Shown piece after piece: positions 1-64,000 of a stretch of 64,000 bases of DNA (position 1 is the first letter of the stretch; each line of letters starts with the position of its first letter). A program made the position numbers and the translations under genes. Location of the stretch: the NCBI GenBank assembly GCA_002989075.1, contig PSQN01000005.1, positions 558,001 to 622,000 of the forward strand, in the 5' to 3' direction. Source of the DNA: Arthonia radiata. Taxonomy: Eukaryota; Ascomycota; Arthoniomycetes; Arthoniales; Arthoniaceae. Below the pieces are notes generated by a model. The model was not told the origin of the DNA. It did not search any database and saw only the letters and a program-made list of their open reading frames with translations.

Positions 1-2
1 GC

Positions 3-784
3 GGCATCACCGTATTTAGCGAGGATGACGCGGGAATGGAGGGCAGTGGAACGCTCGAGGCCTTCGAATTCGCTGAGGTATGTCTACAGCCCCTGCCCTG
101 ATCTTTCAATTGTTTCTGGAAGGCAATCTAGCAGCTCAAGAGGAGGTGTTGTTCAGATACGGTCGTCCTGAAAGCAATACACACTCGCGCGTGTGCTGTT
201 TGTGCATCATGCTAACACTTCAGGCTCTAGGTATGTCTACAGCATCTACACTGGTTCTCCTATCCTTTCTGGAAGGCAATCCAGCACCTGAGGTAGACGC
301 ATTGACTGAATACTTTCAATTCGGAAGCAAATCAATCTCGCGCGTGTGCTCTTTACGTACCATGCTAATACCTGCGTTTTAGTATATGTTACGAACCTAC
401 CTGCCGCTCCACGAATTCATGGCTTGTCAACGGGCGCGTCTCGACAACCGCGTGGCGATGGAGATGAAGGGTGAGCTTGACACGGTGGTGGCAACACTGG
501 GACCCTCACTCCCGCAGCACCCATCAGCGCTTCAGCAGTTTCGCCAGTACGACGACCCAGTATATGAACGGGATGAACTGCAAATCTCTGGCGATGATAC
601 CGACGAGGAGGACGAGGGTGGAGTCGGCTGGGCGACGGCGCTGCAACGACGCGCGTACAGTGAAGAAGAGGAGAAGGAGGAGGGAGAAGAAGAGGAGAAG
701 GAGGAGGGAGAAGAAGAGAAAGAGGGTGAGGCAGGCTGGGCCACAGCTCTCCAACAGCATGCGCGCATGCGACATGCATGGTGA
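3..784 (+). CDS. Hypothetical protein, 5' end outside the window, acidic C-terminus
   Basis: Exons 3-77 and 383-784, joined in phase 0 across a 305-nt intron. The gene starts upstream of the window, so the N-terminus is missing. The visible protein (about 158 residues) has a short helical stretch (LRTYLPLHEFMACQRARLD) followed by a very acidic region. Two GWATALQ motifs flank a Glu/Lys/Gly block encoded by a purine-rich repeat at about 661-735. I do not recognise the family. The intron call rests on the GTATGT donor at 78, branch-like GCTAAC/GCTAAT and the TAG acceptor at 382; joining these gives an open frame from the 5' edge to TGA at 782-784. The intron is itself a tandem duplication (separate entry). 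Reading 80-382 as protein is less likely, because an in-frame TGA sits just before it. Confidence 0.5.
78..382 (+). repeat. Head-to-tail duplicated intron (153 + 152 nt)
   Basis: Two intron-like units lie back to back: 78-230 and 231-382. Each begins with the same 13 bases GTATGTCTACAGC. They share internal blocks such as TTTCTGGAAGGCAATC and CTCGCGCGTGTGCT, carry a branch-like GCTAAC or GCTAAT, and end in TAG. The junction reads CTCTAG|GTATGT, an acceptor touching a donor with no exon between. Splicing could remove 78-382 in one step or in two successive steps. The structure resembles introner-like element duplication as described in Dothideomycetes, but the assignment to that class is inference. 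Confidence 0.75.
661..735 (+). repeat. Purine-rich in-frame repeat (Glu/Lys tract)
   Basis: GAAGAAGAGGAGAAGGAGGA-type units of about 27 bp are repeated almost three times and encode EEEEKEEGE-like blocks inside the preceding gene. The unit is a multiple of 3, so length changes keep frame. Confidence 0.7.
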
Positions 785-1740
785 CATGCAGGCATTAATG
801 AGACAGCACAAGAGCATGGCGTGAATAAAGCCGCTCGCGCTCTGGATCGACAGTGCCTCCTCCTTGGCTTCCCTTCCATTGGCCCGATTCAATTACCAAT
901 ACTGCGTGATATCTGTCACTACTCATCCAAATCAAGTCCTTTCAGACTAATCACGAGGGTAGACTGCTCGTAGGAAGGCAGGTATGAGAGAGAGTAAAGA
1001 GGGATGATGCGTTGACATCGTTTCGACCGCCGATTGATCCACGCCTCGTCCCTGGGTTCTCTACGACTTGATTCAGACAACATCTCCAACCTCGTAATGG
1101 CTGTCAGTATGATAGGCGAGTGAAGACAAATAGCCCAGCAGTACCTGTGAACGGAGCCGAAAACGCTTACATTAAGCAATGCCTCCTTTCTAGCTCCTAT
1201 TCTGCGCGTTTCAATCAAATTGTGAGGTTCAGTGGCGGCTGTGTTCGATTCTTGAGATCAACCTCGAAGGACAGCACAGCAATTGTGTGTGTACAGACCG
1301 CCTCGAACTCGAGAAAAACCGCGGCTCCTCCCTGGCTCGCATTCCGCGCGCTTGAGTCCTTGAGTAAAAATTATATTGCAGCTCCGACATAGGTTTCGTT
1401 CAATACCGAGCGACAGTATAGCAGAAGTCTGTGCGCCGAGCATCCCCAGTGGCACATAAGCAATGCCTCTCCCCTGGCGACTCTCCGGTGTGTCTTGAAT
1501 ATTGACTAAACGAGTGCAGTAGCTCGAACATCCGAACTTTGCGTATCTTGCCCGGGGCTCGACTAAGGACTTTGCTGAGGCTTGCGATGCGCTTCTCACC
1601 TCTGCTCGGCAATCTACGTCATTGGCTTCAAACTGTTTCCTCATCAAGAGCTTCTAACCGCACACAGCACCTGAAGATCCCGGCCCCGTTTCAATTATTT
1701 CTTCGAAACTCATAAACAGCGACCGATATCCAACAGCGAT
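785..1740. other. Intergenic stretch with three copies of a short dispersed repeat
   Basis: No convincing gene. Three minus-oriented copies of a roughly 50-80 bp motif lie at about 843-897, 1172-1230 and 1441-1506. On the minus strand they read GGAGGAGGCACTG, AAGGAGGCATTGCTTA and GGAGAGGCATTGCTTA, preceded by ATTGAATC/ATTGAAAC/ATTCAAGAC-like sequence. Two more copies lie beyond the next gene in plus orientation. The open frames here look non-coding. Confidence 0.5.
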
Positions 1741-2735
1741 ATGGCTTCGCACAATCGCAGAACGAGAAAGCTCCCCAACGAGATCACCACCCAGGTTCTA
1801 TCAATTTACCTCGCCGATGTCTTTGAGTACGACAACACAACCCTCCTTGAGCCAACGGCAACAATCCGCTGCCATCTCGTAGAAAGCCTGGAGTACTCAC
1901 TAATAATCCAAGCCCAGCAAAATCCTGGCCATCCAACAAATCCTCATCCTGTACTTCAGCCGTTCGCGACCGGGCTCGGCCAACGACCAGGGATCTGCCC
2001 AGCATTTCGGCACCCGCCGCCACCCACGGCATCGCAGGCTGCCGATCTGGACCTGGACCTCACGCCGGTGAAGCACAACGGAACACCGCTATCCTCCCCA
2101 GTGCTGTCGAAAACGACCATGATCCCAGCGATTCCGGCGTCTGGAGGCTCCGCTGAGACCGCGCCTGAGCAGAGCAGATCGGAGGCGCTATCCACGGATA
2201 CTGGTCCAAAGCATCACATCCTCATGAAACGAGAGCTGAACTACTACTCTCGTTCTAGATTCAGGTATTCGACGAAGTATTGGGATCGCGATTTGTACGT
2301 TGTGACCCTTTCATGCCAAAAAGAAGTAAGATGTGAGCTAACACTCATGCTAATAGCTCCCACAACCAAGAGCTTATCTGGCCCCGACTACAAGCTACCC
2401 CATCCTACTACAGCGAAGTCCGCAACCTCGCAGCCGTCTCTCGTGCTTTCGCTGATGTGGTACTACATATCGCCAAATCGCACCTCGAGGATGCAGAGAC
2501 GACACTCGATCGCGCTCACGCAGCTTTTGCAAGTCTCAAATACATCGTCACTGAGAGGAACGTTACACAAGTACGGGTGCAGGCGTGGCGTGGGTTCTCG
2601 ACGTATTGCGCGGACCTGATCGAGGCGATGGAGCGGCAAGATGAGCTGGACGTAGCGGAGGTGGTGGCGATGGAGCTGAGAGAAGCTGTGGCGTGGACGG
2701 AGAAGTCGGTAGGGAGGAGCGCGGAGAAGGGGTGA
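1741..2735 (+). CDS. F-box-like lineage-specific protein, paralog 1
   Basis: Exons 1741-2294 and 2357-2735 (phase-2 intron of 62 nt, GTACGT donor, GCTAAC branch, TAG acceptor), 310 residues. The N-terminus (residues about 9-30) has LPNEITTQVLSIYLADVFE, like the start of an F-box/F-box-like domain. The middle (about 70-165) is Pro/Ser/Thr-rich. The C-terminal third is helical, with YYSEVRNLAAVSRAFADVVL and LIEAMERQDELDVAEVV. A diverged inverted paralog lies at 3632-4390 and lacks the proline-rich middle. Function is not established; an SCF adaptor role is only a guess from the N-terminal motif. The ATG at 1741 is chosen because the paralog aligns from its own first methionine (MAPTER versus MASHNR). 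Confidence 0.7.
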
Positions 2736-3631
2736 ATAGAGGACTATGATTGGTGCGAATGAGCGCGACTACCTGGCGCTGGACTGGGTTGAAGCAATTC
2801 GAACCCTTCCCTTACCGTGAGTGGGCTCGCGGTCAAATACCCTTGAATGCAATCAATCGGCAACATTGCAATGTCCAGAACGCCCGCGCGAGTGATCAAG
2901 ATGCGTACCAGCAGCAGCCGCACAATTTCCAAGAAGGACTGAGACGCAGAGTCAGGAAGCCAAAATGGAAGCGCCGGCTAGATTCAGCATGGGATGCCCC
3001 AATTACCATCATGCTGTTTTGTTGTAAACTCTCTACCAGCGGTGTAGCCTCGAAACTGATCGAGAGCTAATATGCAGCAGCAGCGCAGGTCCTGAATCGG
3101 CAATGAATCGCATAGCAAGGAAGCAAGGAGGGAGGCGTTGTTCCTTTTGAGGTCGAGGCGCTCTGTTTACCTAATACAATGCTGCTATACTCTCCCCATC
3201 AACACTCATGCCTTCGAGACTGACCTGGACGCCAGGACGCCTACTACAAGCCGCCACATATTGTCAAAAACAGAGTGAAATACGCAAACTAGGAGATGAG
3301 GCGGAGGCGCGGTTGAGTCTAAGCGTAGAAGGCGTCATTCACACGATACTGCCGTGCTGTCAAGTGTCACCGCCTCCATGCCGGCTTCACAACCTAGATA
3401 TTTTCATTCTTGCAGCTACCACGCAGTTCTGGTTATTGATTGAGACACATGAGAGAGGAGTCAGGGAGGAGGCATTGCTCAGTTGTCACCGGAGATGCTC
3501 GAGGTACACATTACTGCAGGGCTCAACCCCGCGACCCTATTTCCTCCACGGGCTCCGATGACAGCGCCAGCGTAGTCTCTGACAACTTGGCCATGCTTCG
3601 AAATACTCCGACGCCGGAGACTCGCGCTCAA
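2736..3631. other. Region between inverted paralogs, two dispersed-repeat copies
   Basis: No supportable gene. Two plus-oriented copies of the short repeat seen at 843-1506 lie at about 3094-3160 (GGAGGGAGGCGTTGTTCC) and 3432-3506 (GGAGGAGGCATTGCTCA). The 3432 copy aligns with the 1441 copy beyond the core: both continue into a GGxGATGCTCG block. Confidence 0.5.
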
Positions 3632-3754
3632 TCACCACTTCGCAAGGACGTTTAGCCGCACTACAGCGTCCCCAATTCCAGCGCTGTGTATTTCGGCAGC
3701 GCGCAACGCGTCACGCTTCTCCAGAGCTTCGATGATTTCCATGCACCCATTCTG

Positions 3755-4390
3755 TTATCCCTGCCCATCGTTCGCTTGTGGACGGGGATCCTTCATGTGT
3801 CTCTTAGTTGCGAGGTATCGAACTTGTGCGAACTCGCTCTTGAGGCTGTGGACGCGCTCGGCAGTGATTTTGAGGTGCACTTGAGCGAGGCGCAGAATCA
3901 TGCCTGCCATGCCACGGGAACTTGCGGCAAGTTTGCGCATTTCGCTGGCGTAGGAGGTGACTGGAGGTCGGAACCCAAGCTCTTTGCTATAATCGTGAAT
4001 GTCAGTACGGCTCAATGTATGATGCATCGCGGACAGTCAAACTCACAGTTCCGGCGCCCAGTACTGCCCATGCGTTTTCCGCGGTAAAGGCGTTACAGGC
4101 CGACCTTTTAGCGGTGGATAAGGCCTCCTTGGCACCCAGACATGGACCTGATCATCATGTGGTGGTGGTAGCGCTAGGTCCCATAAAGGGGATAGATCAT
4201 GATCAATGGTGATGGGACCTGTACTATCCAAGCAAAGCTGGAGATTCTTGGCATGATCGGCTCGTCTTGTCTCGTAAGGAGTAATGAGTTTTTCTCGGTC
4301 TTTTTCTAGAACGTCGTCGAGGTAAATGGCCAAGATGTTCGCGACGATCTCATTGGGCAGCTCTGGCGCCTTTCGTTCAGTGGGAGCCAT
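3755..4390 (-). CDS. F-box-like protein, paralog 2 (shortened by an in-frame TAA)
   Basis: Minus strand, exons 4390-4047 and 3986-3755 (60-nt intron, GTGAGT donor, TATAG acceptor), 191 residues. It starts MAPTERKAPELPNEIVANIL, matching paralog 1, and the second exon (TSYASEMRKLAASSRGMAG) matches its helical region. It lacks the proline-rich middle. The frame stays open after the TAA at 3757-3755 as far as 3632. That extension contains IIEALEKRDALRAAEI, clearly like LIEAMERQDELDVAEV in paralog 1. So the gene is either truncated by a recent nonsense change (CAA to TAA would do), translated by read-through, or spliced in a way I cannot see. Confidence 0.65.
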
Positions 4391-5942
4391 TGTCGGATGA
4401 TTGCCTGGAACAGATGGCTTTGCACGGGAGGGGCGAACTGTGAATTTGGGGTCGATTTTGACGGTAGATAGAAAGGGTGCGATTTGCTGACGATGCCAGA
4501 CATAATTCATGACGGCACCTACCGCCTATTGTTACCCTAATGCAGCAACCCTGCCTCCATTCGTCCACAGGTCTCCGACACTGACATTTTACACTCGGTT
4601 GGTGCGGGAAGGAAAATGTACGCTTTCAGAAACACAGCAAAATCTTCATCGAAAGACGGATCGGGTGGGAGGCTTTACAGTCGAACTGAGGACCGATGAG
4701 CTGATGTGGGAGTAGTACCGGGCGAAATTTCATGAAGAGGTTGAAACAGTGACCATACGGTCATTTCGCCGATGACGCAGGGTTAATGATGATATCTACG
4801 CGAAAGCATCCTTGTGATGACGGACTCCATCAATCTTGCTGGGCCTCAGGAGTCACGACCACCGTCACTCCAACTACCAGGTGTTTCCACCACTGATGGC
4901 ATCTGTGCCAGAACACACCTTTTCATACACGAGTAATACAATCAAACTGAAGAAGAGAATGAGCCATTGCTTTTTCGCACATCGTTTTCGGCATTGCCCC
5001 AGTCACATGTCCCGTTGAAGCACGAGCTGGCAACATCGCTAAGAACTTTACAGCCACGAAAGCGTGGTCAATTTCATTTGCAGATCTAAAAGCTGCTTTT
5101 AAGCAAGGGTCGACATACAGTCGATCGTGCTGCGGGACGTTTAGATGGGGAAAGCAATCCGGTGGATATTGTCTCACGGATGACTTTTTTTTACTCGAAA
5201 CACTCGACGCACAGGTGTACCAGAAGAGCTGACAGCGTGGCCTACGACTCCCACAACATTCTCTCCAAGTTGTGGCATTCGATCTGGCGGGTTTTGTCTC
5301 GCGTGCAACTTTGTATGACTCGGGAAACTCGACGCACAGCTGTTCCAAATAAGCCGACAGCGCGGCGTACCATCTCCACAACGATTTCACCAGCTTGTGC
5401 ATAGCGACATGCTTCGTGAATTTATACATGCTAAGTAACGTGCCGTTGTTTTGTCACCCCTGATATGAAACGCACTGCAGCATTGAAGGGCTGTCAGCGC
5501 GCGATTAATACGGGTATCCGTCTCCTGGAACCGCGGTTACAAAGCGGACCCATTGTCTCTCAAGTGAAAATCGAGCAACGAGTAAAGGTAGCTTTCCAGT
5601 TGTTGAAAAGAAGAATCAGGAGACGAAACTCACGTCAAGGAATGAAAATTACGTCGCGGAGCAAAATTACCCATTCTAGCGTCTGTGTATGCTGACTCAG
5701 CGCCCGGATCGATTGGACGTGGCGCCGAGGTCATCGTCTTGTCATTCGAGATGAAGCACTCGTTGTCCCGACACTCGCAACCTCTCCACTCCCATCAAAG
5801 CTCGCTGTGAAATCGTCAAGATGCCACAGCAAGCGCTTCAGTCAACCGCGCGGCGGCGTACGTCTCAAGATGAATACAACACTGTATGAAGACGGCTGCT
5901 GACAATGCCCCTCCAGTTGCCGTCGGCAAGCCCTTGCCAACA
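4391..5942. other. Intergenic, with a diverged tandem duplication
   Basis: No gene I can support. A 168-codon open frame on the minus strand (5429-4923) spans the tandem repeat below and has no recognisable domain. The last 150 bases should include the SDH3 promoter and leader. Confidence 0.4.
5160..5407. repeat. Two-copy tandem repeat, unit about 120 bp
   Basis: Copy 1 (about 5160-5283) and copy 2 (about 5284-5407) share ordered blocks: TTGTCTC, ACTCG..ACTCGACGCACAG, a GACAGCG.GGC..AC segment, CC.CAACA/CCACAACG and AGTTGTG/AGCTTGTG. Divergence includes small indels, so the copies are not recent. A minus-strand open frame crosses both copies, but the copies are read in different frames, which argues against a coding repeat. 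Confidence 0.55.
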
Positions 5943-6508
5943 ATGTCTCTTTTGCGCGCAGCAGTGCCAGCTACATCACTAGCAAATAAGCGGTACGACT
6001 TTCCACAAGCACTCACACACAAGCGTCGAACATTCCGTGCTAACAGTACAGCAGCTCCGCCGCAATAGCTTCCACCCAAGCAACCCCCGCCAAAGCCAGC
6101 GAAGGCATGACCATCCTCGAGAACCAGCGCCTGCGCCGCCCGGTATCCCCGCACCTCCAGATCTACAAACCCCAAATAACATGGATACTATCCGGCCTGA
6201 ACCGCATCACCGGCAGCACATTATCCGGGACCTTCTACCTCTTCGGAGCGTCGTACGCCCTGCTACCCTTGATTGGCGTCCCGTTCAGCGTGGCCGGTCT
6301 GGCTGCAGGGATAGCAAAATGGCCGCTGGTTGTGAAGCTGGCGCTGAAGCTGTTCTACGGTGCGCCGTTTGTGTTTCATAGCGTCAATGGCATACGGCAT
6401 TTGATGTGGGATATGGGGTATGGGATGACGAACCAGGCCGTCGTGAAGACGGGGTGGGTGACGGTGGGACTGACGGCGGTTGGTACGCTGGGGCTGATGT
6501 TTTTGTGA
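5943..6508 (+). CDS. SDH3: Succinate dehydrogenase cytochrome b560 subunit
   Basis: Exons 5943-5992 and 6052-6508 (59-nt intron, GTACGA donor, GCTAAC branch, ACAG acceptor), 168 residues. This is the membrane anchor of mitochondrial complex II, which passes electrons from succinate to ubiquinone. Residues 1-40 look like a mitochondrial presequence (MSLLRAAVPATSLANKR). The family signature RPVSPHLQIYKPQITW follows, with the Ser/Arg quinone-site region SGLNRITGS. Three hydrophobic segments come next, and the axial heme-ligand region HSVNGIRHLMWDMG lies between the second and third. The short first exon was chosen because the frame needs an upstream exon to supply the presequence; the internal ATG at 6107 would remove it. 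The gene ends about 200 bp before the convergent TAF11 gene. Confidence 0.93.
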
Positions 6509-6703
6509 GAGGGCAGAGGGGACGACGTGAGATGTAGACTTTGATACGAATGAAGTGGTGCATGAGAATGCGTCACTATTGTTGGTATTACTGTTACATT
6601 ATCAAGGCTGATTCGACGGCAGTCTTAGTGTGCTCGTTGATGGGCATTATTCATAAAATCGTCGAACCGTATCAGCACTGTGTTGATGTGGTGTTCGCGC
6701 GCG

Positions 6704-7828
6704 TCAGCGGAACAGTCGTCTGCATCCGACTCTGCTCGCAGTAGCCTCTCTGCCCAAATGACTCAGGCCTTGAAAGCCGGCACTTCCACCCACACGGTCC
6801 TTCTTGTAACGGCGCAGAGCCTCACGTAGATGGTCCGGCGTCAGTGGACCCCGATCACGCTCATTGACGTCAAGAACATTGTGCACCTCGGGCTCAGCCT
6901 GGTGACCAGCGTCTTGCGTTGCGTCCGCGGAGGTGTCATTTTGCGTCAGCCCTTGCGAATCCACCACGGTCTGTCCACCCGTACCTGGCGACTCGACCAA
7001 CGATATGTTTTGTGTGTTGTTGGTGTCACTTGCCGACGCGGCACTTGCACCGTTCACAGCAGCGCTCTGCTGTGAAACGCTCTGCTGTGAGCGTGGCCTC
7101 TGGGATACCGCACCCGGATGTTTTGGCTCTTTTGACATCCTGTCCGCGATCAACCACTCCGCCTGCACCTCCCTCGCTCGCTCAATCAGCTGGCCAGCAA
7201 AGACCTTCGTCATTCCGTTCACAGCATTACAGATAGGATCTCCCACGCTTTGACTGAGGGTCTGATTGATGAGAGTCTTCAGCTTCTTCTTGTTCAGCCT
7301 CACTCGCCGGTAATTTTCGTAGCGGTCGGCCTGCTCCGGTGTGAACGCATCGAGGAGCATGGAATCGTATTGCTTCCTTGCCGCATTCGACACCAGTCCG
7401 CCGCCTTCGAGCATTGCCTCTACAGCGCCCGCCCCATCGTCTTCATCGTCTTCTGCATCCTCTTCCTGTCCGCCTACGCCATCCACCTGTGAACTGTGTC
7501 GGTCAACGCTGCGGTCGTCACCATCCTTCGCAGTCGCGGCGCCAGTAGTGCTGCGTCCGACACCCGGTCGCTTTTTTTTAGCCTTCGCGCGCCCGCCGAA
7601 GCTGCTTACTGAGGGTGAGAATGAGCCTTGTCGAGCGGGCGATGAGCCGTCGCCATTCCGCTCTGGCGGAAACGATGTCTGGCGGAGAGGATGTGAGGCA
7701 GCAGACGCAATTGACGGCTTGCGTCGCTTGTTCTGCGTCGGAAGCGGCATCCCAGGTCCTCGCTTGCGAGGTAGCTGGAAGCCATTCGAGCTTGTTGGCG
7801 AAGTTGCGGAGGGCGGAGGAGAGGACAT
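6704..7828 (-). CDS. TAF11: TFIID subunit 11 (TAF11), histone-fold protein
   Basis: Single-exon, 374 residues. TAF11 pairs with TAF13 in the TFIID general transcription factor. Residues about 1-150 are low-complexity, basic then acidic (EEDAEDDEDD near 122-131). The TAF28-type histone fold starts near residue 160 (FTPEQADRYENYRRVRLNKK) and runs through KTLINQTLSQSV and NAVNGMTKVFAGQLIERARE. The last fold helix (LTPDHLREALRRYKKD, about 335-352) is separated from the rest by a Gln/Ser/Thr-rich insert of about 100 residues. The protein is longer than yeast or human TAF11 because of the N-terminal region and insert. It is convergent with SDH3. Confidence 0.92.
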   Translation of the reverse strand: MSSPPPSATSPTSSNGFQLPRKRGPGMPLPTQNKRRKPSIASAASHPLRQTSFPPERNGDGSSPARQGSFSPSVSSFGGRAKAKKKRPGVGRSTTGAATAKDGDDRSVDRHSSQVDGVGGQEEDAEDDEDDGAGAVEAMLEGGGLVSNAARKQYDSMLLDAFTPEQADRYENYRRVRLNKKKLKTLINQTLSQSVGDPICNAVNGMTKVFAGQLIERAREVQAEWLIADRMSKEPKHPGAVSQRPRSQQSVSQQSAAVNGASAASASDTNNTQNISLVESPGTGGQTVVDSQGLTQNDTSADATQDAGHQAEPEVHNVLDVNERDRGPLTPDHLREALRRYKKDRVGGSAGFQGLSHLGREATASRVGCRRLFR

Positions 7829-9457
7829 TGGAGCTTTGGACTGCCTTTAGATGAGGTCCGAATACCGTAGTTAATGGATGACGGTCTCAGGTTTCCGACA
7901 TTAAGATTGAAAAGTTGTGAACCAGATGCACCGATTCAACGTAGAACCGGGGTGCCGGGTCATCCTAGAGGTGAAACAAATGTCACTCGCTTGGACCCGT
8001 ATTCGAGGTGAAAGATAGGGTTAGGGTTGTCTTAGCCGAATCGCACTGGAACACGTGTGACGTCGCTTCTCCGAGCCTCACTGCTCAAAGCCCAAACCTG
8101 AACGAGTGCATGACGAGATGACACGGGAAGAAGTCAGCGGCCGGCTGCGGGTACCCAACAAGTCGTGCGGGCTCGCGTTGTGGCCACGAGCCCATTATTC
8201 TCTCCACCACGCCACGAGATTTCAGTGTACCCACATCACTCCGTTCAAGCGGAACCTTGTTTGGGTCGTCCAAGTGATAGAATTTGCTCACATGTGCTAC
8301 AAGGGCCGTAGTGAGTAGCGGTGATAGTGTCGTTTTGCGACCCTTCATCCGGCCATGACTGTCGAATGTCCTCGACGTCCTCGGTCGTGAGAGAAAACTC
8401 CACACACCATGCGAGGTCGCGTACAAGGCTACGAGGACCACCTTTACCCGCGTGTGACCTCAGATGCGATTGTACAGTCTCTCTTCCGTCAACATCGAAT
8501 CCTTCGACAAAAGAATCAGCCATGACATGCGGTGTTCGCCTCGCCTTCGGCAAGGTAAAATCCTATGTATTGCCAGGCGGCAAGATAGTGCTCGGCACGG
8601 CGGTGAGTGCATTTTTCAGAATTTGTACACGATGATTGCTATGCCCAAGTATTCCTGCAGTCAGCGCAAACTGCATGACGCTCGTTCCAGCCAGAGCGAT
8701 GCCGCCGCAATACGACATTCGCACATTCGCACATACTTCCCGCCACGTCAGGTCAATCCGCAGAAAAACTTCCAAGCTTTCTAAAAGAGCACCTGACTCA
8801 AGCCCGTCGCAAATTTCTTCGAGTACAGTAATACACGGCAGCTATGCGTGACTCGGCTTCGGCAATTAATTGGCATTTAACGAAACTTATAGGTCCAGCC
8901 TTTCGAAAAAGTGGACACCGTGTGTTCGAGCAACATGCCGTACCGGGTACGACTTGCGAAGCGCCCTTTGCACGGAACAATGGCAAAGGCGGCTGACTGG
9001 CCCGTGGACAATCCTCACAGACCATGACTTCCGTCTTCAGCCATTATAAGAGCCTGCCGCTCCCGTGCGTACCTTGGGGCCAACCGTCACTGAATCCGCC
9101 GTGTCAACAGTCTCGCAGTAAAGCACGGATACGGATTGGTACGTCACGCTTCTAAAATAGAGATGACGGACCGACACAGATGACAGCTATACTGGGCGAA
9201 TAACATACCAGACTGTCAAGTTATGCGAGCGCCTGTCCGACGTTGAAGGATATTCTGATCCATACTCATCTCAATACACAGACCTGCTTGAACACGTCCT
9301 TCATTCATTGCATCAGCGCCGGCATGTTATTCGTTCACTCTTTGTACACACGTTGAGCGCGCTGCGCTCCCATTACGACACTTCATCCGCTCGCCTCACC
9401 ACTTCTATACTCGGTTGAAGTAAATCGTGGAAGGCTCGGCTCTCTTTCTCGTCCAGC
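7829..9457. other. Intergenic, 1.6 kb, with a weak possible minus-strand gene remnant
   Basis: Two minus-strand open stretches in one frame, 8775-8563 and 8553-8245, are separated only by an in-frame TAG at 8565-8563 and could be one decayed gene. Parts look protein-like (VMQFALTAGILGHSNHRVQI), but I recognise no family. A telomere-like TAGGGTTAGGGTT lies near 8017-8030. The last few hundred bases should hold the promoter of the TmpA-like gene. Confidence 0.35.
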
Positions 9458-11008
9458 ATGGTCTTTGAAGACATTGATGAACTTTTCAGTGAAGACGAAG
9501 AAAAGTTTTTCGGTGTCTACACGACGTCGGCTTCTTGCCGCAGCAGCCTCTCAGATGTCACACTCCCAGCGTTGAGCGCCCCGGGCTCAGTATGGATGGC
9601 TGGCGACAGTTCACGCGAAAACTTAGTACCGCCTCAAGATGTTCAGAAACCAGAAGTATCTGAAAATTGCAAGCCTGCACATCGACCACAACCACCGGAC
9701 AAGATTGGTAATCAACTGTACCGCAACCTGCGATGGACTTTCTTGACCCCATACAGACGGCTGATGTCTTTCGCATTATTCATAAACCTCATCTTCTTGG
9801 CCCTGCTACTATCGATACCAAGTTGGCGAAGGACACGATTGAACTACGCAAACACGGCCACAGCCACGTCGGTCAACATAGCGATGGCCGTGTTTCTCCG
9901 TCAGGAGCATGTGGTCAACTCATTATTCCTCTCGGCTTGCAAGATATCTGTTCGTGCTCCTCTGCGGCTTCGCTGTTGGCTTGCAAAGGTCTACACATAC
10001 GGTGGACTTCACAGTGGTTGCGCTCTTGCTGCCACAATGTGGTTTGCCATCTCGACGGGTTTCATTTTCCGACATCTGGTGGTTGAGCCCCGCGTGGATC
10101 CTAGCGTCGCTGGCGTCGCCACGACGATCCTATTGCTGCTATTACTAATGACAGCGTCAGCATACCCTACGTTTCGCATCAAGTATCATGACTGGTTTGA
10201 AGGCATTCATCGATTCGCTGGATGGACCATCGTGGCCCTGTTCTGGACCGAAACAATGCTTATCACCGCGATGGACGCTCGCAAAACAAATGCACCATTC
10301 GCCAATGTTCTCGTGAAAAGTTCAAGCTTTTGGTGCTTGATTATTATTACATGCAGCATTATCCTGCCTTGGCTTCGGCTGCGACCGATGACAGTCCGTC
10401 CGGAGCGTTTGTCAGACCATGCCATTCGCTTGCACTTCGATGGCGAGCGAGCTACGATGGGACAAGGATTCCGTCTGTCGGATAAGCCACTGCTCGAAAA
10501 CCATGCCTTCGCCGCCATCGCAGATCCGAAAGGCGGAGACAGTTTCTCCGTCCTGATTTCTAATGCGGGTGACTGGACGAGCAGTGTCATTAGAAATCCA
10601 CCGACTCGCCTATGGACTCGAGGACTGCTACAATATGGCGCCATCCGGGTGGCCACGCTGTTCCAGCCCGTCCTCGTGGTGGCGACAGGCTCGGGGATCG
10701 CGCCTTGTCTCTCCCTCTTCAACGGCGCGCCGGACTTACAGTGCCGTGTGCTATGGTCTGCACCGAAGCCGCTCGAGACGTTTGGTCAAGGTGTCTTCGA
10801 CACCGTGCTTGGCAAAGATCCGGACGCTCATATCATCGATACACGCGTCTCCGGACGTCCTGATCTTGTGCGAGAAGCCTATTGGAGGTACAAGGCCGTT
10901 GGCGCTGAAGCGGTAATAGTGATATCAAACGCCGCCGTCACGCGCAAAGTGGTGTATGGCCTGGAATCAAGAGGCGTGCCCGCCTTTGCGCCAATATTTG
11001 ATTCATAG
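9458..11008 (+). CDS. tmpA: TmpA-like integral membrane flavin oxidoreductase
   Basis: Single exon, 516 residues. The architecture matches the Aspergillus TmpA family (a membrane protein needed for the FluG-independent asexual development signal). It has a soluble acidic N-terminus of about 100 residues. Several hydrophobic segments lie between about 105 and 310 (LMSFALFINLIFLALLLSI, then FIFRHLVV, TTILLLLLLMTASA, TIVALFWTETMLI, CLIIITCSIILPWL). The C-terminal half is oxidoreductase-like, with a nucleotide-binding turn VVATGSGIAPCLSLF near residue 408. Heme-ligand histidine pairs typical of true ferric reductases are not obvious, consistent with TmpA rather than FRE. In many fungi TmpA sits beside or is fused to an NRPS-like adenylation protein; none is present here. 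The role is inferred from the family. Confidence 0.82.
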   Translation: MVFEDIDELFSEDEEKFFGVYTTSASCRSSLSDVTLPALSAPGSVWMAGDSSRENLVPPQDVQKPEVSENCKPAHRPQPPDKIGNQLYRNLRWTFLTPYRRLMSFALFINLIFLALLLSIPSWRRTRLNYANTATATSVNIAMAVFLRQEHVVNSLFLSACKISVRAPLRLRCWLAKVYTYGGLHSGCALAATMWFAISTGFIFRHLVVEPRVDPSVAGVATTILLLLLLMTASAYPTFRIKYHDWFEGIHRFAGWTIVALFWTETMLITAMDARKTNAPFANVLVKSSSFWCLIIITCSIILPWLRLRPMTVRPERLSDHAIRLHFDGERATMGQGFRLSDKPLLENHAFAAIADPKGGDSFSVLISNAGDWTSSVIRNPPTRLWTRGLLQYGAIRVATLFQPVLVVATGSGIAPCLSLFNGAPDLQCRVLWSAPKPLETFGQGVFDTVLGKDPDAHIIDTRVSGRPDLVREAYWRYKAVGAEAVIVISNAAVTRKVVYGLESRGVPAFAPIFDS

Positions 11009-11055
11009 ATATGTACGACTTAGTGTTGGATCCGACTGACCATCAGGGTACGACT

Positions 11056-11640
11056 CTAGTGTGAGGGCGTTGAAGAAGACGACACGACCGGGTGAGGATG
11101 CCACGCCGTTATGAACATGACACGACGTTGGAAGGGTATGCCGGCAAGCGGTGAGCGAGCTTGACACCTGCCGCTTGAGGCAATCGAATGAGATTGCTGT
11201 TTCAGCGCGAGTCTGCGAAAACAACCCACGAACAATGAAATCTGCTTTGACTGGAGCGAGGAGTTGGAATAGAGGGACGTCCACCCACGTGGCAGGCATT
11301 TATGATATTCATAATACAACCACAGACGTGGGACACAGTTTTCCGGCATCCGGACTGGTGGGACAGCGGACTTGCAGCGACTGCAGTGCGGTCTCGTTTC
11401 AAGTTTAGATCCATCTACATGCGAAACCATATCTCGCACAGCTGGGACGGGGCCACGATCCTTACCGAGCGCGTGGTCGAGATCGGCATACTGACTTCCG
11501 AGTCGGGCATCTCGTGAGGGCTTCTCCTCGGCATTTGCCAGTCTCGATATCTCCTCCTCATAAACGCCTCGTCTATACTTCTCGAGACGACGAACAATGA
11601 CATACAGATTACAGGAGTAGACGAGCCCCGAGCGGGCCAT
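11056..11640 (-). CDS. Possible small hypothetical protein (low support)
   Basis: Open frame of 194 codons starting at ATG 11640. The first 50-60 residues look coding (IVRRLEKYRRGVYEEEISRL, charged and helical). The remainder is Cys/Ser/Arg-rich and may be non-coding. A GTAAGG donor lies inside the frame and a CTGCAG acceptor follows, so the real gene could be spliced. The 3' end comes within 50 bp of the convergent TmpA-like gene. No family recognised. Confidence 0.25.
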   Translation of the reverse strand: MARSGLVYSCNLYVIVRRLEKYRRGVYEEEISRLANAEEKPSRDARLGSQYADLDHALGKDRGPVPAVRDMVSHVDGSKLETRPHCSRCKSAVPPVRMPENCVPRLWLYYEYHKCLPRGWTSLYSNSSLQSKQISLFVGCFRRLALKQQSHSIASSGRCQARSPLAGIPFQRRVMFITAWHPHPVVSSSSTPSH

Positions 11641-12320
11641 CCACCCCGCTCAAACCACCATGACGCTCCATGGATCTTGGGGAAGCATCCGTCGTTCCGG
11701 AACAAGCCTCGATCGATTTGTCATTTTACTCAAACCTTTTCACTCGATCGCCTCTAGCTCAACTCTTCATCTTACAGGACATTTCTTGCCAGTCGGACCA
11801 CTACGTCAACGAAATACCGTGTGCCCTCGTCATTTGCTAGCCCTACAGAACGGGTTCTCTCGCCTCAACGCGCACCTTGCCATTGAAACCCCCACTGGTC
11901 GCTGCTCGCTTACGACTATTTTTCTTCTGTTCTGCACCACTTGCTCTATATTTCGCTAGACGGAATGTCGTTGAACTTTGACGCCGAACGTTTTGAGATC
12001 GAGGGAGATAAGAGGTGGTATATTCACTCCGCTACCACTCGCCCTATTTGGCATCTGGTTGACAGGTGGGCTGTCGCTCCTTCCTCACCGCTGTCCAGCA
12101 ATAAGAGCACAGATAAAGTGCTGTGGCTCTTTCGATCCCATCGCCTCTTTGCCTGATTGCTCACGCTACTCCATTTCTCCACCACGTGCCAACCACTCTT
12201 TCCAACCCACGCATTCATCACGCCCCTACAACGTGTACAAAGTACTAGCCTTCAAGCTACCACGTACTGCTCTATTCGCTCCTTCTCTATCAAGCTCTCA
12301 ACCTCGTAGTCGATATCAAG
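11641..12320. other. Intergenic, probable leader of the 12321 gene
   Basis: Pyrimidine-rich plus strand with many CTC/TTC runs, typical of a fungal promoter and 5' UTR. A 64-codon open frame beginning MSLNFDAERFEIEGDKRWY (ATG near 11965, ending 12156) could be an upstream ORF or a small gene, but support is weak. Confidence 0.3.
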
Positions 12321-12530
12321 ATGTCTCAGCCAACCTCCTCCTCCGGCAAGAAGCCAAACCTGCACCCCTACCTCAGCTCACAGCAAGCCGAAGGCGTCAA
12401 GGATTGGGTCAACAAGGTTCCATCTCATGAGGAGAATAAGACCGCAATGAAGTCCGAGGAGAATCAGCCTGCAGTTCAGGAGTACATGAAGGCAAAGCAA
12501 GCTCTGTTCGACAAAAACGCCAGAAAGTAG
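12321..12530 (+). CDS. Small hydrophilic protein, 69 residues
   Basis: Starts at ATG 12321 in good context (TCAAGATGTCTCAGCC). It is Lys/Glu/Ser/Asn-rich, with no hydrophobic segment and no cysteine. NLHPYLSSQQAEGVKDWVNK and PAVQEYMKAKQALFDKN look like short amphipathic helices. Composition and codon use fit a real small gene, and I believe similar 70-residue proteins occur in other filamentous ascomycetes, but I cannot name a function. The short length keeps this call moderate. Confidence 0.6.
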   Translation: MSQPTSSSGKKPNLHPYLSSQQAEGVKDWVNKVPSHEENKTAMKSEENQPAVQEYMKAKQALFDKNARK

Positions 12531-13981
12531 AGCCAAGCCCACAGACGAGCACAGCTCCGATTCTGCGGCGAGAAGCACCACGCCGGCACTCCACCGACAG
12601 TTTTATCAATCGAAACAGCATTTCGCTCACTCGACCACGCTGTTCAGCTGGCACACAAGCATGACATTGTCACATGTGAGAAGGCTCGTGAGAAGCCCCG
12701 TGAAGCTGGGGAAGCGGCAGCTAACATGTGTAGCAGGAGCTACACGACATCTGCATGAATTACCGTTTTACGGAAGGTGCATTGGGAACGGCTCGGGCAA
12801 TCACGATGCTATGACTCCATGAAGTAACGATCAATGAACTGCATAAACATCTTTTGAGTGAGTCTCAATCTTCATCAGGTCAGCATCTCCCCTTCACCTC
12901 ATCCGCGTCGTGACTTCCTCCGCTCCCGTACGTCATGGCTACTTTAGTTGTTGTGCACCGCGCCTTCTTGCGTCCGCTCCACTTGCTCGCCTGTGACGCT
13001 TTCGCCCGAAGGTGCCAAACAGCAGCATACACTATCGGAGCCTCTTGCCGCGTCTCTCTGCGCTGGAGGCTCCAGGGCCTTGCGCAGCCGCAATCAAGCT
13101 GGGTCGGCCTACTCTACTCCTAGTCGGAGCGCTGTGTGCGTTCTCACGATCTTTATGCTTCCACAACACGACATCAAAGATCTCGCGACTAGAGCCCAAG
13201 ATCAAATCGAACCAAGCAGCACCTACCCTCTACTCGACAGTGTCGGAAACACCACTTTACTCACTACGAGCGCGCCTGAGCTCTGTTCTGGCCTTGAATG
13301 ATATGCAAGGCAGTGGGCGCAGAGGCTCTGGTAAGAAGGCAACACTTACTTGGCGGGTCGTTGGACAGTCGGGAGTCCTTGAACTCCAGTCCAAGCGTAC
13401 TGGGACCTACTCTTCATTTATACTGCATGCTTTTCGTCTCTTGCTGTACGTAAACCAGAAGTGCACTCTTTTGTGTCTCTCCCATTGAATATGGAGATGT
13501 GAGATGACAGGATAAAGGAGCGTCATGACTCGGACTCTGCTGACCCGCCTCCCTCCTTGACACACACCCATAGTCTCTGTTGACTTCATCGACTAGATCT
13601 TTTCTCGATCATTTATATTGCCACGACTCCTGAGGATGTGGATGTGCAAATAAGGAGCAATGATTCAAGTTTTCGGTCTTCCTCGGTTATTCAACGAGCC
13701 GAGAGCTTTCTTGTTCAGCGGAGCCTCGAGGGGCACCCGAGCTATGCCCTTCGGCATTGGCTATATAAGATTATCATGCTAGGTACTATGTATCTCCGAT
13801 GAAACATTCAATGCTCAATCGTCTTGTCTCTATTTCAAGTACTGAGTTCTCAAAGGCGCATTAAAATTTCTGTTTAGATCACTATCCAAGCATCGTCTTG
13901 GAAGCACTCATCTTGCAGAGAAACTTCCTCCGCACCCATTGACCTCAATTACAGGCTTACACCACTAGTATATAGTCTATC
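12531..13981. other. Intergenic, 1.45 kb
   Basis: Plus-strand open frames around 12935-13488 have no convincing start or domain and overlap in different frames, so I do not call them. The 3' part is the likely promoter of the hydrolase gene. Confidence 0.4.
13763..13769 (+). promoter_or_regulatory. TATA-like element upstream of the hydrolase gene
   Basis: TATATAA within GGCTATATAAGATTA, 213 bp before the hydrolase start codon and on its coding strand. It would suit a regulated promoter, but no transcript evidence is available. Confidence 0.3.
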
Positions 13982-15080
13982 ATGGCTACCGCCGACCAAC
14001 GCGCGGAGTACACCCGCACCGACCCGACCTTCGCCAAACTCCTCGAGGCGATGCCGCCACGCCCGTCCATGAAAGGCGCCGTAGCGGCCGAAGTCCGCGA
14101 GATGACAAAGAAAGCTCGTGAAGGTAACACCGCATCTCTGGCCGGCTACTACGCCGATGAGGACTTCTCAAACGTCGAGCAGAAGGAGATCACCATCCCC
14201 GGCCGTGACGGCGTCAGCATCCCCGCGCGGTTGTACCAGCCCAAGGTCGCGCCCAAAGATGGAAGCCCGCTGGTCGACATGATGCACGGCGGGGGTTTCT
14301 GCTTCGGCGATATTGAGAACGAGGACCTGCATTGCCGGCTGTTTGTGAAGGAGTTTGGCGCTGTGGTGCTGAACGTGCTCTATCGGCTGGCACCTGAGCA
14401 TCCGTTCCCGGCTGCTGTTGATGACGCTTGGGATGCGCTGAAGTGGATTGCTGCTAATGCGAAGGATCTGAAGGCCACGCCGAGTCAGGGTTTTATCGTT
14501 GGTGGCACGAGTGCAGGTGGGAATTTGACGGATGTTGTTGGGCATTTGGCGAGGGACGAGAAGTTGGATCCGCCGCTCACGGGCCTACTAGAGCTGATGT
14601 GAGCACTTCTCAATCCAGATTAGCTGTTGAACTGCCTCGACGAGCTAACAACCACACCCCAGCCCAAGCATCTGCTCCGCCAAAGTCATCCCAGAGCAGT
14701 ACAAACAATTCTACACCTCCCACGAAGAAAACGCCAACGCAGCTGTCCTCCCGCAAGACGCTATCGACTGGTTCCACGAGCAGTACAAGCCTGACCTCAA
14801 CTCCAAGCTCTACTCACCCTTCAACTGGCTCGGCGGGCACAAGGGGCTGCCTCCCATTTCCTTCCAGGTCTGCGGCGCGGACATGCTGCGAGACGGCGCA
14901 CTGATCTACGAGAAGGTGCTGAGGGAGGAGTTGGGCATGAAGACGTGGTTGAAGGTGTATCCGGGCTTGCCACACGGCTTTTGGTCGTTCTTTCCGATGA
15001 TGGAGTCGAGTAAGCTGTTTCCGAGGGATACGGTGGAGGCGTTGAGGTGGTTGTTGGAGCAGAAGGGGAGGCAGTCGTGA
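13982..15080 (+). CDS. Alpha/beta hydrolase of the HSL/AB-hydrolase-3 esterase family
   Basis: Exons 13982-14598 and 14663-15080 (64-nt intron, GTGAGC donor, GCTAAC branch, CCCCAG acceptor, phase 2), 344 residues. It shows the hormone-sensitive-lipase family signature: oxyanion-hole HGGG at 102-105 and nucleophile Ser177 within GGTSAGGN. The catalytic Asp is probably in CGADMLRD and the His in GLPHGFW, both in exon 2. It likely hydrolyses carboxylic esters of small acyl or aryl substrates; the substrate is unknown. No signal peptide is seen, so it is probably cytosolic. The unusual DMMHGGG in place of the more common HGGGW context keeps all catalytic residues. Confidence 0.88.
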
Positions 15081-15317
15081 TGAAAGTGTGCCGTGTTGAC
15101 TGCAGAGCACGTTTCTTTGCTTTGGAGCGCGAGCACTTCGATGTCGCCGGCGTCGGGAATTACCATGCGAAGGCTACGTGATCCTTCTGGCCCCAGCATA
15201 CTGGGTGGATATGTGTCACGAAGTTGAACGCAGACCCTTTCCATATCCCGTTTCAGTTCAGTTTGTTCACCTATCTTCTCTCATATCTTCTCTCATTTCG
15301 CACGACCTCAGATCAAA

Positions 15318-16767
15318 ATGGCAGAACTCACACGAGACGCTGTTCTGAAGCAGTTTGACTCTCTACAAGAAGAAGGCGAGCTGTTCTACAGCCCCTCGGA
15401 TCCCATCCGCATCACAGACCACGGCTTAGATGTGAGTACCTGATAAGCAAGACCAATGCGTCGAAGACCTCGCAGACATGTGTCTCGAACCAATACATTC
15501 GGAAGATGAACACATGGATCTCATGATCAAGTCCTTCTGTCTCTCGCAAGCTGAAACATCTCGCATCTCATCTGTCTCTCTCCTATGCCGCCCCTTTATT
15601 TAGTCCACCACAGACAATCTCGCACACCGTCCCCTCCGTCCTCAATCAGCATGACATCTCCGCCAATTCACGTATTTACCGTATATGCACCCCAACACCA
15701 CCACACCTCGCCGCGTCCATCACGACAGCGCGGGCAAAGACACTAACCACCACACCCAGTAGTTCGAATGCCGCCTCGTCCCCTCCTTCAACGCCAAACC
15801 GCAGCTCCTCTCAAAAACCATAAGCGGGCAGGCGGAGACAGCGCAGTCCTCGCACCGCCCGAAGCCGACCGATGGGTCCGATATCGATCATGCGGATCCG
15901 GCTTTCTTTGTTGCGTTTGTGAACCCTGCATCCTCAACCACACATTCCAACACAACCACGCATTCCAGTACAATCTCGCCGGGTATTGGTCACCAAGACG
16001 ATAGCCGGTATGGAGACGGCCATGACAGTATGGCAGCGGTGAACACGGACATACACCGCGGGAACGGCTACACGCACAAACTCATCCTCAATAAATTCTG
16101 CGTCTTCCGCCCGCAGTACATCCTCCTCACCACCGATCCGCTGCAGCGTCAGACCGCACCGTTGACTTCCGCGGATCTGAGCGCGGTGTGGAGCATGCTG
16201 CGGCACTTCTCTGCCGAAAATCCCCACTACGCTATTTTTAATTGTGGGCCCGAGGGAGGGAGCTCAAGGAGTCATAAGCATTGTCAGGTGTTTGAGATGC
16301 CTGTGCCTTCGAAGGGGTCAGGGGGAGATGACAATGGAAAGGAGGGGAAGGTTGGGGAAAAGGGTGTTGGAGAGGGCGAGAGAAGTCTGTTATGGCCGCA
16401 TATCACACCCCCCGCGGTAGGTGAGACGGTGGAGGCGGAGTTGCCGTTCCTTGCGTATCTGTCATCCTTGTCATCTACCGGCTCAGCAGGGGAGTTGGTG
16501 CAAGCGTACGGTTACCACATAGAGAAGTGTCGTGAGCGGCTGGGAAAGAACGAGGGGGAGGCACTGCCGCATAATGTTATCATGACGAGGGAGTGGGTTA
16601 TGACTATTCCACGGAAGCAAGGGACGACCGAGGGTATTGAGGGACATGTGGTTAATGCGACTGGCATGATCGGGTGTGTGTGGTGTGCTAGCGAGGCGCA
16701 GCTGGAAGGATGGAAGAAGAGGGGGCCGGGGAGTGTGTTGGGGGAGTTGGGGGTTGCGAGGTCTTGA
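15318..16767 (+). CDS. APA2: Diadenosine tetraphosphate phosphorylase / ATP adenylyltransferase
   Basis: Exons 15318-15431 and 15763-16767, 372 residues. HIT-superfamily enzyme that splits Ap4A into ATP and ADP by phosphorolysis and can run in reverse. Exon 1 ends at DHGLD. Exon 2 continues FECRLVPSFNAKPQ, as in yeast Apa1/Apa2. Then come YTHKLILNKFCVFRPQYILL, LTSADLSAVW and the active-site block FNCGPEGGSSRSHKHCQ, whose HxH carries the nucleotidylated histidine. The C-terminal part has HNVIMTREWVMTIPR and NATGMIGCVW. Compared with yeast there are two low-complexity inserts: a Thr/Ser/His-rich stretch in early exon 2 and a Gly/Lys/Glu stretch after the active site. The intron is 331 nt, far longer than its neighbours. 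It ends TAG at 15762, because using CAG at 15759 would put a stop in frame. Confidence 0.88.
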
Positions 16768-17070
16768 AGTGGGTCGAGTGGCTTGTGGGAATGCTCGACC
16801 AGAGAATATGTTGAGGTTGAAGGCGTGTCGAGATCAGTTGAGAGGGAGAGATTCTTCAGATGGTCTAGATAGAGCCCTCGGAGCCAGCGTATTATTGCGT
16901 TCTAGATGGTCTTGTGCTGTTGTAGCACTGGGCATCGAGCATACGTCTCGCCGGCCTATCTACTCTTTCCCACCAGCTCACATCCCACATCGATACCATC
17001 CACCTGACTTGCCCTCTTCCCATCAAACCGTCCACATGCCCCTCCACACCCACAGCAGGCACACCAAACA
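16768..17070. other. Convergent 3' spacer
   Basis: Spacer of about 300 bp between the stop codons of the APA2-like gene and the minus-strand WW protein. No gene seen. Confidence 0.5.
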
Positions 17071-17979
17071 TCAATCCCTCAACCAAGCCCGCCGTTTCTG
17101 CTCCTTCCTCTCCCTGTTCCTCTCCCTAAACGCCTTCAACTCCTCCTTCGTCAACCTTCTCTGCTGCCTCTCCGCCCTCAAACTCCTCCCATCATGCGCA
17201 TTCGCCGCGGCATCCACATCAAAAAACGCATTCATCTGCCTTTTCGCCTTCGCATCGTCACTATGCCTCCCCGGGTTCTCCTCCGCCGTCTGGAACCGCC
17301 CTGTAAACCTGTTGAACGTCGCAGTGGCCGTGTAATCCTCACTAGAACTCTGCTCACTCTGCGCAAACTGCAACTGCTGCGCCAGCACCGCTGGGTCTGC
17401 GACCACAGCTGTGGATTCCACTTCTTCGGTAGCGGGTTGTCGGGCGTAATCAGCGTTGGGATCGTACGACCCGTGGATGGCGGGGTTGTAACCCCCAGCA
17501 GCGGCGGGTTTGATGGTTAATTGCGCTTCTTCTTGCGGTACCTCCGGCTGCACGGACGCCTCCGGGATGCGCGGGTTCTCCCATTGAGAGGCCCCGGTGA
17601 AGCGGTTGTAGAAGTAATAGGCGCTTGCGCTGGGTTCCCAGACGGGCTCCCAGCCGTCGTCGGGCGGGGCCTGAGCTGTCGAAGGGGCTGTGGTGCCTGT
17701 GACGGGGGCGCCTAAAGAGAATGGGGGCGCTGAGGCGGGGAGGGGAGGTGGTGCTTCGTCTGGGAGCGGTGGAGCGGACTCGTCGTAGGAGAGGGGTTGG
17801 GCGTCGTGGGGAAGTGGTCGTGGGGAGCGGCGTGGGCTGTAGTGGTCTGTGTCGCGGTAGTGACGACTTGGGGAGCGCGAGCGCGAGCGGCGAGAGGGAC
17901 GTGAGGAGGGTGATGTACGTCGGCGGTCGGTGGGACGGTAGGAGTCTGTTCCACGCGGTGGTGGGGAGTCGCGTGGCAT
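17071..17979 (-). CDS. WW-domain, Arg/Ser-rich protein (possible splicing factor)
   Basis: Single exon, 302 residues. Residues 1-55 are an RS-like region (SRRSRSRSPSRHYRD). Residues 56-105 are proline-rich. One WW domain occupies about 108-136 (WEPVWEPSASAYYFYNRFTG followed by SQWENP), with the second Trp and the YYFYN core present. A second, partial NRFTG motif lies near 220. The C-terminus is a charged Arg/Glu/Lys helix. The combination of an RS region, a WW domain and a basic tail resembles spliceosome-associated WW proteins that bind proline-rich partners such as SF1/BBP; that role is inferred. The ATG at 17979 gives the full RS region. Confidence 0.8.
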   Translation of the reverse strand: MPRDSPPPRGTDSYRPTDRRRTSPSSRPSRRSRSRSPSRHYRDTDHYSPRRSPRPLPHDAQPLSYDESAPPLPDEAPPPLPASAPPFSLGAPVTGTTAPSTAQAPPDDGWEPVWEPSASAYYFYNRFTGASQWENPRIPEASVQPEVPQEEAQLTIKPAAAGGYNPAIHGSYDPNADYARQPATEEVESTAVVADPAVLAQQLQFAQSEQSSSEDYTATATFNRFTGRFQTAEENPGRHSDDAKAKRQMNAFFDVDAAANAHDGRSLRAERQQRRLTKEELKAFRERNRERKEQKRRAWLRD

Positions 17980-18432
17980 TATCGTGGGTACCGGGCACTG
18001 GTAATGGAGACCTTGATAGATGTACTATGCAGGACTTGCTGTGAAGACAAGGAGGCAGAATAATTTGCAATTCCTACGTTGTATGCATACGAAGTTGTTG
18101 TCGACTCTTCATTGTGATCAAGTGGTGAAGATCGTCGAGAATTAGCGCAGAAGCGAGATTGCAGTGTCACATTTCTACTTTCTGACCTCGGAATCGGAGC
18201 TGTTCCTGGCGCTTACCCCACAATTGATAGCCGCTAGGGCCGGCGATCACAGATTTCTGTCCATTCTCGACTTTCAAAGTCTAGACTTTATGCGTCTCTC
18301 GTCTTTTTGGGAAGAGGTTTAACTAGTCGCGCACAATTGCCTCACACTGGGAAGAAGAGCCATCGCTTTTCCGTCTGCGCAGCAGAACTTCACATCATAC
18401 GCCCCCTGATCTCACTACCCCAGCTATTCAGC
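17980..18432. other. Divergent promoter region
   Basis: About 450 bp between the divergent starts of the WW protein (minus) and the PQ-loop transporter (plus). The reading frame of the transporter extends upstream of 18433 without an ATG, so that extension is treated as leader. Confidence 0.4.
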
Positions 18433-19533
18433 ATGTCGTCCCAACTGACAAGCCCACAAAATTTCCAACTGGATCTTCCGACCATCAGCGGCATAAGTGG
18501 CTCTGTCAGCATTGCTTGCTGGGTTGTCGTCTTTTCGCCTCAGATCATCGAGAATTTCCGACGTTCGTCTGCCGAGGGTCTATCAATCGCTTTCATCGTC
18601 ATCTGGCTTGCAGGCGATGTCTTTAACATCCTCGGCGCGGTCCTCCAGGGCGTCCTGCCTACGATGATTATCTTGGCGGTATACTACACATTTGCCGACA
18701 TCGTACTGCTGTTGCAATGCTTCTATTACCGAGGATTTACTTTGTCGGACGCGCCAGCTAAATCTACGGGAGATGGGAATGGAGATCACGAGCAGGCGCC
18801 CCTGTTAGCAAACAGTGATGGAGCGGGTTCCTTTAGCAGCGGCGCAAATTCACGTCGCTCATCAAGCACCATCCGCGAGCATCTCTCAGCAGTGTTACGG
18901 CACGATGCGACCCATCTCTCTCCTGCCGTCCCCGTTCACAGCGCCAGAGACGCAGAAGCTTTAAAGAACCAGTCTCCAGTTCAAAAGCGCGGATCGGTCC
19001 TGAAGTCCGTCATCTTTAACTCGGCCGCCATAGTCGTGGTATGCGCTGCGGGTGTGCTGGGCTGGTGGTTGAGTGTCTCGGCTACCAGTCCTGCTGTAGC
19101 GAAGCACCACGGTCGTAAGCATCACCAGCATACGCAAACGGGTGATGCTGAGGATGGTCTATATTTCAACCTATGGGGTCAAATATTCGGCTACATTTGC
19201 GCTGCACTCTATTTGGGCTCGCGTCTGCCACAGCTGTTGTTAAACTACAGGAGAAAGTCGACGGAGGGCATCTCGATGCTATTCTTTATCTTTGCTTGCC
19301 TGGGCAATCTGACGTACGTGGTCAGCATCTTCGCTTATGAGCCGCCTTGCCGGTCGAGTAGGTATGGCTGCGAGGACGGCGAGGCAGGAGCACAATATGC
19401 GAAGAACACCGCTGTCAATCTATCTTGGATCATTGGGAGTGCTGGCACTCTTCTACTGGATGCTGCTGTGTTCGTCCAGTATTTCATGTACCGAAATACG
19501 GACAGTCAAGATACGGAGGAGGCCATTGAATGA
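18433..19533 (+). CDS. PQ-loop vacuolar membrane transporter (Ypq family)
   Basis: Single exon, 366 residues, first ATG at 18433. Seven-helix PQ-loop (MtN3/cystinosin-like) protein. The first PQ motif is in CWVVVFSPQIIENFRRSSAE (about 30-50). The second is in LYLGSRLPQLLLNYRRKSTE near 255-275. A long hydrophilic loop with Ser-rich sequence and HHGRKHHQH separates the two halves. Yeast Ypq1-3 are vacuolar exporters of cationic amino acids, and the two PQ motifs and RxSTEG/RSSAEG repeats fit that family. Substrate specificity here is inferred. The protein ends with an acidic tail (SQDTEEAIE), and there is no N-terminal signal. Confidence 0.88.
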   Translation: MSSQLTSPQNFQLDLPTISGISGSVSIACWVVVFSPQIIENFRRSSAEGLSIAFIVIWLAGDVFNILGAVLQGVLPTMIILAVYYTFADIVLLLQCFYYRGFTLSDAPAKSTGDGNGDHEQAPLLANSDGAGSFSSGANSRRSSSTIREHLSAVLRHDATHLSPAVPVHSARDAEALKNQSPVQKRGSVLKSVIFNSAAIVVVCAAGVLGWWLSVSATSPAVAKHHGRKHHQHTQTGDAEDGLYFNLWGQIFGYICAALYLGSRLPQLLLNYRRKSTEGISMLFFIFACLGNLTYVVSIFAYEPPCRSSRYGCEDGEAGAQYAKNTAVNLSWIIGSAGTLLLDAAVFVQYFMYRNTDSQDTEEAIE

Positions 19534-20590
19534 GAAACTACCCGCTACAAAATTCTAGGACAGTCGCGAGGAGAAATCTACAACAAATGGGTATCGTGAG
19601 AAAGAGGCGGTGTTGAGACAAGCAATGCGTCCAACGATGCACTCGCTTGAAAAGGAAAAATCCGGCGCAAAGCGCCATGAGTTCGATCGTATGCACCCCG
19701 GCCACGAACCGAAGCAGAGGTGCCGCATCATTGACATACAAATAGCTGGGCTTTTGCGGGCAGGTTAATGCTAGCCAGGGTCCTAGCTGAGCCGTGCGTC
19801 TAGGAAAGAATTTTGGTCGAGAAGGCCTTCCGAGAGGCTGAAGAAGATGCATACCGAACTTTGGCATTGCTGGTCGCTGAGAGTTCCATACATGGGGCTT
19901 CACCGGTCGTTTATGGGCAATTACGCAAAGTCTCAGATCCACGTATGAGAAGGCGGATGCCTTCTTGTCAAGTGCACAGCGAATGCTTGACGGCGGCGTG
20001 GTGGTTCCTTATCTACCAGCGTCTGTAGAGGAGGATTCGGCCTGAGATCTCTCGGCCGAGAGATCGGAACGTAGCAAACCGTGCCAACCCCCTGGACTGG
20101 ATTGGAAACATTCGGATAGAAGCTTCCCCTCTTCCTTCAACGACAATGTCTTGACTTCGCTCGTCATGCTGTGCGAAATCATGTGACGTTGCCATATGTA
20201 ACAGGGTGAGGTCAGCTTTGTGTTCTGGCCATACATCAGCATGCATGGTGCCGATCATTAACCCCACCGCGGAAAGCGCCACCGGCACGCACTTAAAATC
20301 AACCTCATCTGGATATTAGCAGAACTCGGTGGCCCTCTTTATGATGTGCTTGAGGCGACAAGCGTGATCTCCCCTCCAAAAGAAAGTTGGGCGCTAGTTG
20401 CACTCCAAGTGAAATTCTAAGGTCTGATACGCCTCCATTATTCCGTAAACCCACACCGTGAGCCAGACTATCGTCCGCGCTTCTTGCTGTAAGGGATACT
20501 CAAATTATCAACATCTTGAACTTGTCCTAAGGTCCAGCAGATCCCATTCACTTGTAGAAAAGGCGTGAGTCCCCTTTGCAATCAATCTCA
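19534..20590. other. Intergenic, 1.06 kb
   Basis: Between the PQ-loop gene and the FAD monooxygenase, both on the plus strand. Open frames on either strand here lack domains or good starts. I see nothing else. Confidence 0.45.
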
Positions 20591-21895
20591 ATGGATCTGC
20601 GTCAACGCCAGGAGAAATACGAGGTTGCGATAGCAGGTGCTGGTCCCGTGGGCTTACTGACGGCTCTGAGACTCGGCCGAGCTGGTGTAAAGACTCTTGT
20701 ACTCGAGCGACACGCTTCCATTCTCCCTACTACCCGTGCCGTTGTCTACCAGCCAGTAGTGATCCCGGCTCTGCGTGAGATCGGCTTCCTGAGCACAGTC
20801 ATTGAAAATGCGTACTTGAATCATGAGGGGATCTACTGGCGAGACATTGACGGTAATGAACTTGCGAAGTTACCTATCGGCAGCGGAAAGGGGAGAGAAG
20901 ATGCCGTGAACTCCAAAGAGGGCTTCGACGGCGTGCTACTTCTTGGACAACAACGCTTAGCGAACTTGGTATTGAAAGAGCTCGAAAAGTGGCCGAGTAT
21001 TACGGTCCGCTGGAATACTGATATCGTTGGCTTTACACACGAGGACTCTTCCTCAGTGACCGTCCTTGCCAAGGACCGCCACTCCAAGAATGCACTATCA
21101 TTCAGAGCCAAATGGCTCTTGGGCACAGATGGCGCCAACAGCACAGTCAGACGCACTGCCAGCATAGCGTTCGAGGGCTTCACGTGGCCCGGCTTCAAGA
21201 TGATTGGCGTAGATATATGGCACGACTTCCAGAAGTCGAATGGATTGAAGCCGATGAATTTCATTGTCCACCCAGACAAATGGGCTGTCATTATCTATTG
21301 CGGCCAAGATGAGAGCGGCGATCCCTATGGTAGTGGTACGCCTTTGTGGCGTGTTGCATATGCTGCACCGCCTGACGCGAGCGAGAACACTGAGGATATC
21401 CTCGAGATGTCGAAGGCGCGCGTGGCTGCCTACGTACCTGGCTTGAAGGCTGAGCACGTACGCATTTCTCGAGCAGAACCGTATCAGATGCAGCAGAGAT
21501 GCGCAGCTCAGGCTCGAAAAGGTCGGGTCTTATTGGCAGGAGACGCGCTCCACTCAAACAACCCGATTGGCGGTCTTGGTCTGACAACTGGCATCGTTGA
21601 TGCCGCGTCGTACAGCAACGCGCTTGTTCGAGTCCTCCGAGACGGTGAGCCAGAGTCTTTGATCACGAGATGCGCCGAGTCCAGACGTGAGGCATGGGTA
21701 AAGGTCACCAACCCGGCCTCGATCGCGAACGTGAAGAGACTTTTCGGCGCAAGTGATGAAGAAGTCAAGGAGCGTGAACAATTTTTCAAGGCTTTGAACA
21801 CCGATGCCGCCTTCGCGAAAGAGCAGCTTGCGCGGTTGAGGACCATTGGTGAGAACATGCTTCTGCCCAAAGAAGACCCTCGGGCGCAGCTGTGA
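20591..21895 (+). CDS. FAD-dependent aromatic monooxygenase (PHBH family)
   Basis: Single exon, 434 residues, start ATG 20591 (MDLRQRQ). Class A flavoprotein hydroxylase fold. It has the Rossmann GxGxxG (AIAGAGPVGLL, about 14-24), a TTRAVVYQP substrate-side motif, the DG motif LLGTDGANSTVRR near 178, and the FAD ribityl GD motif GDALHSNNPIGGLGLTTG near 317. These enzymes hydroxylate phenols or related aromatics with NAD(P)H and O2; the substrate is not evident. There is no C-terminal thioredoxin-like domain, so it is closer to salicylate/para-hydroxybenzoate hydroxylases than to phenol 2-monooxygenase. No biosynthetic partners lie nearby. Confidence 0.88.
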   Translation: MDLRQRQEKYEVAIAGAGPVGLLTALRLGRAGVKTLVLERHASILPTTRAVVYQPVVIPALREIGFLSTVIENAYLNHEGIYWRDIDGNELAKLPIGSGKGREDAVNSKEGFDGVLLLGQQRLANLVLKELEKWPSITVRWNTDIVGFTHEDSSSVTVLAKDRHSKNALSFRAKWLLGTDGANSTVRRTASIAFEGFTWPGFKMIGVDIWHDFQKSNGLKPMNFIVHPDKWAVIIYCGQDESGDPYGSGTPLWRVAYAAPPDASENTEDILEMSKARVAAYVPGLKAEHVRISRAEPYQMQQRCAAQARKGRVLLAGDALHSNNPIGGLGLTTGIVDAASYSNALVRVLRDGEPESLITRCAESRREAWVKVTNPASIANVKRLFGASDEEVKEREQFFKALNTDAAFAKEQLARLRTIGENMLLPKEDPRAQL

Positions 21896-22495
21896 TAAAG
21901 TCTTCAGTTTGGGTCATCGCAGGAATGCTGGGTCTCGAGAACACAGTAATGCACATCATCCAGAAGTGAGTCCAGGTCAACCCTCGAGTTCGATCTGACT
22001 TGATGATTACTCCCATTGTTCTCTCGGACCCTGTACGCGAGGACTCTAGCAGGAGCATTACAAAAGGTGGAAGCATTTATGGCTTGTAGTGGGCTTACTT
22101 GGCAGCTGCAGCCAGAGGTGCTTCATCCGCGCCCGCTATTCGCCACCAGAAACCTCCCAACGGCAAGCACCGAGTGAAAGCCAGTTCCAGGCACCCAGCT
22201 TTCTTCCTCAACTCGACCTTGACTGCTTTCTGAAAACATCTACAACGAGCATTCGCAACATTTCCAACAATTGTCCTCCACATCTACAACAATTGTTCTC
22301 AACATTCAGAACAAATTGTTCCCAGCATCTACAACAGCTGTCCCCATCGTCTAGAACAACTGCCCCCAGTATCCACAACAACTGTCCCCCGATCGACCCT
22401 TCCCCCCGTCGAATCGCCGCATATTCCCACCATCTTCGACCACAATTCACAGTCTCACGCCGCTCAACGGTAGCAACCACACGTAGCCCATCATC
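21896..22495. other. Spacer and pyrimidine-rich leader
   Basis: 600 bp between the monooxygenase stop and the next start codon. The downstream half holds the degenerate 22-24 bp repeat described below and reads as a C-rich leader. Confidence 0.4.
22240..22390 (+). repeat. Degenerate 22-24 bp tandem repeat in a leader region
   Basis: Six to seven imperfect units of the form CATCTACAACAATTGTTCC(C/T)AG, for example TCTACAACAATTGTTC, TCTACAACAGCTGTCCCC and TCCACAACAACTGTCCCC. The array ends about 105 bp before the ATG at 22496. Confidence 0.7.
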
Positions 22496-23083
22496 ATGAA
22501 TCTGACAAACGATGACGATTCCCCCCTCAGCGACTTGGACTATGCCATCGGACCCCTTCCCAAGAAGTACCCCACGCTCGACAGCAAGCACAGTCCAGAC
22601 AACGAGCAGTCTCCGACCAACGCACAGAGCCCCGACAGCACCCCAAACCCAGACTACCAGACCCTCTCCAAGCAAGCCCTCCTCGAAAAACTCGACGCCT
22701 ACCACGAGATCTTCCAATACATCTCCAACCACCGCTCCTGATGCATGCAATCCCGCGCCTCCCCTCCCGACTACCGCTATTTCCGCGCCTACTCCTCAGA
22801 GTGCCACAACATGCCCGATTGGGCGCGCCGGGACGCAACGACAAGACACTGGTACGACCAGCAGCGCCAGCAGACAGAGAAGGCGCAGGAATTGATGAAG
22901 AAAGAACACGCCGCGATGATGGTTGAGGGTCTCGAGATCCTGCGTGCGCTGGCTATTGAGGCCAAAAAGGAGGTCGAGAGCATCAAGGTTGCTTTTGGGG
23001 CGGATGTGCCGGTCGCGTTGGAGACGCTGCTGGAGGGGTTTCGACTGTTGCTGCATAGGCTGATGCGGATTATGAGGGCGTGA
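22496..23083 (+). CDS. Hypothetical protein interrupted by one in-frame TGA
   Basis: From ATG 22496 an 81-codon frame ends at TGA 22739-22741, and the same frame reopens at once and runs to 23083. Upstream part: acidic and Ser/Pro/Asn-rich, then LLEKLDAYHEIFQYI. Downstream part: DYRYFRAYSSECHNMPDWAR, then a long amphipathic helix (QQTEKAQELMKKEHAAMMVE) and LETLLEGFRLLLHRLMRI. Both parts look coding and would form one 195-codon gene. No GT..AG pair spans the TGA. Explanations: a nonsense change (CGA to TGA is one transition), read-through (the context TCC TGA TGC is not the classic UGA-CUA), or a sequence error. A start at ATG 22745 would give a separate 112-residue protein. Family unknown. 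Confidence 0.5.
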
Positions 23084-23616
23084 GTCTTCCGGATATGGTG
23101 ATGGGGCGGTGCGGTGGGTGGTGTGGATCTGGGCTTGATGGGGCGTGGAGATAGGGATCGGCTCTAATTTTGCACAATGGAGGAAGCGGCGTGCGGATGT
23201 TGTCGGTATTTGTCGTCTTCGTTGGTGGTGGTGGTGGTGGACGGCTTGGTACAGTTCTGAATCTTCTCGATATTTGTCGTAAGCGAAGAGAGTGCAAGTG
23301 GTTCTTTGCGGTTCGATCTCTGTCTGGATTCGGCGGTGAAATCCCGGTAGACCTGGCAATCAAATGTTGTACGTATTGAGGAATATGCATATTTCATCAT
23401 TTTTGCTTCACCGCACGCTGGCCAGGGCGTTTCGTCGTTAGTCAAGCATTTATCAAGCAAGGAGGAGAAATGCTCGTTACGATTGAGGCGCATGATGGTC
23501 ATTCACAGGGAATAGATTTGATTCAAGGGATTAATATCTTTATATTGAGATGTTCTGTTACTAGATGGCATTATGCTGGACACGCTGCTTGTTATCTTGT
23601 CACCCTCAGACAATTC
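23084..23616. other. Convergent 3' spacer
   Basis: About 530 bp between this gene and the minus-strand GCP5-like gene. Contains a short GGTGGTGGT run near 23225. No gene seen. Confidence 0.45.
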
Positions 23617-26157
23617 TCACATCGCCGACCCAACACTCCAATCCAACCGCTCAGCCAAAGCCTCCCAACCCGCCTGACCCGCTCCCTCCTCGCTCCGACT
23701 AGCAGCTCGCAGGTCACCGACGGTCACATCCACTAGCTGCTTAAGCTGGGATAAGCCCTGCTTCATCTGCATCGTACGATGGCTCTGCTCGCCGTCGGTC
23801 TCTGCGCTCTTGGACACGGTCTCCGCGTATAATACCGCGAGATTGCACACATTAACCATTGCTTCCCGTGCGGTGGCCAGCGCTGATACCTGAAACGTCC
23901 CGTTCGAGATGCTCGTAACGAATTGTTCGTGTGCAGCGATCATTGCATCAAAGCTCTGCGCTTCTTGCAATGATGTCCGGAGGAGGTTGTAGGAGGATTG
24001 GATGACTTGCTGCGTGATGTGCGTCAATGTCGCGTAAAGCACATGCGCCAGGCGATGTCGGAGCTGTAATGCGCGCCGTGCAGGAGCGTTATTCTGCGGG
24101 GTCGCTGGGTCAGACACAGGACGTAGACGCAGAATTGATAAAGCGTTGACGCCGCTCTTCAATTGCAATATGAGGTGCGAACAGCTCTGGTAGGAGGATA
24201 AAGACGAGTGCGGGATGATGTTTGCGATTGGCCAGGAGAGTGCGTAGTCCAATGTGATGCTTTCGAGACGACGCAAGCCTTTCTTTTTCAAGTTGTGTTG
24301 ATCGAGTGTGAGCGACAGCATGCGGGCGTTGACTGGAGGGGCTTCGGCGAATACTGTTCGCGTGAGTGCCTCTGAGACGGTGGGGTTGCTGGCGGGTGTG
24401 ACTTGGGATGCGACATCGTTGAGAAATGCGTCGAAGGTGTTACCAACGCTCGAGAGGTATACGGTGTGAATGATCTCGATCGTCTCATACAGTTGGTATT
24501 TGCTTATGAGATGAGATCGTAGAGGTGGCCAGGTGATGGACTGCTTGCTCCGTATCCATTCGTTCAAAGAAGTATGCAATACCTCAGCGAATGGAAGTAG
24601 ACCCGAGAGTCCATTTGAATCATGCATCTGCATTATGTTCAGTCCGACGTCGTCTGTGGCATTGTTCTCGTGCGGCTGGACTTTCAGTCCGAGCTCCTGG
24701 ACCAGGGCAACACTTTTACCAGCCGCGAAAATGTCACGCAGAAATGGACGCATGAAAGCAGGCGCTTCGGCTTGCTGGTAGCCACCCCGCAGGCTATACT
24801 TACGACGCCAGAAGTCGTCTAGCCCCACGTCTCCGTTTTGTACTTGAACGATGAAACGATCACGACTATCGTCGATGACGCCGTCTAACATCCATTTGCG
24901 CACTGGATCAAGGTACGTTACCAGGCATCTGACAAAAGTCCGACGGACCTGTTCAAACACCTGCTCGTCGCCTTCGAGCTGTGATCTGCACGTCGCATCG
25001 AATAAATGATCTAGCAAGCGGTATGAATGCTGCCAGATCTCGTTATTTGTGGATGCGACGAGGGCGTTCAGTACCTGGAGGAAAGAAGCCGATTGCTCTG
25101 TCTCCTCCAGGATTGATAGAATGCTGACAATTACAGGGCCGTCAAGATTGACACACGAGGCCTCTGCCAAGGCAAGCTTCTTGTCGAAGTCGTCAAGCTG
25201 AGCCTCGATATTTGCGAGAAATGCCTGTAGTATAGATCTTGACGTCCGCTTTTGGGTGAAAAGTCGCAATGTGTTGATGCTAGTCGCAATATCCGCTACG
25301 CGCAGCAACACAGAATCTACCGCAGATGCCGAGCAATCGGATAGGCAGACACGCTGTACGGGAGCAATAGAGCCGGCTTCACCTGCATCTTGAAACAGGC
25401 TAGATGGTAGACCTCGAAGCGCGTGCAGAACCTCACGGATGAGCTGGACCTCGTCAAGCTTGGTCTTTCGAGCACGCCGATTTCTCCAGGCTTGGGCGGC
25501 TTGAACGGCGTTGAGAGCAGACTCGTCAACAGTGACAATCAGCGAGCGAACGTCAAAAGCTTGCTCGCTGGATGCAGGAGACTCTCTGGTACAGACAGAC
25601 GCGTCTGAATCCGAGCTCACTCGATGAGTGCCTGTCTCGTCGTCGGAAGAGCCAAGAGTGTAGTCAATGTCATTCCAAATCTCCCCTGTTTGCAGAGGCT
25701 CGTCGCGCTCGAGATCCTCCCAGGTCAGACTTGCAAGAGGAGTGGGCGGCCTCGACTGCGCGAGATCTTCAAGCCGGACATTCTCCACAGGTCGATCTGA
25801 TAATTGAAGAAGCAGCGATAGAATCTCCGGTTTCCGACCTTCGCCATCGAGACCCAATGACTTGAGACGACTTTCTAGCGCTTCGGCTACAGGGTCATTG
25901 TTTAGAATATGGAACTTCTCCACGAGGCCTTGGAGGCTGGAATGGATGTTGAATTGATTTGTTCGACCAAAGCGATGATGGCGAAGACCTCTCAAGGCGG
26001 CCTCTTTGCTCTCTTTATACGCTACAGCATTTTTCTATGCTTGCGATCAGTGGATTGATTACTGGGCAGCAAAGATGCGACGAACGGTTGGCGAGAAGTT
26101 GGTGATGAGCTGGACGAGTTCATCTGATAGATTATTGAGTAAGACAGTGTGCGACAT
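23617..26157 (-). CDS. Gamma-tubulin complex component, GCP5-like (Spc97/Spc98 family)
   Basis: Exons 26157-26063 and 26008-23617 (54-nt intron, GTAATC donor, AGAG acceptor, phase 2), 828 residues. GCP proteins assemble with gamma-tubulin to nucleate microtubules at the spindle pole body. The N-terminus carries LRGLRHHRFGRTNQFNIHSS, typical of fungal GCP5. The N-terminal GRIP1 region (QLIREVLHALRGLPSSLF, LHALRG) and the C-terminal GRIP2 region (DYALSWPIANIIPHSSLSSY, LHHITQQVIQS-like segment, FDAMIAAHEQFVTSI) follow in order. The main open frame has no ATG at its 5' end; the first exon MSHTVLLNNLSDELVQLI restores one, but the acceptor choice is by frame only. The final GCP gene assignment (5 rather than 4 or 6) is moderate. 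Confidence 0.82.
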
Positions 26158-26624
26158 CGAGCAGTCTCGGAAATAGCTTATTCAGATGCTCGACGGTCGT
26201 TCAAAGGAAATCGCCACGACACGCGCCACGAAGTTGATATGCGACCCACAACGACGCTACTCCGTATTCAGCTTTCGCCCCTTACCATGACTCAGCGGAG
26301 CCACGCCAACACTAAAGAGGCAGGCGGTCTAGCGCGTGTCTCCACCTCGAATGGTCGAGTAGGTACGAAGTGGTTATGTACCGTATGTGCACAATCACGT
26401 CTTGTGGTCTTCGAGGAGACGATCATCTGGGAGAGTCTGCTATGCCGCCATCACCCCTCCCAGACATTGTTAGGGCGCGTCAGGCGCGGACCAGGACCGT
26501 ACTCCGTATATGGACAGCAGGCAGAGGCTAAGCAGAATGCCTGCTTATAGGCAGCACGTCCCGCCCCACAACAGTGCTCACAGTATATCAGCCAGCTGAG
26601 AGTAGGTTTCTTGCTCGTGCAAAC
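26158..26624. other. Divergent promoter region
   Basis: 467 bp between the divergent starts of the GCP5-like and DUF3176 genes. No gene supported. Confidence 0.4.
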
Positions 26625-29065
26625 ATGGTACAGAGCTATGAAAGTATACCCCTTGGCGACCGCGCTCCGAGTCGCCGAGAGTCGGATGGGGATCCATCTC
26701 ATCGTACGTCCAGTGTGGATAGCCATGAACGTAGCAACGAGTGGTCAGTATCACCTTCCCCGGCTGCTTCTCGGTCAAGACTCGCTTCTCTGAGCGCTGA
26801 GCACCTTGCTGGTACCCGTCGAATATCTTTGAAGTCCGCTCAGGGTGGTCACGTCTCTGAGTTCAAGAAAGAGAAGTCAGACCACAGTACTGGCCACGAG
26901 GCATCCCAGCGAATCTACCAGCGCGCTTGGGATGCTGCAAGTGACACCTGGACATGGGAAATCTGCGGAGTATTATTGAGTATTGCATGTCTAGCTGGCA
27001 TCATCGGCATTGGCGCCTACGTCAACAATCAGCCACAAAGTCACTGGGATTCTAAGATATCTCCCAATGCCATGATCTCAACCTTGACCACGATCTCGAA
27101 AGGGGCAGTGTTGTTCTGCGTTTCCGAGAGCATAAGCCAACTCAAGTGGCTGTATTATGAGCGCGCCCCGCAGCGACTCTACGACGTGGATATCTTCAGC
27201 AGCGCTAGCCAGGGACCGCTGGGCGCTGTCCGCTTCATTTTCGAAATGAGGACGACGCAGATCGTCGGCTCGATCGCATCACTAGTCATCATCGTAGCCC
27301 TCGCGTTCGAACCTATGGCGCAGCAGGTGCTTTCTTACCCGCCAAGAACAGTAATCGATCCAACCGCAGTCTCGACGCTGCCCGTGACGCAGGTTTTCGA
27401 CCTGAAGGGCTCGCCTTGGGAGTACGGCTCTGATAACCCAAGTATATTTGCCAGATCCTATTGAAGCCGCGCTCAGATTCGCTCTAACGACTTTGTGCCA
27501 GGATATAATGTCGACGAGACTTTGCAAGCCGCTGTGTTGGATGCCATTTTTGGATCATCGAGTGGAGGGTGAGTCTACATCTACATAGAAAACACCCAGA
27601 CTTCCAATGCTAACATGCGTTCTACAGTAAGCGTATAGGCAAATCCTATCACATTGGTGCGCCGCTGAGCAGAAGTTTGATTGCGCAGGAGCCTCATCGT
27701 CACTTCAACTACCCATCACATGCCCGTCGGTGATTTGCACCTGGCCGCAGCACTCCAGTCTGGGAGTCTGCTCGTCATGTCAGGACGTCACCGCTCAGCT
27801 CACACCGAACTGTACAATCTCGTCCAACACCGAACACGTCGGATTCACAAACGAGCACGTCGTATGCAACTACACAATACCCTCTGGCATCTCCGTCAGC
27901 GGGTACGCAGGCGATTGGAACGGCTTTTACCAGACGTTCCTGAATGTCACTGTTGACGACCGTGACTTCATCTCGATCGCTCGAAGCCCCACGGATAGTC
28001 TGGCGTCGTTCGCTGTCCTCAGACTCTCGGAAATTGCGGACCAGTCCTCAACGCCACGCACGTTGCCCGTCCAAGACGTCCACCAGTGCTCGTTGGCCTG
28101 GTGCGCGCAGACATTTGATGACGTCACCGTGGAGCACGCGTCCTCCTTTCAGCCCACACCCCGACGCACATGGCCGCTAGGCGTCCGCGACCCGACGGCG
28201 AACGAGTCCGCAGAGAACATAAGCGGACTCTGGCAAGCGGTACCGCCACACTCTTCACCGCGCCCAGGGCTGGACGTCGGCACCAACGACCCTCCCATCT
28301 ACGCCACGCTGCAAATCCTACCCGACACCGGTAAGCCCCAACAAGCCCACGTCCCCCAGCCACCTCAACTAACACCCCTCACCAGCCGACAACACCCTCA
28401 ACCAAACCTTCACCCTCAACGCCAACGATGTCCAGTCAACGCAAGACTGGCTGCGCACCCTCCTCGCCACCGCGCGCACAAACCCCCCGCTCAGCACCCT
28501 CCCCAGCATCGTCACGGGCTTCCCGTACGACCCCACCTCCGGCCCCGAAAAATCCGCCATCGACGTCTCCATCCCCCTCCTGCACGCCCCGTCCGTCCCC
28601 GCGATCTTCGCGAACGTCGCCGCCAGCATGACCAACACCGTCCGCCTGCGCGGCAACGCCTCCGTGGGCTTTCGCGCAGACGCGGCGCCGACGACGCTGA
28701 ACGGCACGGGCACCACGGTGGAGACGTTCATCGTCGTTGACTGGCGGTGGCTCGCGCTCCCCGTGTTGGTGGTGGCGGCGGGGGCAGCGCTGTTGGGTGT
28801 GACGATGGCGGTGGAGGGGGCGCGGGCGCGCGAGGGGCGCAGGAGCGGGCGGGGCCGCGTGCCGCTTTGGAGGAGCTCGAGTTTGGGGTTGTTGGTCCAT
28901 GGGCTGGAGGACTGGCGAGGGGTCCAAGGGCACGGGGACGTTTTGGGCGGTGGTGATGTGGGGAGCGTGCGGCGACGGGCTGTGGAGAGGCGGGCGAAGG
29001 GCGTGAAGGTGAGGTTGGACGAGGGGAGCGATCGCCAAGTGAGGTTTGTGGAGGGTGTTGCGTGA
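26625..29065 (+). CDS. DUF3176-family membrane protein
   Basis: Exons 26625-27441, 27502-27568, 27639-28330 and 28386-29065, 751 residues. The introns (60, 70 and 55 nt) were placed by donors GTATAT, GTGAGT and GTAAGC and by frame continuity. The second intron uses TATAG at 27638 because the earlier CAG brings a stop. It has a Ser-rich cytosolic N-terminus, then ICGVLLSIACLAGIIGIGAY (TM1 near 125), the family motif SKGAVLFCVSESISQLKWLY, and VGSIASLVIIVALAFEP (TM2). A Cys-rich, N-glycosylation-rich ectodomain (SLGVCSSCQDVT, CNYTIPSG) and a final TM (WLALPVLVVAAGAALLGVTM) complete it. DUF3176 proteins are numerous in filamentous ascomycetes; function unknown. The last 1 kb is notably GC-rich compared with exon 1. 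Confidence 0.85.
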
Positions 29066-29540
29066 TGCCATAAGAGAGGTCGGCTGTGGGGGTCTCGCAT
29101 CAGAGCAACCGAGGAGACTGAGATTGTACGGTTGGCCGTAAAGACGTCAAAATTTCGAGCATTTCTGATACTGCATTAACATACAGAAAATCTGAATGGG
29201 TCTGTATGTGGTCGATTAAGCAATATTCTATCTCTAGATGATCTATCCAGGTTTCGCCGTCTATACAGGCAAATGGTGCTGCGTAGCACCGGTCGCCATA
29301 AACCTGTACCAATATCAGAGCCTCTCTCGTGTCGTGTATCAGTACATGCAGATTCGTCTTCGCAGTCAGCGACGTGTTCAATCTGGCCGGTCCCTCCGTC
29401 TCCTCAACGCATCATGTGCGTTGCAGATCATTCATTCGCCTCCAGTTTGTCTGCTTTCCAGTGTTCTTGCACTTAATGTGCTGGTGCAGATCCGAATCGT
29501 CTTCGCCAGTCGCACATTGCCAGTCGCACACACACTGCTC
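29066..29540. other. Convergent 3' spacer
   Basis: About 475 bp between the DUF3176 gene and the minus-strand elongase stop. No gene supported. Confidence 0.45.
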
Positions 29541-30635
29541 TCATGCCTTGCGCGATCTAGTCACTCTCGTCGATCCCGGCGTCTGCTGTCCAGTGCTCTT
29601 TCCCGACGTGCCCCCACTTCCGCTGAATCGTCTCCTAGTCTCCCGAACGGTCGGGACTTTCTCATCCTTCATCTCCACCAGCGCGCTCGTCGCGCGACTC
29701 CGGCTCTTCTTCTGCGGCTTCTTATACGTCGCCAGATAGAACGAGATGAACAGCAACAAGTACGAGCTCAGAATTCCCATACCGGCGAATGCCGCGAACT
29801 CCTCGCCGGCGCAGCTTCCACTGTTCGGCATCCATTGGAAATAGGTGGAGGTGAAGTAGGTGTATGAAGCGAAGTAAACGAAGCCAAGGTCGATGACGAA
29901 TTGAACGATCTGCATGATCGTGATGTAGCGTTTCCACCAGATGCGGACGCCCCGGGCGGCTTGGAAGTAGTACCAGTACATTACGACGTGCACCATGAGG
30001 TTGAGGACGATGGGGACCCAGGAGACGGATGTATGGCCGAGAAGCTGGGTGAAGCAGAGGAGGGCCGTCGCGCCGTGGTGATAGGTGTGCAGGAAGGTCA
30101 GAGGCTTCTTCTTGAGGAAGAGGAAGACGGTGTCAATTAGTTCGAGGTATTTGGTCAGGTAGTTCATCTGCGGACTCGGTCAGCATGTTGGGGCTGTTTG
30201 CGCATTTCATGATAGCGCACTCACGTAGTAGAGTATTACAAGCTTGTCGGTCCATCCGCCAGCGTATTTGCACACCGCGAACAACACGCCATGGCGCACA
30301 AGCGTCGGGATGAGCTGCTCCAGAAAAAGCACCAACAGCACAAAGCTGATCGCGGTGAGCGCAAAGTTGTGAATCTTGAAAAGGCCGTTCAATTGCATCG
30401 CAGGTCGGTCGCGCATAAACTCGCGCCCACCAAAAATAACAATGTAGTAGGAACTAAGCATGACGATTGTCGCGGTCCATGTCGACATTGGCGTCACACC
30501 GTCCACGAAGCGAAAATCCTGCGGCTTGTAGCCTTTTACTGTTTCGAAGAAGTACTCGAAGATTGGCCATAGTTGGACGCCAAAGGGCCGGTCGAGCGTT
30601 GGGACCCCAACTTGGATCTTTGAAGGGAAGGACAT
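29541..30635 (-). CDS. Fatty-acid elongase (ELO family, 3-ketoacyl-CoA synthase)
   Basis: Exons 30635-30225 and 30167-29541 (57-nt intron, GTGAGT donor, CCGCAG acceptor, phase 0), 345 residues. ER membrane enzyme that condenses malonyl-CoA with acyl-CoA. It shows the family motifs in order: [20 protein letters not shown], the histidine box [20 protein letters not shown], and the TxxQ-like block [18 protein letters not shown]. About seven hydrophobic segments are visible. The tail is Lys/Arg-rich ([19 protein letters not shown] and later VTRSRKA), consistent with ER retention. The start at 30635 ([10 protein letters not shown]) is the first ATG in frame with the family N-terminus. Closest to fungal Elo1/Elo2 (GNS1); chain-length preference cannot be read. 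Confidence 0.92.
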
Positions 30636-31233
30636 GCTGAGTAGATCTGCTGCAAAATTGCAATTGGTGAAGCGCCAGTTGCGTTCCCCTCTTATGCAAG
30701 TAGCCGCGAATGTGTATGTGTTGCGACAGAGGGGCTCGGCTGCACGGCGCGGCTGAAGGTGTTTCGCAAGGAGTGTCAGAGATGGAGGCCGACTTGAATG
30801 TTTTCTGAGTATGCGTATACTGGACTGATTCAAAAATTCGGAGAGCCCAAAGCCGCTCAAGGAATGAAGAGCAGCGCAGTGAGAAGGAGACAGCTATACC
30901 AGAGAAGCGGAGCCTCAGTCCAGGAGTAAGAAGCAGTGGGTCAAGCGGAGAAAGGAGATTATAGAGGAAGAGAGTATTGCCGACGGTCCAATGCTGTGAC
31001 TGGCTGGACGGTCTGGGGAAATTCGAGCTCTTCTTGCCCTCCTTTTTAGGCACCCACGAAATTCATCTCGTCCCTGGCAGTTCTGCCGTGTAACCCTAAG
31101 TCCACGCTAACCGATCAACCTCATTCGCTACGTACCTACCACAGCTCCTGCTTTGGCTTGCACCAGCGACAACTGCCATATCTAAAGATCAACTCACACT
31201 CTCCGCTCTTCAAACACGCACAGTGCAGCGCCC
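30636..31233. other. Divergent promoter region (elongase / COX6)
   Basis: About 600 bp between divergent start codons. No gene supported. Confidence 0.4.
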
Positions 31234-31878
31234 ATGTCCTCCGCGGCGCTCCTGCGCGTCGCCTCGCGCTCCGCTCACACCCCCTTCTTCCGGTTAAAAC
31301 CCACCACAGCACCGCGATTTGCTCCGAGCACATGCCGAACGGCCTCGCCAGTCAAACAGGCGTCTTGTTTTAGTACGACAGCGACGAGGCAAAGTGGGCC
31401 GCACGATGAGGAGACTTTCGAGGAGTTTACGTCGCGGTGAGTCCCCACATTCAACCCAGGACGAGTCCAGACGACTTCCAAAGCATACTGCAACCTCAGC
31501 CTTCAACCTCTTCAAATTCCAAGGAACACTCGTCTCATTACCGCTTCAACACCCAACATCCAGCTACTGACATCACCAATCCCCAGCTACGAAGCCGAAT
31601 TCGACCGCGTGCAAGACGTCTTCGAGCTCCAACGCAACCTGAACAACTCCTTCGCCTACGATCTCGTGCCCTCCACCACCGTTATCACGGCCGCGCTACG
31701 GGCCGCCCGCCGCGTCAACGACTTCCCCACCGCCGTCCGGATATTCGAGGGCATCAAGGCCAAGGTCGAGAACAAGGCGCAGTATGAGCAGTACCTGGAG
31801 GAGCTGGAGCCGATGCGGAAGGAGCTGGGCATCGAGCTGAGGGACACGCTGTATCCGGATTTGGGGGATAGGATTTGA
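31234..31878 (+). CDS. COX6: Cytochrome c oxidase subunit VI (Cox5A homolog)
   Basis: Exons 31234-31436 and 31587-31878 (150-nt intron, GTGAGT donor, CCCCAG acceptor, phase 2), 164 residues. Nuclear-encoded peripheral subunit on the matrix side of complex IV. Residues 1-50 form a mitochondrial presequence rich in Arg, Ser, Ala and Thr and lacking acidic residues. The mature part begins near DEETFEEFTSRYEAEFDRVQ and continues VFELQRNLNNSFAYDLVPS, ALRAARRVNDFPTAVRIFEG and EELEPMRKELGIELRDTLYP, the conserved COX5A/COX6 helical repeats. The intron is longer than most here. Confidence 0.93.
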
Positions 31879-32204
31879 AGTGGTGTGGTGGGTGGTGTGG
31901 AGGGATATTGAGATGAGACGGGAGAGGGGGCTGAGGAGATGGGATGCATGATGTCCGCTAGAAAGCATTGATTGTACATCTACCAGAGAAACAGGCTTTT
32001 TTGACAATTATGCCAGTGTCCAAATGGACGGCCGCCGTGTGCTGATGTGACTGACGACTTGTTCAGGGTATACGCTATGTTCTAAAATACTTGTACAGCC
32101 CGCCGGTACGCCGTGACATGACCAGCTGAATCCAATGCATGTTCGCTCATCGTCGCTTGCGCTCCATCGTGGCCCTAATGCAATGCACACCCACTCAAGC
32201 CCCA
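31879..32204. other. Convergent 3' spacer
   Basis: About 325 bp between COX6 and the minus-strand mannosyltransferase stop. No gene seen. Confidence 0.5.
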
Positions 32205-33521
32205 TCACAACTCCCACTTCTCCCAGTCTCCCATTCCCACATGCCTCAACCAACTCGGCCGGCAGTCTTCCTTATACAAGTAATTCGCGCCATCCGTGAA
32301 CATGGCCGGCTTGCAGCCCCTGCACTTTCCGGGCGGCCGATTCGGGCAATTGAAGTACGGAATGTGATTGTACCCAATATCTCTAAACCAGTGGATGCGA
32401 TCCCGGTCCTCGAATAAACCAAGCCCAATACTATGCACCGGCGCGTCGCCCCAACGCTCATAGAAGAACCCGCCGGCTTTGTCCAGATGCTCGAAGTACT
32501 TCGAGTACGCTTGGCCCCGCCAGAAGCCGAGGTCGCCAATCTCAAAGTTGCTCCAAAAGTGGCACGTACTGTAGCCATGGGCACGAAGGATGTGGCTGGG
32601 TCGTTGCTTCGAGTCGGTCAACCAGTCCATGGCATTATTCGGATGCACGAGCTCCTTATTTTTCGGATCCGCGAGGAACTCCTCCGTGGCAGGCCAGAGG
32701 CCGGAGATGCTCTGCGGGGAGTCGTACAGATTGATGGTGAAGCCATACGTCTTGTTGTGATCCTGCATGAAGCGGAAGACGTCGTAGTCGATGTCGCAAA
32801 AGAAGTGGACATGCGGCTCCACGCGCCAATAATATTGCGTATGCTTCAGCGCGGGATGATGCGCGAACAACGCACTGTTCCAGCGGCACATCTTGCGGTA
32901 TGAGATCTTGTTGGCATACTGCACGCCCTGCTCCTTGAGGATGCGCGCGGACTCCTCGTAGAGGTCCTCGTTGATCCATGGGGGTGTATCCCAGTGCTCA
33001 GCGGGAATCTGTTCGAAATGCACAGCGGCGTTGGTCTCCTTGCGGACTTCGGTCTTGAAATGGGAAGTGAATTGCTCGTCATTGAAGAAAGTCCACGGGT
33101 AGTTGAACTTGTGGTTCCAGGTGCGCTCGAGGTCGCGCATGGATTGGAGAATCTCGGTGAGTTCGGAATTGCGGACGAGGACGAGGAGCGTGGCATTGAT
33201 GCGGTCGGAAGAGGCATTGTCAGGGGCATAGTTGTCGCCGTCGACGCGGCGAAGGGGTTCGGCGGGCTCGTCGATCACTGCGGGTGGTCAGCAATTGTCT
33301 TCGCCGACATATTTGTTTACCGTTGTGCACGTACAGTCCTTGTTCGGATCATGCCATTTACCGTTCGCGGAGTTGGTGAGTGGCAGGTCATCGCGCTCCG
33401 TCGGCTGGGCTATGAAAATAAGGACTGTGAGATATATGAATATGACGACGGTTGCGAGACCGAGGAGTCGAACAAGCTTCGGAAGGCCAAGGGGGCGCTT
33501 GGTGAAAAAGGTCTTGGGCAT
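32205..33521 (-). CDS. Alpha-1,2-mannosyltransferase (KTR/MNT, GT15 family)
   Basis: Exons 33521-33335 and 33277-32205 (57-nt intron, GTACGT donor, CGCAG acceptor, phase 1), 419 residues. Golgi type II enzyme extending O- and N-linked mannans with GDP-mannose. Short cytosolic Lys/Arg tail, then TM anchor LLGLATVVIFIYLTVLIFIA (about 19-38). The GT15 catalytic domain contains NATLLVLVRNSELTEILQSM, FNYPWTFFNDEQFT, KISYRKMCRWNSALFAHHPA, YYWRVEPHVHFFCDIDYDVF and CHFWSNFEIGDLGFWRGQAY, including the catalytic-region Glu of WRVEP and the EIGDL block. Exon 1 is required because the second exon has no ATG before the catalytic domain. Confidence 0.92.
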
Positions 33522-34154
33522 ATGGATGCAGGAGGCCTCACGCCTCGACGATTCATCTCCTCATGCCCGAGAATGACTGCAGGGGTCGAAGCGAAGTGAT
33601 TGACACTTTGGCGAATTGGTGCTGCCTTGAGAGCCGCAGCTCCGCCTGGTCGGATTCGTTGTTGTGAATTTCTGGCCGGGGGGCCGTAAACTCGCGTGCT
33701 GAGTCGCGGCGGTGCACTAACGCTAGGTTGCCGATCTCCCTGACGTCCACATCGATATTCATCGAATACGGCTTGGATACAGCTATGCCCTTTTAAGAGT
33801 CCATCCAGATGAGCATGGCTTACAGACCGGAGCATTTCCAGCTCGTGAAGAGCCTGGCATTTGTCCATATATTCTGAAAGTACCTTGCCCTTTCTCGTGG
33901 CCGTGATTATATTACATTCCGAACCGCGCTACTCTCGTCACCAAATGTCATTATCAAAGCAGAATGCCGGCGGAGAACAAGCGCGACGGACGCTCGAGGT
34001 CATGCCTCTACGCTTTCCTCAAGCCTTTCTTTTTCAGTCCGTACACATTCGTGCATCACCCGCCAACATAGACACATACACAACCCTGCGGTATACCGCT
34101 CACATCACAAGAGACCTCTTCACCTGACTTCTTAGTGGGGTCCCTTCACCAAGC
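33522..34154. other. Intergenic, 630 bp
   Basis: Between the mannosyltransferase start and the rts1 stop, both minus strand. Open frames here have no domain. Likely promoter of the mannosyltransferase. Confidence 0.4.
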
Positions 34155-36395
34155 TCATCGAGCTGCGGCTTTCGTAGTGCTGTCATCAGATATTCGAAGG
34201 TTGTCGAAGCTGTTGGCAAAATGATCGGCTCGGTCTGCTGGCTGGGGTGATCGACCAACGACTGGCCGATGGCTAACGCTGCCGTTTGCTAGTCCACCAT
34301 TCTGCTGCTGGTCTGCCAACTCCTTTATCCTCGCCCACTTTGCGTCTCTTGTCTGCTGGCGCTTGTAGCTCTGGTCTTCTTCGTCTCGGTATTGGTTGGA
34401 GCATTCGTCAAAGAGCGTCGGGTTGACTTCCATGAAGAGCTTCATGGCACTGTACACCATGCTATGGATTGTACTGATAATCATATTAGCAAGCGCTTCA
34501 CTGTCGGGGTCAATTGACTTACCGGTTCCAGTGGCCCTTTGAGTTCTCATAAAGAGGTGCAAACATGATTGGCAGAATCACGTCGACGTTGTCTGTGACG
34601 AGATTGCAAAAGTACTCATTATTCCAAAAGTAGAGTGCACGCTCGGCCACTTGGAAATGTGGGCTCGCGACTGACTTGGCAAGCTGCGTAAAGAGGCGCT
34701 CCTGAACCTTGGCGAACTCTGCAGGGTCCATAACCTCGAAGATGTCCTCGACTTCGTTCAAAAACATCACTTCTTTAGTGCTGTTCACTTTCGGCCAATA
34801 CTTGAGCAACCCATTCACAACCTCTTCCGTCAAGTTGGCATCTTTCTCAAGGAATTGCACGATACAGTAGGCCAGCTGCGGGTGATACATGCTCAAGCTC
34901 TTGACCTTGTGTAATGGAATGAGCACTCGGGTCAAGAACAACTTGTGCTCTTCTTTCAACGGCAGCGCAAAGCCGTTGATGATCGATCCGAGTATCTCGA
35001 GCAATTCAGCAATGCCATTGAAGCGTTCGGTCTCGTATACGAATTGGAAGAAGACATTATTAATCGATCGCCGGATGAAGGACCGTAGGTTGAGGAATTT
35101 GCCGTATATGCGGTGCAGGGTGGTTTTGAGGAAGTCTCGTTCGCGAGGATCCTCAGAGTCGAAAAGATCCAGCAACTAAATGAGGTCAGCGACTTTGGAA
35201 GGCCGAGCATGAAAGCATGATGATACTGACCTGGAGGACGAAAGAATGGTCAATGAATTGTTTCGCAACATTAGTATTGAAATCAGGGCTCTCGATGAAA
35301 CGTAAGAAAAATTCATAAACGACTTGAATGTGGGGCCAGGCCACTTCCAGGACAGGCTCGTCCTCTTCAGGGTCGAACGCCTCGCCTTGTGGATTCATTG
35401 GTGGAGGAATGGGTCGGAAGAGGTTCTTGCTGAACATCTCAACGGCCATGGGATACATCGGCTCAGTGATAACTTGTCTGTTGTTGGCGACGTAGTCAAG
35501 TAGCTCATGCAGAGCTAATCGCTTGATCTCTTTGGATTTGGTGTCCGCTGCTGCGTCGTTGAAATCGAATATGACATTGCATTGCTGTATTTTTTGAACG
35601 AACAGATCCTGTCGCTTGTTCGGAGGCACTTCCATAAATCCGGGCAGCTTTTCAAGATCGCGGTGACCCTGGTCCGAGATGTCGAATCTGGAGGAATGTT
35701 GACGTTTTGGAGTGCGAATACCTTCTGGTATGTCTTTCGGTGTTGTCTGCAAGTGGTTGAACATTAATGACTTTTGACCGGCCTTCGGCGGCGCGAGATC
35801 GCCAGGCATCGTCTCGGTGCCGCCGGGTGGGGGAACATGCTATGTGCGGGTTAGCTGACGTCTTCTGCTAGGTGCTTCAGTAGCAGTACTAACGGGAGCG
35901 CTTGGACTGATCACAACACTTGGTGCAAGGCTGGGATTTCCGCCGCGATTGGGTGTGCCTGGACCATCCACGTTGGCAGGGCCAGCTGCATTTCCCCCGG
36001 TAGACAGCCTTTGCTGCTGCAAGTATTGCTGATTGGACTGGCCGGGCTGTTGTGGCTGATGTGGTGAAGATGACGGCATTGGTGGTCCACTGCGTCCTGC
36101 TTGATCCAGAGAGCCATCCGGCGGCAGCGGTTTGTTCGACCGAGTGTCGGCGAGTGCGGTCGTGGACGATGAGGGTGTTGCTTGGGCAGATCCCGCGGGC
36201 GAGTGTGTAGATGATCCTCCCTGCGAAGGGGATGCTGTGCCAGAGTTGCCGTCCTTTGGTTTTCGCGAGCTAGTTTTGCCTTCTTTAGCTCTATTGAGCT
36301 GTTCGTGCTAGACTCGTTAGTCAGTTGTCTTTCAGAGCGCCAATATCGATGCTCGAATGTGTAAGGCTTACGACTCTTGCCCGAAACCCCTTCAT
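34155..36395 (-). CDS. RTS1: PP2A regulatory subunit B56/B' (Rts1 homolog)
   Basis: Five exons on the minus strand: 36395-36372, 36307-35894, 35839-35231, 35175-34523 and 34473-34155, 672 residues. The introns of 64, 54, 55 and 49 nt all have GT..AG ends. The first exon encodes only eight residues (MKGFRARV), as in other fungal B56 genes with a short first exon. A low-complexity region (about 9-180) is rich in Ser, Pro and Gln. The B56 HEAT-like domain follows from about 190: [93 protein letters not shown] and [13 protein letters not shown]. It directs PP2A phosphatase to substrates in mitosis, stress and cell-size control in yeast. The C-terminal tail is basic and Gln/Asn-rich. Confidence 0.95.
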
Positions 36396-37279
36396 GCTTG
36401 GTAGCTGGTTGCTGCGGACCTCGTTTCAAGAACTTGGTAGCGCGCCGAGCAAGCGCAGTGTGGCGCTGTTGCTTATTCCTGATTGATGCACCGAAACCAG
36501 GCAACTCAGACTTGTCAGACGCGTGACAATCAGTGGTTATCGATCTTCGAAACAGCGCTTTCAGGGAAGCCAAGCTGTAGAGGTGTACAACAAGAGGGGC
36601 TAAGCTATGGAGGCCGTCGTAGCAGAGTGGAGGTAGTTCAAGGACACTACTAAGGCTGCAAAGATTCGGAACGATGAAACAAGACGCGTTCGATGTCGTG
36701 AAGCGCTCTGGCAGGGCGTTCCATGAGGTGTTGGTCGTGAATTGCTACCATTCTCTCTTCACTTGTGGAGGGGATGAAGTTGCAAATTAGGCCAAAAGAC
36801 GACAGGGTATCTGACGCCTAACTCCACGCAGACTAGTGGTACAGCTAGCGCGCCAGACTTCGCAAATAACACACGCTTCAGAAGTTCAGTGCTCATTGAT
36901 CGCAGATGTAGAACGCGTCAATCCGTGAACGCAACCGCCGTGAGTTATGGTCGCTTGATATGCGTTTTCACCTGTCGTTGTGGCCCTTGGAGCTATATTC
37001 GCAACAATTGCGCGGCACTCCGCGCATCGGAAAGCTGTACACGTAAGACCATAGTTGTTTGAGCGCGAGTGCTTGCCTGGGAATCTCATAGCTCGGTTCT
37101 CTTACCTCGAACCGCAGAATAAGAAGATTGACGATGGTTGATGCCTGCCATAGGTGCCCACGAGTGACACTGGTGCATGGGCTTGACCTAACTTCATCCA
37201 CGGTGGCTGGAAAGGCTCGTGAGAACTATTACTGCTACGCTCGACGTTTGTGCAGTGCGTCTCGCGACTGTAGTCTATT
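36396..37279. other. Divergent promoter region (rts1 / TFIIIC subunit)
   Basis: 884 bp between divergent start codons. No gene supported; contained open frames are short and without domains. Confidence 0.45.
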
Positions 37280-38982
37280 ATGGCCGGAACGCCGCCTCAA
37301 GAGGCACCAAGATTCCAGCTACCTGAAAAGTTTATATCCAGCGTCGAACATCCAGGTGTGATTGTGAACCCTCAGAATGCGCTCAGATCTTTGGGAGGAC
37401 CGCGAGCGATACAAGAAGTATGGGAGCATGGCCCAACAAACGCCGATTCGCTGACCTCGAGCAGACATTCATACATGGTGTCGAAGAAAAGCCACTCGGC
37501 TTTCAGACCAGGCCAAACGATCCCTATCGACGCCCAAATTTCGCACACGAAGTCGCGACTAGCAATATCGTGCTGAAACTTTCAATTCCCAAGCGCACCG
37601 GTCGTCGGCGCAAGAAGGGATCTACGGACCCGTTCATATGCGATAACGAACCCCAAAAGCCTGCTCCTATCTCCACCAGGTCACTGATCCGACGATTGCA
37701 AGATAACCGTGACAAGCATTCAGTAGCGGTTATCGGCAGCGTTGCAGAGACTTTCAGATTCCGGGCTCTTCCCGACTTTCAGTACTCGCTCATGTCCAGC
37801 AGAATGGCCACTGACTTTCAGAACAAAATACTTGTTTACAATGTCGAGGCTTTGAAGTCGTTCGACATGTCGCAGGGAAAGTCACAATGCTCGCAGACAG
37901 AGGATGTGATTCCGCCACCGGTGTTCTGCCCGACACCCTTCCCGCACCTCTACGGGTATAACCAGAATCCCAACGTCAAGAAGACGCTTGACGCAGACGG
38001 GCGTACCGTCATCATCAATACCCAAGCTGTAGGCAAGACGGGGGCTCCAGGCGTGCAATACGATGTGCAGCAGGTGCCTAGCCAACCCAACTCTTCGCTG
38101 CCTCCCATTCACACGCTGAGTGAGGGTATCCAGAAATGCATTCGGGTGATGAAAGAAGTACTTGAGAAGCGACCAATCTTCACCCGCCGCGCTTTTGTCA
38201 ACACGCTCGGTCAAGACTTCAACTACGACATTAGATTCTCGACTCCTTACTGCGTCTACACGTTCCTTTCTGGCCCATGGCGGGACACCATGATCAGAAT
38301 GGGATTTGATCCTCGCAATAATCCAGACTCGCGTCAATACCAGACTCTAGGTATCAAGCTCTTAGGGCGGGCCGATCATAGTCAAGGCGCAATAGTTCCG
38401 GCGTGGAGGCAGGGGCGGACGGAAACGATTGGCGGTGTATACCCCACGAGCCACATATTTGACGGAGAGCATATCTACAGAGATGGGAGTACGTGGCAGT
38501 TGTGTGACATTACTGATCCGTTATTAGTCAACATCATCAACAAGTTTCCTCCTCGGCGGAAATGTCATGTATGTATTGCCAAGCTTTTCCGTGCGCTGGA
38601 GATGCAGCTAACCGGTGCTCAGCAAACTACTTGGGGCTGGATGGAGATGGTGCCCTTTTGCAAAGTGCATGTCGTAATGCGGGATAAAACGAGGATATTA
38701 CTTGAGGGTCGAAAGCCGGGTGACGATGACTACAGTTTTATCTACGACCTACCAGACGATATTGCAGATCTCAGAGAGCATCTCAGGACAACTAAAGATT
38801 TGGAGAGCAAGAAGCGAACCATGGCCACGAACATCCGATCTATGGCCGATGATTCAGGAGTTACTCATCGAGGCGCGGGACGATCGCAAAAAACGCGAAG
38901 AGGTACCCTGAAGGCTTACGAAGCACACAATGGAGCAGCATTGGGAGCAGACGTAGACAATGAGAACGAGAACGTTGAATGA
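37280..38982 (+). CDS. TFC1: RNA polymerase III transcription factor TFIIIC subunit (tau95/Tfc1, Sfc1)
   Basis: Exons 37280-37417 and 37462-38982 (44-nt intron, GTATGG donor, GCTGAC branch, CGAG acceptor, phase 0), 552 residues. TFIIIC tau95 binds the A-box of tRNA genes. The N-terminus (FQLPEKFISSVEHPGVIVNP, then LRSLGGPRAI) is typical of the tau95 dimerisation region. It is followed by FQTRPNDPYRRPN and NIVLKLSIPKRTGRRRKKGS. The barrel and DNA-binding portion includes RPIFTRRAFVNTLGQDF and YCVYTFLSGPWRDTMIRMGF. The C-terminal acidic stretch has GDDDYSFIYDLPDDIADLRE. Without the short intron the frame breaks at 37461, so the intron is well supported although short. Confidence 0.88.
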
Positions 38983-39485
38983 TGATCTCATCACGTGACT
39001 CTTTGGAAACCGCCACAGCGGATGTGGCTGTGCTAGGCCTCTCAGATCGTGTTGGCCAAGCGCTTGGCGTTCAGAGCCTCATTGATTCGCACGCCAGAAT
39101 TCTCATCGGAGCTTCCTTGCGCTTCGCGATCGTGGCAATAGTTATTGCAGAGCGCGAATGTCCTCCAGGCTGTGCCAAAGGAAGGCGCGCATGTCGCTCC
39201 TGCGTGGCCTCGTTGCCCCTGGCACCTTAAATGACTAATGACGTAGATGGCAGCTGCGAGTCGGCCCAAGTTTGTTTGGCAGATTAATAAAGACGCGCAA
39301 GCGCCGACATTACCCTCTTCCTACCGCCTCCTCTTGACTTTAAGAAAATCATCATAACTGCAAACTTGTTACTGCATAGCCAAAGAGCAGACATAACAAT
39401 CTCACGGTACAGCAAAGCTTCAAACCGCCCGACCTTCGGGAATCACCGACCCCAGCACTTCAATACCCAGCTCTACAACTTCGAC
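38983..39485. other. Spacer before the PMP3-like array
   Basis: About 500 bp. The last 100 bases are C/A-rich and probably the leader of the first PMP3-like gene. No other gene seen. Confidence 0.4.
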
Positions 39486-39820
39486 ATGGCCGGCTGCGGA
39501 TCCATCCTCGTTGTCATCATCACCATCTTCCGCACGTACAAACCAAGTAACTCGCCTGCGAGTGTATACTAACACTCCATCCAGTCCCTCCTGTTGGCGT
39601 TTTCCTCGTTGCCGGCTGTGGCGTTGACCTCCTCATCAACATCTGCCTCACCGTTCTGGGCTACATCCCAGGCCATATCCACGCCTTCTACCTTGAATAC
39701 GAATTCTACAAGCGCCGCGATGTCCTACGCTCCGGCGGCACCATCACACATGACGCGAGCGGTATCTACAGCAGGAAGGTGCAGAGCGGTGGAGGTGTGG
39801 GTGTGCCTGTGCACGCTTGA
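39486..39820 (+). CDS. PMP3/UPF0057-family membrane proteolipid, array copy 1
   Basis: Exons 39486-39546 and 39585-39820 (38-nt intron with GTAACT donor and a perfect TACTAAC branch; phase 1), 98 residues. The most canonical copy: TM1 SILVVIITIF, then PPVGVFLVAGCGVDLLINIC and TM2 LTVLGYIPGHIHAFYLEYEF, matching the Pmp3/Sna family consensus. A 40-residue hydrophilic tail (YKRRDVLRSGG..) follows the usual 55-residue core. PMP3 proteins sit in the plasma membrane and in yeast influence membrane potential and Na+ tolerance; the role here is inferred. The intron lies just before the Pro-Pro motif, as in the other six copies, but the second intron seen in those copies is absent. At 38 nt it is very short, which leaves some doubt about the exact donor. 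Confidence 0.88.
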
Positions 39821-41556
39821 TCGGACGTCGATAGCGTTGCAGACTTGAAAGACTGGAAGGGGGGATGACTGCTTCTTTATATGATACCCAGAATGCATAG
39901 GGAAAATGTCGTTGGCACAGAAGACGACGGATTTGTAACGCGTTGACAGGCGAAGCGTCTTGTTGCAGGCAGAAGATATCTTTTTTGTTCGAAACAATAC
40001 AATTGTAGTAATTGTTTATATTGCAACCAACTCAAGCGCTGCTCGAATTGCATACCCAGTGTTGTTCATGCACGGCATGTTTCCACACACTGAAGTTCTA
40101 AATACAATTCTACCGTCTGCAGGATGCCATCTGTGCCGCGCACGGTTCCATGTAACATTTCCTGGTTTCAAGACTGCGGTAATAACATCAGCAACAGAGC
40201 CGTCAGCATCTTGACGCCGGGGCGCATACAGTACACGTCTTGCAGCGTAAGAGCAAACCGCAGGAAGCTGTCTTTCAGGCGAGATGGTGCGACCGATCCA
40301 CAATTTTCCAGATTACGATACAGGCCGAAGGCGCTGGCCAACCAGCGATGCGGCGTAGGATTGTCATTGCTGCAAGCAAATTCGCGAGCCGGTCCTGAAT
40401 CTAATTATAACTTCTAACGGGTGATCTGCCTTGGCAAAGCTTGTCACCATCCGACACTGACTTCAAAGTTCCGTCTTCCCTGAAGTCATGAAACGATCAC
40501 ATTAGGAATGTATCCCACTGTGACGCATAGTATACGTTGGAATGATTTATGCAAGACTGAGCTGTTACTGCAGGCGCTCAGCGCCAGATCGAACAACATT
40601 GTATCTGGGTGAGAGCGTCCGTACCAAAGAGAAGCCACCTGTCACGCCCACGCAGGTTGCAGCTTGATAATGCGGCTATAATGCAGGATTCATCTGGATG
40701 CGTCGGCACCCAAGCGAAGCTTGTCACTCGGTGCAGACCAAGCTTAGGTAAGTGCGTTACGCTGTTGTGTTTCAGGCATGAGTCGCAAGACGTATGTCGC
40801 CTTGCTTTCTGTCGAGACTCTGGCGATATGGAAAGATCTCGCACTCACCAACATAAATGCCTTCCTCAGTGCTTGTATACTACTATCACGGAGGTTGAGC
40901 AGTGGGCGGAGTAACCCGCGGAGTACATGTCCCAGTTGCCTCGTCGTAATCTGTGGAGCAGCGCACGGCCTGGCGGATCCTGCGATCTCGTATCTCGTTT
41001 CAAGTTTGCATCCGAGCACCCATCCTTCTTACCTGCGCAAGGAAATTCCTGCGAGGTCTCGCTATGCTAATATCGCTCTCCAGGCATCGATAATCGATGT
41101 CTGATCTAGCAATCTTCCGCAAAAACGTGCAACGATCCACGCAGCACCTATCGCAGTCTACGCTTACACGCGATACCTTGGTTCGTACGTCACTCGAGAT
41201 GGCGTCAGCTTGGTCGCTTTCACTCCTAGCTGCCGGGGCGGCTTACTCTAAGCCATGCTTGTGGCATCCGAAGGTCGTCGCCGCAGTCATCCCCACTTTG
41301 CCGACAGTCTCAAACACCTCCGTCAGATGCGTTGACGTGTCCACATGTCCAGCCAGCTCGCTCTCCGCCCGTCGATGTTGCGTGTTCTGTGCTGAGTTAT
41401 GGCCACGTCTTCTAATGCGCTTGCTATATCTTGGCTGCACTTTTATCTTGGCGTCTCGTACTCCAGACACTTCTCCATTGCTTGGCTGAAACATTCTTGG
41501 CTTTCTTCCATTCACCTCAGACACTACCAGTAACTACATTACAAGCATCAGCCAAC
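39821..41556. other. Spacer between array copies 1 and 2
   Basis: 1.7 kb with no secure gene. An open frame at 41199-41489 begins with a signal-peptide-like MASAWSLSLLAAGAAYSKPC and could be a small secreted protein or just leader sequence; I give it low weight. Confidence 0.35.
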
Positions 41557-41985
41557 ATGGGTCCTGTTAAGTGGTGCCGTTACATTTTTTCCTGTACTTG
41601 TAGGTCGCGCATCTTTCTTTTGCAGCATGCCCTTCCAACCGTAGCATCCTCCACTAACACTGCCTAGTACCTCCCGTAGCATGCATCTGGCTGACAGCGG
41701 AATGTTGCGGCGGGTAAGGATGCAGACCAACGTCGTAAGCCTAGCCATCACGTTGACCCCGTCTCTAGGGATTTTCTTTGGAGCCTCGGTCTCACGCTGT
41801 GCGGTGTCCTTCCCGGCATAGCTCATGCTATTTACCTGGTCCACGAATTCTATAAGAACAAAGAGATAATGGAGAAATATGCAAAAGGCCACGGAGACCC
41901 ACCAGAATCTGATCCGTTTTGGATTTACTCTGATCGGATCAAGTATGGCGGGCATGGCAAACCAGATGTGGAAAAGGGCCATTGA
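41557..41985 (+). CDS. PMP3-family membrane protein, array copy 2
   Basis: Exons 41557-41593, 41668-41713 and 41769-41985 (introns 74 and 55 nt; CACTAAC branch in the first), 99 residues. Core: MGPVKWCRYIFSLPPVACIW and LTAECCGGDFLWSLGLTLCG followed by VLPGIAHAIYLVHEFY. This preserves the PMP3 order Cys-rich start, PPVA, Cys pair and (I/L)PGIxHAxY. The tail (about 40 residues) is charged and ends GKPDVEKGH. Intron phases 1 and 2 lie at the same positions as in copies 3-7. No single frame is open across the gene, so the splice model is essential; it restores the full family pattern. Confidence 0.82.
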
Positions 41986-43620
41986 GAGCATGGCGGAAAG
42001 CATCATTCTGGATCTGAGAGCGATTGATTCTGTGAGAAACATATAGTTCCCGCAGGACGTCGAGCGCCACGATATTGGGATCCGTGTGTTGCAGTGGAGT
42101 CAGGCCCCAAATCGGATCGTATGCTCACTCAGTTGATGCAAAAGAAGGCTTGGTGGTTGCGTTTTGGAAGCGTCTCTGTACATGATTGGTCAAATGGGCA
42201 ATGAAATATTGGAATTCCCTCGCGGCTACGGCACTGCTGTTCCTGCTATACTGCTGTTGTTTTCACAGCTTCGCACCCTGACATGACTCAATTGAATATA
42301 CACACTCTCTGCCATTCACCGTCAAGGCTCGCGCCTCGCCAGTTGAGTGCATCCATCTTTCCGCAAGATGCACGTCCACTACACATGGGGCGGTCCCTAC
42401 ATAGATGATCTTGCGGTACTACTTCAGCTGTCTAAAACAGATGGCATCCTAGTTGTGCAGAAGCACATTCAACTGACCTCGTCCGACTATACCAGCACGT
42501 GTTCTGCTGGATTGACGGTCAAGCAATTATCGTGTCCAATGGTAACAACCTCATACAGCAATGAATTCTAGAACACAGTGGGTGCTAGAACTGCGCGACT
42601 GTATCTTGATCGGCTCCGGGAGTCAACATGTACTTCAAAGAGTCTCTAGTGTTCAGATGGCAATGTTGCCGTTGCCACGTCCCCGTAGCGCGTGTCTAAA
42701 CCCCTATACGTTCGGGATATATACTGTCTTCGCGCTTCCCCCCTTGCGAACGAGCATGCAGCCTGTTTGTGGCGATGAGAGACAACGTCCTCGCAGGATA
42801 GCGAGGGCACGTCCCTGCTACTTTCACTCGATTCTTTCCGGCTGTGTTCGGGTTTGTACCCGCTGAAGCTCAGTCGTCCACCGAACGGGCTATGAGGATA
42901 CAGATACTTTTTTTACGATACCCTTAATCCACCTCCCGAGGCGCACAATCTGACCGACATGCTCCAGAATTTGCACGACAGAACCTGCGCATTTGCGAAG
43001 CAAGCTTCGTGAAGAAAGCGGTTGCATAGCTCAACATGAAGGAAGCGGTGTGGGGAAGCTTCAGCATTTTTGCGACAGCAGCTCACACAAACGTAACCAG
43101 TTCGCGGTCCATCTCTGCTTTGGAAGGTTACGAGCCACTGGGCGCGCGTACAAAGCTACGGTGTCTGCGACCTCACGCCCGAGTTTAATTTTGAGGGGAT
43201 CTAGTTCTGCCATGTGTCCAGTGAGTCTCATAAAGGGGGTTTCTGCTTTGCGAAGCCTGCATATAGTTTATTGTTTAGCGCTTCAGGCCCTTACTAGCTA
43301 GTAAGTCCATGGCACCAATGTACTTACCCTTTGGGCGACGCAGACAAATATAGTCTACATGCGTCAATCAGCAACGTTCTTTACATCTGGCAACTTAGAA
43401 CAATAGACTATCGCTGCAATCATGCCTGCCGTTTGCCGCCTGGGTGTGATATTAAAGACAACACTTCACCTTCTGCTGGGCTATTGACGGTGCAGAGTCA
43501 CGATCTCGCCAATATTCGCTCTTGCTCCGCTCGAGGAACCATCACCATCTCGTTCGACAAACACGCCGATCGCCCAAGCGCGTGCACATACGTCCTCGGT
43601 GTCAGCAAGCGCAAGTCAGC
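41986..43620. other. Spacer between array copies 2 and 3
   Basis: 1.6 kb. Several short open frames, none with a domain or convincing start. No PMP3 signature found here by eye. Confidence 0.4.
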
Positions 43621-44025
43621 ATGTTCTGCGACCAAGACTTCTGCTGCGATCTTTTGATCTTCATCATCTGTAAGTAGGCTTGCGAAACCTGTCGTCGACC
43701 CTACACATGTCGATAGACCACAACATCAAGAATGCCGTGCTAATCGTGACGCAGTCCCGCCTTTCATCGTGTGGAAGAAAACAAGGGACCAATTGTGAGT
43801 TACCAGCGCAAGATAAGACGTCGGAAATGCTGTGCATTTCTAAACGTGCTTAGCTGGACCATCATCGATTGCGCACTCGTTATAACAGGTATCGGACACA
43901 TTATCGCCGCGGTCTTCTGGGTGAAGCATCCTGAGGATCTGCCAGAAAGCGAGAACGGAAGCGGAAGCGATCGTGCAGAGAAGGGCATGAATGGGAGGCT
44001 CGAGGGTTGTTCTAGAGACTCGTAA
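43621..44025 (+). CDS. PMP3-like membrane protein, array copy 3 (diverged core)
   Basis: Exons 43621-43669, 43755-43794 and 43854-44025 (introns 85 and 59 nt, donors GTAAGT and GTGAGT), 86 residues. MFCDQDFCCDLLIFIIFPPF starts with the Cys-rich head and carries the Pro-Pro motif; then IVWKKTRDQF. The second hydrophobic segment is WTIIDCALVITGIGHIIAAV, where the usual YIPGIIHA has become GIGHIIAA, so the conserved Pro-Gly is lost. The tail is Glu/Ser/Gly-rich. Intron phases 1 and 2 match the other copies, which supports common descent despite the divergence. Confidence 0.75.
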
Positions 44026-44979
44026 GGGAGCATGGGAGATCACGCTTTGTTGTAGCCTCAAGTTTGTTTCTCGCGTTCTGCAAGTTGAGCGTAATACTTG
44101 CGTCCGTTATGTGAAACTTGCGGACAATGCAAAGCGCCTGAAGTGATATTGCTGATGCGAGGCCTACAAGCTCACTGAGCATGCTCCCATTCGCACTCGA
44201 ATCGAATCGGCGAAAATTCAACCACTGCTCCTTCCTAGGCGGTCCATCGTGCTGCTCAGCCGGTCGAACCTGGCTTTGATGTTGCTCTTGTTTCCTATTC
44301 ATACAGTCGGTAAGAGCCTGAACCCCACCATAAGCAGCTACACTTTAGAAAAAGGTTGACGCGCACTCGTTCATTCACCGTGCCGCGTCAGACGCTGCTC
44401 GCTTTATTATCGTCACTGAGTGTATTGACTTGCGAGGCGAACAGTAAAGCCGCAAAGAGGCTGTTTTATTGGGGTATCACGAACTGCCACAGCAAGAAAT
44501 ATCGATTCTTACTCGAAAAGGAGAATATTCGTATCGTCGGAGACGGACTCCACGTCCCGCATATGTTTCTTCTTCCTCTTCCTTTCTGTAGAATTCTCGT
44601 ATACGTGTCCTCAGCTTCCGTCAGCTGCGTAGATACCCTCTCACAGAGTACCATATTCGATTGGATGTGTCTCTGAGTCAGCCCAGACAGGCTTAGGCTG
44701 TACTTGCCCCACGCCCCAAAGAACACGATGCAAAGTAACAGCCCTGCTGCGCCCAGCGCTCCCCAGTAGACATGTCTCCATTTCTAGCTAACGGTGCTTC
44801 CATTTCTGCAATCTCCACGGGGTTGTTTCACAAGTCACCGGTATTCTTTTCTGTATAGGCGGTTGGGCCGAGTAGCTCAAGCAAGGCTGAAACACCCGGA
44901 AAGACTGTAATACCCACCAGACAAGCGAGGCAATCGTTGCGCGCGATGGTTTAGGAAAAGAGTCGAAGGATCAAGCATC
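44026..44979. other. Spacer between array copies 3 and 4
   Basis: 950 bp. On the minus strand (about 44780-44466) an open stretch encodes a hydrophobic segment (WGALGAAGLLLCIVFFGAWG) followed by a hydrophilic part, possibly a fragment of a small membrane protein. No start or splice model convinced me. Confidence 0.3.
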
Positions 44980-45481
44980 ATGCTTTGCGGCTGCTGTGGT
45001 GTCGACTATGGGTGTTGCTGCCTATCGATATTTCCAGGTTTCCGATGGAGCAAACCCATTCCAAAACTGCTTATCCTCGTTACCCTCATCCGTACGTCTT
45101 TCTGACCCCGCAAATGGCGGAATTCAAGGTCATGCGAGTCTTGCAAAAGATGTAGCGTCATCTGACATACTTGCAGTTCCACCTCTAGGCTATGTATTCA
45201 AGCGGGATTTCTGCTGCAACTGCAGCCTGTGCTGTACTATTTGCAAGCCGTACGTGTCGACTTTCCACCATTATTGCGAACAGCGTACTGATAAGCTTGG
45301 TCACAGTAAACTCTGGATCGCTATACTTCTGACGATTCTTGGCTACATCCCTGGACATGTCTTTGTCTTCTATGATCTGAACAAGCACTTCACTAAGGAC
45401 GACAAAAGCGACGAGAAGAAGGAATTGAAAGTGAAGGAGAAAGACCTCGAAGCCCAAGACCAGCCGCGGAGGAGGTCATAA
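44980..45481 (+). CDS. PMP3-family membrane protein, array copy 4
   Basis: Exons 44980-45091, 45177-45249 and 45307-45481 (introns 85 and 57 nt, both with GTACGT donors), 119 residues. The head is strongly Cys-rich (MLCGCCGVDYGCCCLSIF) and extended by about 20 residues before TM1 (KLLILVTLI). Then come LPPLGYVFKRDFCCNCSLCC and TM2 WIAILLTILGYIPGHVFVFY, a clear PMP3 pattern. The tail is a 35-residue Lys/Asp/Glu helix (KDDKSDEKKELKVKEKDLEA). Nine cysteines flank the membrane segments, far more than in Pmp3 itself, and may be sites for palmitoylation or metal binding; that is speculation. Confidence 0.85.
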
Positions 45482-46066
45482 TCACCGGCGATGATGCATG
45501 AGGGTGAGGCGTTTCCTTTGAAATGGGTACGGAGCGTGGCGTGTTAAGCAAGAGCCTTATGAGTTCTGAAAGTCTGCTTTAGTCGCAGAAGCAACCGAGT
45601 GTTCACGGTCTTGCCGCGAATGCAACACAACTAGTGCCACTGCCCATTGAGCGCACGTGCGATAGCTTCCGGCCGTAGCAAAAAATGTCTGCCCACCTAA
45701 TGACCGCCCATGTCTGTATCATGCCAGATATAGAACGGAGGATCGCGGCACGGGCCGATACCTGCAGCGCCCATGAGGCTGATCTAAACAGGTGGCCCTG
45801 AACCCATTTTCCTCCACCATACAGCCCGCCGAAACCTGCAGAGGAACCACACGACCAGGCTCGAACACCGGCCTCGCCAAACACGGTGCCTCGCCAAACA
45901 CGGTGCCTCGCCAAACACGGTGCCTCGCCAAACACGGTGCCTCGCCAAACACGGTGCCTCGCCAAACACGGTGCCTCGCCAAACACGGTGCCTCGCCAAA
46001 CACGGTGCCTCGCCAAACACGGTGCCTCGCCAAATTACCAGTGCCAGTTGAAGAAGTCCGCACAAA
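45482..46066. other. Spacer between array copies 4 and 5, mostly minisatellite
   Basis: 585 bp containing the 17-bp minisatellite at 45871-46034. Open frames on both strands here come from the repeat and are not genes. Confidence 0.5.
45871..46034. repeat. 17-bp minisatellite, nine perfect copies plus a partial one
   Basis: The unit GCCTCGCCAAACACGGT is repeated head to tail without change from 45871 through 46023, and a tenth partial unit (GCCTCGCCAAA) ends at 46034. The array lies 32 bp before the start codon of PMP3-like copy 5, within its promoter or leader. Because 17 is not divisible by 3 and the unit contains no stop in any phase, several frames on both strands stay open through it. 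Confidence 0.97.
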
Positions 46067-46493
46067 ATGGGCAAGGGCACCGGATGCTTCTATTGGACCT
46101 TCATTGGTCCCCTCAACATCATCTGTACGTCTGTCTCGTCGATGCAAGGCTGCCCCAACGGATATGGCGCTACGTATGATGCAACCGCTTACATCACCAC
46201 AGTCCCGCCCCTAGGCGTTCTACTCGGTACATGGAACATATGGTAAGTGTGCTCGGCGTCGGCGACACTATTGGCTAACAGCGCACTGCAGCTATGTTCT
46301 CTTGAACATCCTCCTCACAGCGCTCGGATGGATACCTGGCGTGATTTTCGCCTTCAAATGGACGCTGGAACATCGCCACGAGAAACATCGTAAACACAAT
46401 GAGAAAAGGATAAAGAAGTTGGGGCTTCATGAGCACCTTGAAAGTTATGAGCCTGAGAAGCCCGAGAAAGAGTCCAAGAACAAGAAAAGTTAG
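46067..46493 (+). CDS. PMP3-family membrane protein, array copy 5
   Basis: Exons 46067-46124, 46203-46242 and 46292-46493 (introns 78 and 49 nt, GCTAAC branch in the second), 99 residues. MGKGTGCFYWTFIGPLNIIF forms TM1. PPLGVLLGTWNICYVLLNIL and LTALGWIPGVIFAFKWTLEH form the conserved core and TM2, close to the PMP3 consensus. The tail of about 45 residues is almost entirely His/Lys/Glu (HRHEKHRKHNEKRIKK), strongly basic then mixed. ATG 46067 sits in AAAATGG context directly after the minisatellite. Intron phases 1 and 2 as in the other copies. Confidence 0.88.
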
Positions 46494-47812
46494 ATGGCCA
46501 GCAACCTTGGACGAGAGGGAATGATGTGGACACAATAGAGGACAGCTTAGAGCCGAGGCCCCATAAGAGGCGTTGAAGGCGCGCGACACCGAGCCACCTC
46601 ACCGCACGAAAGGGCAACGCCCAGGTCCACATTGGCGCACTGCCTTGCCGCTGTTGTCAACACCGAACCCCTCAATCCGCGTGGCATTTTCACAATGCCA
46701 TAACCATCGCGTTGTCGAAGAGGGCCTCGGTGCTGTCTCGCGGAGCACATATCCAACCTTTAACATCATCAATGTCCAGCTCCCAGGCTGCAGCTTCGAC
46801 ATTATTGGGGAAACGATATATAAAGCATCCATCACTGTCTAGACTTAGCAAGACGATGCTCAAGATGGCGGGCCATTCTAGGCGTAACAAAGGCCAGGCT
46901 TGCGCTCGCGACACAAGGCAGCTCTTGTAAAGTGCAAACAAGCACTTCGCAGCTCCAACGAGCGCTCACTCACAAGGAAGCTCTGAAGATTAAAATGTAG
47001 GAGTAGTGAAGACAGGCCAGTAATAATGGAGCGGTTCCCGCCTGATCGCTATCAAGACTGCCATGAATCAAACGTGAGTTTTCAGCTGAGTTCGTCAGCT
47101 CGATAGGGCCTAAACCTCGGACTCCAACCAACCCCCTCTTGCGAAAGATTCCGACCAGTGTCGATACTCAGTAGACTTCTTGCAAACTGTTTGTATAAAA
47201 CGATGCGTGTAATAGAATATGCAGCGCTAGCAGGGGCTTAAAACCGCACTAAACTGATTAAAGACGATGTAAGACGACTCTCGGTTCCAGAACCGGGCCT
47301 ACAACAGATCCTTCTACATACAGCCTCAAAGCGACCCGAACCGAACCGAGACCAGTAAGCCAGCAAGATCGAACTATGCTACGTAGCCTGCTTGAAAAAA
47401 TATGAGCATACGATTGGGAACTTTGCCACAGGTTCATTGAGTACCGATCACCAGCTGCTGCGCATCGCTTCAGCGCTGTTAAGGTGGTTATTGTTATTTC
47501 GATGTCTGCAAAGTCAAAACTCGCGCTCGACGACTTTGATACCGTGCAAGCAAGTGACATGGGGGCCGGCGATTCGAGTTCCATCCATAAAAATATCGAA
47601 GGGTCAGCAGATCCCCATGGCGAAGCCTTTGGCCTCCCGTGCGCGCATCCCACACGGCATACATGGCATCCTTGAAGCTTGCAAAATGAGGCTCGTGTAG
47701 CGACCCACCGGCAGGATGATTCTTTATTAGTGAAGCCGCCAGCCATGACACTGCTGCGGGCGGCGAAAGTGCCAAAGCACGAACGCGTCTGAGTTCGAAA
47801 CGATATTGGCTA
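46494..47812. other. Spacer between array copies 5 and 6
   Basis: 1.3 kb. A 63-codon open frame near 47484-47675 (SMSAKSKLALDDFDTVQASD) looks mildly coding and resembles a hydrophilic tail exon, but I found no PMP3 core before it. It could be the remnant of an eighth copy. Confidence 0.3.
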
Positions 47813-48335
47813 ATGGCCGCCGACACAAGCTCGCTGTTCCTGAGAGTGATAGCTGCGCCGTTCGTCTTTCGTAAGCCACCGCCTCGTTCAGCAAGCGTCG
47901 CGTGCAACAGACCAGCTCCAGGGTCCACTAACACAACCGCGCAGTTCCATTCATATCAGTGGCCATCGCAAGTGGCTTTGACTCCGAGTATGAGCATCTC
48001 GATCTAGCATAAACCTTCATCGATGTCTCGTACTAAGCCAGGGATTTAGCGCCTTCAAAAACTCCTTCAGGTTCATGTACCACGGCCTCTACATCAATGG
48101 CATCCTCTACGCCTGCGCCTGGGTGGAGGACGGCAGAGAACCGAGACACATGCATGCGAACTGTTTCGATGACGAGAACTGTTACAACTTTGGTTGGCTG
48201 ACTGGCGCGATGAAAAAGCCCGCTTTGCCGTTGGGTATGGCACAGTGGTTTGGCAGTCAGAGTCTCTCCACCACCAAAGAAACACCATTGAGAGACGTCG
48301 AAAGAGGCCCGGAGAGTCCTCAGAGAGCTGTGTAG
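47813..48335 (+). CDS. PMP3-like membrane protein, array copy 6 (diverged, long tail)
   Basis: Exons 47813-47870, 47945-47987 and 48050-48335 (introns 74 and 62 nt), 128 residues. MAADTSSLFLRVIAAPFVF is TM1. LPFISVAIASGFDSD replaces PPxxV (first proline lost). AFKNSFRFMYHGLYINGILY with ACAWVED aligns with LLINxLLTxLGYIPGIIHAWY, where Pro of YIPG has become Asn. Exon 1 has the same length as in copy 5 (58 nt), and the intron phases 1 and 2 are conserved. The tail is the longest in the array, about 70 residues, with a CFDDENCYNF segment. The second acceptor (TTTAG at 48049) was set by frame, so a few residues around it are uncertain. Confidence 0.68.
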
Positions 48336-48944
48336 GATGAGGACCGATACGCGGCTTAGCTGTTTACCTAGTCTACGACCAACCATGACTGACAGGAACA
48401 GGCGGTGGAAGTCGTCAAGAATCAAAGTTAGCTATTACGGGGAATGGCAGAGTGCCTTTGCCCGCGCCAGGAGTACACAGGCGAGGGTCAAGAAGAGCCT
48501 CTGTGAAGTGAATCTGTGAAGCCGAAGCAGTTGTCGCGCTTGCTGGCTGTGTCTACGAGAGGCCCATTGCGGTCGTGTACGGCAGAGAGAGCTGACAGAA
48601 GCAGCTATAATCTTACGGAAACCCTCTCCAATGACCCGGCTCACATGGTAAAAAGCCGCGCAATCTCTCATTGGCTAACAAAACGGATGCTGTGCTAATG
48701 CTTGGCTGACACATACCATGATCGAGCAAGGTGTCCACTGGACCCGCACGACGCAAACGGCAAGACCTGCCTCGTGCAACTTGTCCCCATAGGCAGCCGT
48801 TCTTCATTTTCCGATTCCATTGAATACTCTCAATGGCTAGTGGTGTGTCCATTCATATTGCTTTGCGACGCGGGAGACTCGGTGAAATTTTAACTACCGC
48901 GACCTTGTTCGAGGCCTGCCCCTTCAAACAAACTCTAGCCCAAG
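48336..48944. other. Spacer between array copies 6 and 7
   Basis: 600 bp, no gene supported. Confidence 0.4.
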
Positions 48945-49313
48945 ATGGGCTTCTGCACGAACGCACTCCTTAGCATTTTTGCATTTTTTTGTGAGTCTGC
49001 GCGGAAGGCAACGGCGAAGCATTACCACCAGCTGAGCTCAATGGCGCAACATTGATGGCTTCAGCCTGTACCGCATAACACTACCGAGACGGGAATATTG
49101 GCTAACGAACAAGGACAGTGCCACCGGCCGCGGTATTGTTCAAAAAGGATCTCGACATCTGTAGCCCGTAAAAATTAAATCATACAGCCCTCTTTCACCG
49201 ATGCAAGGCTGATGCTTCGAGACAGGCAATTCCTGATCAACATTTTGTTGACCATCATAGTCTGGATCCCTGGTATTCTTCATGCCTGGTGTGTCATTTG
49301 GTTCCACCTATGA
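48945..49313 (+). CDS. PMP3-family membrane protein, array copy 7 (minimal form)
   Basis: Exons 48945-48990, 49119-49167 and 49226-49313 (introns 128 and 58 nt; GCTAAC branch in the first, donors GTGAGT and GTAAAA), 60 residues. MGFCTNALLSIFAFFLPPAA, VLFKKDLDIC, then QFLINILLTIIVWIPGILHA and WCVIWFHL: a nearly standard PMP3 of family-typical size with no added tail. Intron phases 1 and 2 conserved. The exons are too short to appear as a long open frame, yet spliced together they give the full family consensus. The last gene of the array; about 680 bp separate it from the bL27m gene. Confidence 0.85.
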
Positions 49314-49996
49314 TTTAAATGTGCGAAGTCTCCAATTTCGTTGCGGTGAGAGAGCTGCGGACATATTGCAGCATCACACCCACAGCAGTGCGCCTATGTT
49401 ATGACGTCCAAGCAAGTCTCCTTGATGAGCGCGGCACAGCTAGCACGGGAGACTAGAGCAGCATGTTCAAGCGATCTTTTTCTCGATGCGCTTGTGGCGT
49501 GGCCTGTGCGAGCGGCGTCAACGTTCGGCCTGATACCATCCGCTCAGGCACCAGGACATGGCTATGCAGGTAACTGCGTGGATTGTGGAATGTGATCTGG
49601 ATCACAGTTTCCAGCGTGCGCTGAGGATCCGTTGGATCGACTTTGCATTGTCTGCTTTCAAGAGGGAATAGAATGGCGGCGAGGGGTGGTGGTCACTGTC
49701 GTTTTGCGTCGCGCCCTTCGAGCCACGTGACAGAGGGTGGTCGATCAGAGGGAAGAGGTGGAATGGTTAGTCGAGGAGATACGGTACCACTGCATTCATG
49801 AAAAGCTGAGCAGATTGTCCAGTAGAAAGAGATTGATGGATGAATAATCGCGCTGCTCCCGCAGACGTTATGTACTGTTCTTTTGCAGTGCCATAAATTT
49901 CATACGTGCATTATCTCTAAGCTTGGCATCTACTTGCGTCGACTCAAACACTCAAAGTCCCAGTTGGATTAGGAGCAATCGACGTGCACCCAAACG
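49314..49996. other. Spacer after the PMP3-like array
   Basis: 680 bp. No gene supported; presumably holds the bL27m promoter. Confidence 0.4.
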
Positions 49997-50886
49997 ATGT
50001 TGCTCAATCGCCTGAGCTGGCCACTCGCACACTCTGGGAATAAGCAGATCTCCCGCACGCAACAGCATGTCATCACGGGCGAGCTTGTTCTACGGCCGCA
50101 CTGTCGACAGCAACCCTCTCCCTTCGCCGTCACCGTACGCCATGCCACGCACGGTGTCCAAGGTCGCGCAAACGGGCCAAAGAATGGGCCGGGCAAGCGA
50201 CTGGGGGCGAAGAAGACAGGAGGTGCGTGCAGCTCTCACTCTAGGCGATCTTGTATGAAACAACAATCCGCTAACCACTCCACCACTATCCAGACGAATA
50301 CGTAATCCCCGGCAACATCATCTTCCGCCAACGCGGCACGAACTGGTACCCCGGCGAAAACGTCGGCATGGGCCGCGATCACACGCTCTTCTCCCTCCAA
50401 ACCGGCTACGTGAAATACTACCGCAACCCGAGCCTACACCCAAAGCGTCGATACATCGGCGTAGTCTTTGATCGGAACCACACATTGCCCCCTTCACCGA
50501 CAGCACCGCGACGCAGAAAGCTCAACATGATCGCCGTGCCGCGCAGGGACGAGCCCGCAGAACCACCGATCAACCAGGACGCGGTTGGGATACTTGATAC
50601 TGTGCAGGACCCTGCGGGCCAGGTCCTTGTGGCGTCGCGAACGACGAAACGGAGTAGGACGGGGGATGAAGATGTTAAGATGCGGCCAGATTATAGTTAT
50701 CGGGAGAGCAATTGGCAGATTGGACGGGCGGCGGAGAAGGCGGGCGTGAAGGTTAGGGAGTTCGAACCGGGCGATAGGTTCCGTGCGTGGCGTAAGACCA
50801 ATGTGAGAAGGGCGAAGGCTGCGGAGAAGAGGGCGATGGGCAAGCAGAAGACCGTCAAGCGGAAAGGGAAAGCAAGGAAGCGGTGA
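49997..50886 (+). CDS. MRPL27/MRP7: Mitochondrial large-subunit ribosomal protein bL27m
   Basis: Exons 49997-50222 and 50294-50886 (71-nt intron, GTGCGT donor, GCTAAC branch, ATCCAG acceptor, phase 1), 272 residues. A basic N-terminal presequence leads to [20 protein letters not shown] and [10 protein letters not shown], the bL27 N-terminal signature. The globular part follows: [20 protein letters not shown] and [21 protein letters not shown] long fungal C-terminal extension (about 150 residues), basic and ending [14 protein letters not shown], is typical of the Mrp7/MrpL2 family (yeast gene MRP7, alias MRPL2). Located near the peptidyl-transferase centre in the mitoribosome. The ATG at 49997 is the first in frame with the presequence. 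Confidence 0.92.
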
Positions 50887-51464
50887 TCATCTCAAACTAT
50901 ATTGTAAGAAACATTGTATCATTTGAGTTTCAGCAGCGGCTTATGGAACCACCTGCGCTTGCACGTATTCCTATCCATACGTCACCTCCGCCGCGTCAGG
51001 GGTTTGTACGCCGACATGTCATGCAATTGATTTAAAACGGCAAATGTCAGCCCTTGGTTGACAAGAATCCTATCATCATCAGTGTAGTGGGCTTCATTCT
51101 CAGTAACTTTGGGTTTTGGAAGAGAACAATCACATCAGAAAATCCTTGATATTACTATCATATTTATACAGCGATTCTTAGCGTACATATCAGGCCAAGA
51201 GTGTGGGGCGTAAATGCCACAAGTGGAGAGGCAGACGGCATCAACACTTCTGGAGCTGGTCTCCGATCGGAGCACCTTCTACTGTGAATCGCAGCCGGCG
51301 TACGAGCTACATGTCATTCCCCAGTCCTCGACGACGCTGTGCGCAGTGCCCAGTTACCAATCTGACCATGAGGTCCGAATGTGCTGCCTTACGTCTGCTT
51401 GGAAACTTTTCGCCACAGAAATCTGCCTCGCCTAGTTCGCGCCTTGCTATGTGTTCGGGCCCTC
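50887..51464. other. Convergent 3' spacer
   Basis: About 580 bp, partly AT-rich near 51110-51180. No gene supported. Confidence 0.45.
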
Positions 51465-52156
51465 TTATCTGTCATCGGGAGCGTCCTTAGCCTTGCGCAG
51501 TCCCAACATACTCCTCTTAGGCTTGGGTTTGGCTGTCTGCGCTGGCTCATGCTCGGTATCAGACTCATTCCGAGAAGCCGGATCTGGATGTATCACCCTT
51601 CTATATGCGTCACGGAGTGGACTGCGGCTCGGTTTCCTCGCCGATGAGCCTTCTGTGCCCCTGAATGGAGATCGAAGGAGTCTACCGAAGCCAGAGCCGC
51701 GGCTCTCGGACTCAGGCGTTTCATTGTCGCGGCGTCGTACCTCCTGCTTACGAACCGGGAGGGGGCGAAGGGCTGAAGCATTCTCCAAATCATGCTTGTT
51801 GAAGTCCTTCCGTGGTGGCGTGGGTGGCCTGTCACCCTGCTAATTGTGCATGTAAGCTCAGCGTTCGGGAAAGGGACGTCCTCGAGGAGAAAGGGACGTC
51901 CTCGAGGAGAAAGGGACGTCCTCGAGGAGAAACGTACGTCGTCGGTGGCACCGGCTTGATTGCCGTGTTTGCGTTCACTCCCGTTGAAGTATTGGACATA
52001 TGGGATTTTATGCTGCTTATGCTTGGCATGGAGGAAGTCTTTCGATTCCCTAACGTGACCGTCGCGCGCGCTAATGCACGGCACTTCGTAATCTATTCGT
52101 TGGAATCCGCCTTCTCCAATAGCTCCCCCTTTATTAGCCTCGACAGTGATGAACAT
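51465..52156 (-). CDS. Hypothetical Arg/Ser/Pro-rich protein
   Basis: Model: exons 52156-51938 and 51839-51465, 98-nt intron (GTACGT donor, ATTAG acceptor, phase 0), 197 residues. The C-terminal half looks like real disordered protein (RPPTPPRKDFNKHDLENASA, then SRGSGFGRLLRSPFRGTE) and ends KRSMLGLRKAKDAPDDR. The N-terminal half (MFITVEANKGGAIGEGGFQR) is less certain and further 5' exons are possible. The intron contains a 20-bp tandem repeat. The gene lies about 100 bp downstream of another minus-strand orphan. Family unknown. Confidence 0.4.
51869..51945. repeat. 20-bp tandem repeat, three perfect copies plus a decayed one
   Basis: Unit GAAAGGGACGTCCTCGAGGA at 51869-51888, 51889-51908 and 51909-51928, followed by a changed copy (GAAACGTACGTCGTCGG). 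Each unit holds two palindromes, GGACGTCC and CTCGAG. The decayed copy supplies the ACGTAC that serves as the minus-strand donor GTACGT of the preceding gene model, so the repeat fills most of that intron. Confidence 0.9.
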
Positions 52157-52256
52157 CACATGAGCTTTCGGGGTCCGTGGGGACCATGGTAATTTGTGTT
52201 CTCTATGATGTTTAACACTGAATATTGGCTCACAGGGGCTAGTCACCCAAGTTGAT

Positions 52257-52823
52257 CTATTCAACATGTGAGCATGCTTTCTTTCGACCAGTGCCACTTC
52301 CAAGAAGTATTCCAGGAAGTGCTGGCAAGTAATCCGGATAGAAGGGGTAACGGTGATGTCTCCGGGCCACGTACTTGATCAAGACATGGGTAATGTGGTA
52401 ATTCCCTACGCTGACCTTCGTGCGATTTGGCTTGCCATCTTTCTTGTCGTTTTCCTGTAACCATGCCATAATGTTTTCAGCGATGCCGACGAAGTACTCC
52501 ACGTGTTCTTTCTCATCGTCAGGCGCGTAGGTGTTCCCGTGTTCGGGAATCTTTGAGGGGTCTACGAGACTTTTATTCTCCCACGCGCCAACGGAGACAT
52601 AAAAGTCTACGGTCCTACCCTCGCGCTGTCCACCCTCCCTTTGAGTCCAATCCTTGCCAGTGTAGGGGAGTTGGTATTTAAACCTATAGTTCTTGGCCTC
52701 CCCTTCTGTACGCAGCTCTGGCAGAACCTCCGTTTCATTTAGTACAGTAATCTTGTGAGGGTCCGTAGGATCGAAAAATGAAAGTCTCCAATCGGATTTC
52801 CCTCCAGGGGCCTTTTGCGCCAT
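52257..52823 (-). CDS. Orphan soluble protein, 188 residues
   Basis: Single exon from ATG 52823 (MAQKAPGGKSDWRLSFFDPT), ending 52257. No signal peptide or membrane segment. Balanced composition with many charged and aromatic residues (FKYQLPYTGKDWTQREGGQR, VDFYVSVGAWENKSLVD, AENIMAWLQENDKKDG), suggesting a folded globular protein. I do not recognise the family. Reading upstream of 52823 leads to a TTG-start extension without support. The C-terminus (LPALPGILLGSGTGRKKA) is hydrophobic then basic. Confidence 0.6.
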   Translation of the reverse strand: MAQKAPGGKSDWRLSFFDPTDPHKITVLNETEVLPELRTEGEAKNYRFKYQLPYTGKDWTQREGGQREGRTVDFYVSVGAWENKSLVDPSKIPEHGNTYAPDDEKEHVEYFVGIAENIMAWLQENDKKDGKPNRTKVSVGNYHITHVLIKYVARRHHRYPFYPDYLPALPGILLGSGTGRKKACSHVE

Positions 52824-53788
52824 TACGGAGAGAACGTGCGTGGTATTGAAACCCAAGTGAAGATGAGAGAAAGAAAGGCAGGCCGGATAAAAGGGAGTTG
52901 TTTATCGTGAACGCGTTGATGAAGGCTGATGTCACTTGTCATCTACTTAAAATAGCGATGCAAACAACACTTCGCGCGCTCATTATTACACCAAATCAAC
53001 TCGTCGTACTCGGTCTTCACCGATGCGAGTGCATTGACGTTTGCAAGAGCTTCTCTAACACTTGATCAAGCCAGATAGCAATTTTAGAGCATACTGATGT
53101 AGCTACGTGGTTGAAAGGGCAGTCAACGGCTGGCGCTTATGGAAAGAATAATGTAAGCGAGAGCTAGCTTCTACCGCGAATAATGATGGCGGGCTTGTCC
53201 CGAGTGGCACAGCTTCCGGCTTCTTCATCAGGGCAGACCTTGCGAGCGGACGGAAGGGTGCGAAAGCGTTGTGTTCGTACTGTTCGGGGTCTGACAACTG
53301 TAAAGTCCGCATGAGGAGCGCAGAGACAGTGTTGGGCTGTAGCTGACGGACAGCATGGTCCTTGTCAAGTTTTGTGGTATACCGTGCGTCAGTAGACATG
53401 TATATTCTTGAATGATGACGCGATCAGCTGAACGCAGATGCAATGTGTGCTGACACGCTGACGGGCCGTTGCAAGACAGGCGTATTCCAGGAGATGCGAA
53501 ACACAATGTTGTACGCAGGGCGTGTTTGTTTTATTGATGGTTGGCTCGGCAGTTTCTCAGGCTGAAGGGATTCAGTGGGCCTTCCGACGATGTCCCGACG
53601 ATGTGAAATGAGACGAGATCGGTACACGTTGGTTGAATGGGGAGGGTGTGAGGAATTATAGACGTGCAGTGCGTATTCTCCGAATCAGGTAATTTCTCAC
53701 TTGTCAATGGGTGCTCGTCGAGAATGTTTGCATCTTCATTACATACCTGCGCGGGTGGCCTCCGAATGCGCTGACCACCTCACATCAA
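52824..53788. other. Divergent intergenic region, 965 bp
   Basis: Between the divergent orphan gene and the auxilin-like gene. Open frames have no domains. I see nothing else. Confidence 0.4.
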
Positions 53789-56609
53789 ATGGACGATTTG
53801 TCTGGTCTTGACTGGAACGCAAAACCTGCGTCTCGTCCCACCGGACATCCGCGTACGGGGCAAGCACCGCTGCGTCCTGCTGCTTCACCCTTGGGATCTG
53901 GCCGTTCCACTCCGCTCTCCGCCCAGTTGTCTGGCGCAAAGACGGCCTCAAATCAGATACCAGCAAAGCACTCGAATAGCGATAGCTTCTCGACTCTGCT
54001 TTCCCCGCAGCCGTCGAAACCCTCGGGGTCTTTGTCTCTCCTCGAGAAGCAAAAGCAATTACAGGCGCAAAGGGGTTCACGAGCGGCCCAGGGGCAAGAT
54101 CCGTATAGCGCTGGGGATATTCAATTTTGGGAGGGTCTAGGGAGTGGAAGAGGCACGCCTGCTCCGGTTTGTTATCTTCAATGAGGCAAAGCTTTTGATC
54201 CAGTCCTTTCTGACTGCTCCAATGGACAGGCAGACCAGACTCAGAGTGCGCTTTCGAGCACCCACGAAGATGACTTGTTGGCTGCGTTCGATTCCGCAGC
54301 TGCAAAGAAGGATTCATCGCAACTCCCCCGCGCAGCAAAGAGCCCGGACGTTAAAGCTACTGGGCGGCCAGCGCCCGGCTCTATCGGAAATGCTCGACCT
54401 GGGGCAAGGGCATCTGGAGTGAAAGGCAGCCACAGCTTTGATGACGATAACGACCCGTTTGGACTGGGGCAGATGCCGTCTACGAAAACAGCGACCCACA
54501 CACCGTCGACAAATGCGGAAGACGACATTTTGGGTGACCTAGGAAAGCCCGTTTCCGAAGTCAGCGCCCGCAAACAAACCCAGATTCGGCAAGCAAACAA
54601 TGCTACAACCAAGGCTGATAGCAATGTGCAAGATAAGGCACTCGCAGAGCTTGTTGATATGGGCTTCTCACCTGAAAGGGCGCAGTACGCACTCGATCAA
54701 ACGCAGACTGGTCAGGATGTTCAGGCCGCGGTGAGCGTGCTTCTGAATGAAGCTCATGGCACAAGTAGTAAAAAGGCCGTAACGCAGCTGGCAAAGCCAA
54801 GACGGACGTCAAGTGCTCGGAATGATACCGAACGTCAGGTAGGCACAAGGACGCAAAGCTCAGAACCACCACCATGGCTCAATGGGACCACTAGATCAAG
54901 TTCGAGACCAGGGGCAAAGGCTTCGGCTGGTGAAGATAAGGAGAAGGAAATTGGTCAATTTGCGACTGAGATTGGCACCTCTGTATGGAAGTCCGCCAAT
55001 TCTCTTTGGAAGACCGGTCAAAAGAGGGTGGCAAAGGCTGTCGCGGAACTTCAGCAAGATGGTGAACCAGGACAACCGCGCTGGATGCGTGACGGTCACC
55101 CGGATCCCTCGCTGCCTCCGCAGGAGCTGTCTATGCCAAAGCCGAAGAAGGCCAATGACAATGCCACGGATGAAGCAGCAATGCTCGATATGCCGCGAGA
55201 AACGACGTCCGCAAGACCAAAAGCGCGACCATCAGAGACAAGAACACAGAGCTCGCCTGCAACACGACCGGACCGAAGACAAGAAGTACCACCACAGATC
55301 GCAAAAGCCCACCCACGGCCGCAGTCAGCGCGGCCCAACTCAGCACCCAAGCCAGTTCAGCGACTCAATCGCCAAGCTGTTGAAGAAGAGAGCGCTCAAG
55401 CCTACATCAGCCCTGCTCGTAGACGAAAGCAGCAAGCGCCTGATGCTCGTCCACAATCTCCACCCGAACCTCAATCAGACAACGCACTGGATATATTCTC
55501 CTCTGATCCAGCTCCACCGCCGCCACGGCGTTCTAATTCATCCAAACCCTCTGCATCAGCCGTCTCCCTTCCCTCGAGGCCAAAAGCTCGAACTCGAAAC
55601 TTTCCGCCAGTACCGGCCAATACACTCGACGCCTCGAACCGACATCGATCCAGAGGCACGGAAGCTTTCAAGCGCGGTGACTATATTACCGCGCACACCA
55701 GCTACACCTCCGCGCTGGACATGCTGCCTGCGTCACATCCGATCACAATCATCTTACGTTGCAACCGAGCGATAACATCACTCAAGTCTGGAGATGCCAA
55801 AGCCACCATTTTCGATGCGGATGTTGCTCTGCAGACGATTGGGCCAACCAACGGCGAGGGCGAAAGCATTCCCCTTGGTGGTACTGAGGGCGACAAGCCC
55901 ATGAAGGAGTTCTTTGGCAAAGCTCTCATGCGCAAGGCGGAAGCTCTTGAGCACATGGAGAAGTGGCCGGACGCCGCAAAGGCATGGCGTGACGCTGTGC
56001 AAGCGGGCGTCGGCGGTTCTATAGCCATTCAAGGCAGGAATCGCTGCGAAAAAGCAGCGGGTGGAGGCAACGTCGCACAGACCAATGGCCATGCACCGAG
56101 AGCGAAGCCTTCTGCGAAGCCTCCTGCGAAGCCAAAGTCCAGAGCATCAGCCATGCAGGACCTCGGTGCGCCCGGGCTTGGGGAGACAGAAGCCGTGATG
56201 CGGCTGCGTGCCTCAGAAGCCGCCGCTCTGAGGGCTTCGGACGAAGCTTTTGCTCTCACGGACGCAGTAGAGGCGCGAATAGCAACATGGAAAGGCGGTA
56301 AAGCGGACAATGTGCGCGCACTACTAGCGAGCCTCGATACTATCCTATGGGCAGATGCCGGATGGAACAAAGTTGGTATGGGAGATCTTGTGCTCCCAAA
56401 CAAAGTGAAGATCATCTATATGAAGGCAATTGCCAAGGTGCACCCGGATAAGGTCAGTCAATTGTCGTTTTCAATCAACTCTTGCCAGCACTGACGAGCC
56501 GTCACAGATCCCGCAAAATGCCTCCACAGAACAGAAGATGATCAGCGCTACCGTTTTTGCCGCACTGAATGAAGCGTGGGACAAGTTCAAGAAGGACAAC
56601 GGCATTTAG
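53789..56609 (+). CDS. SWA2: Auxilin-like clathrin-uncoating J-protein (Swa2/Aux1)
   Basis: Exons 53789-54166, 54230-56452 and 56508-56609 (introns 63 and 55 nt, phase 0), 900 residues. Auxilins recruit Hsp70 to strip clathrin from vesicles. N-terminal 250 residues are disordered, with DLSGLDW and QFWEGL-type clathrin/adaptor-binding motifs. UBA domain about 262-300 (ELVDMGFSPERAQYALDQTQ). A long Pro/Ser/Lys-rich linker follows. TPR region about 605-680 (AFKRGDYITAHTSYTSALDM, LRCNRAITSLKSGDAKATIF). C-terminal J domain with HPDK near 863-866, continuing into the last exon (QNASTEQKMISATVFAALNE, WDKFKKDNGI). UBA-TPR-J order is that of yeast Swa2. The last intron splits the J domain right after HPDK. 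Confidence 0.93.
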
Positions 56610-57478
56610 TTACACCTTGCTGAGATGTCAAGATTCTCTGATCAGCGTCTCCGATTTGCAATGCAACAAGCATTGGCATTCACCACGCGCTCCGGGTGGT
56701 TAGTCCGTCCAAAGAGCAGAGATGAAGCGCAGTGATTGAATGAGGTAATGTTCTAATACGATGTATGAGACGATGAGACGTGTGAATAGATTTTGCCAAG
56801 TCATAGAATGTTGCTTGTCATGCACTGATGTTCCACTTCCTCGCGAGCGATTTCTCCAAGGTTGCCCACGTCCCGGGAGTAAAATTAATTATACTTTTGT
56901 GATCAGTGAGACCCTTTTCCAATAAGGTAATTGACTTGACCATAGATTGTGGTAACTCGCAATCCAAGACGTATACCCATTTAGGTTAGCATCTTTCTTT
57001 TTGATCTATTCGGCGCGACTATAATTTCACTTCTCGCCAGCTACTTTTTTAATTCTTCCGACAATGCAGATACTTCTCTACAAAATCTCGTCGTCTGCTG
57101 GTGAAATGGCCTCGATTGGGGGCGGTTTCGAGCTTGAGACACCGCCGCGTTACCATCGCGGGTGCCGTGGGTTCAGAACCTGTGTGACGCTAAATCGGAA
57201 AGTGGAGGCTCTTTAGAAGTCAGGTGGGGCGCATGATCACTTACATGCACCGATAAGCGAGTTGTGTGTGTATGCACAAAGCAATGGTTCTGCGAGGTCA
57301 AGCTATGTCCAGCTGATTGCTCTTTGACAGCTGACTATCCGCTTGCTAGACCACGTTTCCTAACCCACGATTTCTCCAAAACGAATGTATGGTAGCGGCA
57401 ACAGCTATCCCTTGCACCTATTCGATGCATCTCTTGTCGTCAACATGATGCATAAGCCGACCACAGCTAAAGGTTCTT

Positions 57479-57667
57479 CTAGTTCGCGGGATCCCGGGGT
57501 TGAGGACCACGCGCTTTTCGGGGCTCCTTCGCGCTACCGGATCCCCTCTTGTCCTTGTTTTCGCTGGACTTTGGCTTCGGGTCCTTCTTCTTCAAAAACT
57601 GCTTAGCATAGGCATCGAGGTTGCCCAGGGCCTTTTAGCCTTCTCTGTCCGGGTTATCTGCCGGCAT
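57479..57667 (-). pseudogene. Possible small basic-protein gene with one in-frame stop
   Basis: From ATG 57667 the frame reads MPADNPDREG, meets TAA, then continues KALGNLDAYAKQFLKKKDPK and a Lys/Ser/Arg/Pro-rich tail to TAG at 57481-57479, 63 codons in all. The composition after the TAA looks coding (charged, Lys-rich, no hydrophobic run). No intron spans the stop. CAA to TAA would explain it. Could equally be chance. Confidence 0.35.
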
Positions 57668-58059
57668 GGGGGAAGCTGTGGTCTAAAGTAGAAGTGCGTG
57701 TTAGTAGTAATGACCGGTCGCTCGTGATGCTGCGGTAGAGGGAGGAGGCTCGTATGCGAACCTTTATGGAATGAAAACTGGCTGTTCTATGTTTGTTGAT
57801 AAGTGAAGGTGGGCTGATTGTTGTTTCTGCAGAATGTAGTCACGGTTCCAAGAGCTTCTTATACGCTAGGATGCAGGAAAGGCCAACTGGTATTTCCGAC
57901 GGTGTGAGAAGATCTGCATCAGACTGCGTTATGTGTCTGGATGCTCGAGTAGGAGCCAGGGTCACGCACCCACCGCCTCATCCTGCGACGGATTATGAGA
58001 CGTGATTGATCCTGCTCGGACTTCAACGACCAGTCTCACCTCTTGCACGGTAGAGGGCT

Positions 58060-58386
58060 GACGCAGATGATCAGGACATCTTGATTAACGTGCGCTACAC
58101 ACCTGAACGCTCAGGTAAAAGCCATGGAGGGATCTCACCAACTCGACCTGAGACTGGAGATACGTGACAGGTTCTTCTCAGTCTGCAACCAGTCCCGCAA
58201 CATGCGCAGTAGGCAGAGGATACAGGTAATCGGGACAAGTGTAATAGCGTGCGTTCCATGACTGAATGCCTAAATGAAAGCTATGCCAAGGGTCCCACCG
58301 ACTCGACCTGAGACTGGTTACAAAACGTGGTAGATTTTTCTCGGAGTGCAACTTTTTTCTCGCTGCGGGCGCAACATGCAGCCAAC
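58060..58386. repeat. Diverged two-copy tandem repeat
   Basis: Copies at about 58060-58209 and 58210-58386 share a 17-bp identical block ACTCGACCTGAGACTGG, a GCGTGCGTTCC/ACGTGCGCTAC block, TTCTTCTCAG/TTTTTCTCGG and CGCAACATGC, in the same order and spacing. No coding potential seen. Confidence 0.6.
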
Positions 58387-58773
58387 ATGTATGGTGCTAG
58401 TGAGTGGCGACGCAAAGGTATTTTAAAAATGCATTTGAGTTGAAGAAACGACAACGTGAGAGATCAGATCCATAAGGGCGTCGTGACAGTAGTCGTCTAG
58501 TGCGCAAAATCCAAGGCTCCGGAATTAGATATGCTGAATCAACTTTGGACAGGAGTGTCTCAAACAATGATGTCACCTTGAGTGGAGACTGAGAACGAGT
58601 ACAAGCTGGCCCTCAAATATCTCAACGACTGCACGGTGACAGTGCCTTTTCAGATGCACGGACAATGAAGACCGGTTAAATGGGTGCACGTCGCGGCTCT
58701 CTCGCGGCTCGCGTGTAGCTGGCAGGACTCTTGATATCATATTATCTTAAGCCTTAGCAGCCTCCCGCCTGCC

Positions 58774-58908
58774 GACGGAACTCCGTAGTCGTAGAAGTTA
58801 ATGAATATCAGGCCACATGGTATGGAACTTGCCCATATTTCCGCGGAATCAGGCACACTCCATGGGATATGGCATGTCCCTGAAACAATCTGGTTACCGA
58901 GTTCCGTC
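58774..58908. mobile_element. Possible MITE-like element with 17-bp imperfect terminal inverted repeats
   Basis: GACGGAACTCCGTAGTC at 58774-58790 pairs with the complement of the segment ending GAGTTCCGTC at 58908 (14 of 17 match, with the first 10 perfect). The 135-bp interior has no coding capacity. I see no clear target-site duplication, so this may be only a chance inverted repeat. Confidence 0.25.
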
Positions 58909-60089
58909 AACCTACCCAAGTGATTCCATGGGATTGCAGATGAAAAATCCTATGAATGTAAGCAGTAATCCACAAACATATTGGCTGCGAGTTTTACGAA
59001 ATGTAGCGTCATACACGCAGCTTAGGTATCCATGAGCGTCGTCTGACAAGCTCAGTAGGATTTCAATCAGGGCGCAGCGCTCCATCGCCCGTCTCGTGGA
59101 ACTCGTCATCCGATGTTGCATTGACAAGACAAGTAGGGAGATGAAAAGCGCTCGGCCGCGTCGGCAGAATTCGCAATGCGGAGGGAAGAATCACGTATAG
59201 CATTCTGGGCAGGGTAGTGGTTCCATGAAATTGATATCACGCGATACCCGATCGGGCGGATCACCAATCGCTGGCCGCGTGGTGAGCGGCGTGGCGGCTC
59301 AAAGTCACCGCGGCGTTGCTCGGGTGCGTGGACACATAAATCATCTTGCTTCAGCACTCGGAAAGTACCCCAACCCCAATGAAAATGCAGTGTCATGTGG
59401 CTGACCCCAGGGCAGTCTCAGAGCCCCCAACACACCAGCTGCCTACCGGACGCGTCAATACCTATCGGACCAGCAACCAGATATGGCCCCATCACAGCTT
59501 CCAAGCGGCCAGTCTTTCGAAACGAATCCTGTAGAGCCGAGCAATGTCCATGGATCTACTACTTCTGGCCATTGCTTGAGCCTGTCAGTGGCTTCCAAAC
59601 CTTGTGTCATGTTACGAATGCACGGCCGGGCATTTAAGTCCACGCATGCCATCACCGCCATGAACGTCCTGTGCATGCCAATGCATTGCCCGGTCGCCTG
59701 GGAATGAGCTTGGCTACTGCGTCTTGGAATGGTTTCCTTCACTGCCGCGACTCTGTCTCTTTCGTCTCGTTTTGCATTTGCTTCGTTGCGGGCTAGCGTG
59801 AGAAAACAGCAGAGTCTAGCAACTTGAGCTACATGTGGCGGAGCTCATCGTTGCAATGCAGGACACGCTTGATCAAAACACCTGGGTGAGTCAAGAAGTA
59901 CTGTAATATCTACACACTCAGCAAATTTGTTTTGCCGAGAATGCAAGAGCGGGCGAGACTCTCGTTTCCAATCGAGAAAGCTGCGGAATCTAGGTTGCTG
60001 GCGTCTTCATCACCAGAGCTGCAGTATAGACATGGACAGCTATCCATCCACCAGTCTCCTCGTCCTCGTCTTCACTAACAGCCTCATAG

Positions 60090-61200
60090 TACGAGATACA
60101 TTCACAATCCGCCTCCGGCAACGCCATCACAAACTCCCATAGCTTTCTAAGCCCCACCAGACGCTACGGCTCCGCGTTCAGCAGCCCCTACGAGACCACC
60201 GACGCCGACCCCAGCTTCAAATACCAATTCTTCCCTAGCCCTGATAACTCGTCGCAGTACATCATTCGGGCCGCGAACCTCTTCAAAAGCGCAGGCTCCA
60301 GACTTACGCAGGTCTGGTTCGTCGGCGCACGGGGTTCGGTGATTCAGGGAGCTTGCGGCGATGACTGCGAACAGACAAAGATAGGGTTGTCCAACACCAC
60401 CGGCCCAAATGCGCTTTGGACAGTCACGCCAACTGGGGACGGAGTCACACATTATTTGACTAATGAAGCGAATGGGACGCAATGGCGGCTGGGCAAAGAT
60501 ATAGATGGAGCAGGGGCCGGCACTTGGCTGCTCATGTTGGATGCGCAGGGCCTGTCTAGTAACCAGACGAGCTGGCAGGTGAGCCGGGTCCCCATGCCAC
60601 TGTCTGGAGGATAATGCTAACGCTGCGAGATAGTTCGTGAGCGCGGGACCGATAAACAACAGCAGCTACTCAACGGTATGTCATGTGTGCTACCTCTTTT
60701 GACCTGCGTAAAGAAGTAGCCGCGTTTGACGCAACCGCTGACGCTTGCAGCTTCCATCTGCCTTCGCATCTATTTCCACGACCATCTCCGACACCGCCGC
60801 CACTACCGCCGACCCTTTACTGACCCCCTCCTCAGTCCCAACGACACATTCCACGTCTACTAGTGTCAGTGCCGTCGTGGGAGGCGCAGTCGGTGGCTTC
60901 GCTGCCGTCCTTGCCATCCTACTGCTCATACTAGTGCTGCTGCAAAGACGGAAGAAGAGGAAGCAGCAACAGCAGCCGCGCGGGCCGTCGCCTTTAGGGA
61001 AGGAACTCGGCGGCGTACATCAAGTGGGAGCGGACGGCGGGTATGTCGCAGAAGCGCCGGAGCAGCATCAGATCTTCCAGGCGCCGCAGAAGGCTGAGGA
61101 GGGAATGGGTGCAAGGGGTGCAATACATGAGCTGGCTGCAGAGGACGTGGCAAGAGAGCGGGCGGCGAGATTCTTGCAGGGGCGCGTCCGTGTCTGGTAG
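60090..61200 (+). CDS. Single-pass membrane protein with secreted-type ectodomain (5' end unresolved)
   Basis: Secure exons: 60090-60578, 60634-60675 and 60751-61200 (introns 55 and 75 nt), about 327 codons. The ectodomain has many N-glycosylation sites (NNSS, LSNTTGPN, NEANGT, SSNQTS) and a CGDDC pair. A Ser/Thr-rich stalk follows, then one TM (VVGGAVGGFAAVLAILLLIL with VLL) and a basic cytosolic stop-transfer (QRRKKRKQQQQ). This is the usual layout of fungal cell-wall sensor-like or Mid2-like surface proteins; function is not established. The acceptor at 60089 (CACTAAC branch) implies at least one 5' exon. Candidate donor GTATAG at 60024 joins an open piece 59994-60023, but I could not connect it to a start with confidence. 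Confidence 0.7.
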
Positions 61201-61871
61201 ATGCCACTATAGCGTCCAGCGGAAATGGTATAGCATTTGGTAATGAGTTTTCTCGTGTCAATAACTTACCGCTGATGACAAGTTTTTCGTACTCGTGCCC
61301 AGCCAGGGGTATCAGGAGATTTCAACCTGGTGCGCGCCGAGCTGGAAGTATTGGAGCTTCAGGCTGTCAGCTGCAGCTTTCTACGTACCTCTCTCTGCGC
61401 CGCACGCACAGTATATTTTGCACGTCAGCGAGGTCAGGTAATTACGCAAGCATGCGACGTCCGTGCCGAAGAAACAAAGGTCGAGACCACCGTGCCAGTC
61501 GATCCTGCCTATAAGGATAACATTGGTATCGAATCTGCTGCTAGCTGCAGGTGATCCTTGTTATGAGCGGACGACAGCTTGCTTAGCGGCACACTTCTCA
61601 AACTGTGGATCTCTAGCTATCTTGCATGCTTGGTCTGCATCCTCGACCACGCCTGAAGACCCGACCCTCCCTCCTTGAGCTGATCGATAAATACCATCTC
61701 GACCACAGCGCAAGTCTTTCTGCGCCGCCATCACCTGCCTCACCAAAGCCTCCTGCGTCGGCACCGCCCCGGGCTCGAGCCTTTCGAGAGACAGTCGAGC
61801 CGGTACCCTTGAGACCAGAGATCCAAACCTTGAAGACGTCACCTGCTGTGCCCACAGCTCAGACAGTCAAG
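61201..61871. other. Promoter and leader of the V-ATPase gene
   Basis: 670 bp. Pyrimidine- and proline-codon-like runs near 61660-61860 suggest a long 5' leader. No separate gene supported. Confidence 0.4.
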
Positions 61872-63900
61872 ATGGCACCCGTATGGCTACAATCCACTGA
61901 TCATGTCGTGGCCCAAGCTAAACGTCTGTAGGATAAGAAGCAGTTGCGGGACGATGAGCTCTACGGTACATATTCCTTCACGATGAAAGTTAATGGTATA
62001 TTTACTGACATCCCCGCGTAGGTCTCGTCTTCTCCGTATCCGGTCCGGTCATTGTTGGCGAGAAAATGATCGGATGTGCTATGTACGAGCTTGTTCGAGT
62101 CGGCCACGATAGGCTGGTAGGCGAAGTCATCCGAATCGAAGCGGACAAGGCTACCATTCAAGTATACGAGGAGACAGGTCATTCAGCTTCATCAACTCAA
62201 ATAGGATATCGCTGATTTGCTTTAGCTGGTGTCACTGTGGGAGATCCAGTGGAGCGAACACAAAAGCCTCTCTCAGTGGAACTCGGCCCCGGGCTCATGG
62301 AGACTATCTACGACGGTATCCAACGACCGCTGAAAGGCATCTATGACGAATCCCAAAGCATTTACATTCCACGTGGTATCAACATCCCGCCCTTGGACCG
62401 CAAGAAGAAGTGGGACTTTAAGCCAGCTGGGAAGAAAGTCGGCGATCACATCACAGGTGGCGATGTGTTCGGCATAGTCTACGAGAACAGTCTGCTGAGT
62501 GAGCACAAGATCTTGCTGCCTCCGCGCGCTCGTGGCAAAATCACAAGAATCTCCGAGGCCGGCAGCTACACCGTGGAGGAGAAGATTCTCGAGGTGGAGT
62601 TCGAAGGCAAGAAAACCGAGTACCCCATGTACCACAACTGGCCTGTCCGTGTTCCTCGTCCAACTGCGGAGAAGCTAGCCTCCGATCAGCCTTTCATCGT
62701 TGGACAGCGAGTCCTGGATGCGCTCTTCCCCAGTGTACAGGGTGGCACAGTCTGCATCCCTGGTGCCTTTGGCTGCGGCAAGACTGTGATCAGTCAGAGT
62801 GTCTCCAAATTCTCGAACAGTGATATTATTGTCTATGTGGGATGCGGCGAGAGAGGTAATGAGATGGCAGAAGTGTTGATGGACTTCCCAGAGGTGCGTT
62901 GGCAGTCGCCTGCCCAACGAATGGCCTAGCTGACTGTGCATAGCTTACGATCGACATCGACGGACGACAAGAGCCTATCATGAAGCGAACATCGCTAATC
63001 GCTAACACATCGAACATGCCCGTGGCTGCCCGGGAGGCCTCCATCTACACCGGTATCACAGTGGCAGAATACTTCCGCGATCAAGGCAAGGATGTGGCCA
63101 TGATGGCTGACTCTACCTCGCGATGGGCCGAGGCGTTGCGTGAGATTTCAGGTCGCTTGGGAGAAATGCCTGCAGATCAAGGCTTCCCCGCCTACCTTGG
63201 TGCTAAGCTGGCATCATTCTACGAGCGCTCTGGCCGCGCGATCTGCCTCGGAGGCCCTGATCGAAGTGGCAGTGTCAGCATTGTCGGCGCTGTCAGTCCA
63301 CCAGGTGGTGATTTCTCCGACCCTGTGACAAGCAGCACGCTTGGTATCGTGCAAGTGTTTTGGGGATTAGACAAGAAGCTGGCGCAGCGGAAGCACTTCC
63401 CTTCCATCAATACGTCGCAGAGTTACAGCAAATACACGACCGCACTCAACAAGTACTACGAGAATCACCGACCCGACTACCCCAAGCTCCGCGATCGCAT
63501 CAAGGAGTTGCTCTCAAACTCGGAAGACCTCGATCAGGTCGTGCAGCTTGTCGGAAAATCCGCGCTCGGCGATGGAGACAAGATCACGCTCGACATTGCC
63601 AGCCTGCTCAAGGAGGACTTCCTGCAGCAGAATGGGTACAGTGACTACGATCAATTCTGCCCCATGTGGAAGACAGAGTGGATGATGAAGAACATCATGG
63701 CTTACCACGACGAATCGCAAAAGGCCATCTCACAGGGACAGAACTGGTCTAAGGTCAAGGACCAGACCTCTGATATTCAGAAGTCACTCCGAGACATGAA
63801 GTTCGAAGTGCCAAAGGAGGGCGAAGAGGCGATCACAAAGAAGTACGAGGAGCTGCACCAGCGCTTGATGGACAAGTTTGCATCTGTGTCGGACGAGTAG
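61872..63900 (+). CDS. VMA1: V-type proton ATPase catalytic subunit A
   Basis: Five exons: 61872-61880, 61932-61965, 62022-62177, 62226-62893 and 62944-63900 (introns 51, 56, 48 and 50 nt), 607 residues. ATP-hydrolysing subunit of the V1 head that powers vacuolar acidification. Exon 1 encodes only MAP, like other filamentous-fungus VMA1 proteins that begin MAP. Then [20 protein letters not shown] and [20 protein letters not shown]. The non-homologous A-subunit region around [17 protein letters not shown] comes next. The Walker A P-loop GAFGCGKT is at 246-253 and [11 protein letters not shown] follows. The catalytic-core block [20 protein letters not shown] lies in exon 5, with [12 protein letters not shown] and [20 protein letters not shown] after it. 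No intein interrupts the P-loop region, unlike yeast VMA1. Confidence 0.96.
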
Positions 63901-64000
63901 ACGACGGAATGTGGCTGGGTGTATTATGTATGAGGCATCAGCACGCACGGCTATGAGCGTTGATATGGCATCGACATCGACCTGAGTCTCATTGTTCATC

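Follow-up and report, generated by a model that had tools for sequence, protein, structure and literature searches.

Little is yet understood of the tiny, widespread PMP3 proteins, and a 64,000-nucleotide stretch of the Arthonia radiata genome (the window) raises the question of how many such genes can stand in one row, and why they would be kept. A preliminary description proposed seven. We found that the array itself is real and that security differs among its seven copies (c1 to c7, read 5' to 3'). All seven spliced models lie on the + strand and together span exactly 39486 to 49313, matching the proposed limits and shared orientation, with an open frame for a Tau95-type TFIIIC subunit upstream (37384..38979, +) and one for ribosomal protein L27 downstream (50275..50883, +). 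The locus looks like an unusually dense cluster of a known family, and not like a new kind of system, and the gene content and short introns of the DNA would fit a filamentous ascomycete. We favour, with a probability of about 0.62, an old tandem Pmp3/UPF0057 expansion whose copies were kept by selection as head and tail variants on one scaffold, not for dose.

The proposed intron arrangement was recovered: a phase-1 first intron sits directly 5' of Pro-Pro in all seven models (Pro-Phe in c6), and a phase-2 second intron sits 5' of the second hydrophobic segment in six (all but c1). First exons measured 37-112 nt and middle exons 40-73 nt; the earlier statement that several copies escape open-frame searches stood, with 0/7 models complete in one frame, making the array a clear example of small-exon genes missed by such searches. 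With each of three profiles, the 14 highest-scoring unspliced segments included neither c3 nor c6. The absence of other secure genes between the copies held within the scope covered, frames of at least 150 aa, where none of four minus-strand open frames had a Pfam match. Unspliced and spliced scans revealed no further copy that stood out in the window, which also contained no tRNA and no Rfam family at gathering score.

Five copies are secure. Against the Pfam Pmp3 model (PF01679, UPF0057), with a gathering score of 22.9 bits, 5/7 models scored above threshold: c1 (93 aa, tailed; 39486..39820, exons 39486-39531 and 39585-39820) with 76.4 bits, c7 (60 aa, tail-less; 48945..49313, exons 48945-48990, 49119-49167 and 49226-49313) with 61.2, c2 (99 aa, tailed; 41557..41985, exons 41557-41593, 41668-41713 and 41769-41985) with 40.1, c5 (99 aa, with a basic charged tail; 46067..46493, exons 46067-46124, 46203-46242 and 46292-46493) with 39.2 and c4 (119 aa; 44980..45481, exons 44980-45091, 45177-45249 and 45307-45481) with 34.0. 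Failed profile searches for most copies beyond 1, 4, 5 and 7 had been named as grounds for refutation; of these, c2 passed, c6 was marginal and c3 failed.

A leave-one-out test with an ungapped spliced profile, built each time without the copy under test, recovered c7 at 60.2 bits, c4 at 54.6 (using intron 2 donor 45229, not 45250), c5 at 48.8 and c2 at 30.5 (using a donor 6 nt off, at 41600; the exact c2 model scored 22.3); the best non-copy site in these four scans reached 3.1-5.3 bits. As c1 has no intron 2, it was not a target; its second exon was the top unspliced match (41.3 bits) under a profile made without window sequences. The phase-1 intron of c1 has no ordinary GT donor: a GC at 39532 gives a 53-nt intron and the reading ...IFLPPVG..., with 76.4 Pfam bits compared with 64.2 for an alternative 38-nt GT intron, from 39547, with which the protein is five residues longer. 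The IPG..HA-like end of the second segment was full or nearly so in c1, c2 (as LPG), c4, c5 and c7, degenerate in c6 and absent from c3.

The earlier count of seven Pmp3-type genes is not supported: beside these five, c3 is probable and c6 tentative. A smaller array, of five (or six) Pmp3 genes, with c6, and possibly c3, explained as splice models that arose by chance or as small genes of another kind in between, is a possibility that we rate at somewhat below even odds, and the two doubtful copies bear on it differently. c3 (86 aa, tailed, with a Cys-rich head; 43621..44025, exons 43621-43669, 43755-43794 and 43854-44025) had no Pfam match and carries GIGHIIAAV in place of an IPG core. On sequence alone, a gapped-profile peptide search run with HMMER filters off left neither c3 nor c6 above the median of the maxima from 60 shuffles; under two of three gapped profiles real non-copy sites beat both. 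With the ungapped spliced profile c3 scored 10.0 bits when held out (best non-copy site, 0.4), and 11.5 when the profile was built from the five Pfam-positive copies, where 100 window shuffles reached at most 8.7. Against the smaller array, the combined c3 score of 42.4, with splice signals added, exceeded all 100 window shuffles (maximum 38.7) and was reached in 0/400 shuffles of its own gap, and its two hydrophobic segments (2.26 and 2.18) lie in the right places. Splice scoring used acceptor weights from nine introns (c1, c2, c4, c5 and c7), donor weights from eight (without c1) and branch-point weights hand-set from the fungal consensus. c3 is probably a diverged Pmp3 copy.

c6 (128 aa; 47813..48335, exons 47813-47870, 47945-47987 and 48050-48335) is either a highly diverged copy or a chance model. 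Its Pfam match was sub-threshold (16.3 bits, E 0.0096); when held out it scored -13.5 bits, and the listed sites of that scan did not include it; and its combined score of 32.5 (34.6 with the joint profile) fell within the whole-window shuffle null. A real-DNA gap without a claimed copy reached 30.5, close to c6, and under the external profile with splice signals a real non-copy site reached 34.0, above it. This external profile comprised 13 of 16 trimmed viral-contig relatives (L002 and L011, duplicates, and L015, a near-duplicate of L013, were dropped), the 16 loci having come from 67 pattern matches; when prokaryote genomes were scanned with c7, none of 106 pattern matches proved to be a confirmed relative. 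The second hydrophobic window of c6 (0.97) lies below the local 95th percentile (1.04). On the other side, its score was reached in only 1/400 shuffles of its own gap, and its codon score exceeds the local 95th percentile, where those of c2, c4 and c7 lie at or below it (reference, 11 window open frames; local set, 180 stretches that possibly include true exons). Scanned against NCBIfam, c3, c6 and c7 yielded nothing usable. We regard c6 as a tentative copy.

Pairwise core identity among the copies is only 20-50%, and the expansion therefore looks old. The old, same-strand tandem expansion of the preliminary description is borne out by this divergence together with the scarcity of nucleotide similarity: among the best 40 rows of a self-BLASTN search (E up to 1), the sole inter-copy match was 37 bp at 78% (E 0.029), joining the second-segment exons of c1 and c4, and on this basis recent duplication was rejected. 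The further suggestion that shared introns reflect local copying alone is unsupported, since the family may have had intron 2 from earlier on; the available portion of a wheat survey describes one intron per gene, perhaps near the intron 2 position (PMC6288971). RIP was also considered as the source of divergence and rejected. TpA/ApT was slightly higher at 40-48 kb (0.71 and 0.76) than elsewhere in the window (0.52-0.69), below the usual cut-off of about 0.9.

Some copies may be decaying, a possibility raised by the codon scores of c2, c4 and c7. An ancient family undergoing neutral birth and death, with some members redundant or decaying and none specialised, would fit the strong divergence, the IPG core lost from c3, the weak second hydrophobic segment of c6 and the non-canonical donor of c1. 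We nevertheless consider it unlikely, since the five Pfam-positive copies hold recognisable in-frame cores over small exons (their open frames owing in part to model building) and no RIP-like dinucleotide shift stands out.

Selection for head and tail variants, as proposed here, would concern what differs around the shared core. Six of the seven copies (not c6) have two hydrophobic segments, the first of which contains or is followed by Pro-Pro. Beyond the second hydrophobic window, six copies carry 33-69 residues and c7 only 10, none of them charged, so that c7 alone falls in the tail-less group (group I). c4 has 12 Cys, in a Cys-rich head and a Cys-rich loop, and a tail that is 57% charged; within the first 14 residues there are six Cys in c4, three in c3, one each in c1, c2, c5 and c7, and none in c6. 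The copies are most likely membrane proteolipids diverged in head and tail. Under the favoured reading, each gene would give a 60-128-aa proteolipid with a short head, a hydrophobic hairpin with Pro-Pro and, in all but c7, a hydrophilic C-terminal tail. Going by the family, the hairpin would lie in the plasma membrane or endomembranes and influence membrane potential and membrane lipid and protein make-up; Cys-rich heads are predicted to be likely S-acylation sites; and selection would have kept the copies as variants instead of extra dose.

Yeast offers the closest counterparts. Pmp3/Sna1 resembles c7 as a tail-less 60-aa hairpin with Pro-Pro and an IPG..HA core, the 61.2 bits of c7 being measured against the Pfam model, and c7, which sits in a tandem array and has two introns, would be its likely functional counterpart. 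The tailed paralogues Sna2, Sna3 and Sna4 share a hydrophilic C-terminal tail with the array copies, and the Cys-rich heads in the array may parallel that of Sna4, whose N-terminal head is Cys-rich and acylated. Sna3 carries PPxY, an Rsp5 adaptor tail motif, and Sna2 carries YxxQ, a tail sorting motif; the array differs in its tandem arrangement and in having neither motif in any of the seven copies. By analogy with Sna2-4 and plant group II, the tail of each tailed copy may set destination and partners. The accessible part of one report states that tail removal altered the location of Sna2 and that plant tailed forms failed to complement yeast pmp3 loss whereas tail-truncated forms succeeded (PMC7835403). 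Natural variants with or without a tail, and rich or poor in Cys, within a single genome would make head and tail function testable by single-copy swaps in yeast.

The role in salt or ion stress or in surface signalling proposed at the outset is unsupported. One of seven elements, the pH-type motif GCCARG, exceeded the window average upstream of the copies (10 observed, 5.2 expected; unadjusted P 0.034), and CRE, AP1-type, STRE, GATA, Crz1-type and CCAAT counts were not enriched. No common upstream 8-mer occurred in more than 4/7 promoters, a level of sharing that 84 of 200 random sets matched or exceeded. The salt-stress reading draws on family knowledge, by analogy. A locus for salt, pH or cold tolerance whose stress-co-induced copies act through dose would accord with the GCCARG count and with the family role known in yeast and plants, as far as the consulted portions of the literature describe it. 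It appears improbable to us, given the six unenriched elements, divergence too great for simple dosage, and the fact that six of the seven copies are tailed, a type for which the studies cited in the portion consulted of PMC7835403 saw no complementation of pmp3 loss. The view that copies were retained as head and tail variants has points against it as well: the missing PPxY and YxxQ, stress elements unenriched save GCCARG, and the possible decay of some copies.

Elsewhere, plant RCI2/Esi3 genes resemble the array in forming a multi-gene family divided into groups with and without a tail. Wheat, in the available text of PMC6288971, has ten paralogous loci, mostly apart (two tandem pairs), with one intron in all and 47-93% identity; the array is tandem, has two introns in six models and is more diverged. 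C. elegans likewise has many members in one genome, 15 PMP3-like proteins, of which PMPL-1 forms a cation channel with PEEL-1 (PMC12136403, as far as its consulted text goes). At sequence level, a four-copy profile also matched the Pmp3-type PscF/Ric1 chain of 7ueb and 8gwa (E 2.1e-6 for PscF of 7ueb), which, unlike the array proteins, is a subunit of a bacterial photosynthetic complex. The source of both structures is presumably a green sulfur bacterium.

By analogy with PMPL-1 and PEEL-1, the copies could conceivably be interchangeable membrane 'adaptors', the ancestral hairpin serving insertion and the diverged heads and tails giving every copy its own partner among channels, transporters or sorting machines. 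We hold this to be a long shot; were it true, the locus would control ion flux or the set of surface proteins in a combinatorial way. A minisatellite, a perfect 17-bp tandem repeat of 9.6 copies (45871..46034, +), ends 32 bp 5' of the c5 start codon and, if its length varies, would perhaps tune such a locus.

Splicing of the window DNA reconstructed seven plus-strand Pmp3-type genes (c1–c7, in array order), the limits of which coincide with the outer coordinates in the preliminary description (39486–49313). As it had also stated, the first intron, before the Pro-Pro motif, is always in phase 1 and the second, before the second hydrophobic segment and lacking in c1, always in phase 2. The 12 introns of c2–c7 span 49–128 nt, and in all 12 the top branch-point-like motif (hand-set weights) begins 14–19 nt 5′ of the acceptor, with one weak motif in c5. 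The c1 intron has no ordinary donor, a point previously unmentioned, and its length is 53 or 38 nt depending on the donor: a GC donor at 39532 yields a protein reading ...ITIFLPPVG..., and an alternative GT intron of 38 nt adds five residues. With both donors the Pfam match is strong (76.4 or 64.2 bits), and the unspliced second exon matches a profile built without window sequences at 41.3 bits. A 183-aa open frame antisense to c2 (41548–42099, minus strand), with no Pfam match, is probably a by-product of opposite-strand coding.

The preliminary description assigned all seven copies to the Pmp3 family. In a Pfam-A search of the spliced proteins, c1, c2, c4, c5 and c7 exceeded the curated Pmp3 (PF01679) cut-off, c6 matched below it (E 0.0096) and c3 had no family match. 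Against a reference of 4,327 codons from window genes, c1, c3, c5 and c6 scored 0.074–0.140 bits per codon versus a local 95th percentile of 0.037; c2, c4 and c7 did not exceed this value despite being secure by Pfam, so the measure is not decisive. Two hydropathy segments of 1.5–2.8 were present in six of seven copies, the second segment of c6 (0.97) falling below the local 95th percentile (1.04).

Because models picked by eye as PMP3-like will score as PMP3, we carried out non-circular tests. In leave-one-out scans of the whole window on both strands with window-derived profiles, c4, c5 and c7 were recovered at 54.6, 48.8 and 60.2 bits (c4 through intron 2 donor 45229, not 45250) and c2 at 30.5 bits through a donor 6 nt downstream, with top non-copy sites at 3.1–5.3. 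Held-out c3 scored 10.0 versus 0.4, whereas c6 was absent among the sites listed, its exact model scoring −13.5. When the profile was built from the five copies that pass the Pfam cut-off, c3 reached 11.5 versus a best of 8.7 in 100 shuffles. Small Pmp3-type proteins, from putative viral genes or host carry-over, also occur on 16 viral-collection contigs (IMG/VR, L001–L016), 13 of which supplied an external profile. Unfiltered gapped-profile scoring of 8,609 enumerated spliced peptides was less favourable than the ungapped held-out scans: with joint, external and window profiles, c3 scored 5.7, 6.1 and 1.5 bits and c6 5.8, 5.4 and 2.1 bits (6.7 bits for a c6 variant with a different acceptor), versus median shuffle maxima of 7.0–7.65 (n = 60) and real non-copy sites of up to 8.8, 5.8 and 7.1, so neither copy is recognisable by sequence alone across 64 kb.

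When the profile was supplemented with splice-site signals taken from other copies and with hand-set branch-point weights, c3 rose to 42.4, above all 100 shuffles (maximum 38.7). The second-ranked site (42.0) extends into a succinate dehydrogenase subunit gene and has no PMP3 similarity (−2.0 bits), indicating that real introns contribute much to this score. For c6, the combined score was 32.5 with the external profile, outranked by another non-copy site at 34.0, and 34.6 with the joint profile, about equal to the 34.5 of that non-copy site; shuffles had a median of 31.6. When each copy's own inter-copy gap was shuffled, the c3 score was reached in 0 of 400 and the c6 score in 1 of 400, and a real gap without a claimed copy scored 30.5. 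On these results we grade c3 as a probable copy and c6 as a tentative one, leaving five of the seven proposed copies secured by Pfam.

Core identity is 20–50% across all 21 pairs. Pairwise z-scores against shuffles were 1.0–12.3 among c1, c2, c4, c5 and c7 (9 of 10 exceeding 3), −0.3 to 3.4 for c3 and −1.1 to 2.6 for c6. BLASTN of the region against itself gave a single inter-copy match (37 bp at 78%) among its first 40 rows, and no RIP-like shift was conspicuous. The array lies between genes for a Tau95-type TFIIIC subunit and ribosomal protein L27, and the window carries further housekeeping genes. Old tandem duplication with retention of the copies, as originally proposed, is the best reading of these sequences, favoured by the low identity and the single inter-copy match among those rows; the shared intron positions are weaker proof of local copying than had been implied, because wheat introns suggest that intron 2 may predate the array. 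Every wheat family member has one intron, and wheat genes for 54–57 aa end in coding exons of 82–84 nt (PMC6288971), which are similar in length to the last exon of c7 (88 nt), although wheat introns, judging by exon length, are mostly in a different phase. If ancestral to the family, intron 2 would be uninformative on local copying.

Both the Pmp3 family and the process of tandem expansion are already known. Four HOG-regulated PMP3 genes are reported in Cladosporium sphaerospermum (PMC4886633), Pmp3 and three paralogues in Saccharomyces cerevisiae (PMC4428271), 15 PMP3-like proteins in Caenorhabditis elegans (PMC12136403) and 29 genes at ten loci, with two tandem pairs, in wheat (PMC6288971); in one basidiomycete, putatively secreted proteins annotated as PMP3-like form a four-member cluster of sequence, not of locus (PMC5689174). 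The titles and abstract openings surveyed, a coverage that excludes many subscription papers, described no fungal tandem PMP3 array. The unusual feature of the locus is its density of Pmp3-type genes.

A suggested role in salt stress drew no support from upstream element counts apart from a GCCARG excess (P unadjusted). Loss of yeast Pmp3 hyperpolarises the membrane and confers salt sensitivity (PMC4428271), whereas depolarisation, an effect of opposite sign, is described for Candida albicans without Pmp3 (PMC12298307). PMP3 proteins may be monotopic instead of two-pass, and PMPL-1 helps to form a cation channel with PEEL-1, whereas yeast PMP3 and PMPL-2 formed none with PEEL-1 (PMC12136403). 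Complementation and location differ between tailed and tail-less plant and yeast forms (PMC7835403). Six of the seven copies carry a hydrophilic C-terminal tail and c7 is tail-less; PPxY and YxxQ, trafficking motifs of the tailed yeast paralogues, occur in none of the seven. The copies may be specialised adaptors.

A perfect 17-bp tandem repeat (45871–46034; 9.6 copies, 100% matches) ends 32 bp upstream of the c5 start codon, likely within the promoter or leader, and may differ in length from strain to strain. Downstream of the array, a 214-aa open frame (52260–52901, minus strand) with no Pfam match at E 0.01 is possibly an orphan gene. A 529-aa open frame (9419–11008, plus strand) with several hydrophobic stretches likewise had no Pfam match at E 0.01, and a 20-bp tandem repeat (51869–51944; 3.8 copies, 94% matches) lies within a 261-aa minus-strand open frame.
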